Shown piece by piece: positions 1 through 64,000 of a stretch of DNA of 64,000 bases (its first letter is position 1; each line of letters begins with the position of its first letter). Location of the stretch: assembly GCF_004358165.1 (NCBI RefSeq), contig NZ_SMTG01000004.1, positions 1-64,000 of the forward strand. The letters are read 5' to 3'. The notes beneath the pieces were generated by a model, which worked only from the letters and a program-made list of their open reading frames with translations, was not told the DNA's origin and ran no database searches. The position numbers and the translations under genes are program-made. Source of the DNA: Luteimonas terrae. Its GTDB lineage: Bacteria; Pseudomonadota; Gammaproteobacteria; Xanthomonadales; Xanthomonadaceae.

Positions 1-12
1 AGCGACTTCGAG

Positions 13-168
13 CCCTCCCCCGCCTGCGGGGGAGGGTTGGGGGGGGGGCAAACCAGCACGTTGCAGGCGCGTCCGGCTCGGGCGGCACGCCACGTGCACG
101 ACGCGGTGTCCCGACGATCCGGCCGTTCGCCCCGATCTTGGCCCTCCCCCGCATGCGTGGGGAAGGCG
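13..168. repeat. Palindromic repeat pair (sub-types A and B) upstream of flgB
   Basis: Two GC-rich palindromes in opposite orientation. The first (13-49) has the CCCTCCCCCGC/GCGGGGGAGGG core of sub-type A, followed by a tail that has become a run of ten G (39-48). The second (142-168) is a shorter, partly degenerate copy with a GGGGAAGG right arm like sub-type B. No gene is visible in bases 1-322; the rest is spacer and the flgB promoter. The same pair arrangement recurs at least seven more times in the window. Confidence 0.8.
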
Positions 169-272
169 CCCGCCCCGGCACGGACGGGGCGCGACAAAAA
201 CTCGCCATCCGAACCCCCGGAACCGCGCTGCAAAGGGCCTCCCACCCCGCCATAAACCCGTCGCCCCGCCTC

Positions 273-288
273 TGGCACGCCGCTTGCC
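273..288 (+). promoter_or_regulatory. Sigma-54 promoter of flgB
   Basis: TGGCACG-N4-TTGCC with GG at 274-275 and GC at 286-287, exactly ten bases apart, matches the RpoN -24/-12 consensus. Transcription would start near 299 and give a 24-nt leader containing a GGAGGG ribosome-binding site before the flgB ATG at 323. It would drive flgBCDE. RpoN and the likely activator FleQ are encoded at 17588-20484. Confidence 0.85.
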
Positions 289-322
289 TGATCCGTGCGA
301 CACCCCGCCCATTGGAGGGCAC

Positions 323-694
323 ATGGCCGATTTCCTGGGAATCCACGGCACCGCGCTCGCGATCCGCGAGCAGCGTCTGCAGCTGCTGGCCGCGAACATC
401 GCCAATGCCGACACACCGAACTACAAGGCGCAGGACCTCGACTTCAACGGGGCCCTCAACGCCGCGTTGCAGGCGCAGCGCGGCGGGCCGCTGGAACCGG
501 GCAACGCCATTTCCACCGCGGCCGGGAACGCGCATTACCTGCGGCCGAGCAGCCAGCCCAGCCTCGACGGCAACACCGTCGACGGCGACCGCGAAAACGC
601 GGCGTTCGCGCAGGCCTCGCTCGAGTACCGGGCCTCGCTGTCCTTCGTCGAGGCCAAGGTCCGCGGCATGTTGACCGCGATCACCGGCCAGTAA
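323..694 (+). CDS. flgB: Flagellar basal-body rod protein FlgB
   Basis: Proximal rod subunit, exported by the flagellar type III system and assembled in the periplasm. The 123-residue product is family-sized and carries the rod/hook N-terminal motif NIANADTPNYKA at residues 25-36. The ATG at 323 was chosen because GGAGGG lies just upstream and the protein then begins as other FlgB proteins do; an upstream in-frame start at 284 would overlap the sigma-54 promoter. It is the first gene of flgBCDE and ends 11 bases before flgC. Confidence 0.97.
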   Translation: MADFLGIHGTALAIREQRLQLLAANIANADTPNYKAQDLDFNGALNAALQAQRGGPLEPGNAISTAAGNAHYLRPSSQPSLDGNTVDGDRENAAFAQASLEYRASLSFVEAKVRGMLTAITGQ

Positions 695-705
695 GGAGAC
701 CGACC

Positions 706-1113
706 ATGAGCAATCTGCCCATCTTCGACGTCGCCGGCTCGGCGATGACCGCGCAGTCGGTGCGCCTGAGCACCGTCGCCTCCAACCTCGCCAATGCCGA
801 TTCGGTGTCGGGCGATCCCAATACCGTCTTCCGCGCCAAGCAGCCGGTGTTCACCACCGAACAGGTCGGCAGCAATCCGGCGCTGCAGGGCGTGCGCGCG
901 GCGCAGGTGCTCGACAGCCAGGCGCAGCCGATCAAGCGCTACGAGCCCGGCCACCCGCTGGCCGACGGCAACGGCTACGTCTATGCGCCGGATATCGACC
1001 CGGTCTCGCAGATGGTCGACCTCATTTCCGCCTCGCGCAGCTACCAGGCCAACGTCGAGGTGTTCAACAGCGCCAAGGAAACAGCGCTGGCCACCCTGAA
1101 CATGGGCCGCTGA
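706..1113 (+). CDS. flgC: Flagellar basal-body rod protein FlgC
   Basis: Second proximal rod subunit, 135 residues. The N-terminus shows the rod-family SNLANADS motif at residues 26-33, and the C-terminus has the usual helix with SRSYQANVEVFNSAK. The ATG at 706 follows an AAGGAG site that overlaps the end of flgB, so the two genes are probably translated together. Longer in-frame upstream sequence is a shadow of flgB. It precedes flgD in the sigma-54-driven early operon. Confidence 0.97.
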   Translation: MSNLPIFDVAGSAMTAQSVRLSTVASNLANADSVSGDPNTVFRAKQPVFTTEQVGSNPALQGVRAAQVLDSQAQPIKRYEPGHPLADGNGYVYAPDIDPVSQMVDLISASRSYQANVEVFNSAKETALATLNMGR

Positions 1114-1139
1114 CGGCCCGCCCCTTCGAGACCGCCATC

Positions 1140-1817
1140 ATGGCCACCGTCGACACCACCACCCTGGCAGGCCTCGGCCTCACGCCGAAGCAGAAGCAGG
1201 CCGAGCCGTCCACCGGCGCGCTGGGCCAGGCGAACTTCCTGCGGCTGATGACCGAGCAGCTCAAGCACCAGGACCCGCTCAAGCCGCTCGACAGCCAGCA
1301 GTTCCTTGGCCAGCTGGCGCAGTTCTCCACCGTGCAGGGCATCGACCAGATGCAGACGGCGATGGGCTCGATGGCCAGCGTCATGGAATCCGACCAGACC
1401 CTGCGCGCGGCCACGCTCGTCGGCCACGACGCGCTGGTGGAAACCTCCAAGGTGCAGCTGGCGCCCGGCGCGCCGCTCAGCGGCGAGATCCAGGCGACCC
1501 GCGCGGGCGCGCAGACCATCGAGATCGTCGATTCGGGCGGCACCACGGTACGCAAGCTCACGGTGCAGGCCGACGGCGCCGGCGCCACGCCCTATCACTG
1601 GGACGGTCTGACCGATGCCGGCGTGCCGGCCTCGGGCGGCACCTACACCATCAAGGCGGTCGCGGGCAGCGCCGCCGACGGTGCCGGCACGGGCGAAGCC
1701 CTGTCGGTGCGCGTGAAGGCGAAGGTGGAGAGCGTCTCCATCGAGGCCAGCGGCCTGACGTTGAACATGGCCGGCATCGGCAGCCACTCGCTCGCCGCCG
1801 TCCGCCGCCTCGGCTGA
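1140..1817 (+). CDS. flgD: Flagellar hook-capping protein FlgD
   Basis: Scaffold that caps the growing hook and is absent from the finished filament. The 225-residue protein has the conserved N-terminal FLRLMTEQLKHQDPLKP segment (residues 33-49). A C-terminal region with FlgD Tudor/Ig-like beta character includes the YHWDGLTDAG turn typical of the family. It lies between flgC and flgE, the standard order. Confidence 0.96.
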   Translation: MATVDTTTLAGLGLTPKQKQAEPSTGALGQANFLRLMTEQLKHQDPLKPLDSQQFLGQLAQFSTVQGIDQMQTAMGSMASVMESDQTLRAATLVGHDALVETSKVQLAPGAPLSGEIQATRAGAQTIEIVDSGGTTVRKLTVQADGAGATPYHWDGLTDAGVPASGGTYTIKAVAGSAADGAGTGEALSVRVKAKVESVSIEASGLTLNMAGIGSHSLAAVRRLG

Positions 1818-1866
1818 CCGCCGCTCCCCTCCTTTTCCCGATCCAGACTCGTTCCGGAGACCCAAG

Positions 1867-3087
1867 ATGAGCTTCCGTATCTCGCTGAGCGGCATGAACA
1901 CCGCTTCGTCCGACCTGAGCGTCACCTCGCACAACATCGCCAACGCCAACACCGTCGGCTTCAAGCAGAGCCGCGCCGAGTTCGGCGACGTGTTCGCGGT
2001 CTCGCCCTACGGCCTGGCCAAGAACGCCGTGGGTGCCGGTTCGCGCCTGCAGCGCGTGGCCCAGCAGTTCAACCAGGGCAACATCGACTTCACCGGCCAG
2101 GCGCTGGACATGGGCGTGTCGGGCCAGGGCTTCTTCACCCTGTCCAACAACGGCCAGACGGTCTATTCGCGCGCCGGCAACTTCACCACGGACAACAACG
2201 GTTTCGTGGTGAACCCGTCGGGCCAGCGCCTGCAGGTCTATTCGCCGACCGGCGACGGCCGCAGCTTCAACACCGGCAAGCTCGGCGATCTGCAGCTCGC
2301 CACCGGCGACGCGCCGCCCAAGGTCAGCACCAAGGTCAACGTGGGCGTGACCCTGCCGGGCAACGGCGCACCGCCGACCAACACCCCGTTCGACGCGACC
2401 GATCCGACCACCTACACTCACACCACCTCGCTGACGGTGTTCGACTCGCTGGGCGCGTCGCACTCCCAGGCGCTGTACTTCACCAAGACCGGCAACGCCA
2501 ACGAGTGGACCGTGCAGACCCAGATCGACGGCGTCGACGTGGGCGGCCCGCAGACCCTGCAGTACTCCGACACCGGCGCACTGATCTCGCCGGCCGGCGG
2601 CAACATCGCCCTGCCCGCGCACACCCCGCCGGGCGGCGCCGGCCCGATGACGCTGTCGCTGGAACTGGGCAACTCGGTGCAGTACGGCCAGAAGTTCGCC
2701 GTGTCCGAGCTGACCCAGGACGGCTTCACCACCGGCAGCCTGTCGGGCATCTCGGTCTCGGCCGAGGGCGTGGTCCAGGCCAGCTACAGCAACGGTGTCA
2801 CCAAGCCGCTGGGCCAGGTCGCGCTGACCATGTTCGCCAACCCGCAGGGCCTGCAGCAGGCCGGCGACAACGCGTTCTCCGAGACCTTCGAATCCGGCCA
2901 GCCCCTGCGCGGCGCCGCCGGCACCTCGCAGTTCGGCCTGGTCCAGGGCGGCGCGCTGGAAGCCTCCAACGTCGACCTGACCGAACAGCTGGTCAGCATG
3001 ATCACGGCCCAGCGCAACTTCCAGGCGAACGCGCAGATGATCCAGACGCAGGACCAGATCACGCAGACGGTGATCAATCTGCGTTGA
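1867..3087 (+). CDS. flgE: Flagellar hook protein FlgE
   Basis: Main hook subunit, 406 residues, a normal length. The N-terminal rod/hook motif (SHNIANANTVGFKQSRAEF, residues about 23-41) and the C-terminal ASNVDLTEQLVSMITAQRNF helix form the D0 coiled coil; the middle is the variable hook domain. A GGAG site lies eight bases before the ATG. It is the last gene of the flgBCDE unit. The next rod gene, flgF, is 862 bases away behind a foreign minus-strand gene and repeats. Confidence 0.97.
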   Translation: MSFRISLSGMNTASSDLSVTSHNIANANTVGFKQSRAEFGDVFAVSPYGLAKNAVGAGSRLQRVAQQFNQGNIDFTGQALDMGVSGQGFFTLSNNGQTVYSRAGNFTTDNNGFVVNPSGQRLQVYSPTGDGRSFNTGKLGDLQLATGDAPPKVSTKVNVGVTLPGNGAPPTNTPFDATDPTTYTHTTSLTVFDSLGASHSQALYFTKTGNANEWTVQTQIDGVDVGGPQTLQYSDTGALISPAGGNIALPAHTPPGGAGPMTLSLELGNSVQYGQKFAVSELTQDGFTTGSLSGISVSAEGVVQASYSNGVTKPLGQVALTMFANPQGLQQAGDNAFSETFESGQPLRGAAGTSQFGLVQGGALEASNVDLTEQLVSMITAQRNFQANAQMIQTQDQITQTVINLR

Positions 3088-3143
3088 TGAGGGGAAGCCG
3101 CGTCGTCCTCACCGGGCGATACGGTTGAAGTCCCTTGGAACCG

Positions 3144-3297
3144 CCCCTTCCCCCGCCCGCGGGGGAAGGCTGGGATGGGGGCAAAGTTTGGGGTCGCGAA
3201 AGCGAAGGGCATGCGCAACACGCCATGCGCTCGCATCATTTTTTCGCCTTCCGATGGTTTGCCCCCACCCAACCCTCCCCCGCGCGCGGGGGAGGGC
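3144..3297. repeat. Palindromic repeat pair B(+)/A(-) between flgE and the DUF559 gene
   Basis: Copy B(+) at 3144-3182 has CCCCTTCCCCCGC/GCGGGGGAAGG and the CTGGGATGGGGGC tail. Copy A(-) at 3261-3297 has GCCCCCACCCAACCC and the CCTCCCCCGC/GCGGGGGAGG core. Their tails face each other across about 78 bases with no recognisable gene. The A copy ends one base before the stop codon of the DUF559 gene, so it may also act as a bidirectional terminator between flgE and that gene. Confidence 0.85.
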
Positions 3298-3298
3298 T

Positions 3299-3670
3299 TC
3301 ATTCGTCGCGCGATCGTTCTATATGCGCGATCCGGCTTTCGAGCCATCCATCGATCACGCTGCAGACGCCCTCCGGGTTCTGCAGGACATCGTGGTTCCA
3401 GAAACGCAGCACGTGGAATCCGCGGCGACGCAGGCACGCATCCCGACTCGCATCGGCACGCGAGCCGTTGTGCTGCCCACCGTCCACTTCGATCACCAGC
3501 GCCGGTTCCAGGCACGCGAAGTCGGCGATGAACGGGCCGACCGGATGCTGACGTCGGAAGCGGGCGCCGCATCGCTGGCGATCGCGCAGATGACGCCATA
3601 GCGCGATCTCGGCCGGTGTCATCGCGTGGCGGAGACGTCGAGCAAGATTCTGGCGTTGTCCAGTGCGCAT
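3299..3670 (-). CDS. DUF559 (Vsr-like) endonuclease-domain protein
   Basis: A 123-residue stand-alone DUF559 protein with the PD-(D/E)XK nuclease fold. The recognisable features are the MTPAEIALWRHLR helix, the RRQHPVGPFIADFACLE strand with the catalytic-type Asp, and the ALVIEVDGGQH strand with the E-x-D and His. RRRGFHVLRFWNHDVL follows near the C-terminus. The family is widespread but its role is not established; links to DNA repair or mobile DNA are inferred from the fold. It is oriented against the flagellar genes, sits between flgE and flgF and is bracketed by A/B repeat pairs on both sides. Its base composition is like its neighbours. Confidence 0.88.
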   Translation of the reverse strand: MRTGQRQNLARRLRHAMTPAEIALWRHLRDRQRCGARFRRQHPVGPFIADFACLEPALVIEVDGGQHNGSRADASRDACLRRRGFHVLRFWNHDVLQNPEGVCSVIDGWLESRIAHIERSRDE

Positions 3671-3756
3671 CTGGATTCCCGACGGATGCCGGGCTGAAGC
3701 TCGATCAAGAGGCCGAACTGCGCCAGCGGATCATTGATCGCCCGAGCGTGGGGTTT

Positions 3757-3863
3757 GCCCCCACCCAACCCTCCCCCGCCCGCGAGGGAGGGCTTTTGCG
3801 GTCACGCGCCGGCGCGGAGACCTGCCCCTTCCCCCGCCTGCGGGGGAAGGCTGGGATGGGGGC
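3757..3863. repeat. Palindromic repeat pair A(-)/B(+) between the DUF559 gene and flgF
   Basis: Copy A(-) at 3757-3793 and copy B(+) at 3825-3863 point their tails outward, only 31 bases apart. The pair lies just upstream of the DUF559 start (3670), so with 3144-3297 that gene is enclosed on both sides. The remaining bases to flgF hold only the flgF promoter. Confidence 0.85.
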
Positions 3864-3922
3864 AAGGGGTCAGGTCGAAGCATTCGGCAACGCAGGCGGG
3901 AAAGCACGCGAAAAGCCCACCG

Positions 3923-3938
3923 CGGCACAGGCCTTGCA
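3923..3938 (+). promoter_or_regulatory. Sigma-54 promoter of flgF
   Basis: CGGCACA-N4-TTGCA with GG at 3924-3925 and GC at 3936-3937, ten bases apart. Standard sigma-54 geometry puts +1 at about 3949, one base before the flgF ATG at 3950, so the predicted mRNA is essentially leaderless. It would make flgF-flgL independent of the flgB promoter despite the insertion between flgE and flgF. Confidence 0.75.
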
Positions 3939-3949
3939 AGTCCACTCCC

Positions 3950-4696
3950 ATGGACAAGGCCCTCTACATCGCGATGACCGGCGCCAGCGCCACGCTGCGC
4001 GCCCAGGCGAACGTCGCCCACAACCTCGCCAACGTCGACACCGTCGGCTTCCGCGCGACCCTCAGTGCCACGACTGCGATGCCGGTCACGGGCGACGGTT
4101 TGTCGTCGCGTGTGGCCACGGCCGAACGGGTGGTCGGCGTGAGCAACGCCACCGGCGCGCTGAGCACCACCGGCAACGTGCTGGACGTGGCGCTCAATGC
4201 CGACCGCTGGTTCGCGGTGCAGGATCCCCAAGGCGGCACCGCCTACACCCGCGCGGGCGACCTGCGGGTCAGCCAGAACGGACTGCTGACCACCGGCAGC
4301 GGGCTGCAGCTGCTCGACGCCGGCGGCGCGCCGATGGCGATTCCGCCCAACGACGGCCTGGAGATCGGCGCCGATGGCACCGTGTCGGTGATTCCGCAGG
4401 GCTCGCCGCGTTCGTCGATGACCCAGATCGGCCGCCTGCAGGTGGTCGAGACCACGACGGCCGACCTCACCCGCGGCGAGGACAGCCTGCTGCGCGCGAA
4501 CCCCGCCCGCCCGGCACCGCTGCCCGCAGCCGGCGCGGTGCTGCAGACCGGCGTACTGGAAAGCAGCAACGTCGATGCGACCGGTGCGCTGGTCTCGATG
4601 ATCGAACTCTCGCGCCAGTTCGAGATGCAGGTACGCGTCTTGCAGGCCGGAGACGAGTCCGCGCGCTCGGCCAATTCGCTGCTGTCCTCGCGCTGA
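3950..4696 (+). CDS. flgF: Flagellar basal-body rod protein FlgF
   Basis: Proximal rod subunit, 248 residues. It opens with MDKALYIAMTGAS and AHNLANVDTVGF, which match the start of FlgF in other polar-flagellated gammaproteobacteria and so fix the ATG at 3950. The C-terminus has the ESSNVDATGALVSMIELSRQFE helix. No Shine-Dalgarno sequence precedes the start, in keeping with the promoter lying immediately upstream. An in-frame 72-codon extension further upstream runs through the repeats and is rejected. Confidence 0.96.
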   Translation: MDKALYIAMTGASATLRAQANVAHNLANVDTVGFRATLSATTAMPVTGDGLSSRVATAERVVGVSNATGALSTTGNVLDVALNADRWFAVQDPQGGTAYTRAGDLRVSQNGLLTTGSGLQLLDAGGAPMAIPPNDGLEIGADGTVSVIPQGSPRSSMTQIGRLQVVETTTADLTRGEDSLLRANPARPAPLPAAGAVLQTGVLESSNVDATGALVSMIELSRQFEMQVRVLQAGDESARSANSLLSSR

Positions 4697-4720
4697 TCCC
4701 ACTTTCAGGAATAGACCGCC

Positions 4721-5509
4721 ATGACCACACAGGCACTCTGGATCGCCAAGACCGGCCTCGACGCGCAACAGACGCGCATGGCGGTCATTTCCAACAACCT
4801 GGCCAACGTCAACACGACCGGCTTCAAGCGCGACCGCGCGAACTTCGAAGACCTGCTCTACCAGGTGCAGCGCCAGCCCGGCGGTGCGTCCTCGGAGCAG
4901 ACCACGCTGCCCAGCGGCATGGCGACCGGCACCGGCGTGCGCGTGGCGACGACGGCGAAGTCCTTCGTGCAGGGCAACCTGTCGCAGACCGGCAACGCGC
5001 TGGACGTGGCGATCAATGGCCGCGGTTTCTTCGAGGTGCTGATGCCCGACGGCAGCAGCGCCTATACCCGCGACGGCGCGTTCCAGATGAACGCGGAAGG
5101 CGAGATGGTCACCAACGAGGGCTACCCGGTGCAGCCGGGCATCCAGATCCCCGAAGGCACGCAGAGCATCACCGTCGCCTCCGACGGCACGATCAGCGTC
5201 AAGCAGGCCGGCTCGAACGAATCCACCCAGATCGGCGCGCTCACCCTGACCGACTTCGTCAATCCGACCGGCCTGCAGTCGCTGGGCGGCAACCTCTACA
5301 CCGAGACCACCGCGTCGGGCCCGGCGCAGACCGGCGCACCGGGCGAAGGCGGCGCGGGCCTGTTGATCCAGGGTTCGCTGGAAAGCTCCAACGTCAACAC
5401 CGTCGAGGAACTGGTGTCGATGATCGAAACGCAGCGCGCGTACGAAACCAACGCCAAGGCGATCTCGACCGTCGACCAGATGCTCGGCTACCTCAACAAC
5501 AACCTGTGA
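4721..5509 (+). CDS. flgG: Flagellar distal rod protein FlgG
   Basis: Distal rod subunit, 262 residues, the usual length. It starts [17 protein letters not shown], carries [24 protein letters not shown] at about residues 25-48, and ends with [22 protein letters not shown] followed by the FlgG-type tail. A CAGGAA site precedes the ATG. It lies 24 bases after flgF and runs almost into flgH, in the normal order. Confidence 0.97.
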
Positions 5510-5517
5510 TCGCGACC

Positions 5518-6240
5518 ATGCGCCTGCTCCTGCCTTCCCTGCTGCTCGCCGCGCTGCCGCTGTCGGGTTGCGCGAGTTTCGTCGGCGACGTGCAGCCGTT
5601 CCCGGTGCACCCGGCGGCGGCCACCGCGGCTTACGGCCCACAGACCGCCTACGTGCAGCCGGTGTCCGGCGACGGCGGCGGTTCGATCTTCGCCGGCGCC
5701 CGCGACGGCAGCGGCAATCCGGGCATCCGTCTGTTCCAGGACAACAAGGCGCGCGAAGTCGGCGACCTGCTGACCATCGTGCTGGTCGAAAGCACCAGCG
5801 CGCGCAGCAATGCGCAGACCGGCATCAGCAAGAGCTCGACGATCGGCATGGGCGCGCCCACGATCTTCGGCCAGCAGGTCACGCTCAACGGCCAGAACGT
5901 GCTGCAGGCCGAAGTGGAAGCCGCGCGCCAGTTCGCCGGCCAGGGCAACTCGACCCAGAGCAACGCGCTCGCCGGCAACATCACCGTGACCGTCATCGAA
6001 CGCCTGCCCAACGGCAACCTGCGTGTCGCCGGCGAGAAGCAGGTGCGCCTCAACCAGGGCGACGAACTCGTCCAGGTGCAGGGCATCGTGCGCGCCTCCG
6101 ACATCGGTCCCGACAACCGCGTGTCCTCCGACCGCGTGGGCAATGCCCAGATCCTCTACGGCGGTCGCGGCGCGATGGCGCGCTCGAACGCGATGGGCTG
6201 GCTGGGCCGCTTCTTCAATTCCGCCGCTGCGCCCTACTAA
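5518..6240 (+). CDS. flgH: Flagellar L-ring lipoprotein FlgH
   Basis: Outer-membrane L-ring subunit, 240 residues. The N-terminus is a lipoprotein signal peptide, with lipobox LSGC and the lipidated Cys at residue 18. The conserved RLFQDNKAREVGDLLTIVL and the LPNGNLRVAGEKQV region follow, and the protein ends in the L-ring tail NAMGWLGRFF. The ATG at 5518 is preferred; a GTG at 5506 overlapping the flgG stop is an alternative that adds four residues. It functions with FlgI, encoded next. Confidence 0.96.
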   Translation: MRLLLPSLLLAALPLSGCASFVGDVQPFPVHPAAATAAYGPQTAYVQPVSGDGGGSIFAGARDGSGNPGIRLFQDNKAREVGDLLTIVLVESTSARSNAQTGISKSSTIGMGAPTIFGQQVTLNGQNVLQAEVEAARQFAGQGNSTQSNALAGNITVTVIERLPNGNLRVAGEKQVRLNQGDELVQVQGIVRASDIGPDNRVSSDRVGNAQILYGGRGAMARSNAMGWLGRFFNSAAAPY

Positions 6241-6252
6241 AGGCCTGCCGAC

Positions 6253-7377
6253 ATGTTCTCCTCACGTCTCATCACCGCCGGCATCGCGCTGCTGGGCACG
6301 TTGGTGCTCGCACTGCCGGCCGCGCCGGCACACGCCGAACGCGTCAAGGACCTGGCGCAGGTCGCCGGTGTCCGCGGCAATCCGCTGGTCGGTTACGGCC
6401 TGGTCGTCGGTCTGGACGGCAGCGGCGACCGTACCTCGCAGACGCCGTTCACCGTGCAGAGCCTGCGCACGATGCTCGACCAGCTGGGCGTCACCATTCC
6501 GCCGGGCGTGAACCCGCAGCTCAAGAACGTCGCCGCGGTCGCCATCCAGGCCGAACTGCCGCCGTATGCCAAGCCGGGCCAGACCATCGACGTCACCGTG
6601 TCGTCGATCGGCAATGCAGGCTCGCTGCGTGGCGGCGCGCTGCTGATGGCCCCGCTGCGCGGCGCCGACGGGCAGATCTACGCGATCGCGCAGGGTTCGC
6701 TGGTCGTCAGCGGCTTCGGTGCCTCGGGCCGTGACGGCTCGAAGATCTCGGTCAACGCGCCCAACGGCGGCAGCATTCCCAACGGCGCGATCGTCGAGCG
6801 CGCGGTGCCGGGCGCGGCGCAGAGCGCGGCGGGCAACGTGACGCTGAACCTGCACCAGTTCGACTACACCACCGCCTCGCGCATCGTCGAAGCGGTGAAC
6901 CGCAACTTCGGCGTCGGCACCGCGCAGGCGATCGACGGCGTGACCATCGAGATCACCCCGCCGGCGATGGACCGGATCGGCTTCCTCGCACAGCTCGAAT
7001 CGCTGGACGTCTCGCCGGGCGCGGCCGCGGCCAAGGTCGTCGTCAACGCGCGCACCGGTACCGTCGTCATGGGCGGCATGGTCAGCGTGCTGCCGGCGGC
7101 GGTGTCGCACGGTTCGCTCACCGTGTCGGTGGTCGAGGGCGCGGCGATCAGCCAGCCCGAAGCGTTCTCGCGCGGCGGACAGACCGTCGTCGTGCCGCAG
7201 TCCACCGTCAGCGCCACGGCCGACGGCGGCAAGATGTTCATGTTCCAGGGCGGCACGTCGCTGGAATCGATCGTGCGTGCGGTCAACGCCGTCGGCGCTG
7301 CGCCGGGCGATCTGGTCGCGATCCTCGAAGCGCTCAAGCGCGCCGGCGCGCTGCGCGCCGAGCTCGAGATCATCTGA
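6253..7377 (+). CDS. flgI: Flagellar P-ring protein FlgI
   Basis: Periplasmic P-ring subunit around the rod, 374 residues. A Sec signal peptide with a likely cleavage after AHA at residue 28 is followed by [26 protein letters not shown], diagnostic of FlgI. Family blocks continue to the C-terminal [23 protein letters not shown]. It starts 12 bases after flgH and ends nine bases before flgJ. Confidence 0.97.
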
Positions 7378-7386
7378 CGACCCGCC

Positions 7387-8580
7387 ATGCGTATCGCCGC
7401 CGCCAATGCCATGCCGCTGGATGCCGCTGCGACGCCGTCGCAGCCGCGCATCCGCGAAGCGGCGCGCGAGCTGGAAACCCAGTTCGCGCACATGCTGGTG
7501 AAGTCGATGCGCAGCACCACGTCGGGCGATCCGCTCGGCGGCGACAACAGTACGTATCGCGACATGTACGACCAGCAGCTGGCGCGCGAGATCACCAAGG
7601 GCAAGGGCCTTGGCCTCGCCTCGCAGATCGAGCGCCAGCTGCAGCGCAGCACCGGCGAAGCCGTCGACGAAATTCCGCTGGATACGCGTCTGCCCGGCAC
7701 CACCGGCGCCGCGCCGATGCCGCTCGCGCAACCGCCTGCCGGCATGACACTCGGCATGGCGCCGTCGGGCGTGCTGTCGGGCGGCATGCGCGCCTACGGC
7801 ATCGGCGGCACGATGCTGAGCGCTGCGCCCGGCGGCACGCTGGCACTCGCGTCGACCAGCAGCGGCGTCTCGCTGCAGGCGCTGCCGATGCCGGCCCTGC
7901 CCGCGCCGCCGGCCGACGCCGCGTTCGACAGCAGCGTCGCGCTCGACAGCAGCAGCCCGGAAGCCTTCGTGCAGTCGATCTGGCCGCACGCGCAGAAGGC
8001 CGCCGCCGAACTCGGCGTGCCGGCGAAGGCACTGGTCGCCCAGGCCGCGCTGGAGACCGGCTGGGGCCGGCGCCTGGCCGGCGAGAAGGGCGTGAACTCC
8101 AACAACCTGTTCGGCATCAAGGCCGGCAGCCGCTGGGGCGGCGACAGCGTCACCACCGGCACCCACGAGTACGTCAACGGCGTGCGCCAGAACGAGCGCG
8201 CGCGCTTCCGCGCGTATGCCTCGCCCGCCGAAAGTTTCGCCGACTACACGCGCCTGATCGGCAACGACCGCTACGCCGCCGCGCGCGGCACCGGCGACGA
8301 CGTGCATCGCTTCGCCAGCGCGCTGCAGCGCGCCGGCTACGCCACCGATCCGCGGTACGCCGCCAAGCTCACCGCGATCGCCAACGGCCCGACGATCAGC
8401 AACGCGATCGCCGGCATGGAACAGCGCGCCCTGCCCGCCTACGACACCGGCCTGCGCTACGCCCAGTCGATGCCCGCGCCCGGCACGCGTCTTGCAGCGG
8501 CGGACATGGGCGGCACCGATGTCGGGCTGCTCGCGTCCCTGGGCACGCGCAACCGCATGCCGATGGGCCCGCGTTACTAG
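7387..8580 (+). CDS. flgJ: Rod cap and peptidoglycan hydrolase FlgJ
   Basis: Bifunctional protein of 397 residues. Residues about 20-85 form the rod-capping domain (REAARELETQFAHMLVKSMR). A long Ala/Pro/Gly linker spans about 86-185. Residues 190-345 form the glucosaminidase/muramidase domain, with the likely catalytic Glu at 223 in AALETGWG and NLFGIKAG following. The linker makes it longer than the roughly 310-residue enteric FlgJ. It opens a gap in peptidoglycan for the rod. Confidence 0.95.
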   Translation: MRIAAANAMPLDAAATPSQPRIREAARELETQFAHMLVKSMRSTTSGDPLGGDNSTYRDMYDQQLAREITKGKGLGLASQIERQLQRSTGEAVDEIPLDTRLPGTTGAAPMPLAQPPAGMTLGMAPSGVLSGGMRAYGIGGTMLSAAPGGTLALASTSSGVSLQALPMPALPAPPADAAFDSSVALDSSSPEAFVQSIWPHAQKAAAELGVPAKALVAQAALETGWGRRLAGEKGVNSNNLFGIKAGSRWGGDSVTTGTHEYVNGVRQNERARFRAYASPAESFADYTRLIGNDRYAAARGTGDDVHRFASALQRAGYATDPRYAAKLTAIANGPTISNAIAGMEQRALPAYDTGLRYAQSMPAPGTRLAAADMGGTDVGLLASLGTRNRMPMGPRY

Positions 8581-8608
8581 CCGTCGTGACCAGGCGTAAA
8601 GGACTCCG

Positions 8609-10501
8609 ATGACCGGCATGCTCTCCACTGGCAGTTCCGCGCTGCTCGCGTTCCAGCGCTCGCTGGGCACGATCAGCCACAACGTCGCCAATTCCACGAC
8701 CGAGGGCTACAGCCGCCAACGGGTGGATCTGGCCGCGCGCGCGGGATCGCCGACTGCCGGTGGTGGCTACATCGGCCAGGGCGTGGATGTCGCGCGCCTG
8801 CAGCGCTTGGCCGACGGCCTGGTGTTCGGCCGCCAGATCGACAGCAGCGGCGAGGTGGGCCGCCTGTCCAGCCTGGCGTCGATGTCCAACCGCATCGACA
8901 CCCTGTTCTCCGACGGCTCCACGGGGCTGTCGCAGCCATTCAACGCGTTCTTCAACGCCAGTCGCGGCGTCGCGGCCGATTCGACCTCCACTTCCGCGCG
9001 CAGCGCCCTGCTGGCCGCGGCGCAGGCGCTGACCGCGCGCTGGAATTCGCTCGATACCCAGCTCGGCACGATCGAGGCGGAGACCGACGCCAGCCTGGTC
9101 GGCAAGATCGGCGACGCCAACCAATTGATGCGCGAGATCGCGAACCTCAACGCGTCGATCGCCGCCAGCGGCAACCTGGTCACGCCCGACATGCTCGACC
9201 AGCGCGATCTGCGCGTGGGCAAGTTGGCCGCGATCACCGGCGCCAGCGTGATCAAGGCCGACGACGGTTCGCTCAACGTGTTCACGCTGGGCGGCCAGCC
9301 GCTGGTGCTCGGTGCGAAAGCCTCGACGCTGACCACGGTGCAGGACGCCTATCACCCCGACCGCAAGCAGTTGGCGCTCGACACCGGCAACGGCACACCG
9401 GTGCGGCTGGCGGACAGCAACGTCTCCGGCGGGCTTGGCGGCATGCTCGAGTTCCGCAGCCGCGTGCTCGACCCGGCGCGCGCCGAACTCGGCCGGCTCG
9501 CCACCGTCATGGCCAGCGAGTTCAACGCCGCGCAGCGCGCCGGTGTGGACTATAACGGCGATGTCGGCACCGATCTCTTCACCTTTGCCCCGCCTCGGGT
9601 CGCCGGCAATGCCGCGAACACCGGCTCGGCCGCGTTCCTGACCGGCATCGCCAACGCCGGCGCGCTGACCGGACACGATGTGACGCTGCGCTTCGACGGC
9701 GCCGCCTGGACAGCGCAGCGTAGCGACACCGGCGCACCGGTGCCAATGAGCGGCAGCGGCACCGCGGCCGATCCATTCGTCGTCGACGGCGTGTCGCTGG
9801 TCATGAGCGGCAGCGCCGCCGCCGGCGACCGCTTCGCCCTGCGCCCGACCGCCGACGCGGCCGGCAGCCTGAAGCTCGCGATCACCGACCCGGCGAAGAT
9901 CGCCGCGGCCGGCGCGATGACCTCGACCGGCGACCTCGGCAATCTCGGCAACGCACGCGTCGCGTCCACCAGCGTCACCAATGCCGGCACATTCGCCGGT
10001 TTCAACGGCGCGACCATCGAATTCCTCGACAGCACCCAGTACACGGTCAATGGCGCCGGGCCGTTTGCGTGGACGCCGGGCAGTCCGATCAACGACCCGG
10101 ACGGTGCCTGGTCGATCACGCTCTCGGGCACGCCGTCGCCCGGTGACGGCTTCAGCCTCGGCCGCACGCCGGCGCGTTCGTCCAACAACGCAAATGCGCT
10201 GGCGTTCTCCGGCCTCGACACCGCCGGCACGCTCAACGGCGGCACGGTATCGCTGACGGTGGGCTTGAGCGAACTGGTCGCCAAGGCCGGCGTCGAAGCG
10301 CGCCATGCCTCGCTCGGTCTGGAAGCGCAGCAGGCCATCGACGCGCAGGTCACCGCCGAGCGCGAGTCGGTCAGCGGCGTGAACCTCGACGAGGAAGCCG
10401 CCAACCTGATGAAGTTCCAGCAGGCCTACCAGGCCGCCGCGCAGGTGCTCAAGACCGCCGACACGCTGTTCCAGACCCTGCTGGTTTCGGTCAGCCGCTA
10501 A
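8609..10501 (+). CDS. flgK: Hook-filament junction protein FlgK (HAP1)
   Basis: First hook-associated protein, 630 residues. The N-terminus has LLAFQRSLGTISHNVANSTTEGYSRQRVDL and the C-terminus has SVSGVNLDEEAANLMKFQQAYQAAAQVLKTAD, the paired D0 helices of the family. The middle is a variable, Gly/Ala/Thr-rich beta region of a typical size for Xanthomonads. An AAAGGA site precedes the ATG. It is followed ten bases later by flgL. Confidence 0.96.
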   Translation: MTGMLSTGSSALLAFQRSLGTISHNVANSTTEGYSRQRVDLAARAGSPTAGGGYIGQGVDVARLQRLADGLVFGRQIDSSGEVGRLSSLASMSNRIDTLFSDGSTGLSQPFNAFFNASRGVAADSTSTSARSALLAAAQALTARWNSLDTQLGTIEAETDASLVGKIGDANQLMREIANLNASIAASGNLVTPDMLDQRDLRVGKLAAITGASVIKADDGSLNVFTLGGQPLVLGAKASTLTTVQDAYHPDRKQLALDTGNGTPVRLADSNVSGGLGGMLEFRSRVLDPARAELGRLATVMASEFNAAQRAGVDYNGDVGTDLFTFAPPRVAGNAANTGSAAFLTGIANAGALTGHDVTLRFDGAAWTAQRSDTGAPVPMSGSGTAADPFVVDGVSLVMSGSAAAGDRFALRPTADAAGSLKLAITDPAKIAAAGAMTSTGDLGNLGNARVASTSVTNAGTFAGFNGATIEFLDSTQYTVNGAGPFAWTPGSPINDPDGAWSITLSGTPSPGDGFSLGRTPARSSNNANALAFSGLDTAGTLNGGTVSLTVGLSELVAKAGVEARHASLGLEAQQAIDAQVTAERESVSGVNLDEEAANLMKFQQAYQAAAQVLKTADTLFQTLLVSVSR

Positions 10502-10510
10502 GGAGATGCC

Positions 10511-11713
10511 ATGACGCTTCGACTCTCCACCGCCGGCATCCACCAGCAGGGCCTGTCGGCACTGCTGCGCCAGCAATCCAACGTCGCCCGCGCGCAGTTG
10601 GAACTGACCACCCAGCAGAAGCTGATCAATGCCGCCGACGATCCGTCGGGCATGGCCAACGCGAAGCGCCTGGAACATGCACTGTCGACGCTGGAACAAC
10701 AGGACAAGGATTCGGCGCTCGTCGAGCACCGGCTGCGTTCGCAGGAGCAGGCGCTGACCGATGTCGGCACGCAGCTCGATCGCGCGCGGCAGCTGACCGT
10801 GCAGGCCGGCAACGGCGCGCTGTCGGATGCCGACCGCGCGTCGATCGCGGGCGAGCTGCGGCAGATCCGCGAAGCCATCGTCGCCATCGGCAACCGCGAC
10901 GACGGCACCGGCAACAGACTCTTCGCCGGCTCGCGTGATGGCGTGTCGCCGTTCGTGGTCGATGCCAACGGCGGCGTCAGCTACATCGGCGACGACGGCC
11001 GCAACCAGGTCGAGGTCGCGCCGGGCCTGCGCATCCGCGACACCGATCCGGGCAGCGACCTGTTCCTGCGCGTGCGCACCGGCGACGGCCTGAGTCGCGC
11101 GACCGCGGGCACAGGCAACACCGGCAGTGGCGTCCTGGGGAGCGCGACGGTGACCGATACGGCCGCATGGGCCGGCCGCAGTCTGAGCGTGCATTTCACC
11201 GCGCCCGATACCTTCGAACTGCGCGACAGCGCCGGGGCCGTGGTCGCCAGCGGCCCGTACGTCGCCGGCAGCACGATCTCGGGCGGCGGCATCCAGATGA
11301 CGATCAGCGGCACGCCCGCGACCGGTGACAGTTTCACGATCGGCAAGGCGCCGACGCAGGACGTATTCGGCACGCTGGAGACGCTGGCGAATGCGCTCGA
11401 TGCACCGGCGATCACGGCCAGCGAAAAGGCCGCGCGCCAGAACGCGATCAACCGCGCACTCGGCGACGTCACCGCGGCGCAGGATCATTTCCTCTCGGCA
11501 CGCGCCGATACCGGCACGCGCCTCGCCGCACTCGACGACGCGACCGATGGCCGCGAGTCGTATGGCGTGAGCCTGGAGACGATGCTGTCGACCCTGCGCG
11601 ACGTGGACCCGACCGAAGCCGCCAGCCGGCTCGCCCTGCAGTCGACCGCGCTCGAGGCGGCGCAACGCACGCTGATCAAGGTGCAGCAGATGTCGATCTT
11701 CCAGTTGCTGTAA
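10511..11713 (+). CDS. flgL: Hook-filament junction protein FlgL (HAP3)
   Basis: Second junction protein, 400 residues. It is flagellin-like at both ends, with the N-terminal LINAADDPSGMANAKRLEHAL and a C-terminal helix ending in AQRTLIKVQQMSIFQLL. AAGGAG lies just upstream of the ATG. It is the last gene of flgFGHIJKL. The next 761 bases to fliC contain only repeats and the fliC promoter. Confidence 0.95.
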   Translation: MTLRLSTAGIHQQGLSALLRQQSNVARAQLELTTQQKLINAADDPSGMANAKRLEHALSTLEQQDKDSALVEHRLRSQEQALTDVGTQLDRARQLTVQAGNGALSDADRASIAGELRQIREAIVAIGNRDDGTGNRLFAGSRDGVSPFVVDANGGVSYIGDDGRNQVEVAPGLRIRDTDPGSDLFLRVRTGDGLSRATAGTGNTGSGVLGSATVTDTAAWAGRSLSVHFTAPDTFELRDSAGAVVASGPYVAGSTISGGGIQMTISGTPATGDSFTIGKAPTQDVFGTLETLANALDAPAITASEKAARQNAINRALGDVTAAQDHFLSARADTGTRLAALDDATDGRESYGVSLETMLSTLRDVDPTEAASRLALQSTALEAAQRTLIKVQQMSIFQLL

Positions 11714-11788
11714 GTGGTGCTCGGCTGCGGTCGGCCGTCGCTGCCAGCTGCGGATCGGCACCACGTCTCTTTTGGAACGCGTGACCGA

Positions 11789-11940
11789 CCCCTTCCCTCG
11801 CCTGTTGGGGAAGGGTGGATGGCGGCAGACCCTCACGTCAGTAATCAGTCGGTGCCGAGCAGACGCGTTGCCCGCGTCGAAGATGTCGAGGTCTGGCCCT
11901 TCGCCCCCACCCAACCCTCCCCCGCACGCGGGGGAGGGCC
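11789..11940. repeat. Palindromic repeat pair B(+)/A(-) after flgL
   Basis: A degenerate B copy (11789-11827, CCCCTTCCCTCGC/GGGGAAGGG) faces an A copy in reverse orientation (11903-11940, GCCCCCACCCAACCC then CTCCCCCGC/GCGGGGGAGG). No gene lies between them. The position, directly after an operon end, suggests a role in ending flgL transcription, but that is inference. Confidence 0.8.
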
Positions 11941-12113
11941 GTGAAGCATGCGCGGTCCTCCGCTCAATGCGCCGCACACATCGCCGCAGGAGCGCGCCTG
12001 CGGGGCGCCCAAGGCCAGTGCGCCAAGAGAATAGTTGGAGCGCGCGCGAGCGCACTCGCGCATCGCGTGACTTCGCGGGCGCCGCCCACCGCAGGCAGAA
12101 GTGTCGTCCGGAA

Positions 12114-12272
12114 GGGTGGGTCGAGCGCAGCGAAACCCATTACCCCGCTACCTTCGAGTCCGCACGCGCGTGAGAAACGTGCCCTCGGAAGCGCGAAGGT
12201 TGTTTTGGTCCACAGCGCCCGGCCCACCTCCGGCATGGCAACGATGGGTGTCGCTGCGCTTTATCCATCCTG
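12114..12272. repeat. Inverted pair of the GATGGGT...ACCCATC repeat family
   Basis: A + copy at 12114-12140 (GGGTGGGTCGAGCGCAGCG then AAACCCAT) and a - copy at 12242-12272 (CGATGGGTGTCGCTGCGCT then TTATCCATCC) lie about 100 bases apart. This family differs from the A/B palindromes and recurs at 31391/32228 and 63391/63451, always as an inverted pair. The sequence between the two copies shows no convincing gene. Confidence 0.75.
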
Positions 12273-12349
12273 CGAAGCTGCCTAGCACCTTCCCGCATCT
12301 GGAAACAGCCCTGTCCGGCATCCCGCGAAAGAATATTGCGCATCCGCCC

Positions 12350-12376
12350 TAAAGGATCTTCCGGGGGTGCCGTTAT
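12350..12376 (+). promoter_or_regulatory. Sigma-28 (FliA) promoter of fliC
   Basis: TAAAGGAT (12350-12357), an 11-base spacer and GCCGTTAT (12369-12376) match the flagellar sigma-28 consensus TAAAGTTT-N11-GCCGATAA in both boxes and spacing. Transcription would start a few bases past 12380, giving a leader of roughly 90 nt that includes the AGGAG ribosome-binding site of fliC. The sigma factor is encoded by fliA at 39063. Confidence 0.85.
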
Positions 12377-12474
12377 CCATGTCAGCAGCGGCGAGGGCCA
12401 ATCCCGGCCAACACCCTGCGGAACCGGCAAAGGCCCACTCGTCGCCGCCGGACCTACCCTCCAGGAGAGCTTCC

Positions 12475-13305
12475 ATGTCCCAGATCATCAACACCAACGT
12501 GATGTCGCTCAACGCCCAGCGCAACCTGAGCGCGTCCGGCAACGACCTCGCCACCTCGCTGCAGCGCCTGTCCTCGGGCCTGCGCATCAACAGCGCCAAG
12601 GACGACGCCGCCGGCCTCGCCATCTCGCAGCGCATGACCACCCAGATCCGTGGCATGGACCAGGCCGCCCGCAATGCCAACGACGGCATCTCGCTGGCGC
12701 AGACCGCCGAAGGCGCACTGAGCACCATCGGCGACAACCTGCAGCGGATCCGTGAGCTGACTGTCCAGGCCGCAAACGGTACAAACTCGGCTGAAAATAG
12801 GGGCGCGATCCAGAAAGAGATCGATCAGCTCGGTGAAGAAATCACCCGCGTTCTTGGCAATACCACCTTCAACGGCGAGGCTCTTTTCCCGACAGCTGGC
12901 AAGACGTTCGCAATCCAAGTCGGTGCTAATGCGGGCGCGAATGACAAGATCGATATTGTGATCCCCCCAATCGCGATCACTGTGTCTGACTTTGACGTCG
13001 AGGCCACTGCCTTTGGTGCAGGTACTGGTGCTGCCACCACGATGACCGCAATTGACGATGCGCTCACGCTTGTGAACGAAGCTCGCGCCGATCTTGGTGC
13101 GGCGCAAAACCGCTTCAGCTCGGTCGTCTCGAACCTCTCGATCAACTCCGAGAACCTGTCGGCCGCCCGCAGCCGCATCCAGGACGCCGACTTCGCCAAG
13201 GAATCGGCTGCGCTGACCCGCAACCAGATCCTGCAGCAGGCCGGTACCGCGATGCTGGCCCAGGCCAACCAGAGCTCGCAGAACGTCCTCAGCCTGATCC
13301 GCTGA
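12475..13305 (+). CDS. fliC: Flagellin FliC (short form)
   Basis: Filament subunit. The conserved N-terminal D0/D1 region (MSQIINTNVMSLNAQRNL, then LSSGLRINSAKDDAAGLAIS) and the C-terminal D1/D0 region (ARSRIQDADFAKESAALTRN, ending NVLSLIR) are intact. At 276 residues it is much shorter than the roughly 400-residue flagellins of Xanthomonas and lacks most of the D2/D3 domain. Codons in about 12780-13110 (residues 102-212) are richer in A/T endings, with AAT, AGG, GTT and CTT, than either flank, which suggests a recombined centre. The ATG follows AGGAG. Confidence 0.97.
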   Translation: MSQIINTNVMSLNAQRNLSASGNDLATSLQRLSSGLRINSAKDDAAGLAISQRMTTQIRGMDQAARNANDGISLAQTAEGALSTIGDNLQRIRELTVQAANGTNSAENRGAIQKEIDQLGEEITRVLGNTTFNGEALFPTAGKTFAIQVGANAGANDKIDIVIPPIAITVSDFDVEATAFGAGTGAATTMTAIDDALTLVNEARADLGAAQNRFSSVVSNLSINSENLSAARSRIQDADFAKESAALTRNQILQQAGTAMLAQANQSSQNVLSLIR

Positions 13306-13314
13306 TTGCAACAC

Positions 13315-13380
13315 CGGGGCGTGGCCATCACCACGCCCCGTTCCGCTGCGGCTTCGACACCGAGGCCGCAGCGGAACGGG
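13315..13380 (+). terminator. Two overlapping hairpins after fliC
   Basis: Hairpin 1 pairs 13315-13324 with 13331-13340 (ten perfect base pairs, loop CCATCA). Hairpin 2 pairs 13337-13352 with 13365-13380 (sixteen perfect base pairs, with a smaller TCG/CGA stem inside its loop). Bases 13337-13340 belong to both, so only one can form fully. There is no long T-run, so intrinsic termination is likely partial. The structure probably separates abundant fliC mRNA from fliD, and may protect the 3' end. Confidence 0.7.
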
Positions 13381-13509
13381 ACCACCGCTTCGATCCTTCG
13401 CAATTCCCGCACACGACACAAGGCCCGCCATGACCGCAGACCTCGCCATCGCCATGCAGCAGACCGCGCGTCCGGCATGCGCAGGCGTGCAGGTCGGAGG
13501 GACGCGCTG

Positions 13510-14844
13510 ATGGCACTGGGTGCAGTGGGCTCCGGCCTCGATCCGGCGACCACCGCCGTGCAGCTTGTCGCCGCCGAGCGCATGGTCGCCGACCAGCGCC
13601 ACGCGACGACCGAAACCAAGATCAAGGCCGAAGTCTCGGCCGTCGCCTCGCTGCGTTCGGCGATGACGGCCCTGCAGTCCGCGGTGCGCACCTTGTCGAC
13701 GCCCGCTTCGGGCCAGCCGCGCAGCATCGGCATGTCGGCGCCCAGCGGCTTCACCGCCACCGCAGCCTCCGGCGCACCGGTCGGGCAGTACCAGGTCGAA
13801 GTGAAACAGCTCGCCACAGCGCACAAGCTGGCCTCGGCCGGGCATGCGCCCGACGCGCGCTTCGGCGCCGGCACCCTGTCGATCTCGGCTGGCGAGCACA
13901 GCTTCGATGTCGAGATCGTCGACGGCAAGGACACGCTGGCCGATATCCGCGACGCCATCAATGCCAAGGCCGCCGGCAAGGGCGTACAGGCGAGTCTGGT
14001 GAACGGGGATGGCGGCACGCGCCTGGTGCTGACCGCGCTCGACGGCGGCACCGCGAATGCCGTGAGTGTCACCGCGACCGGTGCCACCGGTCTGACCGCT
14101 CTGGTGAGTGCCGACCCGCAGACCGGCACGACGACGCTGATCCCCGCGCAGGATGCGCAGATCGTCGTCGACGGCATCGCCCGCACCAGCGCGTCGAACA
14201 CCATCACCGATCTGCTGCCCGGGATCAGCTTCACCCTGACCGAGGCAAAACCCGGCACCACGGTGCAGATGGACGTCGCCATCGACGCCGAGGCGCAACT
14301 GACGGCGGTCAAGACCTTCGTCGAGAAATACAACGCCGCACTGAGCACCATCACCAGCCTGACGTCCTACAACGAGGTCACCAAGACTGGCGCCGCGCTC
14401 AACGGCGATTCGATGGTGCGCGGCCTGACCCGGCAGTTGCGCGACATGGTGGGCAGCGAAGTCACCATGCTCAAGGACATGGGCATCGAGATCGCGAAGG
14501 ACGGCAAGCTGACCCTGAAGGAAGACGACTTCAAGGTGGCCGTGGCCGCCGACCCTGCGCTGGTCACCAAGGCCTTCGGTACCGGCGACACGCTGGGCAC
14601 CAAGCTGGGCAAGCAGATGACCGACCTGCTGGCCTTCGACGGTCCGCTCAAGACGCGTGACGAAACGCTTACCCAGCGCACCAGACAGCTGACCCAGCAG
14701 CGCGAAGCGCTCGACCGCCGCATGTCGCTGGCCGAGGCGCGCTACAAGGCGCAGTTCGTTGCTCTGGATGCGATGGTTACCCAGCTTCAAAGCACCAGTA
14801 ACTTCCTGGCCCAGCAGCTGGCCACCTCGAAAAGCTCTTCGTGA
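13510..14844 (+). CDS. fliD: Filament cap protein FliD (HAP2)
   Basis: Cap that folds flagellin at the filament tip, 444 residues. N-terminal ALGAVGSGLDPATTAVQLVAAER and C-terminal LTQQREALDRRMSLAEARYKAQFVALDAMVTQLQ coiled-coil regions are typical of FliD, with the beta-rich D2/D3 domain between. The ATG at 13510 is preceded by GGAGGG and overlaps nothing upstream. Sequence between the fliC hairpins and this start has no clear sigma-54 or sigma-28 motif, so transcription may partly read through from fliC. Confidence 0.94.
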   Translation: MALGAVGSGLDPATTAVQLVAAERMVADQRHATTETKIKAEVSAVASLRSAMTALQSAVRTLSTPASGQPRSIGMSAPSGFTATAASGAPVGQYQVEVKQLATAHKLASAGHAPDARFGAGTLSISAGEHSFDVEIVDGKDTLADIRDAINAKAAGKGVQASLVNGDGGTRLVLTALDGGTANAVSVTATGATGLTALVSADPQTGTTTLIPAQDAQIVVDGIARTSASNTITDLLPGISFTLTEAKPGTTVQMDVAIDAEAQLTAVKTFVEKYNAALSTITSLTSYNEVTKTGAALNGDSMVRGLTRQLRDMVGSEVTMLKDMGIEIAKDGKLTLKEDDFKVAVAADPALVTKAFGTGDTLGTKLGKQMTDLLAFDGPLKTRDETLTQRTRQLTQQREALDRRMSLAEARYKAQFVALDAMVTQLQSTSNFLAQQLATSKSSS

Positions 14845-14852
14845 GAACCGCC

Positions 14853-15239
14853 ATGCACGCACGCAACTTCGCCAACCAGTACAAGCAGATGGGCGCCAGC
14901 AGTGCGGCGCTCGACGCCAGTCCGCACCAGCTCATCGCGATCATGCTGTCGACCGCGCGCGAGCGGATCCGTCTGGCCCTGGCCTGCCTGGAACGCGGCG
15001 ACGTGCCGCGCAAGGCGCACGCGATCACCGATGCCTGCGCGATCATCGGCGGACTCAACAGTTCGCTGAACCTCGAAGCCGGCGGCGAGATCGCCGACGG
15101 ACTGGCCGCGCTGTACGACTACTGCCAGCGCCGTCTGCTGGAAGCGAACCTCAACAACGACAGCTCGCCGTTGCGCGAGATCGATGACATCCTCGGCGAC
15201 ATCGAAGGCGCCTGGCGCCAGATCGCCCCGAAAGACTGA
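14853..15239 (+). CDS. fliS: Flagellin export chaperone FliS
   Basis: Cytosolic chaperone that binds the flagellin C-terminus before export. The 128-residue, all-helical product has the family blocks FANQYKQMGASSAALDASPHQ and ARERIRLALACLERGD. The ATG at 14853 is preferred. A GTG at 14841 overlapping the fliD stop is an alternative that adds four residues. The gene is tightly packed after fliD and three bases before the next gene. Confidence 0.92.
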   Translation: MHARNFANQYKQMGASSAALDASPHQLIAIMLSTARERIRLALACLERGDVPRKAHAITDACAIIGGLNSSLNLEAGGEIADGLAALYDYCQRRLLEANLNNDSSPLREIDDILGDIEGAWRQIAPKD

Positions 15240-15242
15240 GCC

Positions 15243-15551
15243 ATGGCCACCCAGCACCCCGCCCTCGACCGCGTGCCCGACCTGCCGGCCGATGCCGTGC
15301 GCGCCGCGATCGGTGCGGAGGACTGGGACACCGCCGCCGCGTTGCTTGAATCGCATCACGGCGAGATCGTTTTCGCCCTGTCGAAGGTCGACCTGAAGGT
15401 CAGCGCGCGCCAGCCGTGGCTGGATCTGCTGGCCGCGCACGATGGTCTGATCGGCGAACTGCGCGATGCGCGCGACGCCGCCTCGGCCGAACTCGCCCGC
15501 CTTGGCCAGGGTCGTCGCGGCGCCAACGCCTGGTTGCGGGAGCTCGCATGA
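15243..15551 (+). CDS. Small FliT-like flagellar chaperone candidate
   Basis: A 102-residue, largely helical, acidic protein with no signal peptide or membrane segment. Its size and its position between fliS and a PilZ gene correspond to FliT-type FliD chaperones in related clusters, but sequence identity with FliT is not obvious to me. It overlaps the next gene by four bases (ATGA), so the two are translationally coupled. A different flagellar accessory role is possible. Confidence 0.6.
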   Translation: MATQHPALDRVPDLPADAVRAAIGAEDWDTAAALLESHHGEIVFALSKVDLKVSARQPWLDLLAAHDGLIGELRDARDAASAELARLGQGRRGANAWLRELA

Positions 15552-16129
15552 GCACCGGCGCGCCGCTATCGCCTACGCAGGCGCACGAGGCGCTGTTCGG
15601 CGACATCCTCACCCTGCACGAAACCCGCGCGGCGACCTTCCTGCCCGGCGCGCTCGACGACGCCAGCCTGCAGCGCATCGCCCTGCAGGGCGAAGCCCTG
15701 CTGCGGGGCCTGGCCGTCATCGACGATGGGGCGCCGCGTGCCGACGACCCCGAGCATCCGGTCGACCCGGCCCTGCTGCGCATGGAAGCCAAGCTCGACG
15801 TGCTGACCCTGCTGATGACCGGCTTCGCCGCCTCGCAGGGCGCGCTGGATGCGCCGGTCGATCTCACCTGGTCGGCGCGAGGCGCCGAAGTGCTGGTGCA
15901 GGGCGCGTTCGCGATCGGCAGCGAAGGCACCTTCCGCATGGCCGCCAGCGAGTGGCTGCCGACGCCTCTGATGTTGCCGGCCAGTGTCATCGCCAGCGAA
16001 GCCGGCGACGGAAACGCGACGCGCGTCTGGCTGCGGTTCGGACCGCTGTCGCCTTCCATGGAAGACGCCCTCGAACGCCACGTGTTCCGCATCCACCGCC
16101 GCGAAGTGGCGGAAATTCGCCGGCGTTGA
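15548..16129 (+). CDS. PilZ-like domain protein of the flagellar cluster
   Basis: A 193-residue soluble protein. The N-terminal half (1-95) is helical. The C-terminal half (about 100-190) has a beta-barrel-like pattern including GAEVLVQGAF and FGPLSPSMEDALERHVFRIHRREVAEIRRR, as in PilZ-type flagellar proteins of Xanthomonads. The classical c-di-GMP motifs RxxxR and D/NxSxxG are not clearly present, so c-di-GMP binding is uncertain. It overlaps the FliT-like gene and lies next to regulators, consistent with motility control. Confidence 0.6.
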   Translation: MSTGAPLSPTQAHEALFGDILTLHETRAATFLPGALDDASLQRIALQGEALLRGLAVIDDGAPRADDPEHPVDPALLRMEAKLDVLTLLMTGFAASQGALDAPVDLTWSARGAEVLVQGAFAIGSEGTFRMAASEWLPTPLMLPASVIASEAGDGNATRVWLRFGPLSPSMEDALERHVFRIHRREVAEIRRR

Positions 16130-16219
16130 TCGCACATCCCGCGTGATGTCCAGCCTGTCGCGTGATCTTGATCTTCGTTAAGGTACAGATCGGGGACACA
16201 CGAGAACGGGGGCACGGAC

Positions 16220-16852
16220 GTGATTCGGGTACTGATCTGCGACGACCACGCGCTGGTGCGCGCGGGTGTTCGCCGTCTGCTCGAGGCAATGGACGGCGTT
16301 GAGGTGGTGGGGGAATCCGGCAATGCGGACGACGTGGTCATGCGCGCCCGCCAGGTCCTGCCGGACATCGTGGTGCTGGACCTGTCGTTGAAGGGGCGCA
16401 GCGGGTTCGACGCGCTGACCGAACTGCGGCAGGCGGTGCCCGAAAGCGCCGTGGTGATCCTGTCGATGCACGAGGACGTGCTGCACGTCCGTGAAGCGCT
16501 GTCACGCGGCGCGCTGTGCTACGTGGTCAAGGACGCACCGCCGGCGGAACTGGAGATCGGCCTGCGCGCCGCGTCCAGCGGCCGCACCTTCCTGAGCCCG
16601 CAGGTCTCCGCACCGCAGCTGCGCAGCTATCGCGCCGAGCGCGCGCCCGGCGATGTCGAGAATCTGCCGCGGCGGCAACGCGAGATCCTCAGCGCACTGG
16701 GCGCCGGCCGCAGCACCAAGCAGATCGCCGCGGACCTGGCGATCAGCGTCAAGACCGTCGAGACGCATCGCTCGCGGATGATGGAAGCCTTGGGCTGCCG
16801 GAACGCCGGCGAACTGCTGCGGATCGCGATGCGGCATCACGATCGGCCCTGA
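16220..16852 (+). CDS. NarL/FixJ-family response regulator
   Basis: A 210-residue regulator. An N-terminal receiver (1-120) has the acidic pair D8-D9, phosphoacceptor D54 in VVLDLSLKG, S82 and K104. The C-terminal LuxR-type helix-turn-helix (about 149-205) includes RQREILSALGAGRSTKQIA and VKTVETHRSRMMEALGC. It uses a GTG start at 16220. No kinase gene is adjacent; the only histidine kinase in the window (44180) is of the matching HisKA_3 class. Its location just before rpoN-fleQ suggests a role in flagellar regulation. Confidence 0.85.
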   Translation: MIRVLICDDHALVRAGVRRLLEAMDGVEVVGESGNADDVVMRARQVLPDIVVLDLSLKGRSGFDALTELRQAVPESAVVILSMHEDVLHVREALSRGALCYVVKDAPPAELEIGLRAASSGRTFLSPQVSAPQLRSYRAERAPGDVENLPRRQREILSALGAGRSTKQIAADLAISVKTVETHRSRMMEALGCRNAGELLRIAMRHHDRP

Positions 16853-17012
16853 GATCGAGTCGAGCCTTCGGATCTACGCGCGTCTGGCGCTGGCGCGTGA
16901 AACGGATGATCGTCGCGATCCCGACACCTCCGAAAATCGCGTGCGAGCACGCTTACACGGCGTGTCATGCGCGCTGGACGCCTCTGCAGAAGCTGGCGGA
17001 CAACGCTTGAAG

Positions 17013-17186
17013 CCCTCCCCCGCTCGCGGGGGAGGGTTGGGTGGGGGCGAACGGCCCGATCGCGTTGACGTCAGGCAGCAGACGAAGGCTGGCATGCCTC
17101 CGACACAGGCTGCCGCACGAGCCGTGCGCCTCGTCCAGCTGATCGTTTGCCCCCATCCCAGCCTTCCCCCGCATGCGGGGGAAGGC
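17013..17186. repeat. Palindromic repeat pair A(+)/B(-) upstream of rpoN
   Basis: Copy A(+) at 17013-17048 (CCCTCCCCCGC/GCGGGGGAGGG with TTGGGTGGGGGC) and copy B(-) at 17149-17186 (GCCCCCATCCCAGCC with CTTCCCCCGC/GCGGGGGAAGG) face each other with 100 bases between. They occupy the left part of the 735-base gap between the response regulator and rpoN; the right part holds promoter elements. No gene was seen in the gap. Confidence 0.85.
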
Positions 17187-17309
17187 GCGGTGCGCGAAAG
17201 CTGATGTCGTCGCTTTGTTAGGAAGAACCGGACGCCAGATGGCGCGACGGATTTCCCACACGTGCACCCGCGAAAATCGCGTTTGATGAGAATTTTCTGA
17301 CACCGGTCA

Positions 17310-17325
17310 CGGCACAGCTCTTGCC
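17310..17325 (+). promoter_or_regulatory. Sigma-54 promoter upstream of rpoN
   Basis: CGGCACA-N4-TTGCC with GG at 17311-17312 and GC at 17323-17324, ten bases apart. Transcription from about 17336 would give a leader of about 250 nt before the rpoN ATG at 17588. If used, it makes rpoN-fleQ dependent on their own products, a positive feedback loop. Confidence 0.65.
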
Positions 17326-17376
17326 ATGTGTCGCGGTCGCCGAGGCACGGTACGCAAATCACCCGAAAAACCGGTC

Positions 17377-17392
17377 TGTGATCGACATCACA
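17377..17392. promoter_or_regulatory. Clp/CRP-type operator
   Basis: TGTGATCGACATCACA is a perfect 16-bp palindrome matching the CRP consensus TGTGA-N6-TCACA. In Xanthomonadaceae this site type is bound by Clp, a CRP homologue whose DNA binding is reduced by c-di-GMP. Its centre is about 49 bases past the predicted sigma-54 start and 203 bases before the rpoN ATG, so it may block that promoter or activate a separate downstream one. Confidence 0.75.
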
Positions 17393-17587
17393 CGTGACCA
17401 CGCACGTCAGATCGCGTCACTTCACCTCAGCCTCACGTCATTTTCACGACGCAAAGTAAGGGCACGCCTGACATGCCTACAGGAACGCCCTGAATGGGCG
17501 GCAGGTTTGCCCTGATTCGTGCGTCGAAAACCCGACTTCACCATATCTCCACACGCTGACACGGGGTCGGCACGGGGATTCGAAGTC

Positions 17588-18984
17588 ATGAAGGGCACGC
17601 TTCGCGGCACGATGGCACAGGGCGTCAATCTGACGCCGCAGCTCCTCCAGTCGATCCGACTACTGCAGCTCACCTCGCAGCAGCTGGCCACCGAACTCCA
17701 GCAGACTCTTGAGCGCAATCCGCTGCTCGAACAGGACGAGCCGGAGCTGGAAACCGAATCCCCCGAATCCGACATCGCCGGCTTCGAAGCCGCGGCGTGG
17801 GACGAACTCCCCGAGCCGGCGTTCCTGGCGGGCATGGGCAGCAATGGCAGCTTCGGCGGCCTCGACGACGACGCCACCGCGCGCATCGCCGACGGCGAGT
17901 CGACCGACATGCGCCAGCGCCTGCTGTCGCGCCTGGCGCTGGAGTGGGCCGCCGGCGATCTGCCGCTGGCCGCGTTCTGGCTGGACCGCTGCGACGACAA
18001 CGGCTACCTCGAGCAGTCGCTCGACGAACTGCAGGCCGAAGGCGAGATCGAGTTCCCGGGCCGCGCCGACGATCTGTCGGTCGTGCGCCAGCGTCTGCTG
18101 CACGGCGAGTGGCCGGGGATGGCCGCCGCCGATCCGACCGAATGCCTGTCTGCGCAGCTGCGCGTGCTGGCCGCGTCCGACGCGCGTTCGCTGGCCCTGC
18201 GCATCCTCGCCGACCATGTCGAACTGCTGGCCGCGCACGACGACACCGCGCTCGCGACCGCCCTATCGGTCGACGTTGCCGCCGTGCGCGACGCGGTCGC
18301 GCTGATCCTCTCGCTGCGTGCGCACCCGGTCGAAGCCCCGGCCTCGGTCGAGGACAGCCACATCGTGCCGGACGTCGTGACCTGGTTCGCCGGTGGCGCC
18401 TGGCGCGTCGCGCTGGGCCGCCACACCACGCCGCGCGTGCGCATCAGCGCGCATTGCGAGCGCGCGCTCGCCGGCAGCGACCACACCGTGCTGCGCGGCC
18501 TGCTCGACGAGGCCCGCTGGCTGGTCCGCGGCCTCGCCATGCGCAATGACACCCTGATGCGCACCGCGCAGCTGCTGGTCGAGCGCCAGCGCGGTTTCCT
18601 CGAGCAGGGCGACGAGGCGATCCTGCCGCTGACCCTGCGCGAAGTCGCCGACGCGATCGGCGTGCACGAGTCCACCGTCTCGCGCATCGTCGCCGGCAAG
18701 TACATCCAGACCCCGCGCGGCACGATCGAACTCAAGCGCCTGTTCGCCGTGCGCCTGGAAGGCGCCGACGTGTCGGGCAGCGCGGTCCGTGCGATGGTCA
18801 AGCGTCTGATCGACGACGAGCCGCGCCACGCGCCGCTTGCCGACGACGTCATCGCCGGCATCCTCGCCCGCCAGGGCGTGCGCATCGCCCGCCGCACCGT
18901 CGCCAAGTACCGCGACCAGTTGTCGATCGGCCCCGCCAAGGCCCGCTCGATCCGTTCCGCCGCTGCCCTGCAGGTCGCCGCCTG

Positions 18985-18985
<1 letters not shown>
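17588..18985 (+). CDS. rpoN: RNA polymerase sigma-54 factor RpoN
   Basis: Alternative sigma factor for the -24/-12 promoters mapped here, 465 residues. Region I is visible as [17 protein letters not shown] near the N-terminus, then an acidic region II ([15 protein letters not shown]). The core-binding and HTH regions include [25 protein letters not shown]. The RpoN box [10 protein letters not shown] lies at about residues 435-444. The ATG at 17588 is preferred over a GTG at 17519 because the protein then begins like other RpoN. It is probably a flagellum-dedicated second copy (RpoN2). Its stop overlaps fleQ by one base. Confidence 0.95.
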
Positions 18986-20484
<1,499 letters not shown>

Positions 20485-20492
20485 CGAGCCGC

Positions 20493-20508
20493 TGGCACGG
20501 GAATTGCC
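20493..20508 (+). promoter_or_regulatory. Sigma-54 promoter of fliE
   Basis: TGGCACG-N4-TTGCC with GG at 20494-20495 and GC at 20506-20507, ten bases apart; a consensus match. +1 would be near 20519, 23 bases before the fliE ATG. It would drive fliEFGHIJK and lies only nine bases after the fleQ stop. Confidence 0.88.
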
Positions 20509-20541
20509 TGAACAGCGCAAAGACGCTGCGAAGCCACGCCC

Positions 20542-20904
20542 ATGACCGACGCCATCTCCTCGATCCTCAGCCAGATCCGCGCCCACGAAACGCGCGCACG
20601 CGGCGATGTCGGCAACACGAATGCGATCGATGTCGGCCTCGGCAACGCCCAGCTGGGCCGCGTCGAAAGCGGCACGAAGGCACCCGGTTTCGGTGAGCTG
20701 CTGTCGGGCGCGATCGACAAGGTCAGCCAGACCCAGGCCCACAGCAGTGCGATGCAGACCGCGTTCGAGATGGGCGACCCGCGCGCCGACCTCGCCCGCA
20801 CGATGGTGGCGATGCAGCAGTCCTCGGTCGCGTTCCGCGCGACGGTCGAAGTCCGCAACCGCCTCGTCCAGTCCTACCAGGACGTCATGAACATGCCGGT
20901 GTAA
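20542..20904 (+). CDS. fliE: Hook-basal body complex protein FliE
   Basis: Adaptor between the MS ring and the rod, 120 residues, family length. The C-terminal half carries typical FliE blocks: GFGELLSGAIDKVSQTQAHS, PRADLARTMVAMQQSSVAFR and VEVRNRLVQSYQDVMNMPV. The first gene after its sigma-54 promoter, it is followed by a 65-base gap with no second sigma-54 motif before fliF. Confidence 0.95.
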   Translation: MTDAISSILSQIRAHETRARGDVGNTNAIDVGLGNAQLGRVESGTKAPGFGELLSGAIDKVSQTQAHSSAMQTAFEMGDPRADLARTMVAMQQSSVAFRATVEVRNRLVQSYQDVMNMPV

Positions 20905-20969
20905 GTGCGACGCGCTGACTGCTCCGCCCCGCTCTTCCACCTCTCTTTCCAGCATTCCGAAGCCCGCCC

Positions 20970-22688
20970 ATGAGCGCCGTCTCCGTACCCAACGCAGGAC
21001 TCCCGAAGGCCGCCGCCGCGCTGCGCGACCTCGGCCGCTTCCAGGACATTCCGGTGGTGCGCCAGGCGGGGCTGTTCCTGCTGGTCGCGGCGACCATCGC
21101 GCTGGGCCTGTGGCTGTTCTTCTGGACCCAGAAGCCGGACTACGTGATGGTCTCGGCCGGTCTCGACGCCAAGTCGACCAGCCAGGCTGCCGACACGCTG
21201 CGCAGCGCGCAGATTCCGGTGAAGCTCGATGCCGCCACCGGCGGTCTGTCGGTGCCGGCCGACCAGGCGGGCGCGGCGCGCATGGCGCTGGCCTCCGCCG
21301 GCCTGACCGCCGCCGGCCCGGCCGGTTTCGAGGCGCTGCAGGGCGACCAGGGGTTTGGTACCAGCCAGTTCGTCGAGAACGCGCGCTACCAGCACGCGAT
21401 GGAAATCGAACTCGCCCGCACCATTTCCAACCTGCGCCCGGTCCGCGAAGCGCGCGTGCATCTCGCGATTCCCAAGCCGTCGGCCTTCACCCGCCAGAAC
21501 GAGCCGGCCAGCGCGTCGGTCGTGCTGCAGCTGCATGCCGGCCAGGCGCTGGAGCAGAGCCAGATCGACGCGGTCGAGCGTCTGGTCGCGTCCAGCGTGC
21601 CGGACCTCTCGCCCGAGCGTGTGACCGTGGTCGACCAGTTCGGCCGCCTGCTCTCCAGCCCGGATCCCGACAGCGCCGAGGCCATCACCGGCAAGCAGTT
21701 CGAACAGCAGCGGCGCCAGGAAGCGCTGTACGTGCAGCGCATCGAGGAACTGCTGGCGCCGATGACCGGCCCCGGCCGCGTCAGCGCCAAGGTCAGCGTG
21801 GACATGGACTTCGCGACCACCGAACAGGCCAGCGAGACCTACGGCCCGCAGGCGGCCATCGTGCGCAGCGAGCAGCTGTCCGAGAGCGGCAACCTCGGCG
21901 CCGCCGCGCCTGCGCAGGGTGTGCCCGGCAGTGTGGCCAACACGCCCAGTGCCGCCAACACCACGGATCCGACCAACCCGCAGGCGCAGACCGCGCAGGC
22001 GACCGCCACCGGTCCGGGCAGCCGCAGCTCCACGCGCAACTACGAGATCGACCGCACGCTGACCCACACCCGTCAGGCCGTGCCGCGCATCCGCCGCGTC
22101 ACCGCCGCGGTGCTGGTCGACAACGTCGCCGGCGCGCCCGGCGCCGATGGCGCGGCAGGCGAAGCGCGTCCGCTCAACGAGGCCGAGATCACCCGCATCG
22201 AAACTCTCGTGCAGCAGGCGATCGGCTTCGACGCCCAGCGCGGCGACGCGGTCTCGGTGGTCAATGCGCCGTTCGCCCGCGAAGCGGTCGAAACGCCCGA
22301 CGGCCCGCCGATCTGGCAGGACCCCAAGATCATCGAGATCGCCCGCATGGTGCTCGGTGGCCTGGCGGTGCTGCTGGTGATCGTGTTCGTGCTGCGCCCG
22401 GCCTTCCGCCAGCTGATCGGCACGCGCCAGCGCGGCGGCAGCGGCGAGCTGGTGCCGGCCGGTGCGGCCGCCGGTGCCGGTGGCACGACCAACCTCGGCA
22501 CGGTGACCGCCGAAGTCGTCGACGACGACGAGGTGCCGGTGAAACTCTCGCCCGCGTATTCCCCGAAGCCGGCACTGCCGCCGGCCCCGGGTTTCGACCA
22601 GAACCTGCAGACCGCACGCGATGCGGCGAGCGCCGATCCCAAGCGCGTGGCCCAGGTCGTGCGCGAGATGGTGGCTTCCGATGGCTGA
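20970..22688 (+). CDS. fliF: Flagellar MS-ring protein FliF
   Basis: Inner-membrane ring that nucleates the basal body, 572 residues. There is one membrane helix near residues 34-52 (LFLLVAATIALGLWLFFW) and a second near 450-472 (MVLGGLAVLLVIVFVLRPAF). Between them are YscJ/FliF domain signatures such as FVENARYQHAMEIELARTI. The C-terminal cytoplasmic tail binds FliG. It overlaps fliG by eight bases. Confidence 0.96.
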   Translation: MSAVSVPNAGLPKAAAALRDLGRFQDIPVVRQAGLFLLVAATIALGLWLFFWTQKPDYVMVSAGLDAKSTSQAADTLRSAQIPVKLDAATGGLSVPADQAGAARMALASAGLTAAGPAGFEALQGDQGFGTSQFVENARYQHAMEIELARTISNLRPVREARVHLAIPKPSAFTRQNEPASASVVLQLHAGQALEQSQIDAVERLVASSVPDLSPERVTVVDQFGRLLSSPDPDSAEAITGKQFEQQRRQEALYVQRIEELLAPMTGPGRVSAKVSVDMDFATTEQASETYGPQAAIVRSEQLSESGNLGAAAPAQGVPGSVANTPSAANTTDPTNPQAQTAQATATGPGSRSSTRNYEIDRTLTHTRQAVPRIRRVTAAVLVDNVAGAPGADGAAGEARPLNEAEITRIETLVQQAIGFDAQRGDAVSVVNAPFAREAVETPDGPPIWQDPKIIEIARMVLGGLAVLLVIVFVLRPAFRQLIGTRQRGGSGELVPAGAAAGAGGTTNLGTVTAEVVDDDEVPVKLSPAYSPKPALPPAPGFDQNLQTARDAASADPKRVAQVVREMVASDG

Positions 22689-23688
22689 TTCGACCGAACC
22701 CCTGAGCGGCACCCAGCGCGCGGCCGTCGTGCTGCTCTCGCTCGGCGAGGCGCAGGCCGCCGAAGTGCTGCGCCACATGGACGCCAAGGACGTGCAGAAG
22801 CTCGGCGTGGCGATGGCCACCGTCGGTGACGTCTCGCATCGCATGGTCGAGAAGGTCATCGGCGAGTTCGCCGACGTCATCACCCAGCCGGCGAAGATCG
22901 GCGACGGCGCCGACGAGTACGTGCGCGCGGTGCTCAAGCAGGCACTGGGCGAGGAACGCGCCAGCAGCGTCATCGACCGCATCCTCACCGGCCAGAACAC
23001 GCCGGGCCTCGATGCGCTGAAGTGGATGGAGCCCAAGGCGATCGCGGATCTCGTGCGCCACGAGCATCCGCAGATCATCGCGATCGTGCTCGCGCATCTC
23101 GAAGGCGACCAGGGTGCCGAAGTGCTCAAGTGCCTGCCCGAAGCGCTGCGTGGCGACGTGCTGATGCGCGTGGCCACGCTCGACAGCATTCCGGCGCACG
23201 CGCTGACCGAACTCAATGACGTCATGGCGCGCCAGTTCACCGGCACCAAGACCGCCAAGCCCGCCGTCGTCGGCGGCGCCAAGGTCGCCGCCAGCATCCT
23301 CAACTTCATGGACGCGGGCAGCGACGAAACGCTGCTGCAGTCGATCAGCGAAGTCGACGGCGCGCTGGGCGACGAGATCCGCGACCTGATGTTCGTGTTC
23401 GACAACCTCGCGACGATGGAAGACCGCACGATGCAGGCGATCCTGCGCGAAGTGTCGTCCGACACGCTGGCGCTCGCGCTGCGCGGCGCCGATCCGCGCG
23501 TGCGCGCCAAGGTCACCGGCAACATGTCGCAGCGCGCGGCCGAGATCCTGATCGACGACATGGAATCGCGCGGGCCCGTGCGCCTGGCCGAAGTGGAAGC
23601 CGCGCAGAAGGAAATCCTCGCGCAGGTGCGCAAGATGGCCGAGTCCGGTGACATCACCCTGCAGACCCGTTCGGAGGACTTCGTCTGA
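22681..23688 (+). CDS. fliG: Flagellar motor switch protein FliG
   Basis: Rotor protein that interacts with the stator, 335 residues. It has LSGTQRAAVVLLSLGEAQAAE at the N-terminus, a middle domain, and the C-terminal torque helix with LGDEIRDLMFVFDNLATMED and LALRGADPRVRAKVTGNMS. The charged residues typical of stator contact are present there. Start fixed by overlap with fliF (ATGGCTGA). It assembles with FliF, FliM and FliN, all encoded here. Confidence 0.96.
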   Translation: MADSTEPLSGTQRAAVVLLSLGEAQAAEVLRHMDAKDVQKLGVAMATVGDVSHRMVEKVIGEFADVITQPAKIGDGADEYVRAVLKQALGEERASSVIDRILTGQNTPGLDALKWMEPKAIADLVRHEHPQIIAIVLAHLEGDQGAEVLKCLPEALRGDVLMRVATLDSIPAHALTELNDVMARQFTGTKTAKPAVVGGAKVAASILNFMDAGSDETLLQSISEVDGALGDEIRDLMFVFDNLATMEDRTMQAILREVSSDTLALALRGADPRVRAKVTGNMSQRAAEILIDDMESRGPVRLAEVEAAQKEILAQVRKMAESGDITLQTRSEDFV

Positions 23689-23705
23689 ACGCCGTCGCGC
23701 TCGAC

Positions 23706-24299
23706 ATGGACAACGCCGAACGCTGGATCGCACCCGGCTTCGGCGAACTGCCGCGCCCGATCCGCAAGCCGGTCGACGTGCCGCGCCCGCCGACCGCCGC
23801 CGAGATCGAGGCGATGCGCGAAGCCGCGCAGCAGGACGGTCACGCCGCCGGTTATGCCGCCGGCCTTGCCGCCGGCCAGGCGGAGATCGACCGTCGCATC
23901 GCGCAGTTGCAGGGCGTGCTCGACGGCTTCACCCGTCCGCTCGCGCGGCTCGATGGCGAAGTCACCGATGCCCTGTCCGACCTCGCCGTGCGCATCGCCG
24001 GCGCGCTGGTCGGTCGTGCGTACGCGGCCGATCCGACCCTGCTCGCCGATCTCGTGCGCGAAGCGCTCGATGCGGTCGGCAGCGGCTCGCGCGAGATCGA
24101 GCTGCGCCTGCAACCCGATGACTTCAACGTGCTCGCCCCGCACCTGTCCGGCCTCGCCGGCGTGCGCGTGACGCCCGACCTGTCGCTCGGACGCGGCGAA
24201 CTGCGCCTGCACAGCGAAGGCGTGCGCGTCGACGGCACGATTGCTGCACGGCTGCAGTCGGTGATCGAACACATGCAGGCCGAGGACGCCGAACCGTGA
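23706..24299 (+). CDS. fliH: Flagellar assembly protein FliH
   Basis: Regulator of the FliI ATPase and docking factor for the export gate, 197 residues. The Gly/Ala-spaced helix GHAAGYAAGLAAGQAEI (about residues 45-60) is the GxxxG-rich segment typical of FliH. The C-terminal region matches FliH/HrpE (EIELRLQPDDFNVLAPHL). It sits between fliG and fliI, with a one-base overlap with the latter. Confidence 0.92.
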   Translation: MDNAERWIAPGFGELPRPIRKPVDVPRPPTAAEIEAMREAAQQDGHAAGYAAGLAAGQAEIDRRIAQLQGVLDGFTRPLARLDGEVTDALSDLAVRIAGALVGRAYAADPTLLADLVREALDAVGSGSREIELRLQPDDFNVLAPHLSGLAGVRVTPDLSLGRGELRLHSEGVRVDGTIAARLQSVIEHMQAEDAEP

Positions 24300-25738
24300 T
24301 GATGAGCCCGGCCCTGCAGGCGGCGAGCATCGCCGCGCACGACGACACGCTGGCCGGCTGGCACGGCGCGCGCAGCCTGCGCCTGGCCGAGCGCCTGCGC
24401 GGCGCGATGCCCGAGGCGCCGCATCGCGGCCTGGTACGCGAGGGCGTGCTGCGCCGCGCGGTCGGCCTGACACTCGAAGCCTCCGGTTGCACCGCGCCGC
24501 TGGGCTCGCGGTGCCGCGTGGCCACGTCGGGTGACCGCTGGGTCGATACCGAAGTCGTCGGCTTCTCCGGCGACCGCACCTTCCTGATGCCCACGGGCGA
24601 TCTGCAGGGCCTGCTGCCGAACGCGCGCGTCATCGCCACGCGCACCAAGGGCGAAGTCGCCGTCGGCGAAGGCCTGCTCGGCCGCGTCATCGACAACGAT
24701 GGCGAACCGCTGGACGGTAAGGGCCCGATCCGCGCCGAAGGCTACGTGCCGTTGGCCGGCACGCCGATCAATCCGCTGTCGCGCCAGCCGATCGAGGAAT
24801 CGCTGGACGTCGGCGTGCGCGCGATCAACGCGATGCTGCCGATCGGCCGCGGCCAGCGCGTCGGTCTGTTCGCAGGCTCGGGCGTGGGTAAATCCACCCT
24901 GCTCGGCATGATGACCCGCTTCACCAAGGCCGACGTCATCGTCGTCGGCCTGATCGGCGAACGTGGCCGCGAAGTGCGCGATTTCGTCGAAGCGACGCTG
25001 GGCGAAGAAGGCCTGCGCCGCGCGGTCGTGGTCGCCGCGCCGGCCGACCGTCCGCCGCTCGCGCGTCTGCACGGCGCGCTGCGCGCGACCGCGATCGCCG
25101 AGTGGTACCGCGACCAGGGCCTCGACGTGCTGCTGCTGATGGATTCGCTGACCCGCTTCGCCCAGGCGCAGCGCGAGATCGGCCTGTCGGTCGGCGAGCC
25201 GCCGACCACGCGCGGCTATCCGCCGAGCGTGTTCGCCAAACTCCCCGCACTTGTCGAACGTGCCGGCATGGGCGCCGACGGGCACGGCTCGATCACCGCG
25301 TTCTACACCGTCCTCACCGAGGGCGACGACCAGCAGGAGCCGATCGCCGACGCCTCGCGCGCGATCCTCGACGGGCACATCGTGCTGACGCGTCGCATCG
25401 CCGAGTCCGGGCAGTACCCGGCGATCGACATCGAACAGTCGGTCAGCCGCGTGATGCAGGACATCACCGATGCGCCGACGCGCGAACACATCCGCAAGCT
25501 CAAGCGGATGATCGCCGCCTACGGTGCGCAGCGCGATCTCATCGCGATCGGCGCCTACCAGCGCGGCAGCGATCCGGTCGTCGACGAAGCCCTGCAACGC
25601 TGGCCCGCGATCCAACACTTCCTCGGCCAGGACGTGCGCGAATCCTCCGACGTGCCGGCCAGCCGTGAGGCGCTCGCGCGCCTGCTCGACGGCGGCGCCG
25701 GCCAGGCCTTTCCACTCAATCCGAATAACGCGAGCTGA
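24299..25738 (+). CDS. fliI: Flagellum-specific export ATPase FliI
   Basis: Cytosolic ATPase of the flagellar type III export apparatus, 479 residues. Walker A AGSGVGKST lies at about residues 194-202; Walker B VLLLMDSLTRFAQAQRE and GEPPTTRGYPPSVFAKLP follow, all diagnostic of the FliI/YscN family. Two adjacent ATGs follow a GTG; the ATG at 24299, which overlaps the fliH stop, is used here. It works with FliH and FliJ. Confidence 0.96.
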   Translation: MMSPALQAASIAAHDDTLAGWHGARSLRLAERLRGAMPEAPHRGLVREGVLRRAVGLTLEASGCTAPLGSRCRVATSGDRWVDTEVVGFSGDRTFLMPTGDLQGLLPNARVIATRTKGEVAVGEGLLGRVIDNDGEPLDGKGPIRAEGYVPLAGTPINPLSRQPIEESLDVGVRAINAMLPIGRGQRVGLFAGSGVGKSTLLGMMTRFTKADVIVVGLIGERGREVRDFVEATLGEEGLRRAVVVAAPADRPPLARLHGALRATAIAEWYRDQGLDVLLLMDSLTRFAQAQREIGLSVGEPPTTRGYPPSVFAKLPALVERAGMGADGHGSITAFYTVLTEGDDQQEPIADASRAILDGHIVLTRRIAESGQYPAIDIEQSVSRVMQDITDAPTREHIRKLKRMIAAYGAQRDLIAIGAYQRGSDPVVDEALQRWPAIQHFLGQDVRESSDVPASREALARLLDGGAGQAFPLNPNNAS

Positions 25739-25743
25739 CCCGC

Positions 25744-26190
25744 ATGCGTTCGCAACGACTCGACCCGTTGATCAAGGTGGTGCAGCAGCGCCAGGACGAA
25801 GCCGCGCGCCGCGTCGCCGAGCGCGAGAAGGTCGTGCGCGAGCAGCAGGACCGCCTCGAAGCGCTGCGCCGCTACGCCGACGAATACGCCGCATCGCCGG
25901 GGACGGCGAGCATCTCGCCGGCACTGCTGGTCAACCGCATGGCCTTCCGCGAGCGCTTGAATGCCGCGGTCGTGCAGCAGGCCGGCATCGTCGATCACAG
26001 CCGCCAGGTCAGCGACGTCGAACGTGCGCGCCTGCTGATCGCCAGTCGCGAGACGCTGGTGCTGGAAAAACTCGCCGACAGCTATCGCGCGCAGGAAGCC
26101 AAGGTCGAACAGGCCAAGGCCCAGCGCGAACTCGACGAGATCGGCGGCCGCCGCGCGCGCGCCACCGCCACTGCGGAGGATGCGTCGTGA
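25744..26190 (+). CDS. fliJ: Flagellar export stalk protein FliJ
   Basis: Coiled-coil protein that links the ATPase ring to the export gate and escorts chaperones, 148 residues. The sequence is almost wholly helical and Arg/Gln/Glu-rich (QQRQDEAARRVAEREKVVR), as in FliJ. It begins five bases after fliI and overlaps fliK by four bases. Confidence 0.9.
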   Translation: MRSQRLDPLIKVVQQRQDEAARRVAEREKVVREQQDRLEALRRYADEYAASPGTASISPALLVNRMAFRERLNAAVVQQAGIVDHSRQVSDVERARLLIASRETLVLEKLADSYRAQEAKVEQAKAQRELDEIGGRRARATATAEDAS

Positions 26191-27506
26191 GCACGGCTGC
26201 GCCATTGCCGATGTTTGCCGCGTCGCTGGCCGGCGCGACTGCCACGCCGGCTGCGCGCCCTGCCAATGCCGCTGCCGAAGGCGGCACCGATTTCGCACGT
26301 GTGGCCGCGGATCTCGCAGCTGCGCTGCAGATGGGCGGCGCCGCACCGACGCAGCCCACCACTGTCGCTCCGGATCCCGCCATGGCTTTGATGCTTCCCG
26401 CTGCGGGCACGTCCGCGCAGGCCACCGCCGGCACACAGCCGACGACGACCCGTCATGCGACGCCGGTGGAGGCGCAGCTCGACATGCGGCGTTTCACGAA
26501 GCCGGCGGATGCTGTCCTCGATCCGGCATTGACGACGTTGCCCGACGACGTCGCCGCGCTGCTGGCCGCGGCCCCGCAGCCGCCTGCCGACACCGCGGCG
26601 TCGCCCGACGACGCCCTGTCACAGCAGATGTTCGCGCTGCTGTCCGGTCTCGCACCGCCTGCGGTGCCGGCCGATGCGACGCCCGCGAGCGATGCCGCCG
26701 ATGTGCTGGCAGGCATGCGGGCATCCACGCTGCCGATGCAGATGCCGACGACTGCGCAGAACGCGACGGGTGCTGTTGCTGCACCTGCCGTTCCGCTGCA
26801 GGCCACGGACGCCGGCGCCGACACATCCGCAGCGTCGGCGCTCGACCTGTCGTCGCTGCTGTCCGAACTGCCGGCGATGCCGCGCACGTCCGAGGTGGCC
26901 GCAGTCGCCACGCCGGTCGCCACCGCCGCAGGCGCGCAGATCGTTGCGGCCGCGATGCAGGACATGGCGCGCGAGGAAGACATCGCCACGATCGACAGCA
27001 TCGATGCCCTGCCGCCGGGCATGCCGCTCGCGGTCCACGGTTCGATCCGTGGACCGAACCTGCCCGTCGCACCGTCGCCGCTGCAGATGCCCGCGCATCC
27101 CGATGCCGGCTTCGACGACGAACTCGGCGCGCGCATGGCCTGGGTCGCCGAGCAGAAGCTGGGCCATGCCGAGATCCGTCTCAATCCCGAACACCTGGGG
27201 CGCATCGATCTGAAGATCCAGCTCGAAGGCACCCGCGTGTCCGCCGAGTTCAACAGCGCCAACGCCGACGTGCGCCAGGCGCTCGAAGCGACGTTGCCCA
27301 AGCTGCGCGAGATGCTGGGCCAGCACGGTCTGCAGCTGGGTCACGCCGATGTGGGCCAGCGCCAGCAGAACGCACCGCAGTCGCAGGGGCAGAGCGCGCC
27401 GGCATTCGGCAGCGGCTTCGGCGACGAGCGTGCGAGCGCGAATGTCGCGGCATCGACGCCGGCGCCGGTCGTGCGCAGTCGCGGGTTGCTGGACGAGTAC
27501 GCCTGA
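26187..27506 (+). CDS. fliK: Hook-length control protein FliK
   Basis: Secreted molecular ruler that switches export from hook to filament, 439 residues. The long Ala/Pro/Thr-rich N-terminal region is of low complexity. The conserved Flg_hook domain at about residues 305-395 shows ELGARMAWVAEQKLGHAEI, RLNPEHLGRIDLKIQLEG and VRQALEATLPKLREMLGQ. It uses a GTG start at 26187 overlapping the fliJ stop (GTGA). It ends the fliE-K unit. Confidence 0.92.
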   Translation: MSTAAPLPMFAASLAGATATPAARPANAAAEGGTDFARVAADLAAALQMGGAAPTQPTTVAPDPAMALMLPAAGTSAQATAGTQPTTTRHATPVEAQLDMRRFTKPADAVLDPALTTLPDDVAALLAAAPQPPADTAASPDDALSQQMFALLSGLAPPAVPADATPASDAADVLAGMRASTLPMQMPTTAQNATGAVAAPAVPLQATDAGADTSAASALDLSSLLSELPAMPRTSEVAAVATPVATAAGAQIVAAAMQDMAREEDIATIDSIDALPPGMPLAVHGSIRGPNLPVAPSPLQMPAHPDAGFDDELGARMAWVAEQKLGHAEIRLNPEHLGRIDLKIQLEGTRVSAEFNSANADVRQALEATLPKLREMLGQHGLQLGHADVGQRQQNAPQSQGQSAPAFGSGFGDERASANVAASTPAPVVRSRGLLDEYA

Positions 27507-27546
27507 GACATCACGCCCGATGCGTGATCGCACGGGCTGACGGTTC

Positions 27547-27651
27547 GCCCCCACCCAACCCTCCCCCGCCTCGCGGGGGAGGGCTCGCGTTTCGCGCGCT
27601 CGCAGCGTGCCGCCCCTTCCCCCGCTTGCGGGGGAAGGTCGGGATGGGGGC
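27547..27651. repeat. Palindromic repeat pair A(-)/B(+) between fliK and fliL
   Basis: Copy A(-) at 27547-27584 and copy B(+) at 27613-27651 have tails pointing outward, with 28 bases between them. The arrangement is the same as at 3757-3863. The 293-base fliK-fliL gap otherwise holds only the fliL promoter. The pair lies between two sigma-54 transcription units and may end the upstream one. Confidence 0.85.
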
Positions 27652-27752
27652 AAGCCGTCGGATCGAGGCGGGATGAACCCGGGCGAGACCCGCGACGGTG
27701 AACCCCCCGTCGACTTTCCGGCGCCGGACGCCACACCCCACCGCCAACACCC

Positions 27753-27768
27753 CGGCACACGCCTTGCA
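27753..27768 (+). promoter_or_regulatory. Sigma-54 promoter of fliL
   Basis: CGGCACA-N4-TTGCA with GG at 27754-27755 and GC at 27766-27767, ten bases apart. +1 would be near 27779, giving a 21-nt leader with a GGAG site before the fliL GTG at 27800. It would drive fliLMNOPQ. Confidence 0.8.
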
Positions 27769-27799
27769 TCCGGTGGGTATCCATCCCCGGAGTCGTCCC

Positions 27800-28300
27800 G
27801 TGTCCGCTGCCCCTGCACAAGCCCCCGCCCCGAAGAAGAAGAGCAAGCTGCCGCTGATCATCGGCGCGGTGGTGCTGCTGGCCGGTGGCGCCGGCGGTGG
27901 CTGGTGGTTCACCCAGCACAATGCGCCTGCCGCGCATGCGGCCGAGGGTGAGGACGCCGCTGCGCCGACCACCGCCAAGGGGCCGGCCACCTACTTCGCG
28001 CTCGACCCGTCCTTCGTCGTGAACCTCGCCGACACCGACATGGCGCGCTATCTGCAGGCCGACGTGCAGCTGGTCACGCGCGACGCGGCCACGCACACCG
28101 CCATCGAGGCGCAGGCGCCGGCGCTGCGCAACCGTCTGCTGCTGCTGTTCGGCACCCAGACCGCCGCGCAGCTGGCCCAGCGCAGCGGCAAGGAGCGCTT
28201 GCAGGAGCAGGGCCTGGCCGAAGTGCGCAAGCTGCTGAAGGAAGAGGGCCAGCCGGACAAGGTCGACGGCGTGATCTTCACCAGCCTGGTCGTGCAGTGA
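27800..28300 (+). CDS. fliL: Flagellar basal-body-associated protein FliL
   Basis: Inner-membrane protein around the stator that supports torque, 166 residues from a GTG start. A short Lys-rich cytoplasmic segment (PKKKSK) is followed by a membrane helix (about 17-34). A periplasmic domain follows, with YFALDPSFVVNLADTDMARYLQADV as in FliL. Longer in-frame sequence upstream runs across the sigma-54 promoter and is rejected. It overlaps fliM by one base. Confidence 0.93.
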   Translation: MSAAPAQAPAPKKKSKLPLIIGAVVLLAGGAGGGWWFTQHNAPAAHAAEGEDAAAPTTAKGPATYFALDPSFVVNLADTDMARYLQADVQLVTRDAATHTAIEAQAPALRNRLLLLFGTQTAAQLAQRSGKERLQEQGLAEVRKLLKEEGQPDKVDGVIFTSLVVQ

Positions 28301-29316
28301 TGAGCAACGAGCTGCTCTCCCAGGACGAGATCGACGCGCTGCTGCACGGCGTCGACAGCGGCGCGGTGGACACCGATCCGCCGGCCGCGCCCGGTGAAGT
28401 GCGGCCCTACGATTTCGCGAAGCAGGGCCGCGTCGTGCGCGGCCGCCTTCCGGGCCTGGACGCGATCAACGAACGCTTCGCGCTGGCCTTCAAGGTCGGC
28501 CTGTTCAACCTGCTGCGGCGCTCGTGCGAACTGACGATCCGCGGCGTGGACGTGGTGCGTTTCGACGAGTACATGCACTCGATGCCGCAGCCGGCCAATC
28601 TCAACGTCATCCAGGCCCGGCCGCTGCGCGGCAACGCGCTGGTGGTGTTCGAACCGCGGCTGGTGTTCACCGTGGTCGACAACTTCTTCGGCGGTGGCGG
28701 GCGGTTCCCGGCCAAGGTCGCCGAGCGCGAGTTCACCCCGACCGAGCAGCGCATCGTGCAGCTGATGCTGCGCCAGGTGTTCACCGACATGGCCACCGCG
28801 TGGCTGCCGGTGCAGGCGCTGGAGTTCGCGCACACCCAGACCGAGAGCAACCCGCTGCAGGTCGAACTGATCGACCCGCGCGACCACATCGTCATCAGCC
28901 GCTTCAGCATCGCGCTCGACGGCGGCGGTGGCGATCTGCACATCGCCCTGCCCTACAAGATGCTCGAGCCGTTGCGCGACCACCTCGAGGCCACCGGCCC
29001 GCGCCGCCAGCGCAGCGACTCCGACGAGACCTGGGCGCGCCATCTGCGTGCCGGCGTCGAGGCCGCGGCGCTGGAGTGCAGCGTCTCGCTGGCGCATCGC
29101 CAGATCAGCCTGCGCGAACTGGCGCGCCTGAAAGTCGGCGACGTGATCCCGATCGAGCTGGCACGCCCCGTGCACATGAGCGTCGAGTCGACGCCGATGT
29201 TCGAAGGCGAGTTCGGCACCCACAACGGCTTCAACGCATTGAAGGTCACCCAGGTGAATTTCCCCCAGGTGGCCCCGTCCAACGATTCCCACGAGTTCCA
29301 GGCCGCGACCCCATGA
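28300..29316 (+). CDS. fliM: Flagellar motor switch protein FliM
   Basis: C-ring protein that receives the CheY-P signal, 338 residues. The CheY-docking motif LSQDEIDALL lies at residues 6-15. The CheC-like middle domain and a C-terminal SpoA domain follow (LGARLKV-type elements such as LARLKVGDVIPIELARPVHM). Because the docking motif is intact, this motor should still respond to a CheY even though no che gene is in the window. It overlaps fliL by one base and fliN by four. Confidence 0.96.
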   Translation: MSNELLSQDEIDALLHGVDSGAVDTDPPAAPGEVRPYDFAKQGRVVRGRLPGLDAINERFALAFKVGLFNLLRRSCELTIRGVDVVRFDEYMHSMPQPANLNVIQARPLRGNALVVFEPRLVFTVVDNFFGGGGRFPAKVAEREFTPTEQRIVQLMLRQVFTDMATAWLPVQALEFAHTQTESNPLQVELIDPRDHIVISRFSIALDGGGGDLHIALPYKMLEPLRDHLEATGPRRQRSDSDETWARHLRAGVEAAALECSVSLAHRQISLRELARLKVGDVIPIELARPVHMSVESTPMFEGEFGTHNGFNALKVTQVNFPQVAPSNDSHEFQAATP

Positions 29317-29642
29317 GCACCGATCCCACCACCGCCGCATTCGATCCGCTGACCGCCGACGCCGGCTCACCGCCGGCGGGCGACCTGAATCTCGACGTCA
29401 TCCTCGACGTGCCGGTGCAGCTGTCGCTGGAAGTCGGCCGCACCCGCATGCCGATCCGCAATCTGCTGGCGCTGACCCCGGGCGCGGTGGTCGAGCTGGA
29501 GCGCGCCGCCGGCGAACCGCTGGACGTGTACGTCAACGGCACGCTGATCGCGCACGGCGAAGTCGTGGTCGTCAACGATCGTTTCGGCGTGCGCCTGACC
29601 GACGTGGTCAGCCCCGCCGAGCGCATCAAGCGCCTGAAGTGA
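29313..29642 (+). CDS. fliN: Flagellar motor switch protein FliN
   Basis: C-ring subunit of the SpoA family, 109 residues. The signature LDVILDVPVQLSLEVGRTRM is followed by GEPLDVYVNGTLIAHGEVV and RFGVRLTDVVSPAERIKRLK, close to consensus FliN. ATG at 29313 overlaps the fliM stop. It assembles with FliM as part of the switch and a docking site for FliH. Confidence 0.96.
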   Translation: MSTDPTTAAFDPLTADAGSPPAGDLNLDVILDVPVQLSLEVGRTRMPIRNLLALTPGAVVELERAAGEPLDVYVNGTLIAHGEVVVVNDRFGVRLTDVVSPAERIKRLK

Positions 29643-29647
29643 CCGCG

Positions 29648-30268
29648 ATGACGAGCGCCCTGTCCGCCCACGCCACGCTCGCCGCGGCGCAGGCCCCGGT
29701 GTCGGTGGGCGCCGCCGACACCTCGGCACCGGCCGACACGCCGGTCGCGGCGCCCGTCATCGCCACCGCCTTCGGCGCCGACGCCTTCGTCGTCGACATG
29801 CCGACAGCGTCTGTGACCGCGATCGGTCATGAAGCCGTCGCGGCGCAGACCACGGCCGCGGCCCAGCCGATCGGCCGTCCTGCCACCGACAGGACCGCGC
29901 AGGTCGTGCAGCCGGGCGCTGCATTGCCTGCCGCCGCGCCGTCGAGCGCCGGCAGCATCGGTGGCGCGGTCCTTGCACTGGTCCTGGTCGTGGGCCTGAT
30001 CGTGGCGCTGGGCTGGTTCGCCCGGCGCATGCCGGGCATCGGCGGCGCCAGCAATCCGGCGCTCAAGGTGCTCGGTTCGCTGTCGCTGGGCCCGCGCGAG
30101 CGCGTGGTGGTGGTCGCCGTCGGCGACACGCAGCTGCTCGTGGGCACCGGCGCGACCGGCACCCGCGTGCTGCACACGCTCGAAACGCCCCTGCCCGTGC
30201 CCGAGGCGAAGCCGACACCGGTGTTCGCCCAGGTCCTCGCCCAACAGTTCGGAAAGAAGAAGTCGTGA
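29648..30268 (+). CDS. fliO: Flagellar export protein FliO (extended N-terminus)
   Basis: Membrane chaperone needed for stable FliP assembly. The conserved part is a single membrane helix (GGAVLALVLVVGLIVALGWFA, about residues 103-123) followed by a cytoplasmic domain with LKVLGSLSLGPRERVVVVAVG. The first 100 or so residues are Ala/Thr/Pro-rich and presumably periplasmic, making the protein (206 residues) clearly longer than typical FliO (about 100-150). The true start could lie at one of several in-frame internal codons. A GTG at 29639 overlapping fliN is an alternative. Confidence 0.85.
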   Translation: MTSALSAHATLAAAQAPVSVGAADTSAPADTPVAAPVIATAFGADAFVVDMPTASVTAIGHEAVAAQTTAAAQPIGRPATDRTAQVVQPGAALPAAAPSSAGSIGGAVLALVLVVGLIVALGWFARRMPGIGGASNPALKVLGSLSLGPRERVVVVAVGDTQLLVGTGATGTRVLHTLETPLPVPEAKPTPVFAQVLAQQFGKKKS

Positions 30269-31101
30269 CCAGCCTTCGCGCCCGTATCGCCACGCTGCTG
30301 CTCGCCGTGCTGCTGCCGTTGTCCGGCGGCGCACTGGCGCAGACCGCGCCGTCGCCCGCGCCGGCGCCGATCGCCGTGCCCGCGATTCCCGACAGCGGCG
30401 CACCCGGCTTCGCCGATCTCGCCAGCCAGCCCATGCCGGCCGTAACGGTCGGCCAGGTCGGCGGTGAACCTGTGAGCATGCCGTTGCAGGTGCTGGCGCT
30501 GATGACCGGCATCACCCTGCTGCCGGCCGCACTGCTGGGCATGACCGCCTTCACCCGCATCATCATCGTGCTGGGCCTGCTGCGGCAGGCGCTGGGCACC
30601 GGCCAGACCCCGAGCAACCAGGTGCTGCTGGCGCTGGCGCTGTTCCTGACCTTCATGGTGATGACGCCGGTGTTCGACGCCGCATGGGCGTCCGGCATCG
30701 GGCCCTATCTCGACGGCAACATGGATTTCCGCACCGCGTTCGCCGCGGCCAGCGAGCCCTTCCGCGACTTCATGCTAGCCCAGGTGCGCGAGACCGACCT
30801 GATGACCTTCGCCGGACTTTCCAACAGCGGCCCGTACGCGAGTCCGCAGGACGTGCCCTTCGGCGTGCTGGCCGCGTCGTTCCTGACCAGCGAGCTCAAG
30901 ACCGCGTTCGAGATCGCGTTCCTGATCTTCATTCCCTTCGTGATCATCGATCTGGTCGTCGCCAGCGTGCTGATGTCGATGGGCATGATGATGATGTCGC
31001 CGATGCTGATCTCCGCGCCGTTCAAGATCCTGCTGTTCGTGCTGGTCGACGGCTGGGTGCTGGTGGTCGGTTCGCTCGCCGCCAGCTTCAACGCGGTCTG
31101 A
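30265..31101 (+). CDS. fliP: Flagellar export gate protein FliP
   Basis: Core export gate membrane protein, 278 residues. A cleavable signal peptide (about 1-25, ending ALA) precedes the mature part. Family blocks follow: MTAFTRIIIVLGLLRQALGT, ALALFLTFMVMTPVFD and TSELKTAFEIAFLIFIPFVI. It uses a GTG start at 30265 overlapping the fliO stop. It forms the gate with FliQ, FliR, FlhB and FlhA. Confidence 0.96.
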   Translation: MTSLRARIATLLLAVLLPLSGGALAQTAPSPAPAPIAVPAIPDSGAPGFADLASQPMPAVTVGQVGGEPVSMPLQVLALMTGITLLPAALLGMTAFTRIIIVLGLLRQALGTGQTPSNQVLLALALFLTFMVMTPVFDAAWASGIGPYLDGNMDFRTAFAAASEPFRDFMLAQVRETDLMTFAGLSNSGPYASPQDVPFGVLAASFLTSELKTAFEIAFLIFIPFVIIDLVVASVLMSMGMMMMSPMLISAPFKILLFVLVDGWVLVVGSLAASFNAV

Positions 31102-31105
31102 TGTC

Positions 31106-31375
31106 ATGACGCCCGAAACCGCACTCACCGAAATCTCCCGCGGCATGGAAATGGCGCTGGTCCTCGGCGGCCCGCCGCTGATCGCGGTGCTCGCGATCGG
31201 CGTGATCGTCGGCATCCTGCAGGCCGCCACCCAGATCAACGAGCCGACCATCGCGTTCGTGGTCAAGGCGATCACCCTGGTCGCGACCTTCGCGCTGGTC
31301 GGGCATTTCCTGCTCGGACGGATGGTGGCGTTCACCACCGAGCTGTTCCATCGGATTCCGCATCTGATCGGGTAA
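31106..31375 (+). CDS. fliQ: Flagellar export gate protein FliQ
   Basis: Small two-helix gate subunit, 89 residues, family length. It begins MTPETALTEISRGMEMAL and has the conserved LAIGVIVGILQAATQINEPT segment. It starts five bases after fliP. Normally fliR follows at once, but here fliR is more than 1 kb away. Confidence 0.95.
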   Translation: MTPETALTEISRGMEMALVLGGPPLIAVLAIGVIVGILQAATQINEPTIAFVVKAITLVATFALVGHFLLGRMVAFTTELFHRIPHLIG

Positions 31376-31390
31376 AGGCAGTGCCCGTCC

Positions 31391-32258
31391 GTAGGATGGG
31401 TAGAGCGCAGCGACACCCATCGTTGCGGTGCGCCCGCATGGGATGGAACAAGTCCGCGACTCGACGCTCGCCGAGCGCGCGTCGTTTCCTAAGCCGACTT
31501 GGCGAGATGCCCTGCCATGGGGACGAGACTCACAGTCCGCGCTATGGGTTCCATCCATGGAAGCCTTTTCGCTTCCAGACTGGCTCCATCCCCAGCTTCG
31601 CCGCGTAGATCCATATGCACATCACCATGAGTGCGGAAAATGCGAAGAGCAGAAAGAACGCTACCCCAACGGTCACGTCATTCGCGGTGGTCAGAGCGAT
31701 CAAACCGCGGGATCTCAGGCTGATCGGTTCGCTGGCGTCTCTGTATCCGAAGGCCAGCAGGAGGGGCGGAAGGACTGCCATTACGAAGCCGCTTGCCCCT
31801 AAAGCAACTAGCTTTCCTGTCGACTCCGTGCGCGTGAGGTATGAACGCCGGCGATACGCGTGCAGAACGAAGCCGCCGGATACAAGCGGAAACAGGACCA
31901 ACATGCAGAAGTAAAGGCTCGGCAGGTAATCGAGCGCAGGATTCCTCGCCTGAAACCCTGCAAAAGCACTGTCGGGAAGAAGCAATCCAGAGGCGACAAA
32001 CGAGGTGACGTCGACGTGCACGACCGCTAACCCAATTGCAATGGCGAGGTAGATGCCACCCGACCAGAGCATAAGATCCGGCCCGTCATGCAATGGCCGC
32101 CGAAGCTCATTTCGTTTTTTGCGCATTGTTGCTCGCCCCCCGTTATCGCCCTATCGAAAATCGTATCGCGTTCCAGTAATACGCTCTGGGGCTCCCCTGT
32201 AAGTATTTGATTCCCAAAAGGGCGATGATGGGTTTCGCTGCGCTCTAGCCATCCTACG
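31391..32258. repeat. Inverted 31-bp repeats flanking the fliQ-fliR insertion
   Basis: A + copy at 31391-31421 (GTAGGATGGGTAGAGCGCAG then CGACACCCATC) and a - copy at about 32226-32258 (GATGGGTTTCGCTGCGCTCT then AGCCATCCTAC) are inverted relative to each other. Across 31 positions they differ at two. They enclose the 194-residue minus-strand gene (31542-32126). Bases 31422-31541 and 32127-32225 show no gene. The same repeat pair, without a gene between, occurs at 12114-12272 and 63391-63480. Confidence 0.8.
31542..32126 (-). CDS. Four-helix membrane protein of unknown function inserted between fliQ and fliR
   Basis: A 194-residue protein with a basic N-terminus (MRKKRNELRR) and about four predicted membrane helices: LMLWSGGIYLAIAIGLAVV, YLPSLYFCMLVLFPLVSGGF, LVALGASGFVMAVLPPLLLAF and VGVAFFLLFAFSALMVMCIWIY. 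I recognise no family. It is transcribed against the flagellar genes and uses more A/T-ending codons than they do. It is bracketed by inverted 31-bp repeats. These signs suggest acquisition rather than a flagellar role. Confidence 0.75.
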   Translation of the reverse strand: MRKKRNELRRPLHDGPDLMLWSGGIYLAIAIGLAVVHVDVTSFVASGLLLPDSAFAGFQARNPALDYLPSLYFCMLVLFPLVSGGFVLHAYRRRSYLTRTESTGKLVALGASGFVMAVLPPLLLAFGYRDASEPISLRSRGLIALTTANDVTVGVAFFLLFAFSALMVMCIWIYAAKLGMEPVWKRKGFHGWNP

Positions 32259-32263
32259 AATCG

Positions 32264-32364
32264 TCGCCCAGCGAACGCTGGGCCCATTTTGATCTTCGAC
32301 CCGTTCGCGAAAATGGATCCCAGCTTGACCAGACATGCGTCTGTTGAAAGCCACTGGAACGACG
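32264..32364. repeat. Composite dispersed repeat between the inserted gene and fliR
   Basis: Part 1 (32264-32326) begins with GTCGCCCAGCG/AACGCTGGGC (7-bp stem CCCAGCG/CGCTGGG) then CCCATTTT and a mirrored AAAATGG; it resembles the reverse complement of 46021-46080. Part 2 (32327-32364) is GACCAGACATGCGTCTG followed by TTGAAAGCCACTGGAACGAC. It resembles 55037-55073, and its CAGAC/GTCTG stem is preserved though the loop differs. These look like remnants of one or two Xanthomonad-type dispersed elements. Confidence 0.65.
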
Positions 32365-32385
32365 GCAAAACCCGCTCTCCGCCCC

Positions 32386-32401
32386 CGGCACAGAACCTGC
32401 A
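32386..32401 (+). promoter_or_regulatory. Sigma-54 promoter of fliR
   Basis: CGGCACA-N4-CTGCA with GG at 32387-32388 and GC at 32399-32400, ten bases apart. +1 would be near 32412, 40 bases before the fliR ATG. It would let fliR-flhBA be transcribed although fliR is separated from fliQ by the inserted minus-strand gene. One -12 position departs from consensus (CTGC for TTGC). Confidence 0.65.
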
Positions 32402-32451
32402 TCCCACCCGCGCAGCCTTCAGGCCGCGACTCCGGACCGCAGCTTCCCTCG

Positions 32452-33240
32452 ATGGACACCGTCACCCTCACCACCTCGACCGGCGTCGATCTGTTCGCGA
32501 TGCTGGCCGCCGTGCTCTGGTATGCGATCCGCATCGGTGCGGCGCTGCAGGTGCTGCCGGCGATCGGGGGCCGGACGATGCCGGTGCGGGCGCGCCTGAT
32601 CCTGGTGATCGCGCTGTCGGCGACGATGAGCACGGTGCTGCCGGCGCCGCCGCCGATGGGCGTGGATTCGGCCACGGTGCTGGGCGTGCTGCGCGAGTTC
32701 ACCGTTGGCATCGCCATCGGTCTGGTGCTGCGCATGGCCTTCGAGGCCGGGCAGCTGGCCGGTGAACTGGTCTCGCAGGGCATGGGCCTGTCGTTCGCGA
32801 CCATGGCCGATCCGCTCAGCGGCGCGTCTTCGCCCGTGCTGTCGCAGTGGTTCTTCCTCGTCTTCTCGCTGCTGTTCTTCACCCTCGACGGGCATCTTGC
32901 GCTGATCGGGCTGCTGCACGACAGCTACGCCAGCCTGCCGATCGGCCAGGCGCTGCCGGACTTGCAGGCGCTGCTGTCGGCAGTGCCGGCATTCTTCGCG
33001 ACCGCGCTGCGCGCCGGTGTGCTGCTGGCGCTGCCGGTGGTGATGGCGCTGCTGTCGGTCAACATCGCCTTCGGCGTGCTGTCGCGCGCCGCGGCGCAGC
33101 TCAACCCGATGGCGATCGGTCTGCCGGTCTCGCTGCTGACGGGTCTGATCCTGCTGATGCTGCTGATGCGCCAACTGCTGGCGCCGGTGCAGGCGCTGTT
33201 CGATTCGGCGTTCCTCGCCGCCCGCGGCCTGATCGGCTGA
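32452..33240 (+). CDS. fliR: Flagellar export gate protein FliR
   Basis: Polytopic gate subunit, 262 residues with about six helices. It carries IRIGAALQVLPAIGGRTMPV near the N-terminus and EAGQLAGELVSQGMGLSFAT and LPVSLLTGLILLMLLMRQLL further on, as in the FliR family. The ATG at 32452 begins MDTVTLTTSTGVDL; an in-frame extension upstream crosses the promoter and is rejected. It is followed ten bases later by flhB. Confidence 0.95.
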   Translation: MDTVTLTTSTGVDLFAMLAAVLWYAIRIGAALQVLPAIGGRTMPVRARLILVIALSATMSTVLPAPPPMGVDSATVLGVLREFTVGIAIGLVLRMAFEAGQLAGELVSQGMGLSFATMADPLSGASSPVLSQWFFLVFSLLFFTLDGHLALIGLLHDSYASLPIGQALPDLQALLSAVPAFFATALRAGVLLALPVVMALLSVNIAFGVLSRAAAQLNPMAIGLPVSLLTGLILLMLLMRQLLAPVQALFDSAFLAARGLIG

Positions 33241-33250
33241 GGCCCGGGCG

Positions 33251-34438
33251 ATGAGCGAGACCGATCAGGAAGACAAGACCGAACTTCCCACCGAAAAACG
33301 GCTCCGGGAAGCGCGGGAAAAGGGCAATGTGCCGCGCTCGCGCGAGCTGGCCAACGTGGCCGTGCTCGGCTGCGCGGTGCTGGCGCTCAAGGCCACGGCC
33401 GGCAGCATCGGCGCGACCAGCATGGACTGGATGCGCGGCGCGCTGACCATCGACCCGGCCATCCTCGGTACACAGGGGCGGCTGCTGCCCCACGCCGCCG
33501 GCCTGTTCGGAAAGCTGATGCTGACGATGGCGCCGCTGCTGCTGGCCGCCCTGGCCGCGTGCGCGATCGCCCCGGCGGCGATGGGCAGCCTGCGCTTCGC
33601 CGGCCAGTCGCTCAAACCCGATTTCAACCGCCTCAACCCGAAGAACGGCCTCGGCCGCATCTACGGCAAGGAAGGCATGGCCGAGCTGGTCCGCTCGCTG
33701 CTGCGCGTACTCCTGATCGGCGGGGTCGGCATCTGGATGGTCTACCACGCGTTCTCGTCGCTGCTGTCGATGCCGCTGGCCTCGCTGGAGCAGTCGGTCG
33801 CCGGCGGCGTGCACATGGCGATGAACGCCCTGCTGGCGATGGTCGGCGCGCTGGGCCTGCTGGCGCTGATCGACGTGCCCTGGCAGCACATCCAGTACCG
33901 CAACAAGCTGAAGATGACCAAGCAGGAAATCCGCGACGAGTACAAGGAAAGCGAAGGCAATCCCGAACTGAAAGCGCGCGTCCGCCAGGTGCAGGCGCAG
34001 ATGTCGCGCGGCCGGATGATGGATGCCGTGCCGACCGCCGACGTGGTGCTGGTCAACCCCACCCATTACGCCGTCGCGCTGAAGTACAGCGCCGAAGACG
34101 GCATGCGCGCGCCGGTCGTCGTGGCCAAGGGCACCGACGAGCTGGCGCTGGCGATCCGCAGCATCGCCGACAGCCACCGCATCGCCATCGTCGAGGCGCC
34201 GCCGCTGGCACGGTCCTTGTACAGGCAGGCGCAGGTCGATCAGGAAATCCCGGTGAAGCTCTACGCCGCCGTCGCTCAAGTGCTGTCCTACGTGTACCAG
34301 CTGCGCGCCTGGGCGCCCGGCCGCGGGCCGATGCCGTCGCTGGCCGAGCTTGATGCCGGCCCCGAGGGCGCGATCGACTGGGATCCCATGGATAACGGCC
34401 CGATGTCCGGCAATGACGTCAAGGGACCGACGCGATGA
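33251..34438 (+). CDS. flhB: Flagellar export switch protein FlhB
   Basis: Substrate-specificity switch of the export gate, 395 residues. It has the N-terminal family block DKTELPTEKRLREAREKGNV and four membrane helices. The autocleavage site NPTH is at residues 269-272, followed by YAVALKYS. The C-terminal 45 residues are acidic and extend past the usual end. FliK signals to this protein. It overlaps flhA by four bases (ATGA). Confidence 0.96.
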   Translation: MSETDQEDKTELPTEKRLREAREKGNVPRSRELANVAVLGCAVLALKATAGSIGATSMDWMRGALTIDPAILGTQGRLLPHAAGLFGKLMLTMAPLLLAALAACAIAPAAMGSLRFAGQSLKPDFNRLNPKNGLGRIYGKEGMAELVRSLLRVLLIGGVGIWMVYHAFSSLLSMPLASLEQSVAGGVHMAMNALLAMVGALGLLALIDVPWQHIQYRNKLKMTKQEIRDEYKESEGNPELKARVRQVQAQMSRGRMMDAVPTADVVLVNPTHYAVALKYSAEDGMRAPVVVAKGTDELALAIRSIADSHRIAIVEAPPLARSLYRQAQVDQEIPVKLYAAVAQVLSYVYQLRAWAPGRGPMPSLAELDAGPEGAIDWDPMDNGPMSGNDVKGPTR

Positions 34439-36519
34439 GCGCACAGCCGGGTCGGTTCTCCGTCGGCGGCGCCATGGGCGCGGTGAGGAGCGGCGCCGCG
34501 GCGCCGGTCGTCGTGCTCGCGCTGCTGGCGATGATCATCATCCCGCTGGCGCCGCCGGTGCTGGACGCACTGTTCACCATCAACATCGCGCTGTCGCTGG
34601 TGGTGATGCTGGCGGTGGTCTACGTGCGCAAGCCGCTGGATTTCTCGATCTTCCCCAGCGTGCTGCTGCTGGTCACGCTGCTGCGCCTGGCCCTGAACGT
34701 CGCGTCCACCCGCGTGGTGCTGCTGCACGGCCACCAAGGCCCCGGCGCGGCCGGCAACGTCATCGAATCCTTCGCCCACTTCGTCATCGGCGGCAGCTTC
34801 GCGGTCGGCATCATCGTGTTCGCGATCCTGACGATCGTGAACTTCGTCGTCGTCACCAAGGGCGCGGGCCGCATCTCGGAGGTGTCGGCGCGCTTCATCC
34901 TCGACGCCCTGCCGGGCAAGCAGATGGCGATCGACGCCGACCTCAACGCCGGCGTGCTGACCCGCGAGGAAGCCAAGCTGCGTCGCCAGGAAGTCCGCGA
35001 CGAGGCCGACTTCTACGGTTCGATGGACGGTGCCTCGAAGTTCGTCCGCGGCGACGCCATCGCCGGCATCCTGATCCTGGTCATCAATATCGTCGGCGGT
35101 CTGCTGATCGGCGTGATGTCGCACGACATGGGCTTCGCTGAGGCCGCGCGCACCTACGTGCTGCTGGCGATCGGCGACGGCCTGGTCGCGCAGTTGCCGG
35201 CACTGCTGGTCGCCACCGCGGTCGCGATGCTGGTCACGCGCTCGACCGGCGAGCAGGAGATGGGCGAGGCGGTGTCCAAGCAGGTCTTCGGCCACCAGCG
35301 TGCGCTGACCGTCTCGGCGCTGCTGATGTTCCTGATCGGCATCATTCCGGGCATGCCGAACCTGCCGTTCCTGATCCTGGCGGCGGTCCTGGGCTTCGTC
35401 GCGTGGAAACTGCGCGGCAAGCCGGAAGCCGAGGCGCAGGCCAAGCGCGAGGCCGAAGCCGTCGCCGCGAGCACCGCCGCCTCGCCGCTGGCCGAACTGA
35501 GCTGGGACGAGATCCGCCCGGTCGAACCGCTGGCGCTGGAGGTCGGCTACAAGCTGATCTCGCTGGTCGACAAGGCCCAGGGCGGCGAACTGCTGGCGCG
35601 TCTGAAGGGCGTGCGCCGCAAGCTGACCCAGGACATCGGGTTTCTCATCCCGGCCGTGCACGTGCGCGACAACCTGGAACTGGCACCCGGCGCCTACCGC
35701 CTGCTGGTCCACGGCGTGCCCGTAGCCGGCGGCGAGATCCACCCCGACCGCGAACTCGCGCTCGACCCGGGCCGCGTGTTCGGCCCGCTCGACGGCATTC
35801 CCGGCAAGGATCCGGCCTTCGGTCTGGATGCGACGTGGATCCTGCCGAGCCAGCGCGCGCATGCCGAATCGCTGGGCTACACCGTCGTCGACGCAGCGAC
35901 CGTGGTCGCCACGCATCTGTCGCACCAGGTCCGCGAGCGCAGCGCCGAACTGCTGGGCCACGACGAGGTCCAGCAACTGCTGGCCACGCTGTCGAAAACC
36001 ACGCCCAAGCTCGTCGAAGACCTGACGCCCAAGCTGCTACCGCTGTCGGTGGTGGTGAAGGTGCTGCAGTCGCTGCTGGCCGACCGCGTGCCGGTGCGGC
36101 AGATCCGCCAGATCGTCGAGACGCTGCTCGAGCACGGCGTGCACACGCAGGATCCCGCGCAGCTGACCGCCGCGGTGCGCGTGGGCCTGGGCCGCTTCAT
36201 CGTCCAGGAACTCAACGGCATGGCCGACGAATTCCCCGTCTACACCCTGGCGCCGCAGCTGGAACGGGTATTGCAGGACTCGGTCAACGGCCAGGGCGCA
36301 GCGCTCGAACCGGGACTCGCCGAGCGTCTGCACCAGAACTTGAGCGAGTGCGTCACCCGCCAGGAGAGCCGCGGAGAACCCGCCGTGCTGCTCGTTCCCG
36401 GCGGGGTCCGCGCCTCGGTGGCGCGGCTCGTGCGGCACAGCGTCCCGTCGCTGTCGGTACTGGCCTACGCCGAGGTTCCCGAAGACAAGCGTCTGCGTCT
36501 GGTCGGCGCCGTGGGATGA
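34435..36519 (+). CDS. flhA: Flagellar export gate protein FlhA
   Basis: Largest gate subunit, 694 residues, family length. An N-terminal membrane domain of about eight helices includes FSIFPSVLLLVTLLRLALNV and the FHIPEP-region block RISEVSARFILDALPGKQMAID. A cytoplasmic domain from about 330 binds chaperone-substrate complexes. ATGA overlap with flhB couples them. It is followed by a 68-base gap to flhF. Confidence 0.96.
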   Translation: MSAQPGRFSVGGAMGAVRSGAAAPVVVLALLAMIIIPLAPPVLDALFTINIALSLVVMLAVVYVRKPLDFSIFPSVLLLVTLLRLALNVASTRVVLLHGHQGPGAAGNVIESFAHFVIGGSFAVGIIVFAILTIVNFVVVTKGAGRISEVSARFILDALPGKQMAIDADLNAGVLTREEAKLRRQEVRDEADFYGSMDGASKFVRGDAIAGILILVINIVGGLLIGVMSHDMGFAEAARTYVLLAIGDGLVAQLPALLVATAVAMLVTRSTGEQEMGEAVSKQVFGHQRALTVSALLMFLIGIIPGMPNLPFLILAAVLGFVAWKLRGKPEAEAQAKREAEAVAASTAASPLAELSWDEIRPVEPLALEVGYKLISLVDKAQGGELLARLKGVRRKLTQDIGFLIPAVHVRDNLELAPGAYRLLVHGVPVAGGEIHPDRELALDPGRVFGPLDGIPGKDPAFGLDATWILPSQRAHAESLGYTVVDAATVVATHLSHQVRERSAELLGHDEVQQLLATLSKTTPKLVEDLTPKLLPLSVVVKVLQSLLADRVPVRQIRQIVETLLEHGVHTQDPAQLTAAVRVGLGRFIVQELNGMADEFPVYTLAPQLERVLQDSVNGQGAALEPGLAERLHQNLSECVTRQESRGEPAVLLVPGGVRASVARLVRHSVPSLSVLAYAEVPEDKRLRLVGAVG

Positions 36520-36587
36520 CCCGCGGCCCACGAGCCCGCCACTGACACGGTCGGCGCGCCGGAAATCCGGCAGCCGCGGAGAGGACC

Positions 36588-38225
36588 ATGAAGATCAAGA
36601 GTTTCATCGCCCCGGACATGCGCACCGCGCTGCGGAAGATCCGCGAAGCGCTGGGCCCCGATGCGGTGATCCTGTCGACCCGCGGCGTCGCCGAGGGCAT
36701 CGAGGTCGTCGCCTCGCTCGGTTACGACGAGGCCGCGCTGGCCCGCGTGCTGCGCGCCGCCGAGTCCGATGAAGCCGCGGCCGCGCCGGTCGCACCGGCC
36801 GCCGTCGAGATTCCGTCGCCGCCTGCCCGCGCCGCCGTGGTCGACCCGGCCGCCGCATTCGCCGCCGCGCTGGGCCAGGCCCGCGCCGCCGAACCGGTGG
36901 TCGCCCAGCCCGAACCGGCGTCGCTGCGCGAACGCGCCCGCGCCCGCCTGAAGGATGTCGACGGCCCCACGCTGGCCGAACTGACCTCGGCGATCCGCCC
37001 GGCCGCCGCCGTGGCCGAAGTCGCCCGCGCCCTGCCGCTGCAGGCCGAGCCGGCGCGCGCGACCTTCGCCGCGGCCAATGCCGAACTGCGCGACGACGCC
37101 CACGCGCTCGACGCACTGATCGCGAACGAGGCGCCGTCGTTTGCCTCGATGCTGACCAGCCGCATGCCGCAGGCGCCGCAGCCGATGGCGATCGAGGACT
37201 ACGTCGAGGCCGTCATCGGCACGCCCGCGCCGCGTCCGGCCGTCGCCGCCGTCGCGCCGGTCGCCGCCGCACCGGCGCTGTCGCTGGTGCCCGCGCCGGA
37301 ACCCGAGGCACCGGCCATCGCCGCGATGCGCGACGAGATGGCGCGCATGCGCCAGCTGATGGAAGCGCAGATGGCGCAGCTCGAGCGCGAGCGTCTGCGC
37401 GGCTCGCCCGCACGCGCCGCCGCGTTCGACGCGCTGCGCGCCTTCGGTTGCGAAGACGCGCTGGCGCAGTCGGTCGCCGCCCAGCTCGACCCGGCGTTGC
37501 CGGTCGACGGCATCCAGGGTCCGATGCTCGACGCCCTGGCGCGCACGCTCGAAGTCGCCGCCTGCGAGCCGATCGACGACGGCGGCGTGATCGCCCTCGT
37601 CGGCCCGACCGGCGCCGGCAAGACCACCACCGCGGCCAAGCTCGCCGCCCGCTTCGCCGCGCGTCACCGCGCCCGCGACGTCGCCCTGATCACCACCGAT
37701 TGCGAACGCCCCGGCGCGCACGAGCAGCTGCAGGCACATGGCCGCAAGCTCGGCATCACCGTCTGCGAGGCACGCGGCGTCAACGGTCTGCAGCAGGCGC
37801 TGACCCAGCTGGCCGACTATCCGCTGGTGCTGGTCGACACGACCGGCTTCGCGCCCGGCGACCGCGCACTGTTCAACCAGATCCTGTGGCTGCGCACCGC
37901 GCGCAAGGTCCGCAGCCTGCTGGTGCTGCCGGCCAACGGCAATCCGCAGGACATGCACGATGTCATCCGCCGCTACCGCCCGTGTTCGCCGGAAGGCCTG
38001 ATCCTGACCAAGCTCGACGAGACCGGGTATCTGGGTTCGGCACTGTCGGTGACGGTGCGCAACGGCCTGCCGATCGCCTACGTCGCCGACGGCCAGGACG
38101 CGACCGCCGACATCGCCGCCGGCAACCGCCTCGCCATTGCCCAGGCCATGGTCGCCGGCCGCCGTTCCACCGCCGCCCCCGATGCCAACACCGATTCCGC
38201 GTTCGAGACCCGTCATGCCGTCTGA
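36588..38225 (+). CDS. flhF: Polar flagellum placement GTPase FlhF
   Basis: SRP-type GTPase that marks the pole for flagellar assembly, 545 residues. It starts MKIKSFIAPDMRTALRKIRE, the FlhF B-domain opening, and has a long Ala/Pro-rich linker. The NG domain from about 270 carries the P-loop GPTGAGKTT near residue 339, then VLVDTTGFAPGDR and LILTKLDETGYLGSA. It works with FlhG, encoded next and overlapping by 11 bases. Its presence points to a polar flagellum. Confidence 0.95.
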   Translation: MKIKSFIAPDMRTALRKIREALGPDAVILSTRGVAEGIEVVASLGYDEAALARVLRAAESDEAAAAPVAPAAVEIPSPPARAAVVDPAAAFAAALGQARAAEPVVAQPEPASLRERARARLKDVDGPTLAELTSAIRPAAAVAEVARALPLQAEPARATFAAANAELRDDAHALDALIANEAPSFASMLTSRMPQAPQPMAIEDYVEAVIGTPAPRPAVAAVAPVAAAPALSLVPAPEPEAPAIAAMRDEMARMRQLMEAQMAQLERERLRGSPARAAAFDALRAFGCEDALAQSVAAQLDPALPVDGIQGPMLDALARTLEVAACEPIDDGGVIALVGPTGAGKTTTAAKLAARFAARHRARDVALITTDCERPGAHEQLQAHGRKLGITVCEARGVNGLQQALTQLADYPLVLVDTTGFAPGDRALFNQILWLRTARKVRSLLVLPANGNPQDMHDVIRRYRPCSPEGLILTKLDETGYLGSALSVTVRNGLPIAYVADGQDATADIAAGNRLAIAQAMVAGRRSTAAPDANTDSAFETRHAV

Positions 38226-39066
38226 TGCCGCCACCGCAGCCCCCCGCGTCATCGCCGTTGCCAGTGGCAAGGGCGGCGTCGGCAAGACCACGACCTCGGT
38301 GAATCTCGCCGCGGCGATGGTCAACGCCGGCCAGCGCACGCTGCTGCTCGACACCGACCTGGGTCTGGCGAACGTCGACGTGCTGCTGGGCCTGTCGCCG
38401 CGCTTCACCCTGGCCGACGTGTTCGCCGGCCGCTGCGAACTCGCCGACACCATCCTCGAAGGTCCCAACGGGCTGATGGTCGTGCCGGCCGCCTCGGGCA
38501 AGCAGCACATGGCCCAGCTCAGCCCGCAGGAACACGTGGGCCTGGTGCACGCGTTCTCCGAACTCGACCGGCCGATCGACACGATGATCGTCGACAACGC
38601 GGCCGGTATCGCCGACGGCGTGCTGACCTTCTGCCAGGCCTCGCACGACGTGATCGTGGTGGTCTGCGACGAGCCGGCGTCGATCACCGATGCCTACGCG
38701 CTGATCAAGGTGCTCAACCGCGACCGCGGCGTGCAGCGCATCCAGGTGCTGTGCAACCAGGTGCAGGACGCGAGCGAGGGCCCGGCGCTGTTCGAGAAGC
38801 TGCAGCGGGTCACCACGCGCTTCCTCGACGTCACGCTCAACCACATCGGCTCGATTCCACGCGACGAATGGTTGCGCCGCGCCGTGCAGCGCCAGGAAGC
38901 CGTCGTCGATGCCTTCCCCTCGGCGCCGGCGTCGGTCGCCTATCGCGGCATCGCCCGCCGCGCGCGCAGCTGGCAGTCGCCGATGGTCGCGCGCGGCCAT
39001 GTCGAATTCTTCGTCGACCGCATGGTCGCCGCCGGCACCGGACCCGATGGAGGCCTGCCTGCATGA
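38215..39066 (+). CDS. flhG: Flagellar number regulator FlhG/FleN (MinD-like ATPase)
   Basis: ParA/MinD-family ATPase that limits flagellar number and, in Pseudomonas, restrains FleQ, 283 residues. The deviant Walker A SGKGGVGKTT lies at about residues 17-26, followed by LLLDTDLGLANVDVLLGL, which is typical of FlhG/FleN. The start was set at 38215 because the protein then opens just before this motif. It overlaps fliA by four bases. Confidence 0.94.
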   Translation: MPSDAATAAPRVIAVASGKGGVGKTTTSVNLAAAMVNAGQRTLLLDTDLGLANVDVLLGLSPRFTLADVFAGRCELADTILEGPNGLMVVPAASGKQHMAQLSPQEHVGLVHAFSELDRPIDTMIVDNAAGIADGVLTFCQASHDVIVVVCDEPASITDAYALIKVLNRDRGVQRIQVLCNQVQDASEGPALFEKLQRVTTRFLDVTLNHIGSIPRDEWLRRAVQRQEAVVDAFPSAPASVAYRGIARRARSWQSPMVARGHVEFFVDRMVAAGTGPDGGLPA

Positions 39067-39821
39067 ACGCCACCGCCACCGCCTGCTATCGCGCGACCCA
39101 GACCGGCACGGCCGCCGACATCGTCGAACGGCATGGCGAGCTGGTGCGTCGCATTGCCCATCATCTGGCGGCGCGGCTGCCGCCCAGCGTCGAGATCGAG
39201 GATCTGGTGCAGGCCGGCATGCTCGGCCTGATCGACGCGACCCGAAACTACCAGGCCGACCCGGGCGCGAGCTTCGAGACCTATGCCTCCATCCGCATCC
39301 GCGGCGCGATGATCGACGAGATGCGGCGTGGCGACTGGACCCCGCGTTCGGTGCACCGCAGCTATCGCGACATGATCAAGGCGGTGCGCGCCGTCGAGCA
39401 GGAGACCGGCCGCAGCGCCAGTCCGGCGCAGGTCGCCGCGCACATGGAGATCACCCTCGACGAGTACCACCGCCTGGTCGAGGACGCCGCACGCGGCCAG
39501 CTGTCGAGCTTCGACGCACATCTTGAAGAACACGACGGCGAAGCCCGTCTGGCCGAACGCGACACCGCCAGCCCGGCGCGCGTGTTCGAGGACGACGCCT
39601 TCCGCGTCGCGCTGGTGGAGGCCATCGAAGGCCTGCCCGAACGCGAGGCGCTGGTGCTGTCGCTGTATTACGAGCAGGAACTGAACCTGCGCGAGATCGG
39701 CGCGGTGCTGTCGGTCAGCGAATCGCGCGTGTCGCAGATCCACGGCCAGGCCATGGTCCGCCTGCGCGCCCGGCTGTCGGAGTGGAAGCGGGATCCGGCA
39801 GAAGTCCTGGGGCACGAGTGA
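39063..39821 (+). CDS. fliA: Flagellar sigma factor FliA (sigma-28)
   Basis: Sigma factor for late flagellar genes, including the fliC promoter found at 12350, 252 residues. Region 2 shows EIEDLVQAGMLGLIDATRNY and RIRGAMIDEMRRGDW. Region 4 shows NLREIGAVLSVSESRVSQIH. ATGA overlap with flhG. No anti-sigma factor flgM is in the window. It is the last gene before a 429-base repeat-filled gap. Confidence 0.96.
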   Translation: MNATATACYRATQTGTAADIVERHGELVRRIAHHLAARLPPSVEIEDLVQAGMLGLIDATRNYQADPGASFETYASIRIRGAMIDEMRRGDWTPRSVHRSYRDMIKAVRAVEQETGRSASPAQVAAHMEITLDEYHRLVEDAARGQLSSFDAHLEEHDGEARLAERDTASPARVFEDDAFRVALVEAIEGLPEREALVLSLYYEQELNLREIGAVLSVSESRVSQIHGQAMVRLRARLSEWKRDPAEVLGHE

Positions 39822-39832
39822 GGCAACTCCGA

Positions 39833-40040
39833 GCCCTCCCCCGCGTGCGCCCTGAGTGGCGGCGTGTCTCAGCGGGCGACCAGCTGAAGCCCTCCCCCGC
39901 ATAGCGGGAGAGCGTTGGGTGGGGGCAGCCCTTTCGCCGCGGACCCGCGTCACCGGACGCGAGCATCGGCCGGCCATTCCGTCCTTCCTTCGACTCACCT
40001 CTTCGCCCACCCCGACCTTCCCCCGCACGCGGGGGAAGGC
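39833..40040. repeat. Palindromic repeats between fliA and motC
   Basis: A partial A copy (39833-39851), a full but slightly degenerate A(+) copy (39890-39926) and a B(-) copy (40005-40040). The A(+)/B(-) pair has tails facing inward. The 429-base gap contains no gene. In Pseudomonas-type clusters this is the position of cheY, cheZ, cheA and cheB. Confidence 0.8.
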
Positions 40041-40116
40041 GCAAAGCGCGGCCATCGGCATTGGCCTTCACGGACCTGACAGTCCGTTCAGCGCCCTGCG
40101 CGCCCGCGGCCGTCCA

Positions 40117-40132
40117 CGGCCCATCTCTTGCA
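40117..40132 (+). promoter_or_regulatory. Possible sigma-54 promoter of motC
   Basis: CGGCCCA-N4-TTGCA with GG at 40118-40119 and GC at 40130-40131, ten bases apart. The -24 box departs from TGGCAC at two positions. +1 would be near 40143, 108 bases before motC. An alternative weak sigma-28-like arrangement lies at 40217-40243 but would start transcription at the motC ATG. Confidence 0.4.
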
Positions 40133-40250
40133 TCCCTCCAGCGCGTGACCGCCGTCGACGGAAATCCGTCGCCCCGGCCACCCGACGCCGGGGCGTGCCT
40201 GCGTGCATGGCCCCTCTTCAGAAATCCCGAACGCGACCGTTAACGATTCC

Positions 40251-40994
40251 ATGGACAAGCTTTCCGTCATCGGTGTGGTGCTCGCGCTCGTTGCCGTGCT
40301 CATCGGCAGCGTGCTCAAGGGCGCGGGCCTGTCCAGCCTGTGGTCGCCGGCCGCCTTCGTCATCGTGATCGTGGGCACGGTCGCGTCGATCCTGCTGCAG
40401 ACCAGCATGGTCACCTTCAAGCGCGCGCTCAAGCTGACCAAGTGGGTGTTCAAGCCACCGTCGCAGGACCGCGCCGCGATCCTCGCCAGCCTGGTCGAGT
40501 GGGCCAACACCGCGCGCAAGCAGGGCCTGCTGGGCCTGGAGTCGCAGGTGGCCGAACAGCAGGACGAATTCACCAAGAAGGGCCTGCAGATGGTCGTCGA
40601 CGGCATCGCGCCCGACGCCATCCGCGCGGTGCTCGAAACCGACATGCACCACCAGAGCCAGGGCGACCTCGCCGCGGCCAAGGTATTCGAGGGCATGGGC
40701 ATCTACGCGCCCACGCTGGGCATCATCGGCGCGGTGCTGGGTCTGATCGCGGTGATGAAGAACCTCGCCGATCCGAGCAAGCTCGGCGGCGGTATCGCGG
40801 CGGCGTTCACCGCGACCATCTACGGCATCGGCGCGGCCAACCTGTTCCTGCTGCCGATGGCCAACAAGCTCAAGGCGCTGATCAACGGCCAGAACGAAGA
40901 GCGCGAAATGATCGTCGAGGGGCTGATCGCGATTGCCCAGGGCGAGAACCCGCGCAACATCGAGTCGCGCCTCGCCGGCTACGTGCACCACTGA
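40251..40994 (+). CDS. motC: Stator protein MotC (MotA/PomA family)
   Basis: Proton-channel stator subunit, 247 residues. It begins MDKLSVIGVVLALVAVLIGS and contains four membrane helices and the long cytoplasmic loop of MotA-type proteins. Conserved IYAPTLGIIGAVLGLIAVMK and FTATIYGIGAANLFLLP are visible. It is named motC by position with motD in a polar-flagellum cluster. A second stator pair (motAB) would be expected elsewhere. No clear ribosome-binding site precedes the ATG. Confidence 0.93.
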   Translation: MDKLSVIGVVLALVAVLIGSVLKGAGLSSLWSPAAFVIVIVGTVASILLQTSMVTFKRALKLTKWVFKPPSQDRAAILASLVEWANTARKQGLLGLESQVAEQQDEFTKKGLQMVVDGIAPDAIRAVLETDMHHQSQGDLAAAKVFEGMGIYAPTLGIIGAVLGLIAVMKNLADPSKLGGGIAAAFTATIYGIGAANLFLLPMANKLKALINGQNEEREMIVEGLIAIAQGENPRNIESRLAGYVHH

Positions 40995-41001
40995 CGCGGC
41001 C

Positions 41002-41970
41002 ATGGCGAAGAAGCACGCCCACGAAGAACACGCGAACCATGAAGCCTGGGCGATCCCCTACGGCGACCTTGTCACGCTGCTGCTCGCGTTCTTCGTCGTG
41101 ATGTACGCGATCTCCTCGGTCAACGAAGGCAAGTACCGCGCGGTCTCCGACTCGCTCAATGCCGCCTTCGGTGGCCCGCCGCGTTCGATCGAGCCCGTGC
41201 AGCTGGGTCGTACCCAGCGCCTGGGGTCGTCCTACGACCGGCCGTCGATGATGACCGCCGCGGCCAAGAACGGGCCGGCGCCGGCCAGCATGATGATCCA
41301 GCAGCGCCTGCAGCAGACGATGGACATCCCGCGCTACGCGACCGGGCCGGACATCCACGCGCACGGCGGCGCGCTCGACGGCGGCGTGTCCGGCGACGGC
41401 GCGGGCAGCGGGCGCAGCGGCGAGGGCGATCTGGTCTCGCTGGGCCGCAACATCCAGGAAGCGCTGTCGGAACTGGTCCAGAAGAACCTGGTGACCCTGC
41501 GCCGCGGGCAGAACTACCTGGAAGTCGAGATCCAGAGCGACATCCTGTTCTCCAGTGGTGTCGCGGTGCCCAGCAGCGCCGCGTCGGAGACCATCCGCAA
41601 GGTCGCCGGGGTGCTTCGCGAGGTGCCCAACGCCATGCGCGTGGAGGGCTACACCGACAACCAGCCCATCCGCAGCGCCCTGTTTCCCTCGAACTGGGAA
41701 CTCTCGACCGCCCGCGCGGCCAGCGTGGTCCACATCCTCGCGGCCGAGGGCATCGCCCAGTCGCGCCTGGGCATCGTGGGCTATGGCGAATTCCAGCCGA
41801 TCGCGGACAATGCGACCGTGGAAGGTCGTAACGCCAATCGCCGCGTCATGCTCGTGATCCTCGCCGCGCCGCAGGGGCCCGACGCCGTGCCGACGCAGGC
41901 GGCGATCGCGGCCGCACCGGCGCCGGTGCCCCTGGACGAATCCGCCGATCCGGCAGCAGGGGCGCACTGA
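41002..41970 (+). CDS. motD: Stator protein MotD (MotB/OmpA family)
   Basis: Peptidoglycan-anchored stator subunit, 322 residues. A single membrane helix near residues 20-38 includes the proton-binding context WAIPYGDLVTLLLAFFVVMY, with Asp in GDL. A Gly-rich linker follows. The C-terminal OmpA domain carries RVEGYTDNQPIRSALFPSNW and RLGIVGYGEFQPIADN for peptidoglycan binding. It starts seven bases after motC and is one base from the next gene. Confidence 0.94.
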   Translation: MAKKHAHEEHANHEAWAIPYGDLVTLLLAFFVVMYAISSVNEGKYRAVSDSLNAAFGGPPRSIEPVQLGRTQRLGSSYDRPSMMTAAAKNGPAPASMMIQQRLQQTMDIPRYATGPDIHAHGGALDGGVSGDGAGSGRSGEGDLVSLGRNIQEALSELVQKNLVTLRRGQNYLEVEIQSDILFSSGVAVPSSAASETIRKVAGVLREVPNAMRVEGYTDNQPIRSALFPSNWELSTARAASVVHILAAEGIAQSRLGIVGYGEFQPIADNATVEGRNANRRVMLVILAAPQGPDAVPTQAAIAAAPAPVPLDESADPAAGAH

Positions 41971-41971
41971 G

Positions 41972-42757
41972 ATGCGGATCTGGGCGGTCGCGAACCAGAA
42001 AGGTGGCGTCGGCAAGACGACGACCACGCTGTGCCTGGCGCGCAACCTGGCCGCCGACGCCCGCGTGCTGGTGGTCGATCTGGACCCGCACGCCTCGATG
42101 ACCCGCGCCTTCGGCGTGCCGCGCCAGCCGCCGCCGATCGGCACCCACGAAGTCTTCGTCGCGCAGACCCCGTCGCTGGACGGCCTGTCGCGCACCACCG
42201 CGATCGAGCGCCTGCGTCTGGTCGCCGCGCAGCCCGCCTTGGCCACGCTGGAACGTCGCAGCGCGACGCAGCCGGGCCTAGGCATGGCGCTGCAGCGCGC
42301 GCTCGCCGGCGTGGCCGATCTCTACGATCACGTGCTGCTGGACTGCCCGCCGACGTTGAGCCTGCTGATGGTCAATGCGCTCGCGGCCGCGGACTGTCTG
42401 GTCGTGCCCACGCAGACCGATCCGCTGGCCCTGCACGGTCTGGCCGACATGCTGCGCACCGCCGACATGGTCGAACGCTCGCGCAAGCGTTCCCTGGTGC
42501 GCGCGGTGCTGCCGACGCTCTACGACGCGCGCACCGGCAGCGGTCAGCGCACGCTCGAGCATCTCTACGCCGGCTACGAAGGTCTGGTGTGGTCGGGCGC
42601 GATTCCGCTCGACACGCGCCTGCGCGATGCGCGCAGCATCGCCGGCAACGCACCGCTGAGCGGGCGCGGCGCCGACGCCTACGCCGACGCACTCGCCTGG
42701 CTGCACACGCGGATCGCAGCGCCGGCAGCGACGCCGGCCGAAGCGGTCGCGGCATGA
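41972..42757 (+). CDS. ParA-family ATPase, ParC-like (polar array positioning)
   Basis: A 261-residue ParA ATPase beginning MRIWAVANQKGGVGKTTTTL, with the deviant Walker A at residues 10-17 and VVDLDPHASMTRAFG. This closely matches ParC, which places chemotaxis arrays at the pole in Pseudomonas and Vibrio, also next to motD. There its partners ParP and CheW follow at once; here they do not. A different cargo, such as the neighbouring EAL protein, is possible. It overlaps the next gene by four bases. Confidence 0.85.
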   Translation: MRIWAVANQKGGVGKTTTTLCLARNLAADARVLVVDLDPHASMTRAFGVPRQPPPIGTHEVFVAQTPSLDGLSRTTAIERLRLVAAQPALATLERRSATQPGLGMALQRALAGVADLYDHVLLDCPPTLSLLMVNALAAADCLVVPTQTDPLALHGLADMLRTADMVERSRKRSLVRAVLPTLYDARTGSGQRTLEHLYAGYEGLVWSGAIPLDTRLRDARSIAGNAPLSGRGADAYADALAWLHTRIAAPAATPAEAVAA

Positions 42758-44175
42758 GCACGCCGCCGTCCGACGAGGCGATGAGCGACTACGTCGAGGA
42801 CCTGCTCGACGCGACCCGGGCCGAAGAAGATCCGCTGACCGGCCTGCCCAACCGCGCCGGCCTGCTGCGTGCGCTCGACACGCGCCGCGCCCAGCGGGTG
42901 CCGACCGCGGTGGCGGTGCTGGGCCTCGACAATTTCCGCTCCATCAGCGTGACGCTGGGCCCGGGCATGGCCGACACCATGCTGCAGGTCGTCGCCGCGC
43001 GCCTGCTGGCGCGTCTGCCGACCGATGCGTTTCTCGCGCGGCTCGACGGCGACGAGTTCGCGATCGCGCTGTCGGTGCTCGGCCAGAAGCCGCGCGCGAC
43101 CGAAGCGCTGCTCAACGCGATCCTGCTCGATCTCGCCCAACCCTGCGAAGTCGACATGCACCGCGTGCATCTCGATGCCTGCGTCGGCGTGCTGCTCGAC
43201 GCGGCCGACGACGAGGCCGCGCCCGGCCCGCTGATTCCCGGCACCGCCGACGACGATGGCGCCACCGACAGCCTGGAGCTGGTCGCCCGCGCGCAACTGG
43301 CGATGCACTACGCCAAGCGCAGCCGCGGACAAACCCTGCGCCGCTTCGAGCCGAGCATGCGCACCGAGGCGATCGACCGCCGCCGGCTGGACCTCGAACT
43401 GCGGCGCGCCGCCGGCGAAGGCGAGTTCGAACTGCACTACCAGCCGCAGATCGATCTGGAGACCGGACGTCCGACCGGCGCCGAGGCGCTGCTGCGCTGG
43501 CGCCATCCCGAGCGCGGCCTGCTGATGCCGGTCGACTTCATCGAAGCGCTGGCGATGAGCGGCATCGCCGCGACCGTGGGCTGGTGGATTCTCGACCAGG
43601 CCTGCCGCGACGCGGCGACGTGGCCGAAGATCGACGGCCACGCGATGACCGTCAGCGTGAACCTGTTTCCCTCGCAGTTCGGCCACGAGGATTTCCTCCA
43701 CGAGGTCGACGCGGCGCTGCGCAACAGCGGCCTGCCGCCGCAGTCGCTGGAACTCGAACTCACCGAGACCATCGCGCTGCGCGACGACGGCGGTGCGGCG
43801 GCGACGCTGCAGGCGCTGCGCGGCCGCGGCGTCAAGGCGGCCTACGACGATTTCGGCACCGGCTATGCGTCGCTGTCGATGCTGCACCACCTCGCCGTGG
43901 ACCGGGTCAAGATCGACCGCAGCTTCGTGCGCGACGTGATGGAGGACCGCGGCGATGCGGCAATCGTGCGTTCGATCCTGCTGATCGCGCGCAACTTCGA
44001 CATGCAGGTCACCGCCGAAGGCGTGGAGTCGGCGCCGCAGGCCGACTTCCTGCGCAAGCTCGGCTGCGACGAGGTGCAGGGTTTCTATTACTCCCAGGCA
44101 TTGCCGCTGGCCGACTTCGGCCACTGGCTGTCGGGCTACGAGCGCCGACGCGCGAGCATCGCCAGGATCGAGTAA
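42754..44175 (+). CDS. GGDEF/EAL protein, probable c-di-GMP phosphodiesterase
   Basis: A 473-residue soluble protein. The GGDEF domain (about 26-200) begins PLTGLPNRAG, but the signature is DGDEF (98-102) and the first metal-binding Asp is Gly in LGLDN, so it is probably inactive. The EAL domain (about 205-455) keeps EALLRW (244-249), N303, LTET with E338, DDFGTG (365-370), K386 in VKIDRSF and E422 in AEGVES, the expected catalytic set. It likely lowers c-di-GMP near the flagellar pole. ATGA-coupled to the ParA gene. Confidence 0.9.
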   Translation: MSTPPSDEAMSDYVEDLLDATRAEEDPLTGLPNRAGLLRALDTRRAQRVPTAVAVLGLDNFRSISVTLGPGMADTMLQVVAARLLARLPTDAFLARLDGDEFAIALSVLGQKPRATEALLNAILLDLAQPCEVDMHRVHLDACVGVLLDAADDEAAPGPLIPGTADDDGATDSLELVARAQLAMHYAKRSRGQTLRRFEPSMRTEAIDRRRLDLELRRAAGEGEFELHYQPQIDLETGRPTGAEALLRWRHPERGLLMPVDFIEALAMSGIAATVGWWILDQACRDAATWPKIDGHAMTVSVNLFPSQFGHEDFLHEVDAALRNSGLPPQSLELELTETIALRDDGGAAATLQALRGRGVKAAYDDFGTGYASLSMLHHLAVDRVKIDRSFVRDVMEDRGDAAIVRSILLIARNFDMQVTAEGVESAPQADFLRKLGCDEVQGFYYSQALPLADFGHWLSGYERRRASIARIE

Positions 44176-44179
44176 TCCC

Positions 44180-44812
44180 ATGACACAGCGCGCGCCCGAC
44201 TGGATGGACCGCATCGACGCCGAACGGCGCGCGCTCGCCCGCGACCTGCACGACGACCTCGGGCAGATCCTCAGCGCGCTGCGCATGAGTGCGCGCACGC
44301 TGTCCGAAGCGCTCGGCGAAGACCCGCGCGAAACCCTCGCCGACGACGTCGTCGTCTTGACCGAAGCCGCACTCGCACGCGTGCGCGCGGTCGCGCACGG
44401 CCTGCACCCGCCGCTGCTCGCCAGCCACGGCCTGCCGGCCGCACTGCAGGGACTCGCCGACGACGTGCCGCGTGGCGATGTCGACGTGCGCTTCGATGCC
44501 GACGCCGACCTGCCCAGAGCGACGCCGGAGGCCGAGATCGCCGCCTACCGCATCGCGCAGGAAGCGCTGGGCAATGCGCTGCGCCACGCCGGCGCGCGCT
44601 GCGTGCGCCTCGAGCTGTTCCGCCAGGGCGACACGCTGGTGCTGTCGATCACCGACGACGGCCACGGCCATGACCTGTCGATGGCGCCCGGATTCGGCCG
44701 CACCGCGATGCGCGAACGCGCAGCGCTGGTGCAGCTCGGTTTCGACGAAGTCTCGTCGCCGTCGGGCACGCGCATCGTACTGCAATTGCCGCTGGACGCC
44801 GGCACCGGTTGA
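44180..44812 (+). CDS. Soluble HisKA_3-type histidine kinase
   Basis: A 210-residue protein consisting only of the dimerisation/phosphoacceptor helix (RDLHDDLGQ, H24) and an ATPase domain with N-box QEALGNALRHA (N132) and DDGHGHD. There is no sensor or membrane segment. This class phosphorylates NarL-type regulators; the only one here is at 16220-16852, so pairing is plausible but inferred. It starts four bases after the EAL gene. It could instead depend on a separate sensor. Confidence 0.85.
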   Translation: MTQRAPDWMDRIDAERRALARDLHDDLGQILSALRMSARTLSEALGEDPRETLADDVVVLTEAALARVRAVAHGLHPPLLASHGLPAALQGLADDVPRGDVDVRFDADADLPRATPEAEIAAYRIAQEALGNALRHAGARCVRLELFRQGDTLVLSITDDGHGHDLSMAPGFGRTAMRERAALVQLGFDEVSSPSGTRIVLQLPLDAGTG

Positions 44813-44886
44813 GCGCGCGACCGCCGCGGCGCGGCTGCGCGGCGTTGCTATCATCCGCCCCCTTCAAACCCACACAGGACGTCGAC

Positions 44887-45957
44887 GTGCATCTGGTCGT
44901 AGCTTGGGAACACGGCGACGAGGTCGCGCATCTGCAGGACGCGATCGCCGCGCGCGGACTGGACTGGCAGGTCAGCTGGCTGCCGCTCGACGACGCCGCC
45001 ACCGGCTCGGCCGGCGACCTGCAACCCGACGCCCTGGTGTGCACTGCCGACAGCGGCTGGAGCCGCTGCCGCCTGCTGCTCGACGAGGTGCGCGTGCGCC
45101 AGCCGCATGCGGTGCGCATCGTGCTGATGGAAGCGGGCGACAACGCGCGCGCCGTCGACGCACTGGAACACGCGCATCGCGTACTGCCCGAACCGCTGGA
45201 CGCGCGCACGGTGATCGAAGCGGTGCGCGGCGTGCTCGACCTGCAGGTGCTGCTCGACGACCCGCAGCTCAAGCGCGCGATCGAACGCGTCGGTGCGCTG
45301 CCCTCGGCGCCCAAGCAGTACCTCGCCCTGACCCGTCTGTTGCGCGACCCCGACGTCAGCACGCACGCGATCACCGCGATCATCGCCCAGGACCCGGCAC
45401 TGGCCGCGCGCGTGCTGCGCCTGAGCAACTCGGCCTACTACGCGATCGGGCGCGAGATCGGCGACCTGCGCACCGCGGTCGTGCGCCTCGGCCAGGACGC
45501 GTTGCGCCGGCTGGTGCTCGCCAGCGAAGTGTTCGCATCGGGCGCCGACATGGACGGCATGCGCGAGCGCGCGCTGCGCACCTCGTGGCTGGCCTCGCAG
45601 ATCCTGCCGGGCAGCGGCGCAGGTGTGGCCGCCACCGCCGGCCTGCTCGCCGACGTCGGCCGCCTGCTGCCGCGCGAGGCGCTGAGCGACGTGCCGCACA
45701 GCTACGCGGGCGCGTATCTGCTGGGGCTGTGGGGTCTGCCGACGCCGATCGTGGAAGCGGTCGCCTATCACCAGCACCCGACGCGCATGTCGGGCGCGTT
45801 CTGGATCACCGGCGCCGTCCACGTGGCCTCGGCCCTGGTCAACGGCACTGAGGTCGATCACGAGTATCTGCAGCGCGTCGGTGCCCTGCACCTGATGCCG
45901 CAATGGCGCGCGCTCGCCGCGGCGTCGCCGGCGGATGGGGGCGGGGCTGCGGCATAA
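44887..45957 (+). CDS. HDOD-domain signalling protein with receiver-like N-terminus
   Basis: A 356-residue protein from a GTG start at 44887, preceded by ACAGGACG. Residues 1-115 resemble a degenerate receiver. The HDOD domain (about 130-330) shows GALPSAPKQYLALTRLLRDP and AIIAQDPALAARVLRLSNSA. HDOD proteins are non-catalytic relatives of HD-GYP domains and often work with c-di-GMP proteins. A TATCAT box at 44849-44854 could be a -10 element. It closes the signalling group following motCD. Confidence 0.82.
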   Translation: MHLVVAWEHGDEVAHLQDAIAARGLDWQVSWLPLDDAATGSAGDLQPDALVCTADSGWSRCRLLLDEVRVRQPHAVRIVLMEAGDNARAVDALEHAHRVLPEPLDARTVIEAVRGVLDLQVLLDDPQLKRAIERVGALPSAPKQYLALTRLLRDPDVSTHAITAIIAQDPALAARVLRLSNSAYYAIGREIGDLRTAVVRLGQDALRRLVLASEVFASGADMDGMRERALRTSWLASQILPGSGAGVAATAGLLADVGRLLPREALSDVPHSYAGAYLLGLWGLPTPIVEAVAYHQHPTRMSGAFWITGAVHVASALVNGTEVDHEYLQRVGALHLMPQWRALAAASPADGGGAAA

Positions 45958-46020
45958 GGCCATCTGCGCATCGCGCAGCGGTTCCGACGGATTGCATCAC
46001 CGCCGCCCCAGTGAAAGCTG

Positions 46021-46080
46021 CGGCCCATCTCGATTCTCGGCTTTACCGCGAAAATGGGCCCCAGCGTCCGCTGGGGCGAC
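46021..46080. repeat. Dispersed repeat with CCCCAGCG/CGCTGGGG hairpin
   Basis: Includes a perfect 8-bp stem at 46059-46066/46069-46076 with a 2-base loop, next to AAAATGGGCC. Its reverse complement resembles 32264-32326. It lies between convergent genes (HDOD and ubiE), where it may terminate transcription from both sides. The rest of 45958-46088 shows nothing else. Confidence 0.65.
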
Positions 46081-46088
46081 GGGTTGCC

Positions 46089-46850
46089 TCAGGCCTTGAA
46101 CCCGTCATGGATCGCGACGATGCCGCCGCTCAGATTGCGGTACTTGCAGCGCGCGAAGCCGGCCGTTTCCATCATGCCCCTCAGTTCGTCCTGCGGCGGA
46201 TGCTTGCGGATCGATTCGGACAGGTACTGGTAGCTCTCGCTGTCGCGCGCGAACAGCTTGCCCAGGCGCGGCATGATCTGGAACGAGTGGAAATCGTAGA
46301 TGGGCTTGAACCAGTCAGCCTTGACCGCCGAGAACTCGAGCACGCGCGCCTGGCCGCCGACCTTGAGCACGCGCAGCATCTCGCGCAGCGCGGCGTCCTT
46401 GTCGGTCACGTTGCGCAGGCCGAAGGCGATCGTCACCAGATCGAAGCTGGCATCGGGGAACGGCAGCGTCTCGGCATTGCACTGCACGTACTCGAAACCG
46501 CGGACATTGCCGCGGTCGGTCATGCGGTCGCGACCCACGCGCAGCATCGAGGCATTGATGTCGCCGAGCACCAGCTCGCCGGATTCACCCACGCGCGACT
46601 TCAGCAGCGCGGCGATGTCGCCGGTGCCGCCGGCGAGATCGAGCACGCGGTCGCCGGTGCGCACCTGCGCGGTGGACACGAAATAGCGCTTCCACACCCG
46701 ATGGATGCCGAGGCTCATCAGGTCGTTCATCAGGTCGTAGTTGCCTGCGACCGAGGAGAACACCTCGCCGACCAGCTTCTGCTTCTCCCCGGTGGGGACG
46801 TCGCGGAAACCGAAGTGAGTGGTGCCGGGCTTGCTGGATTCGTCGCTCAT
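46089..46850 (-). CDS. ubiE: Ubiquinone/menaquinone methyltransferase UbiE
   Basis: SAM-dependent C-methyltransferase of ubiquinone synthesis, 253 residues. It has HFGFRDVPTGEKQKLVGEVF at the N-terminus, the SAM motif VLDLAGGTGDIAALL and the family block SFDLVTIAFGLRNVTDKDAA. The ATG at 46850 (MSDESSKP) is preferred; a start at 46868 would overlap the upstream gene. It lies eight bases after the TerC-type gene, probably as a two-gene unit. Confidence 0.95.
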   Translation of the reverse strand: MSDESSKPGTTHFGFRDVPTGEKQKLVGEVFSSVAGNYDLMNDLMSLGIHRVWKRYFVSTAQVRTGDRVLDLAGGTGDIAALLKSRVGESGELVLGDINASMLRVGRDRMTDRGNVRGFEYVQCNAETLPFPDASFDLVTIAFGLRNVTDKDAALREMLRVLKVGGQARVLEFSAVKADWFKPIYDFHSFQIMPRLGKLFARDSESYQYLSESIRKHPPQDELRGMMETAGFARCKYRNLSGGIVAIHDGFKA

Positions 46851-46857
46851 GCGCCGA

Positions 46858-48402
46858 TTATCCCTCATCCGGTGTCGAGGCGATCCGCAGCTTGCCCACG
46901 CGCCGGCGCTCCAGCGAATCGACGGTCAGGACGTAGCTGCCCACCGTGACCTCGTCGCCTTCAACCGGCATGCGGTCGAGCAGGTGCAGCACCAGGCCCG
47001 ACAGCGTCACGTAGGTCGCATCGCGCGGCAATGCGATGCCGGTGCTCTGCTCCAGGTCATGCAGCGACATCGACGCATCGACCAGCCAGGTGCCGTCCTC
47101 GCCACGGCTGGCGCCGTAGTCCGCGTCCTGGGTGTCGACCAGATCGCCGGCGATCGTCGCCAGCAGGTCATTGGCGGTCACCATGCCCTCGATGCTGCCG
47201 TATTCGTCGACGACCACGGCCAGCGGAATCGGATGCGCGCGGATCTGCTCGAGCACGCGCAGCGTCGACGTGCCTTCGGGCACGACCAGCGGTTCGCGGA
47301 CGAAGTCGGTGACGTTCAGCGCGCGGCCCTGCAGCACGCTCGACAGCAGATCGCCGCTCTGCACGATGCCCAGCAACTGGTCCAGCTCACCATCGCAGAC
47401 CAGCAGGCGCGTGTGCGGCGATTCGACCAGACGCGCCGTGGCATGTTCGATGCCGCGGGTCGCATCAATCCATTCCAGATCGCTGCGCACCGTCATCACG
47501 CTCGACACGGGCCGCTCGGCCAGCGTGAGCACGCTGCGGATCATGTCGTGCTCGGCGGCCTCGAGACGTTCTTCGCCCTCGCCCTGCGGCATTTCGATCG
47601 TGCCGTCCTCGTCGGCGGCCGTCGGCCGCGTGCCGAGCAGGCGCAGCACCGCATCGGCCGTGCGCTGGCGGAACGGCAGCTGCTGCGCATGGCGCTCGCG
47701 ATTGAAGCGCGACCACTGGTTGAAGGCCTCGACCAGGATCGAGAACGCGATCGCCGCGTACAGATAGCCCTTGGGAATCTTGAAGCCCAGGCCCTCGGCG
47801 ACTAGGCTGAAACCGATCATCAGCAGGAAGCCCAGGCACAGCACGACGACCGTGGGGTGCTTGTTGACGAAGTTGGTCAACGGCTTGCTGGCGAGCAGCA
47901 TCACCGCCATCGCGATGGTGACCGCCGCATACATCACGCCGAGGTGCTCGACCATGCCGACTGCGGTGATCACCGAGTCGAGCGAGAACACCGCGTCGAG
48001 CACGACGATCTGCGTCAGCACCACGCCGAACGACGCATAGACCCGCTTGGTGTTCGTCTGGCTCTGGTGCCCCTCGAGCCGCTCGTGCAGCTCCATCGTG
48101 GCTTTGAACAAGAGGAACACGCCGCCGACCAGCAGGATCAGATCACGTCCGGAGAATTCGTTGCCCCAGAGCGAGAACAGCGGCGTGACCAGACCGGCGA
48201 TCCACGCCACCAGCGCCAGCAGGACCAGGCGCATCAGCAGCGCCAGCGACAGGCCGATGATGCGGGCCTTGTCGCGCTGCTCCGGCGGCAGCTTGTCGGC
48301 GAGAATCGCGATGAACACCAGGTTGTCGATGCCGAGAATGATCTCGAGGACTACCAGGGTCGCCAGCCCCATCCAGATCGTGGGGTCGGACAGCCATTCC
48401 AT
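46858..48402 (-). CDS. TerC-family membrane protein with CBS and CorC/HlyC domains
   Basis: A 514-residue inner-membrane protein of the YoaE/YegH type. An N-terminal TerC domain of about seven helices begins [20 protein letters not shown], with [18 protein letters not shown] and [18 protein letters not shown] carrying the conserved acidic residues. Two CBS modules (about 300-415) and a C-terminal transporter-associated domain follow. Related proteins take part in metal (Mn) homeostasis; the substrate here is not visible from sequence. Confidence 0.9.
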
Positions 48403-48537
48403 AGGTGTTCTTGCATCGCATCCTGGGGGGCCGGCGATTCTGCCACGCGTTCGTTAAGAATTCGCCGATGCGTCTCACGCTCGACCGCGACCGATGCGAC
48501 AGGCAGACTCGCAGGCCCGTTCGTACCGGCCACCCAC

Positions 48538-48993
48538 ATGATCGCCACGCCCGACTACCGCGCCCTGCTCGACACCGCGATCGCCGAAGCCCGACAGGGC
48601 CTGGCCGAAGGCGGCATTCCGATCGGCGCCGCGCTCTACCACCAGGACGGTCGTCTGCTCGGCTGCGGGCACAACCGCCGTGTGCAGGAAGGCGATCCGT
48701 CGGTGCACGGCGAAACCGACGCCTTCCGCAAGGCGGGTCGCCAGCGTTCGTACCGCGACACCATCATGATCACCACCCTCGCGCCCTGCTGGTACTGCAG
48801 CGGCCTGGTGCGCCAGTTCGGCATCGGCACCGTCGTCGTCGGCGAATCGCAGACCTTCCAGGGCGGCATCGACTGGCTGCGCGAGAGTGGCGTCGAGGTC
48901 ATCGACCTGCAGAGCAGCGAGTGCATCGAACTGCTCGGCAGCTTTGTTGCCGCGCATCCCGAGGTCTGGAACGAGGACATCGGCGAAGCGTGA
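48538..48993 (+). CDS. Cytosine-deaminase-like zinc enzyme (fungal FCY1 type)
   Basis: A 151-residue CDA-fold deaminase. It has GGIPIGAALYHQDGRLLGCG, the zinc/proton-shuttle motif HGETDAF and PCWYC for the other two zinc ligands. Overall layout resembles yeast cytosine deaminase more than tRNA deaminase TadA or the amidohydrolase CodA. A cytosine or related base is the likely substrate. It is divergent from the TerC gene and stands alone. Confidence 0.85.
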   Translation: MIATPDYRALLDTAIAEARQGLAEGGIPIGAALYHQDGRLLGCGHNRRVQEGDPSVHGETDAFRKAGRQRSYRDTIMITTLAPCWYCSGLVRQFGIGTVVVGESQTFQGGIDWLRESGVEVIDLQSSECIELLGSFVAAHPEVWNEDIGEA

Positions 48994-49176
48994 GCGCCAG
49001 CCCGGACGTCTGCCGCGCTAGACTGCGCGCCTTCCGCGACCTGCCCCGGCCTGATGACGACCACGCCACCATAGCGCACGACCGCGCCGCCCCTCGATCC
49101 GGGCGTCGCTGCGCTGTGCCGCCACCTGCGTCGTCATCGCGTCGGGCACGCCGTGCCCGGCCTTCAGGGCATCCCC

Positions 49177-50658
49177 ATGCATCCCCATTCGATTCCGCTG
49201 CGCCAGCAATGGCTCGGCAACATCCGCGGCGACGTGCTCGCCGGTCTCGTCGTCGCGCTCGCGCTGATTCCCGAAGCGATCGCGTTCTCGATCATCGCCG
49301 GCGTCGATCCGCGCGTCGGTCTGTACGCGTCGTTCTCCATCGCCGTGGTCACCGCCATCGTCGGCGGCCGCCCGGCGATGATCTCCGCCGCCACCGGCGC
49401 GATGGCGCTGGTGATGGTCACACTGGTCCGCGACCACGGCCTGCAATACCTGCTGGTCGCCACGGTACTGGCCGGCGCACTGCAGATCCTCGCCGGCCTC
49501 TTCAAGCTCGCCTCGCTGATGCGCTTCGTATCGCGCTCGGTCATCACCGGCTTCGTCAACGCGCTGGCGATCCTGATCTTCATGGCGCAGTTGCCCGAAC
49601 TGATCGGCATGCCGTGGACGGTCTACGCGCTGTGCGCGGCGGGTCTGGCGGTCATCTATCTACTGCCGCGGGTGACGCGTGCGGTGCCGTCACCGCTGGT
49701 GGCGATCGTGCTGGGCACGGTGTTCGTCGCCGCGACCGGACTCGACGTGCGCACGGTGTCCGACATGGGCGCATTGCCCGACAGTCTGCCGGTGTTCCTG
49801 CTGCCGGACGTGCCGTGGACGTGGGAGACGCTGCGCATCGTGTTCCCGGTCTCGGCGACGCTGGCCGTCGTCGGCCTGCTCGAATCGCTGCTGACCGCGC
49901 GCATCGTCGACGACATGACCGACACGCCGAGCGACAAACATCGCGAATGCGTCGGCCAGGGCACGGCCAACATCGTCACCGGCTTCCTCGGCGGCATGGC
50001 CGGCTGCGCGATGATCGGCCAGTCGGTGATCAACGTGAAATCCGGCGGCCGCGGACGACTGTCGTCGCTGGTCGCCGGCACCGTGCTGCTGGCATTGGTG
50101 GTCTTCGCCGGGTCGTGGGTCGGCATGATTCCGATGGCGGTGCTGGTGGCGGTGATGATCATGGTGTCGATCGGCACCTTCAGCTGGCGCTCGCTTGTGG
50201 ACCTGCGCCGGCACCCGCCCGGGTCCAGCGTGGTCATGCTCGCCACCGTCGCGGTGACCGTGGCCACGCACGATCTCGCCAAGGGGGTGCTGACCGGCGT
50301 GCTGCTGTCGGCGCTGTTCTTCGCACGCCGGGTCGGTCGGCTGCTCGATGTGGAGGACGCACTGGATGCCGACGGCACGCGCCATTACGTCGTGCGCGGC
50401 CAGGTGTTCTTCGCCTCGGCCAACGCGTTCGGCGATGCCTTCGACCTGCTCGAACGCGTGCCGCGCGTCGTCATTGATCTGACGCACGCACACTTCTGGG
50501 ATCTCAGCGCGATCGGCGCACTCGACACCGTCGTGATGAAGCTGCGCGCGCGTGGCGTCGAGGTCGAGGTGCTGGGCCTCAATGCGGCGAGCGCAACGCT
50601 GGTCGAACGGCTGGGTGTGCACGACAAGCCGGGCGCGAGCGCGCCGTCCGGGCACTGA
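49177..50658 (+). CDS. SulP-family anion transporter with STAS domain
   Basis: A 493-residue membrane transporter. It shows about eleven helices, including the SulP signature [20 protein letters not shown] near the N-terminus, and [22 protein letters not shown]-terminal cytoplasmic STAS domain (about 395-485) contains [20 protein letters not shown]. Substrates in this family include sulfate, bicarbonate and dicarboxylates; none can be assigned here. The ATG at 49177 follows AGGG. It is a single gene. Confidence 0.92.
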
Positions 50659-50672
50659 TCGTTGCTCTTGAG

Positions 50673-50826
50673 CCCTCCCCTGCAATGCGGGGGAGGGTTG
50701 GGAGGGGGCGAACGATCAGATCGATGCGAAAGACGGCGACCCGCATTTGTATGCCGCTTGGTCCGGAAGTCGCTTGCTCTGACGGTTTGCCCCCACCCAA
50801 CCCTTCCCCGTTCTACGAGGAAGGGC
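50673..50826. repeat. Palindromic repeat pair between convergent sulP-type and DUF1176 genes
   Basis: A(+) copy at 50673-50709 and a degenerate reverse copy at 50789-50826, tails facing inward. It fills most of the 189-base gap between two convergent stop codons and may serve as a bidirectional terminator. Confidence 0.8.
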
Positions 50827-50847
50827 TCAAGCCTGCAGTCCGACTTC

Positions 50848-52023
50848 CTACTCCGCGCTTCGCCACAAGGTCGGCCAGTCGCCCGGCGCCGCGCCACCAC
50901 AGCGACGCAGCGCGGCGTAGCCGCTGAGCACGAAGCGTTCGCCGTCGAAGACCCAGTGCGCCGACTCGCCGCAGTCGGCCAGGCCGCGTCCCTTGGCGAA
51001 GTGCGACAGCGTTGCGGTCGCGGGGTCGTAGCCGGCACTAGTCAGCAGCGCGAATTCGGGCATCGCCTGCACGTCGCCCAGATGCGGTGGCGACGGCGGC
51101 ACGACGCGGGTGATGTCGCGGCCGTCGCGGCCCACGCGGAACACCAGGCTGGAGGTCTGGTACGCGCCGCTGTAGCAGGCGGTCAGCACCAGTGCGTGCG
51201 TCGCATCGAGCGGCTGTGCCTCGTCCTGGTCGCGGATGTCGAAGCCCTCGCGCGGCGCATCGCAGTCCGCCGCGCGCAGCACGTCGGCCGAGGCCTCGCG
51301 CACCGTGCGCACGAGACGTGCCGCATCCGCGTCCGACAGCGCCGCGGGCGCGGGCGCTGCCACCGGGCGCGGCAAGACAGGCGCTGCCGGCACCGCCGCG
51401 GTGTCGCGCTCGCCACGCCGCTGCCAGGCGTCGGGCGTATCGAGCCGCTGCTGCTGCTCGTCGACCAGCAGCAGGGCCGCGCGCAGCCCGGCGAGTGACA
51501 GCGCGCGTGCGCCGTCGCCGTCGCCACTCGTCAGCTGCGTGCCGTCGCCGACGAGATCAATGAAGCGCGCGATCGCCGCACCGTCGTCGAGGACCAGCGC
51601 ATCCGCGTCGTCGACCTGCCACGGCAAGTCCCGCAGCGCGGATTGCACCCTGCCGTCGAGTCGCAGGGCCTCCGCCATCACCGCGCCGCCCTGGCTTTCC
51701 AGGCGCAACTGCTGCGCGCCGTCCGCGCCGGCATCGCGACGCAGCCGCAGCACGAGGCCGAAGTTGCCGTCGTCGGAGACGCCGAGGATTTCGCAGCGCA
51801 GGCCGTTGTCGCAGGCCACGGTGAAATCGCGCAGCTGGCGGTACAGCGGCTGGGCATCCGGCGTGGCCGCGGGCGCTTCGGCGGTGACGGTGGCCGGCGC
51901 ATCGGGCGGCTGCGCAGTGTCGGTCGGGGTCGCTTCCGGCATGGATGGCGTATCCGGTGCACAGGCGACGAGCAACGCGGCGCACAGCAGGGAGATCGGG
52001 CGGAGCGCAAGGGGATGGGACAT
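50848..52023 (-). CDS. DUF1176-domain lipoprotein
   Basis: A 391-residue predicted lipoprotein. The signal ends in LLVACAPD (lipobox LVAC), followed by an acidic Pro/Thr/Ala linker. The rest has the DUF1176 layout, including RDFTVACDNGLRCEILGVSD near the start of the domain and GLADCGESAHWVFDGERFVL, RCGGAAPGDWPTLWR at the end. Its function is not established. It is divergent from the efflux operon. Confidence 0.88.
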   Translation of the reverse strand: MSHPLALRPISLLCAALLVACAPDTPSMPEATPTDTAQPPDAPATVTAEAPAATPDAQPLYRQLRDFTVACDNGLRCEILGVSDDGNFGLVLRLRRDAGADGAQQLRLESQGGAVMAEALRLDGRVQSALRDLPWQVDDADALVLDDGAAIARFIDLVGDGTQLTSGDGDGARALSLAGLRAALLLVDEQQQRLDTPDAWQRRGERDTAAVPAAPVLPRPVAAPAPAALSDADAARLVRTVREASADVLRAADCDAPREGFDIRDQDEAQPLDATHALVLTACYSGAYQTSSLVFRVGRDGRDITRVVPPSPPHLGDVQAMPEFALLTSAGYDPATATLSHFAKGRGLADCGESAHWVFDGERFVLSGYAALRRCGGAAPGDWPTLWRSAE

Positions 52024-52158
52024 GCGGGACGGGTCCGGGATGGGCTGCGCACAGTCTGCGCGCCGCGCCTGCAACATTGCGTTGCGTCGCCCGGGGCTGC
52101 GACACACCGGTGCAGCAGGTGAATTGCCGCTCCACGGCGGCAGGTCCAGACTGCCCGC

Positions 52159-53829
52159 ATGTCGCGTGACCCGTCCCCTTCGCCCGTGGCCCGACGCGAC
52201 CGCTACGCCCCGCGCGACTGGGCGCCGCACGAGCGGCCGATGATGCCCGGCTCGCCCTCGACGCCGCTGCATTCCACGCGGCGGCGCATCGCCTACGGTC
52301 TGGTCGGCTTCGTGATCGCCATGACCGGTGGCCTCGGCAATGCGCTGGTCACCGCGAACCTGCTGAACCTGCAGGGCGCGCTGGGCGCCTATGCCTCGGA
52401 AGTCGCGTGGCTGCCGGCGGCCTATGTGATGACCAACGTGTCGATGAACATCCTGCTGGTGAAATTCCGCCAGCAGTTCGGCCTGCGGCTGTTCACCGAG
52501 GCCTTCCTGGTGCTGTACGCGCTGATCACGCTGGCGCATCTGTTCGTCAACGATCTGGGCTCGGCGATCGCGGTGCGCGCCGGCCACGGGATCGCCGGCG
52601 CGGCGCTCAATACGCTGGGCTTGTACTACATGCTGCAGGCGTTCCCGCAGAAGCATCGCCTGCGCGGGCTGGTAATCGGTCTGGGTATCGCGCAGCTGGC
52701 GCTGCCGCTGGCGCGCGTGTTCTCGACCGATCTGCTGGAGTTCGGCGAATGGCGCGGGCTGTACATGTTCGAACTGGGTCTCGCGCTGCTCGCGCTGGGC
52801 TGCGTGCTGCTGCTCAAACTGCCGCCGGGCGATCGCCACAAGGCCTTCGAGCCGCTGGACTTCCTGACCTTCGCCCTGTTCGCGCCCGGCATCGCGCTGC
52901 TGACTGCGGTGCTCGCGCAGGGGCGCCTGGCCTGGTGGACGGAGACCGCGTGGCTCGGCTGGGCGTTGGCGGCTTCGTTCGCACTGGTGACGGCGGCGAT
53001 CGCGATCGAGCATCTCCGCGCACGCCCGCTGCTCAACACGCGCTGGCTGGCGACGGGTTCGATGCTGCGGCTGGCGCTGGCGATCGTACTGATCCGCATC
53101 GTGCTGTCGGAACAGGCGACCGGCGCGGTCGGCTTCCTGCAGGCGCTGGGCCTGGGCAACGAGCAGATGCGCATGCTGTTCGTGATCGTGCTGATCGGCA
53201 GCGTCGCGGGCCTGGCGACGAGTGCGCTGACGATCGACCCGGCCAACACCTGGCAACCGGTGCTGATTTCGCTGGCGCTGATGATGACCGGCGCGCTGAT
53301 GGACGCGCAGGCGACCAGCGCCACGCGCCCCGAACAGATGTACGTCAGCCAGTTCCTGCTCGCCTTCGGCAGCACGTTCTTCCTCGGCCCGATGCTGATC
53401 GCCGGCATCGGCCCGGTGATCAGCCAGCCGCGCAACCTGATCAGCTTCATCGTGCTGTTCGGCATGACCCAGAACCTCGGCGGCCTGCTGGGCTCGGCGC
53501 TGCTGGGCACGTTCCAGACCATGCGCGAGAAGTTCCACTCCAGCGTGTTGACCGAGCACCTGACCCTGCTCGACCCGCTGGTCGCCGCGCGCGTGCAGGC
53601 GACTGCGAACGGCTACGCCGCGACGGTCGCCGACCCCGCCCTGCGCAACGCGCTGGCGGTGCGCGCGCTCGGCAGCGCGGCTACGCGCGAAGCCAACGTG
53701 CTGGCCTACAACGACGTCTTCCTGCTGATCGCCTTCATCGCGTTCTGCACGCTGGCGTGGATCATCACCTCACGGATCTGGGCGCGCCTGCGCGCGCCGT
53801 CCCCGACCGCAACACCGGACCCTGCATGA
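52159..53829 (+). CDS. EmrB/DHA2-type MFS transporter
   Basis: A 556-residue inner-membrane protein of about 14 helices. It carries IAMTGGLGNALVTANLLNLQ and SEVAWLPAAYVMTNVSMNIL, matching the drug:H+ antiporter-2 layout, and lengthy loops. With the membrane-fusion gene that overlaps it by four bases it forms an EmrAB-like pump for toxic compounds. No regulator is adjacent; the start at 52159 is the most upstream ATG and the true start may be later. Confidence 0.9.
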   Translation: MSRDPSPSPVARRDRYAPRDWAPHERPMMPGSPSTPLHSTRRRIAYGLVGFVIAMTGGLGNALVTANLLNLQGALGAYASEVAWLPAAYVMTNVSMNILLVKFRQQFGLRLFTEAFLVLYALITLAHLFVNDLGSAIAVRAGHGIAGAALNTLGLYYMLQAFPQKHRLRGLVIGLGIAQLALPLARVFSTDLLEFGEWRGLYMFELGLALLALGCVLLLKLPPGDRHKAFEPLDFLTFALFAPGIALLTAVLAQGRLAWWTETAWLGWALAASFALVTAAIAIEHLRARPLLNTRWLATGSMLRLALAIVLIRIVLSEQATGAVGFLQALGLGNEQMRMLFVIVLIGSVAGLATSALTIDPANTWQPVLISLALMMTGALMDAQATSATRPEQMYVSQFLLAFGSTFFLGPMLIAGIGPVISQPRNLISFIVLFGMTQNLGGLLGSALLGTFQTMREKFHSSVLTEHLTLLDPLVAARVQATANGYAATVADPALRNALAVRALGSAATREANVLAYNDVFLLIAFIAFCTLAWIITSRIWARLRAPSPTATPDPA

Positions 53830-54932
53830 GTACGCCCGCACCCACGCCCGTCACGCCACCGCCCGCCGAGCAGCCGGCCGCGCCCTCGCGCCGCCGTCGA
53901 ACGCTGCAGATCGCCGCCTTCGCCGCGGTCGCGCTGGTCGGTGTGCTGCTGGTGCTGTACGCCTGGCGCCTGCCGCCGTTCGGCAGCAGCGTGCAGAGCA
54001 CCGAAAACGCGACGGTCCGGGGCCGCGTGACCCTGATCGCCCCGCAGGTCAGCGGTTACGTCACCCACGTCGCGGTCCAGGACTTCGAGGCGGTCAAGAA
54101 GGGCCAGCTGCTGGCGACGATCGACGACCGCATCTACACCCAGCGCTACGAACAGGCGCAGGCCAACCTGCGCATCCAGCAGGCCGCGCTGGCGAATGCT
54201 TCGCAGTCGCGCCGCAGCGCCGAAGCGGGCATTGCCCGCAGCGCGGCCGACATCGCCGCGACGCGCGCGCAGTCCGACGTCGCCGCGGTCGACCTGCGCC
54301 GTATCGAACAACTGGCCGCGCAGAAGCTGATCTCCGCCCACGACGCCGACCTCGCCCGCGCCAACAACGCGCAGGCCCGGGCCGCGGCCGCACAGGCGCG
54401 CGCGGCGCTGCAGATCTCCGAACAGGACGCGCGCAGCGTCGACGTCAATCGCGACAGTCTCGAAGCCGCGGTCGCGAGCGCGGAAGCCGCCGTCGCGCTG
54501 GCGAAGATCGACCTCGACAACACCCGCATCGTCGCGCCCGAGGACGGCCTGCTCGGCCAGGTGACCGTGCGCGAAGGCGCGCTGGTCAACGCCGGCACGC
54601 AGCTGATGGCGGTGGTGCCGGCCGACGTCTGGGTGCTGGCGAACATGAAGGAAACGCAGATGGTCGACATGCGCGTCGGCCAGCCGGCGCGCTTCACCGT
54701 CGACGCGCTCGGCGGCGCGACGCTGACCGGGCGCGTCGAGCGCATCTCGCCGGCGACCGGTTCGGAATTCAGCGTGCTGCCGGCGGACAACGCCACCGGC
54801 AACTTCGTCAAGATCGCGCAGCGCATCCCGGTGCGCATCGCTGTGGATCGCGACCAGCCACTCGCGGCGCGACTGCGGCCGGGCATGTCGGTGGTGGTGT
54901 CGGTGGATACGGCGGGGGAAGTGCGGGAGTGA
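53826..54932 (+). CDS. HlyD/EmrA-family membrane fusion protein
   Basis: A 368-residue periplasmic adaptor. It has a Pro-rich cytoplasmic start, one membrane helix (IAAFAAVALVGVLLVLYAW), an N-terminal biotinyl-lipoyl half (VTLIAPQVSGYVTHVAVQDF) and a long coiled-coil hairpin rich in Ala/Arg. The second lipoyl half and beta-barrel follow (LDNTRIVAPEDGLLGQVTVR). It forms a pump with the preceding MFS gene; an outer-membrane channel is not in the window. Confidence 0.92.
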   Translation: MSTPAPTPVTPPPAEQPAAPSRRRRTLQIAAFAAVALVGVLLVLYAWRLPPFGSSVQSTENATVRGRVTLIAPQVSGYVTHVAVQDFEAVKKGQLLATIDDRIYTQRYEQAQANLRIQQAALANASQSRRSAEAGIARSAADIAATRAQSDVAAVDLRRIEQLAAQKLISAHDADLARANNAQARAAAAQARAALQISEQDARSVDVNRDSLEAAVASAEAAVALAKIDLDNTRIVAPEDGLLGQVTVREGALVNAGTQLMAVVPADVWVLANMKETQMVDMRVGQPARFTVDALGGATLTGRVERISPATGSEFSVLPADNATGNFVKIAQRIPVRIAVDRDQPLAARLRPGMSVVVSVDTAGEVRE

Positions 54933-54988
54933 CCGGAGATGCCTTCCGACTAGCGGCGAGTTAGCGTGACGCTTTGCCGCCCGGGTTC

Positions 54989-55073
54989 CGTCATTCCAGC
55001 GGAAGCTGGAATGACGAGGCGAGAGATTCCAGCAGGACCAGACATTCGTCTTCTGAGAGTCGCTGGAATGACG
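54989..55073. repeat. Structured dispersed repeat downstream of the efflux operon
   Basis: Two stem elements lie side by side. The first is a perfect 12-bp stem, CGTCATTCCAGC (54989-55000) with GCTGGAATGACG (55005-55016) and a GGAA loop. The second pairs ATTCCAGC (55026-55033) with GCTGGAAT (55062-55069) around an inner AGAC-ATTC-GTCT hairpin. It resembles 32327-32364. It lies between the tail-to-tail efflux and toxin genes and may act as a terminator. Confidence 0.75.
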
Positions 55074-55091
55074 AAAGGCGAGGATCTGGCG

Positions 55092-55868
55092 TCAGCGACG
55101 CACGTCAGCGCCCATCAACGCCGCCTCCATCAGCGGCTGCGCCCACGCCGGCATCGCTCCCAGCGCGTCGGCATCGTCCGCGGCCGGATACACCAGGTGC
55201 CCGTCCACCATCTCCAGCAGCAGCACCGGGTCCGGCACCGGTTTGCCGCGCGCGACCTCGACGCTGTTGTCGTAGACCCGCAGATGCGCCAGATGCGGCA
55301 TCAGCGCAACGAGGTTCTCCCGCGCGCGGGTCCAGCGCGCGCGGATCTGCGCCTCGGGTATGTCGTGCCCACCGGCCTGGACGCGTGCGCGCACGCGGCC
55401 GATGTGCTGCTCGGCCGACGACAGTCCGCAGAACCACATCAATACGTCGTGGGTGCGCGCGGCTTCGGCGATCCTCGCCGGCACGGTGTTGCCGCCCAGG
55501 GTGGTCTCGAAGGCGTGGTCGTGGCCGCCGGCCAGCGCGACATCGAGCCGGCGCATGCCTTCCTGCCATGCGGCGGCGTTGGCCTCGGCCATGGCGCAGC
55601 CGGTGCGTGCGGCCAGTTCGCGCGCCAAGTCGTCGGGGTTGAACCAGGTCATGCCGGCCTGCGCGAGCAGGTGGCCGCCGATCGAACTCTTGCCGGCGCC
55701 GTTGACGCCAGCGAGCACGAACAGCACCGGACGCGGGAGTTGCTCGTGCACGATCGCGCCGTGCGCGGCACCCCGCTTGCGCGAACGGGTCACCGGTGCG
55801 GCCGCAGGCGTACGTGGCGGCGGCGCGCCCGGCTTGCGCCGCCCGCCGGGACGCGCGCGCGGACTCAA
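55092..55868 (-). CDS. Zeta-toxin-like kinase (COG4185)
   Basis: A 258-residue P-loop protein. It has a basic Pro/Arg-rich N-terminus (1-45), the P-loop AGVNGAGKSS (53-62), FNPDD (76-80) where zeta kinases hold the catalytic Asp, AFETTLGG (119-126) and RVRARVQAGGHDIPEAQIR. Zeta toxins phosphorylate UDP-GlcNAc; the substrate of this subgroup is not known. It overlaps the antitoxin gene by four bases, so translation is coupled. Confidence 0.85.
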   Translation of the reverse strand: MSPRARPGGRRKPGAPPPRTPAAAPVTRSRKRGAAHGAIVHEQLPRPVLFVLAGVNGAGKSSIGGHLLAQAGMTWFNPDDLARELAARTGCAMAEANAAAWQEGMRRLDVALAGGHDHAFETTLGGNTVPARIAEAARTHDVLMWFCGLSSAEQHIGRVRARVQAGGHDIPEAQIRARWTRARENLVALMPHLAHLRVYDNSVEVARGKPVPDPVLLLEMVDGHLVYPAADDADALGAMPAWAQPLMEAALMGADVRR

Positions 55869-56221
55869 TGCGAGGCGCCGGCCTTGACCTTGCCGCGCAG
55901 CGCGGCCGGCCGCGCCATCACATCGCGCAGGCGCGCACCGGCACCGGCCGCCTGCAATGCGGCCAGTCGGGCATCGAACTTCGCCTGCAGTTCTTCCAGT
56001 GCCGAACGCTGCGGCGCGGCCGCGGCATCAAGCGCGCGCAGCATGGCGTCATAGGTTTCGGCCGAGAGGATCACGGCTTCGGGCGTGTTGTGGTTCGTCA
56101 CCACCACCTGTCCGTCGCGCGCGACGGACTTCATGACCCCGCGCCAGCCCAGCTTCTTGACGTCGGAGGCCGGCGTGCGCGGCAGCGCGTCGAGGGCATC
56201 GAACTTCGGTGCGACGGACAT
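55865..56221 (-). CDS. Phd/YefM-type antitoxin
   Basis: A 118-residue protein. It has ASDVKKLGWRGVMKSVARDG and VVVTNHNTPEAVILSAETYD, matching the Phd/YefM DNA-binding fold, then a helical tail that would cover the toxin. The ATG at 56221 is chosen because an SD (GGAGG) lies in the operator just upstream; a further start at 56260 would lie beyond the promoter. Antitoxin-first order and the operator support a type II pair with the zeta-like gene. Confidence 0.82.
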   Translation of the reverse strand: MSVAPKFDALDALPRTPASDVKKLGWRGVMKSVARDGQVVVTNHNTPEAVILSAETYDAMLRALDAAAAPQRSALEELQAKFDARLAALQAAGAGARLRDVMARPAALRGKVKAGASH

Positions 56222-56227
56222 GGGCAC

Positions 56228-56255
56228 GGCCTCCAGTGGACTGGAGGCCAATATA
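56228..56255 (-). promoter_or_regulatory. Palindromic operator and -10 box of the antitoxin-toxin pair
   Basis: Perfect 10-bp arms GGCCTCCAGT (56228-56237) and ACTGGAGGCC (56240-56249) with a 2-base centre. On the minus strand TATATT (56255-56250) directly precedes it as a -10 box, and the palindrome supplies the GGAGG ribosome-binding site. Such overlap of promoter, operator and SD fits autoregulation by the Phd/YefM protein. A -35 element is not clear. Confidence 0.75.
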
Positions 56256-56372
56256 CCCATTTTTCCCTTTCCGCGCCGTGAACCCGGCGCGGCGGCGGAA
56301 CCTGCCGAAGGCCCGTTGCGGACACCGCGCGCGCCAGCCGGCGAGCGCAGCGGCGCCTCGAACGGCGGATTG

Positions 56373-57761
56373 TCAGAGGATGTAGCGGCTCAGGTCCTGG
56401 TCCTTCACCAGCTCGCCGAGGTGCGCATCGACGTAAGCGCGATCGATGACGACCTCGCCCCCCTTGTCGGGCGCCTCGAAACTCAGCGTGTCGAGCAGGC
56501 GTTCGAGCACGGTGTGCAGACGACGCGCGCCGATGTTCTCCTGACGCTCGTTGACATGCGCGGCGATCTCGGCGAGCCGGTCGACGGCATCGGGCGCGAA
56601 GGTCAGCCCGACGCCTTCGGTCTTGAGCAGCTGCACGTACTGCGTGGTCAGCGCGGCCTTGGGCTCGGTGAGGATGCGGACGAAATCCTCCTTGGTCAGC
56701 GCGGTGAGTTCGACGCGGATCGGGAAGCGGCCCTGCATCTCGGGAATCAGATCGCTGGGCTTGGCGAGATGGAACGCGCCCGAGGCGATGAAGAGGATGT
56801 GGTCGGTCTTGACCGAGCCGTACTTGGTGCTGACCGTGCTGCCCTCGACCAGCGGCAAGAGGTCGCGCTGCACGCCTTCGCGGCTGACGTCGGCGCCACT
56901 GCTGCCGCCTTCGCTGCGCTTGGCGACCTTGTCGATCTCGTCGATGAAGACGATGCCGTGCTGCTCGCAGGCCTCGATCGCCGCCTCGCGCACGTCGTCC
57001 TCGTTGACCAGCTTGCCGGCTTCCTCCTCGATCAGCTGCGGACGCGCGGCGCGGATGGTGAGCTTGCGCTTGTGGGTCTTGCCGCCGCCGAGGTTGGCGA
57101 ACATCTGCCGCAACTGCTGGCCCATTTCCTCCATGCCCGGCGGGGTCATGAAGTCCATGCCCTGCCCGGCGCTGAGTTCGAGTTCGATCTCGCGATCGTC
57201 CAGATCCCCGGCGCGCAGCTGGCGACGCAGCTTCTGCCGCGTCTCCGATTCCTTCGAAGACGGTTCGGCGCCAATGTCGACGGTCGCGGTGGCCTGCGCG
57301 CCGAAACCGAAGCCCGGCTGCGCGGATTCGCGCCTGGGCAGCAGCGCATCGAGGATGCGGTCCTCGGCGCGCTCCTCGGCCTGCGTGCGCACGCGCACCT
57401 TGGCCTGTTCGCGATACAGCTTGACCGCGGTGTCCGCGAGGTCGCGGATGATCTGCTCGACGTCCTTGCCGACATAGCCGACCTCGGTGAAGCGCGTCGC
57501 TTCCACCTTCACGAACGGCGCATTGGCGAGCGTCGCCAGACGACGCGCGATTTCGGTCTTGCCGACGCCGGTCGGGCCGATCATCAGGATGTTCTTGGGC
57601 ATGACCTCGTTGCGCAGATCATCACTGAGCTGCGCGCGGCGCCAGCGGTTGCGTAGCGCGATCGCGACCGCGCGCTTGGCCGCGTTCTGGCCGACGATGT
57701 GGCGGTCGAGTTCCTGCACGATCTCGCGCGGGGTCATGGTGGAAGAGCCGTTATTCGTCAT
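56373..57761 (-). CDS. hslU: HslU, ATPase of the HslVU protease
   Basis: Unfoldase partner of HslV, 462 residues from the chosen start. It has [21 protein letters not shown], Walker [10 protein letters not shown], and Walker [16 protein letters not shown]. The C-terminus YIL activates HslV as in other HslU. The start at 57761 (MTNNGSST) is tentative; 57737 (MTPREIV) is equally likely, and neither has a clear ribosome-binding site. It lies downstream of hslV behind a repeat structure. Confidence 0.94.
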
Positions 57762-57773
57762 TAGGGGCACACC

Positions 57774-57883
57774 GTGATTCGTAATTGGTGATTCGTGATT
57801 CGAAAGAGCGCTGCAGTGCCGTGACCCGAGAGAGGTGTTCGCTGTTACGAATCACCAATCACCAATCACGAATCACCAATCAC
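57774..57883. repeat. Inverted arms of tandem 7-bp repeats between hslV and hslU
   Basis: The right arm (57849-57883) is five copies of the 7-mer (G/C)AATCAC. The left arm (57774-57801) is four copies of the complementary unit GTGATTC, one altered. A perfect 17-nt complement exists between 57784-57800 and 57864-57880, so the transcript could form a long hairpin. The right arm runs into the hslV stop codon at 57880-57882. Confidence 0.8.
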
Positions 57884-58431
57884 AGCTCCTCGACCACCAC
57901 GTTGCGGTTGGTGTAGATGCAGATGTCGCCGGCGATCTTCAGCGCCTCGGTCGCGACCGTGCGCGCATCGAGTTCGGTGTGCGCGAGCAACGCGCGTGCG
58001 GCCGACAGCGCATAGGAACCGCCCGAGCCGATGGCGATGATGCCGTCGTCGGGTTCGATGATGTCGCCGTTGCCGCTGATGATCAGCGAGGTCTCGGCAT
58101 CGGCCACCGCGAGCAGGGCTTCGAGCTTTCCGTAGCGGCGATCGGTCCGCCAGTCCTTGACCAGTTCGACCGCCGCGCGCACGAGCTGGCCGCCATGCTG
58201 CTGCAGCTTGGCCTCGAACAATTCGAACAGGGTGAACGCGTCGGCGGCCGCGCCTGCGAAGCCGGCGAGCACCTTGCCTTCGCCCAGGCGCCGCACCTTG
58301 CGCGCATTGCCTTTCATGATGGTGTGGCCGAGCGTGACCTGGCCGTCGCCGGCCACGACCACCTTGTCGCCGCGACGGATCGAAACGATGGTCGTGGCGT
58401 GGAACACATTGGGATTCTGGCTGGGGTCCAT
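57880..58431 (-). CDS. hslV: HslV, peptidase of the HslVU protease
   Basis: N-terminal-threonine peptidase, 183 residues. The catalytic TTIVSIRR begins at Thr13 and is preceded by [12 protein letters not shown], an extension known from Xanthomonas HslV; it must be removed to free the threonine. [20 protein letters not shown] and [17 protein letters not shown] are family blocks. The ATG at 58431 follows GGAGG. It is probably co-transcribed with hslU. Confidence 0.95.
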
Positions 58432-58513
58432 GCGGCCTCCGTGGATCGAATCCACTGGATGGGGCCGCGCCCGGCGGGATCAAGGCACGCCGGTTCAAGC
58501 CATGCGCGCTGCG

Positions 58514-58912
58514 TCAGCCGGTCGCATCGGCCGCATCGCCGCGCACGCGCCGGTCGAGCCGCCGTCCGATGCGCACGCCCAGCACGGTTGCGATGCCCGA
58601 CAGGACGATCGCCATCGCGTTCGCCGCGGCTGCGTCGCCGACCGAAATCTGTCCGCCGCCGATACGCTGCAGCACGAGCACGGTCGACACCCAGCCCACC
58701 GCCCACAGCACCAGCGCGGCCCGCATGAACGGTTGCCGCGCCGCGAACGCGCCGCCGATGGACGCCAGCAACGCGATCACGCCCGCCTGGATCGCCATCG
58801 TCACCGGCGCCACGCCCGACGGCATCGGCGGAAACATCGCCGCGGCGAACACGCCCAGCAGCATCTGCAGGCAGACCGAGACCGCGAGGCCGATGACGAT
58901 GCGCAGGTTCAT
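58514..58912 (-). CDS. Small membrane protein of unknown function
   Basis: A 132-residue protein with about four membrane helices, including IVIGLAVSVCLQMLLGVFAA and MAIQAGVIALLASIGGAFAA, and a charged C-terminus (RIGRRLDRRVRGD). I recognise no family. It sits between xerC and hslV on the same strand and is likely part of that transcription unit. Its codon use matches its neighbours. Confidence 0.75.
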   Translation of the reverse strand: MNLRIVIGLAVSVCLQMLLGVFAAAMFPPMPSGVAPVTMAIQAGVIALLASIGGAFAARQPFMRAALVLWAVGWVSTVLVLQRIGGGQISVGDAAAANAMAIVLSGIATVLGVRIGRRLDRRVRGDAADATG

Positions 58913-58930
58913 GCGTTTCTCCGGAAGGAT

Positions 58931-59815
58931 TCAGGCCTTGCGCCGCTTCGCGCGTGGATGCGCGGCGTCGTAGACCTTGGCGAGGTGCTGGAAATCGAGA
59001 TGCGTGTAGATCTGCGTGGTCGCGATGTCGGCGTGGCCCAGCAGTTCCTGCACGCCGCGCAGATCGCCCGAGGACTCCAGTACGTGACTCGCGAACGAGT
59101 GGCGCAGCAGATGCGGATGCACGCGCTTGAACAGGCCTTGGCGCTGCGCGAGTAAGCGCAGGCGCATCTGCACGGCGCGCGCGGTGATGGGACCGCCGCC
59201 GCGTCCGGGAAAGACCGGTGCGTCGTTGCCGCCGCCGCTCTCGGTGCGCCAGTCGCCCAGCGCGCGCAGTGCATGGCTGCCGACCGGCACGCTGCGCTGG
59301 CGGCTGCCCTTGCCGAGCACGGTGACCAGACCGGCGGCGAGATCGAGATCGCGCCAGCGCAGACCGACCAGTTCCGACAGGCGCAGGCCCGAGGAATAGA
59401 ACAGTTCCAGCAGCGCACGGTCGCGCAGGCCCAGCGGCGCATCGACCGGCACTTCGACCAGCTGCGCGGCCTCGTCGACGTCGAGCACCTGCGGCAGCTT
59501 GCGCGGCGCCTTGGGCCCGCGCACGCCGGCGGCGGGATTGGCGACGATGTGTCCGTGCTTGAGCAGCCACTGGAAGAAGCTGCGAAACGCCGACAGACGC
59601 CGCTGCAGACTCTTGGGCGACAGGCCGCCGCGATGGCCTGCGGCGATGCAGGCGCGGATGGCCTCGGCATCGAGACCGCGCAGATCGGCGTGACCCTGCG
59701 CCTGCGACCAGTCGACGAGTGCGCCCAGATCGCGGCGGTACGCATCGAGCGTGTGCGCCGACATCCGCCGCTCGACCTGCAGGTGCGACAGGAACGCGTC
59801 GACGTCGGCGTGCAT
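58931..59815 (-). CDS. xerC: Tyrosine recombinase XerC
   Basis: Chromosome-dimer resolution recombinase acting at dif with XerD, 294 residues. The N-terminal SAM-like domain is followed by the catalytic domain with R145 (SGLRLSE), K169, H235 and R238 (HPHLLRHS), H261 (LGHADI) and nucleophile Y270 (TQIYTHLD). Context downstream of dapF and DUF484 is the same as in E. coli and supports XerC over XerD. Confidence 0.95.
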   Translation of the reverse strand: MHADVDAFLSHLQVERRMSAHTLDAYRRDLGALVDWSQAQGHADLRGLDAEAIRACIAAGHRGGLSPKSLQRRLSAFRSFFQWLLKHGHIVANPAAGVRGPKAPRKLPQVLDVDEAAQLVEVPVDAPLGLRDRALLELFYSSGLRLSELVGLRWRDLDLAAGLVTVLGKGSRQRSVPVGSHALRALGDWRTESGGGNDAPVFPGRGGGPITARAVQMRLRLLAQRQGLFKRVHPHLLRHSFASHVLESSGDLRGVQELLGHADIATTQIYTHLDFQHLAKVYDAAHPRAKRRKA

Positions 59816-59826
59816 GACGGCAGGCG

Positions 59827-60504
59827 TCAGGCGGCGGGTTCGAACCGCCGCATCGCGGTCGCGAAGGCCTCGCCCATCATGCGCAGGAACAGCGTGCCCA
59901 TGCCCGGATAGAACCGGTTGGCATCACGGCTGCCCACCGCGACCAGACCGATACCGGCCAGCGGCAGCAGGGCGCTGGACTGCACTTCGTCGACACGCGC
60001 GCCGTACAGCAGCGACTGCTTGTCGGGATGCAGGCGACCGCACAGCGGCTCTTCGTCCTTCAGGCAATCGGCGAAGGGCTGCAGCAGCCGGTCGTCGCGC
60101 GAGACGATCTGCAACCAGTCTTCATCCAGCCCCGGCACCGGCGCGAACAGCACGATGCGCACCAGATCGCCGTTGAAATCCTCGGCCAGCGTCGCGGCCA
60201 GCGCGCGCACCGTCGAGGCCGCGTCGGACTGGCGCATCAGCGCGAGCGTGAGCTGGTGCGTGCGCACCGCGAGCCTTTCGTTCTCCTGCGAGATCGCGAA
60301 CAGGTCGCGCAGACGCTTGGACAACTCGCGGTTCTTGTCGCGCAGCACTTCGAGCTGGTAGCTCGCCAGCGACGCGGCCGGGCCGTCCTCGCGTGGCACC
60401 ACCAGCGTGAGGGCGAGATCGGGGAACTGCTGCAGGAAGCGTGGCTGACGGCGCAGCCAGGCCGCGACCTCGTGTGCGCCGAGCTTTTCGGTGGTCTCGC
60501 TCAT
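59827..60504 (-). CDS. DUF484 family protein (YigA-like)
   Basis: A 225-residue soluble protein with a helical N-terminus ([20 protein letters not shown]), a coiled coil and a GAF-like C-terminal domain ([20 protein letters not shown]). It matches DUF484, always found between dapF and xerC. Its role is not established. It overlaps dapF by four bases. Confidence 0.9.
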
Positions 60505-61343
60505 CTGGACAACTCCCCCTCGAAAACGAATGCGGCCGGGCCGGCCATCGACAGCGTCGCGTCGTCGGACGGCCAGTCGATCTGCAAGGTGCCGCCGGGC
60601 AACGATACGGCGACGCTGCGCGCGGTGCGACCGCGACGCGCGAGCACCGCGACCGCCGCGCAGGCACCGCTGCCGCAAGCCAGGGTTTCGCCGACGCCGC
60701 GCTCGAACACGCGCAGGCGGATGCGGTCGGGCGCGAGCACCTGCGTAAAGCCCACGTTGACCGATTCGGGAAACCACGGCGAGGCCTGCAGCGCGCGACC
60801 GATGCGGGCGACCTCCGCGGTGTCGACATCGTCGACCTCGATCACCGCATGCGGATTGCCCATCGACACCGCGCCGAACGCGACGTCGCCGATGCCGTCG
60901 ACCGGCAGCGTGTACAGCGCCTGCGGCGTGGCGATGCCGGCGGTCGGAATGCGCGCCGGCGCGAACTCGGGCACGCCCATCGCGATGCGGTAGCCCGCGC
61001 CCGCGCGCGCGACCGCGTGCAGCCCGGCGGGACTTTCCAGTACGAAGTCATCGGAGCCCGCGCCATCGCGCACCAGCCAGGCGGCCACGCAGCGCGCACC
61101 GTTGCCGCACTGCTGCGAGGCGGAACCGTCCGCATTCCAGATGCGGTAACGCGCGAGCGCGCCGGCGGCGCGCGGGGCTTCCACGGTCAGGATCTGATCG
61201 CAGCCGACGCCGGTGTGGCGGTCGGCCAAGGCGCGGCACAGCTCGGCATCGGGCGGTGCGGCGTCGCCACGCAGGTCCAGCACGACGAAGTCGTTGCCGG
61301 CGCCGTGCATCTTGGTGAAACGCAGGGAGGACGTAGCGGACAT
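60501..61343 (-). CDS. dapF: Diaminopimelate epimerase DapF
   Basis: Converts LL- to meso-diaminopimelate for lysine and peptidoglycan, 280 residues. [18 protein letters not shown] opens the protein. The catalytic cysteines are C79 ([10 protein letters not shown]) and C223 ([11 protein letters not shown]). The ATG at 61343 is used; a TTG one codon upstream is possible. It is followed by DUF484 and preceded by lptM. Confidence 0.95.
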
Positions 61344-61380
61344 CAACGCGGACGCGGAAACAGACGGACCGGTCGCAGGG

Positions 61381-61677
61381 TCACGGCGTTCCGGTGGCGG
61401 CGGGCACGTCGCGGATCACCGGCACCGGCGGCGGCGTTCCGTCGGTGGCGTCGTTCCGCATGCCGTCGGCATCGACATCGTCCGCATCGTCGCCGGCCTC
61501 GTCCCAGGCGGCATCCTGCTCGGCATCGAGCTGTTCCTGGGTCGGAATCGACGATTTGAAGATGTAGCGGCCGCGATCCTCCGGCGGCACTTCGCGGGGC
61601 GACAGCAGGTCGGCCTTGTTGCCGCAGGCGGACACCAGCAGCGTGGCGGCGAGGATCGGGATCAGACGGATGTGCAT
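61381..61677 (-). CDS. lptM: LptM/YifL-like small lipoprotein
   Basis: A 98-residue lipoprotein: [20 protein letters not shown] with lipobox VSAC, then [11 protein letters not shown], the typical short LptM start, and an acidic C-terminal tail. In E. coli LptM assists LptD maturation in LPS export. Position just upstream of dapF is conserved. The tail is longer than in E. coli. Confidence 0.85.
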
Positions 61678-61831
61678 GCGCCGAAGTGTAGCCCGCCATG
61701 TGGCGCGCGACATCAACGGCGTTGGCGTGAAGATGACCGCGCGATGACAGCGCGCATAGGGGTCGGCCCCAGATTGTCCGGCCCTGCCACCCCGCCCAGA
61801 CTTCCGGTATCCGCGCCGACAGGACCGCACG

Positions 61832-62929
61832 ATGGGCATTCTCGATGGGCTGGGCAACGCCGCCTCGCAGGCCGGCGGTTTCTTCAAGGGCGCCGGCGAG
61901 GTGCTCTGGGAGACCGGCGAAGGCGTCGTGACCTTGGGCGGCAATGCGCTCAAGACCGGCTACGACCTCGGGCCGACCGGCTGGGCCGTCGACAGCATCA
62001 CCGGGCTGTACGAGCAGGTCAGCGGACAGAGCGTCGACGCGCCGGACTGGCTGCCGTCGGCCGCGCGCGGCGGCGAGCGCATGGAAGCGGCGGCGGAAGT
62101 GGTCTCGACGCTCGCGCGCAATCCGGGACTGCTGATCGATGCGGTGGTCGACCCCATCAAGGCCGACTGGCAGGCCGGAAACTATGGCGAAGCCATCGGC
62201 CGCGGCGCGACCGAACTGGTGCTGGCCGTCGTCGGCACCAAGGGTGCCGACAAGGCGGCCAAGGGCGCGAAGGCCGCCGATGCGGCCGACACCGCCGCCG
62301 ATGCCGCGCGCGTCGCCGAGCGTGCCGACGATGGCGGCGATGCCGGCCGCACCTCCGCACGCGGCGCCGACGACACCGACCTGGCCGATGTCATCGCCGA
62401 TGCGCAGACCGATCGCACGATCGGCGGACGTCCGGTGCTGGCGTTCGAATCGATGGACGACTTCAACCTCGCCGCGAATGCCGCGCGTCCCGACACCGTC
62501 TACGAATTCGGCAACTATCGCTGGACCACCGACGACCAGGCCCGCGTGATCCGTGCCGAAGGCCGCGTGGACCTGGAACCGGTGGGCCGCAACGATGCCG
62601 GCCTGCAGCGCGACATCGGCAACGAAGGCCGCGCGACCGATGTGGGCTTCCACATCATCGCCGACCGTCTCGCCGGCCCGACCAATCGCCTGAACGTCGT
62701 GCCGGGCAACGGCAAGCCGATCGGCGATGGACTGCCCAACCTCAACAACGGCGACTACAAGCGTTTCGAGAACGAACTCGCGCGCCTGACCGAGGCCGGG
62801 CACGAAGTGGATATGCGGGTGAGCGCCCAATACAATCCGGGCAACACGACCAATCGCCCCGACACCTTCGTTGCGGAATATCGCGTGGACGGCGGCGACT
62901 GGATCGACCAGACCTTCCCCAACAAGTGA
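61832..62929 (+). CDS. Polymorphic toxin with C-terminal DNA/RNA non-specific nuclease domain
   Basis: A 365-residue protein without a signal peptide. The N-terminal part (1-135) is Gly/Ala-rich (ASQAGGFFKGAGEVLWETGE). A Lys/Ala-rich pretoxin-like hinge follows (GTKGADKAAKGAKAADAAD, about 135-153). Residues 225-365 match the Endonuclea_NS_2/YeeF-type nuclease: ATDVGFHIIADRLAGP with His274, N288 in LNVVP, then LNNGDYKRFENEL with N306 and E313. The export route is unknown. An immunity gene follows 12 bases later. Confidence 0.85.
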   Translation: MGILDGLGNAASQAGGFFKGAGEVLWETGEGVVTLGGNALKTGYDLGPTGWAVDSITGLYEQVSGQSVDAPDWLPSAARGGERMEAAAEVVSTLARNPGLLIDAVVDPIKADWQAGNYGEAIGRGATELVLAVVGTKGADKAAKGAKAADAADTAADAARVAERADDGGDAGRTSARGADDTDLADVIADAQTDRTIGGRPVLAFESMDDFNLAANAARPDTVYEFGNYRWTTDDQARVIRAEGRVDLEPVGRNDAGLQRDIGNEGRATDVGFHIIADRLAGPTNRLNVVPGNGKPIGDGLPNLNNGDYKRFENELARLTEAGHEVDMRVSAQYNPGNTTNRPDTFVAEYRVDGGDWIDQTFPNK

Positions 62930-62941
62930 TGCGACCGCCGA

Positions 62942-63370
62942 ATGGATGATCTCAATGCCGCCTACGCGGAGACCGTGCGCGAAGTGGCCGCGAGCGTCCG
63001 CGATGTGAACGACGGCGAGTGGGGCAACCGCGACTGGCTGCGACTGGTCGTGGATTTCGAATCCGAGCCCGGCGATGCGCCGCGTACCAGCAGCATCTCG
63101 TTCGCGATCGCACGCGAAGGCGACGGTCCGCTGGAAAAGGTCTCGTTCCGCCTGTCGCCGGCAGCCAAGGCCGGCTTCGCACAGATCGGTCGCATCATGC
63201 AGGCGCAGAAAGGCCAGAGCTGGAGCACCAGCACGCTGGTGGTCGAGCGCGACGGGCGTTACGACTTCCAGTTCGCCTACACCGCGCCCTACCGCCTGTC
63301 GGGCAATCTCAACGACACGCGCTATCGCGATTATCTCGAGCGCTACAAGGCCGAAACGGGCGCGCCCTGA
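62942..63370 (+). CDS. YezG/DUF600-like immunity protein
   Basis: A 142-residue soluble, acidic protein. It fits the YezG immunity pattern: helical start (LNAAYAETVREVAASVRDV), a beta-sheet, then QSWSTSTLVVERDGRYDFQF and RYRDYLERYKAE. In Bacillus, YezG protects against the YeeF C-terminal nuclease, the same type found in the gene upstream. The pairing of both families strengthens both calls. It would bind and inhibit that nuclease in the cytosol. Confidence 0.8.
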   Translation: MDDLNAAYAETVREVAASVRDVNDGEWGNRDWLRLVVDFESEPGDAPRTSSISFAIAREGDGPLEKVSFRLSPAAKAGFAQIGRIMQAQKGQSWSTSTLVVERDGRYDFQFAYTAPYRLSGNLNDTRYRDYLERYKAETGAP

Positions 63371-63390
63371 TCGCGGTTTGCATGTGCCAG

Positions 63391-63480
63391 GCGATGGGCT
63401 TCGCTGCGCGCGACCCATCCCACGCAACTGCAAAGCACGATACCGACCGCAGGACGGGAGCGCGTAGCGACACCCGTCGC
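63391..63480. repeat. Inverted pair of the GATGGGT...ACCCATC repeat family
   Basis: A copy at 63391-63420 (GCGATGGGCTTCGCTGCGCG then CGACCCATCC) and a diverged copy at 63451-63480 (AGGACGGGAGCGCGTAGCGA then CACCCGTCGC) in the opposite orientation. It lies between the convergent immunity and DUF454 genes. Related pairs are at 12114-12272 and 31391-32258. Confidence 0.7.
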
Positions 63481-63492
63481 GCCGTATCCGGA

Positions 63493-63888
63493 TCAGACGC
63501 GCGGCGGCTCCGGCCGCAACCACAGCCATGTCGCCACAACGGCCATGCACGCGATCGGCAAGGCGGTCATCCACCAGCGATGCGCCGTAATCAACAGCAT
63601 CAGGGCGAGCAGAATGAGCGCGCAGGCGGCCATGGTCATGGTCGCCATCCACTTCGCGCGACGGCTGACTGCGCCGTGTGCCTGCCAGTCGCGGATCGAT
63701 GGACCGAATCGCGGATGCTCGAGCAGCCAGCGATGCAGCCGATCCGAGCCGCGCGCCGCGGCCCAGGCGGCGATCAGCACGAACACCGTCGTCGGCATGC
63801 CCGGCACGAATACGCCCACGATGCCCAGACCGAGGCTGGCATAGGCCAGCAGCCACCAGGCCCAGCGGAAGCGCGTGCGACGTTGCAT
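63493..63888 (-). CDS. DUF454 (YbaN-like) inner-membrane protein
   Basis: A 131-residue protein with about four membrane helices. It has LGLGIVGVFVPGMPTTVFVL, the DUF454 signature including the VPxxPTT turn, and HPRFGPSIRDWQAHGAVSRR. Function unknown; YbaN is linked to the inner membrane in E. coli. The start MQRRTRFR at 63888 is preferred to a more upstream one at 63939. Confidence 0.88.
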   Translation of the reverse strand: MQRRTRFRWAWWLLAYASLGLGIVGVFVPGMPTTVFVLIAAWAAARGSDRLHRWLLEHPRFGPSIRDWQAHGAVSRRAKWMATMTMAACALILLALMLLITAHRWWMTALPIACMAVVATWLWLRPEPPRV

Positions 63889-63960
63889 GGCGCGCATTCT
63901 ATGCGGTGGCGCTGCATGCACCGGTTCAGAGCAAGCCAAGCGATGTCCGACGCTCTTGAG

Positions 63961-63997
63961 CCCTCCCCCGCTCGCGGGGGAGGGTTGGGTGTGGGCG
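63961..63997 (+). repeat. Palindromic repeat, sub-type A(+), at the window edge
   Basis: CCCTCCCCCGC/GCGGGGGAGGG followed by TTGGGTGTGGGC. The expected B partner would lie beyond the window end. Bases 63889-63960 show nothing else. Confidence 0.8.
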
Positions 63998-64000
63998 ACG

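Follow-up and report, generated by a model that had tools for sequence, protein, structure and literature searches.

Between flgE and flgF, two flagellar genes that normally adjoin, Luteimonas terrae carries a small reversed gene of the DUF559 family, boxed in by short palindromes. What ties this putative nuclease to the repeats around it, and is the tie of the kind known for RAYT transposases and REP palindromes? Hereafter, the window denotes the whole stretch of 64,000 nucleotides that was analysed, bases 1-64000 of one contig of a 3.57-Mb genome in 15 contigs.

The window locus and its nuclease

The DUF559 gene occupies positions 3299-3670 of the minus strand, between flgE (1867-3087, plus strand) and the start codon of flgF (ATG at 3950). 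It encodes 123 residues and matches PF04480 with E=2.5e-35. The coordinates and this match confirm the reversed placement proposed in the original prediction, which had also described a B(+)/A(-) pair of palindromes on the 3' side of the gene and an A(-)/B(+) pair on its 5' side. All four hairpins were found as described. Each one comprises a C-rich arm, a loop and a complementary G-rich arm, followed on one side only by a G-rich tract, hereafter named the head. Palindrome A reads CCCTCCCCCGC-N-GCGGGGGAGGG, then the head TTGGGTGGGGGC; palindrome B reads CCTTCCCCCGC-N-GCGGGGGAAGG, then the head CTGGGATGGGGGC. On the 3' side, a type B palindrome with its head (3146-3182, plus strand; hairpin 3146-3169) points to the gene, and a type A palindrome with its head (3258-3296, minus strand; hairpin 3273-3296) lies one base from the gene end and points outward. 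Together they form a B> ~104 bp <A gene-less composite unit (3146-3296). On the 5' side, the head of a type A palindrome (3755-3792, minus strand; hairpin 3769-3792) is directed to the gene and that of a type B palindrome (3827-3865, plus strand; hairpin 3827-3850) outward. Although hairpins are predicted for the window palindromes, they are no more stable than shuffled controls built from the same C/G runs (z -0.75 to -1.65), and stability alone does not separate A/B palindromes from shuffled sequences.

The protein is a predicted EDxHD/Vsr-type endonuclease in which E21, D50, D63, H67 and D73 are conserved. In an alignment of 50 proteins, the invariant residues include E21, D50, E61, D63, G64, Q66, H67 and D73, so that the E, D, H and D active-site residues appear to be present, the motif being assigned by spacing. 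According to part of a study of Caulobacter VsrA, residues E73-D102-D115-H119 match the Vsr active site (PMC12907096); the spacing of E21-D50-D63-H67 is the same in a comparison made here. The structure model of the window protein has a mean pLDDT of 88.7. Its closest solved fold is 3hrl, itself a DUF559 protein (Z 15.9), followed by the homing endonuclease I-Bth0305I (PDB 3r3p; Z 11.3, rmsd 2.4 over 92 residues), with which a weak sequence match is also found (E=0.0063). Vsr (1cw0) is placed at Z 8.8 among others of similar score, Holliday-junction resolvases at Z ~7.5, and TnsA of Tn7 further off at Z 5.9. As modelled, the protein therefore has a Vsr-like fold; in an excerpt of earlier work, YcjD had already detected Vsr in 2005 (PMC1189080). 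No transposase fold (DDE, HUH, serine or tyrosine) was found, and only DUF559 passes the Pfam cut-off in the window protein. PADLOC models gave weak, partial matches (best E 0.004 among three proteins), too weak to favour a role as a defence gene. The closest named relative is a DUF559 protein of Luteimonas sp. 9C (86% identity). Finally, the DUF559 gene is under purifying selection, with a median dN/dS of 0.12 over 63 pairs from 13 orthologues at one locus, L052, after 3 of 16 orthologues and 15 of 78 pairs had been dropped.

The original prediction that A/B palindromes occur elsewhere in the window without the gene was borne out at 17013/17161, 27559/27615, 39892/40016, 50673/50801 and other places. 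Two of these are A> <B gene-less head-to-head units (hairpins within 17013-17186 and 39892-40039), a third is a gene-less head-to-head unit (50673-50825), and the fourth is a <A B> tail-to-tail pair (27559-27638). We extended the count to a 464-kb sample of the genome, which combines the window with twenty stretches of 20 kb, all from one other contig. Of its 30 oriented palindromes, 15 belong to type A and 13 to type B. Ten neighbour pairs, the composite unit beside the gene included, are head-to-head with 101-125 bp between hairpins, and three are tail-to-tail (32-79 bp); under a simple string rule for typing, 8 of the 10 and all 3 pair an A with a B. None of the palindrome pairs in the 464 kb runs in the same direction, and the spacers of the ten head-to-head units align visibly only at their ends. 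Given the narrow spacing, two palindromes without the gene make up a unit of almost constant length, which resembles the pairs of Escherichia coli. Over the whole genome, a count of CCCTCYCC-N-GGRGAGGG gives 95 palindromes, and PF01797, the RAYT family, has no match. RAYT was thus rejected as mobiliser, all the more since RAYT loci of the genus carry such a palindrome in 1 of 29 cases and on both sides in 0 of 29 (one short locus of 30 having been dropped).

Three DUF559 genes are found in this genome, and by eye all have palindromes on both sides. In the 464-kb sample, a hairpin lies within 200 bp of 4.9% of 264 other genes and flanks none of them on both sides. At one of the three genes (L003:1292-1400), an insert of ~65-70 bp separates the G-arm of the left palindrome, of type A, from its head, and this copy fails the detector filter. 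Two of the three proteins are related (73% identical in the aligned part) and both have A-type ends. The remaining gene (L001) has a different end type, CCCCTCTCCC/GGGAGAGGGG. This type accounts for 1 of the 30 sampled dispersed palindromes, and A or B for 28.

Palindromes at DUF559 genes across genomes

The layout might have been peculiar to the flagellar cluster or to Xanthomonadaceae. It is not: DUF559 genes were found beside palindromes at loci of several phyla. According to how similar the genes and their neighbourhoods are, 207 loci were clustered into 149 groups, treated as independent. We used this clustered count since the sets overlap (25 clusters of phylum loci with 20-kb windows, 10 of named with unnamed loci). 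A palindrome lies within 200 bp of DUF559 at 144 of the 149 loci and on both sides at 96, as compared to 55 and 2 of 463 control genes. The enrichment of palindromes beside DUF559 genes proposed for testing is therefore clear. The detector had been shaped on the window and the genus loci ahead of the counts, and the controls were run with the same detector; gene edges are those of the domain or BLAST match and not start or stop codons. At 53 of the 149 loci, one or both sides are without a detected palindrome, and five loci are without any (L054, L069, L159, L244 and, near a contig end, L241). As the sampled loci are best-scoring matches only, distant DUF559 proteins are under-represented.

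The individual samples agree with this count. The first took the best DUF559 match per genome in 40 genomes outside the family of the window, with 20 kb around each, four places near a contig start being dropped (G353, G288, G343, G495). A palindrome was found within 200 bp of the domain in 38 of 40 cases and on both sides in 16. The 463 control genes come from these same stretches. Among 6651 random segments, 5.2% have a palindrome nearby and 0 are flanked on both sides. Of 299 intergenic gaps of at least 60 bp, 8.7% contain a palindrome. The second sample, drawn from genus, family and phylum and scored at 250 bp, retained 87 of 90 loci (L010, L023 and L032 lie at contig ends): 86 have a palindrome and 53 have both, the both-sided share being 17/29 for the genus, 26/29 for the family and 10/29 for the phylum. 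The third, 80 named loci from another collection, gave 78 with any and 55 with both, against 4.3% and 0 of 3064 control segments. By record title, its inward pairs include loci of Chloroflexi, Nitrospirae, Chlamydiae and Gastranaerophilales, and an Omnitrophota locus has palindromes on both sides. The DUF559-palindrome pairing is general and spans several phyla.

The heads are mostly directed to the gene. Over the clustered loci, 171 point inward, 29 outward and 40 are undecided; where both sides could be decided (72 loci), 58 are inward on both, 4 outward on both and 10 mixed. At those 58 loci, the inward matched ends correspond to the terminal inverted repeats of insertion sequences and MITEs. 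Elements with an inward pair (n=67; L001-L090 and L201-L280) have a median length of 436 bp (range 398-647). Four enterobacterial loci (L067, L070, L075, L081) have a palindrome on one side only. In a set of five plasmid loci from Deinococcus and cyanobacteria, two Deinococcus loci sharing the same gene neighbourhood (L196, L200) have heads outward on both sides, and L198 has an inward pair. The Pseudanabaena locus (L197) has heads outward, the left one by eye, with AT-richer repeats (AAATCCCCC...GGGGGATTTAGGGGG). No palindrome was called by the detector at L195, and AT-richer cyanobacterial repeats, as in L195 and L197, are underrated by it.

Three further observations concern the DUF559 matches themselves. 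Many frames (for instance L052, L061 and L051) do not stop before the downstream palindrome but continue into it, so that the encoded proteins end in tails such as LTPTPLPVGEG or PSPPNPPLEGEG. In two plasmid-labelled Klebsiella pneumoniae loci (L162, L163), the interval from cysP to a Dyp-type peroxidase gene contains a DUF559 match that is broken into two pieces and carries no annotation; a box C-like palindrome borders it on just one side. Two tandem matches on the same strand, ~630 bp apart, are found at G135:C73:39262-40201 and are possibly adjacent units.

We then compared the ends with each other and with the proteins. The two ends of one element resemble each other more than ends of different elements (mean similarity 0.81 within versus 0.59 between; permutation p 2e-4), and the own partner is the top-ranked end in 11 of 31 elements; these 31 are the loci, out of 87, with an inward pair under a strict rule. 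Repeat similarity also rises with DUF559 identity (rho 0.33 over 147 loci, Mantel p 0.002). Removal of pairs that share flanking DNA (396 of 10,731) left rho at 0.29 (p 0.002), and within one genus, over 294 pairs, rho reached 0.61 (p 5e-4). Hence DUF559 genes show the trait of RAYT/REP systems, in that the gene lies between a pair of inverted repeats whose sequence changes with that of the protein, the both-sided arrangement being seen at the 96 loci counted above.

Palindrome number also follows the presence of DUF559. The first counting pattern misses the window's own type A, so a second pattern was used, in which a counted palindrome is CCCTCYCC-N-GGRGAGGG; its reversed control gives 0-1 per genome. 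Among 52 genomes of the genus, the 34 with a DUF559 match below 1e-20 hold a median of 38 palindromes (range 1-106), and the other 18 (14 with none and 4 with weaker matches) hold a median of 1 (0-14). The difference has p 2.4e-8, uncorrected for kinship and with a cut chosen after the matches were known. In the raw tally of 38 versus 14 genomes, the medians are 32 and 1 (p 1.5e-5, kinship likewise uncorrected). Five genomes with a clear DUF559 hold just 1-8 palindromes. Flank enrichment, inward matched ends, repeat-protein co-variation and co-occurrence together uphold the proposal that this nuclease is tied to its palindromes in the fashion of RAYT and REP.

Box C repeats, filled sites and empty sites

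The mobile unit had been taken as undescribed, and as far as its repeats are concerned the original prediction was not supported. Parts of a paper by Holder and colleagues (PMC4666352) describe a potential intrastrand triplex motif made of a C-arm, a G-arm and a G-rich third tract, earlier named box C and first found in E. coli in the 1990s. According to the same excerpts, this G/C-rich triplex class occurs in more than 260 prokaryotes; E. coli K-12 has 23 copies, always intergenic, in which a second loop of TTA defines type A and one of CCG type B; and five close inverted pairs always combine an A with a B (PMC4666352). The window repeats have this layout, with C-arm, loop, G-arm and G-rich third tract on one strand. 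They also share the close inverted pairing of A with B, which accounts for eight of the ten head-to-head pairs and all three tail-to-tail ones in the 464-kb sample. Judged by these features, the window palindromes appear to fit the box C/intrastrand-triplex class. The excerpts of the 2015 paper report no association of triplex motifs with transposons, phages or plasmids and leave their origin open (PMC4666352).

E. coli K-12 itself carries a DUF559 gene, ycjD (E=1.4e-49), between fabI and sapF. At a distance of 168 bp past its 3' end there is a type A box C copy (TTA) with the head outward, and a degraded palindrome overlaps the 3' end; no box C-type palindrome is found on the 5' side in K-12. 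Between ycjD and sapF, at the expected box C end, we also noted an inverted repeat with 17-bp arms (L121:4758-4802). At another enterobacterial locus, L070, a DUF559-adjacent palindrome (CCG second loop, type B by eye) is present on one side of the gene only. Among 5,426 E. coli genomes, 4,423 contain matches to this palindrome, at 28,365 places in all (median 6 where there is at least one), and the wider L070 stretch matches ycjD at ~74%. The box C repeats of E. coli thus closely resemble the palindromes that lie beside DUF559 in relatives. In Cedecea (L243), palindromes are present on both sides of DUF559, with heads outward.

Filled and empty sites were compared at several loci. At 25 of 30 genus loci, flgE and flgF are separated by a gap of 2-145 bp that contains no palindrome. 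The two genes thus normally adjoin, as originally stated, and empty sites carrying the same repeats, which were to count against the proposal, were not seen at these 25 short-gap loci. Three genomes have DUF559 in the interval (G000, G012 and G046, the last with a run of N), and in G012 the outer B(+) of the window is absent. One genome (G016, locus L112) has 1068 bp without palindromes and another (G014, locus L093) has 889 bp with other palindromes and without DUF559. At L093 and also at L284, G014 has a different palindrome-bearing insert, free of DUF559, where other species of the genus hold the DUF559 unit; both places may thus be hot spots shared by more than one repeat family. The remaining flgE-flgF gaps are short and diverged. 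A precise gene-plus-repeat junction, which had been hoped for between flgE and flgF, was not obtained at base resolution. Filled and empty states are likewise present at L003, where a search of 52 genomes gave 30 loci that were read, and at L049, in a set of 12 genomes, with edges that are not base-precise. Target-site duplications are unreadable, as the empty sites are too diverged at their edges.

The L052 locus gave a single exact junction. In 20 genomes of another genus, DUF559 sequence is present in 16 (two partial matches), and three have neither gene nor palindrome. In G634, exactly one palindrome stands between the two outer flanks and joins them. When a tree was built from the flanks, G634 grouped with filled genomes (support 0.94-0.95). 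Nested as it is among them, its lone palindrome most likely reflects a loss that merged two palindromes rather than an insertion. A lone palindrome between flanks was also found at L319.

Candidate explanations and known systems

With a probability of roughly 0.6, we favour the reading that DUF559 and its palindromes form a compact mobile-element-like cassette, in which DUF559 is the dedicated enzyme of the adjacent box C/triplex palindromes. In this cassette, a palindrome with a G-rich head would face DUF559 from each side. DUF559 would recognise the palindrome with its head, either folded or as duplex, and nick or cut there. As the host repairs the cut or replicates across it, the cassette, or else a pair of palindromes without the gene, would be copied elsewhere. 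Single palindromes scattered through the genome and the fixed-length A> ~104 bp <B pairs would be the non-autonomous offspring, and over time the gene may be lost or fixed while the palindromes stay, as is thought for RAYT and REP. Recognition, cutting and enzyme-caused dispersal are steps that we infer. The presence of gene-less A/B units of fixed length and the absence of RAYT in the same genome support the cassette; the two-sidedness of 10/29 in the phylum sample, the 29 outward heads and the bare 5' side of ycjD stand against it, as do the 53 loci with an empty side, the five palindrome-poor genomes with a clear DUF559, the reading of G634 as a loss and the mismatch-repair role proposed for a Caulobacter DUF559 protein. 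Our results suggest that DUF559 is the missing partner that spreads box C-type repeats. We give even odds to a broader statement, namely that DUF559 elements are a class of mobile DNA found in many bacterial phyla, in which a Vsr/EDxHD-type nuclease of ~120 residues would recognise triplex-forming palindromes at its ends and, helped by repair or replication in the host, copy itself and gene-less palindromes, that they are the source of box C/intrastrand-triplex repeats, those of E. coli included, and that ycjD is a fixed relic there.

Could DUF559 instead act as a homing-type drive, cutting gene-less palindromes so that double-strand-break repair copies the gene in, in the manner of free-standing homing endonucleases, while the palindromes spread otherwise? 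The fold match to the EDxHD homing endonuclease I-Bth0305I and the lone palindromes between flanks at two loci (G634 and L319) are in line with this idea. However, G634 nests among filled genomes, so that its palindrome looks derived. The phage EDxHD enzymes described in part of PMC3943268 are long, whereas the ~120-residue protein has no extra region for DNA binding, and the higher palindrome number of genomes with DUF559 stays unexplained. We therefore consider homing unlikely. It is improbable that DUF559 is a guardian or repair enzyme, resolving structures or lesions caused by palindromes that something else makes, and retained beside them for that reason. Structure-processing nucleases of related fold (Vsr, Z 8.8; Holliday-junction resolvases, Z ~7.5), the proposal made for VsrA in excerpts on Caulobacter (PMC12907096) and the purifying selection on the gene would fit such a role, but a trans-acting repair enzyme needs no place between inverted matched repeats, and the repeat type follows the linked gene. 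Moreover, the repeat type of the L001 gene, at 1 of 30, is nearly absent from the window-genome sample.

That the palindromes abut both gene ends in many loci, and that several DUF559 frames run into the downstream one, could also point to terminators or control sites of DUF559 spread by another enzyme. This is very improbable in our view, since a four-T run within 10 nt of the hairpin, on either strand, is found at just 7 of 232 flanking palindromes, a count on which terminators were rejected. The matching of both ends in orientation and type is not expected of terminators either, and the window genome has no RAYT, the enzyme that usually moves REPs. Mere coincidence, with gene and palindromes both settling in intergenic space, would agree with the strictly intergenic position of box C copies in K-12 reported in part of PMC4666352. 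The controls leave it practically no room: palindromes on both sides were seen at 96 of 149 DUF559 loci but at none of the random segments (0 of 6651 and 0 of 3064) and at just 2 of 463 other genes, and 8.7% of 299 intergenic gaps and 1 of 29 RAYT genes have any.

Pairing with one small nuclease family provides the question of box C origin with an enzyme and a test, K-12 included. Should the nuclease drive dispersal, its chemistry would differ from that of the DDE, HUH/Y1, serine and tyrosine enzymes known from mobile elements, and two unrelated sets of enzyme and repeat would have come independently to live as RAYT and REP do. A family still named 'protein of unknown function' would then have a likely role, and caution would be required before calling every DUF559 protein a mismatch-repair enzyme. 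We know of no described mobile system to which either the DUF559 enzyme or the palindrome repeat belongs. One open-licence library, outside which most subscription papers lie, gave no report of a DUF559-palindrome link and no paper joining DUF559 with triplex or inverted repeats. Judged by title or listing, its papers that join DUF559 with REP or YcjD with E. coli do not deal with repeats, and those found there on box C or triplex motifs contain neither DUF559 nor YcjD. In the excerpted text of a 2025 REP survey, nuclease, RAYT, triplex and DUF are not mentioned.

The closest parallel is RAYT/REP, in which, according to part of PMC2817692, a single gene lies between two inverted palindromic repeats that also occur as dispersed copies. 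DUF559 units share with it the gene flanked by inverted repeats, the head-to-head pairs of set spacing and the repeat-protein co-variation. However, DUF559 is a Vsr/EDxHD-type nuclease (PF04480) and not a Y1/HUH transposase (PF01797), and the window heads, TTGGGTGGGGGC and CTGGGATGGGGGC, are a G-rich third tract and not a GTAG/GTGG-type head. REPINs and MITEs are non-autonomous elements, that is, gene-less units of fixed length with inverted ends. The gene-less units described here differ in their presumed partner, DUF559 in place of a RAYT or DDE transposase. They also differ from the GTAG and CGTC repeats described in part of PMC3733652, the latter apparently without a dedicated transposase. 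With I-Bth0305I, DUF559 would share the fold of the catalytic domain, as modelled, but compared with the enzyme described in excerpts of PMC3943268 it has no added DNA-binding region, is not intronic and is bounded by inverted palindromes. The modelled fold and the spacing of E21, D50, D63 and H67 also appear to be those of Vsr and of VsrA. The Caulobacter protein is proposed, in part of PMC12907096, as a mismatch-repair enzyme tied to a cytosine methyltransferase, whereas the constant neighbour of DUF559 here is a palindrome. Finally, the palindromes share with box C/PIT repeats the C-arm, loop, G-arm and G-rich third tract, the close inverted A-B pairs and the intergenic position. The excerpts of PMC4666352 name no enzyme for those repeats, whereas at the DUF559 loci such repeats mark the two ends of a unit built around a nuclease gene.
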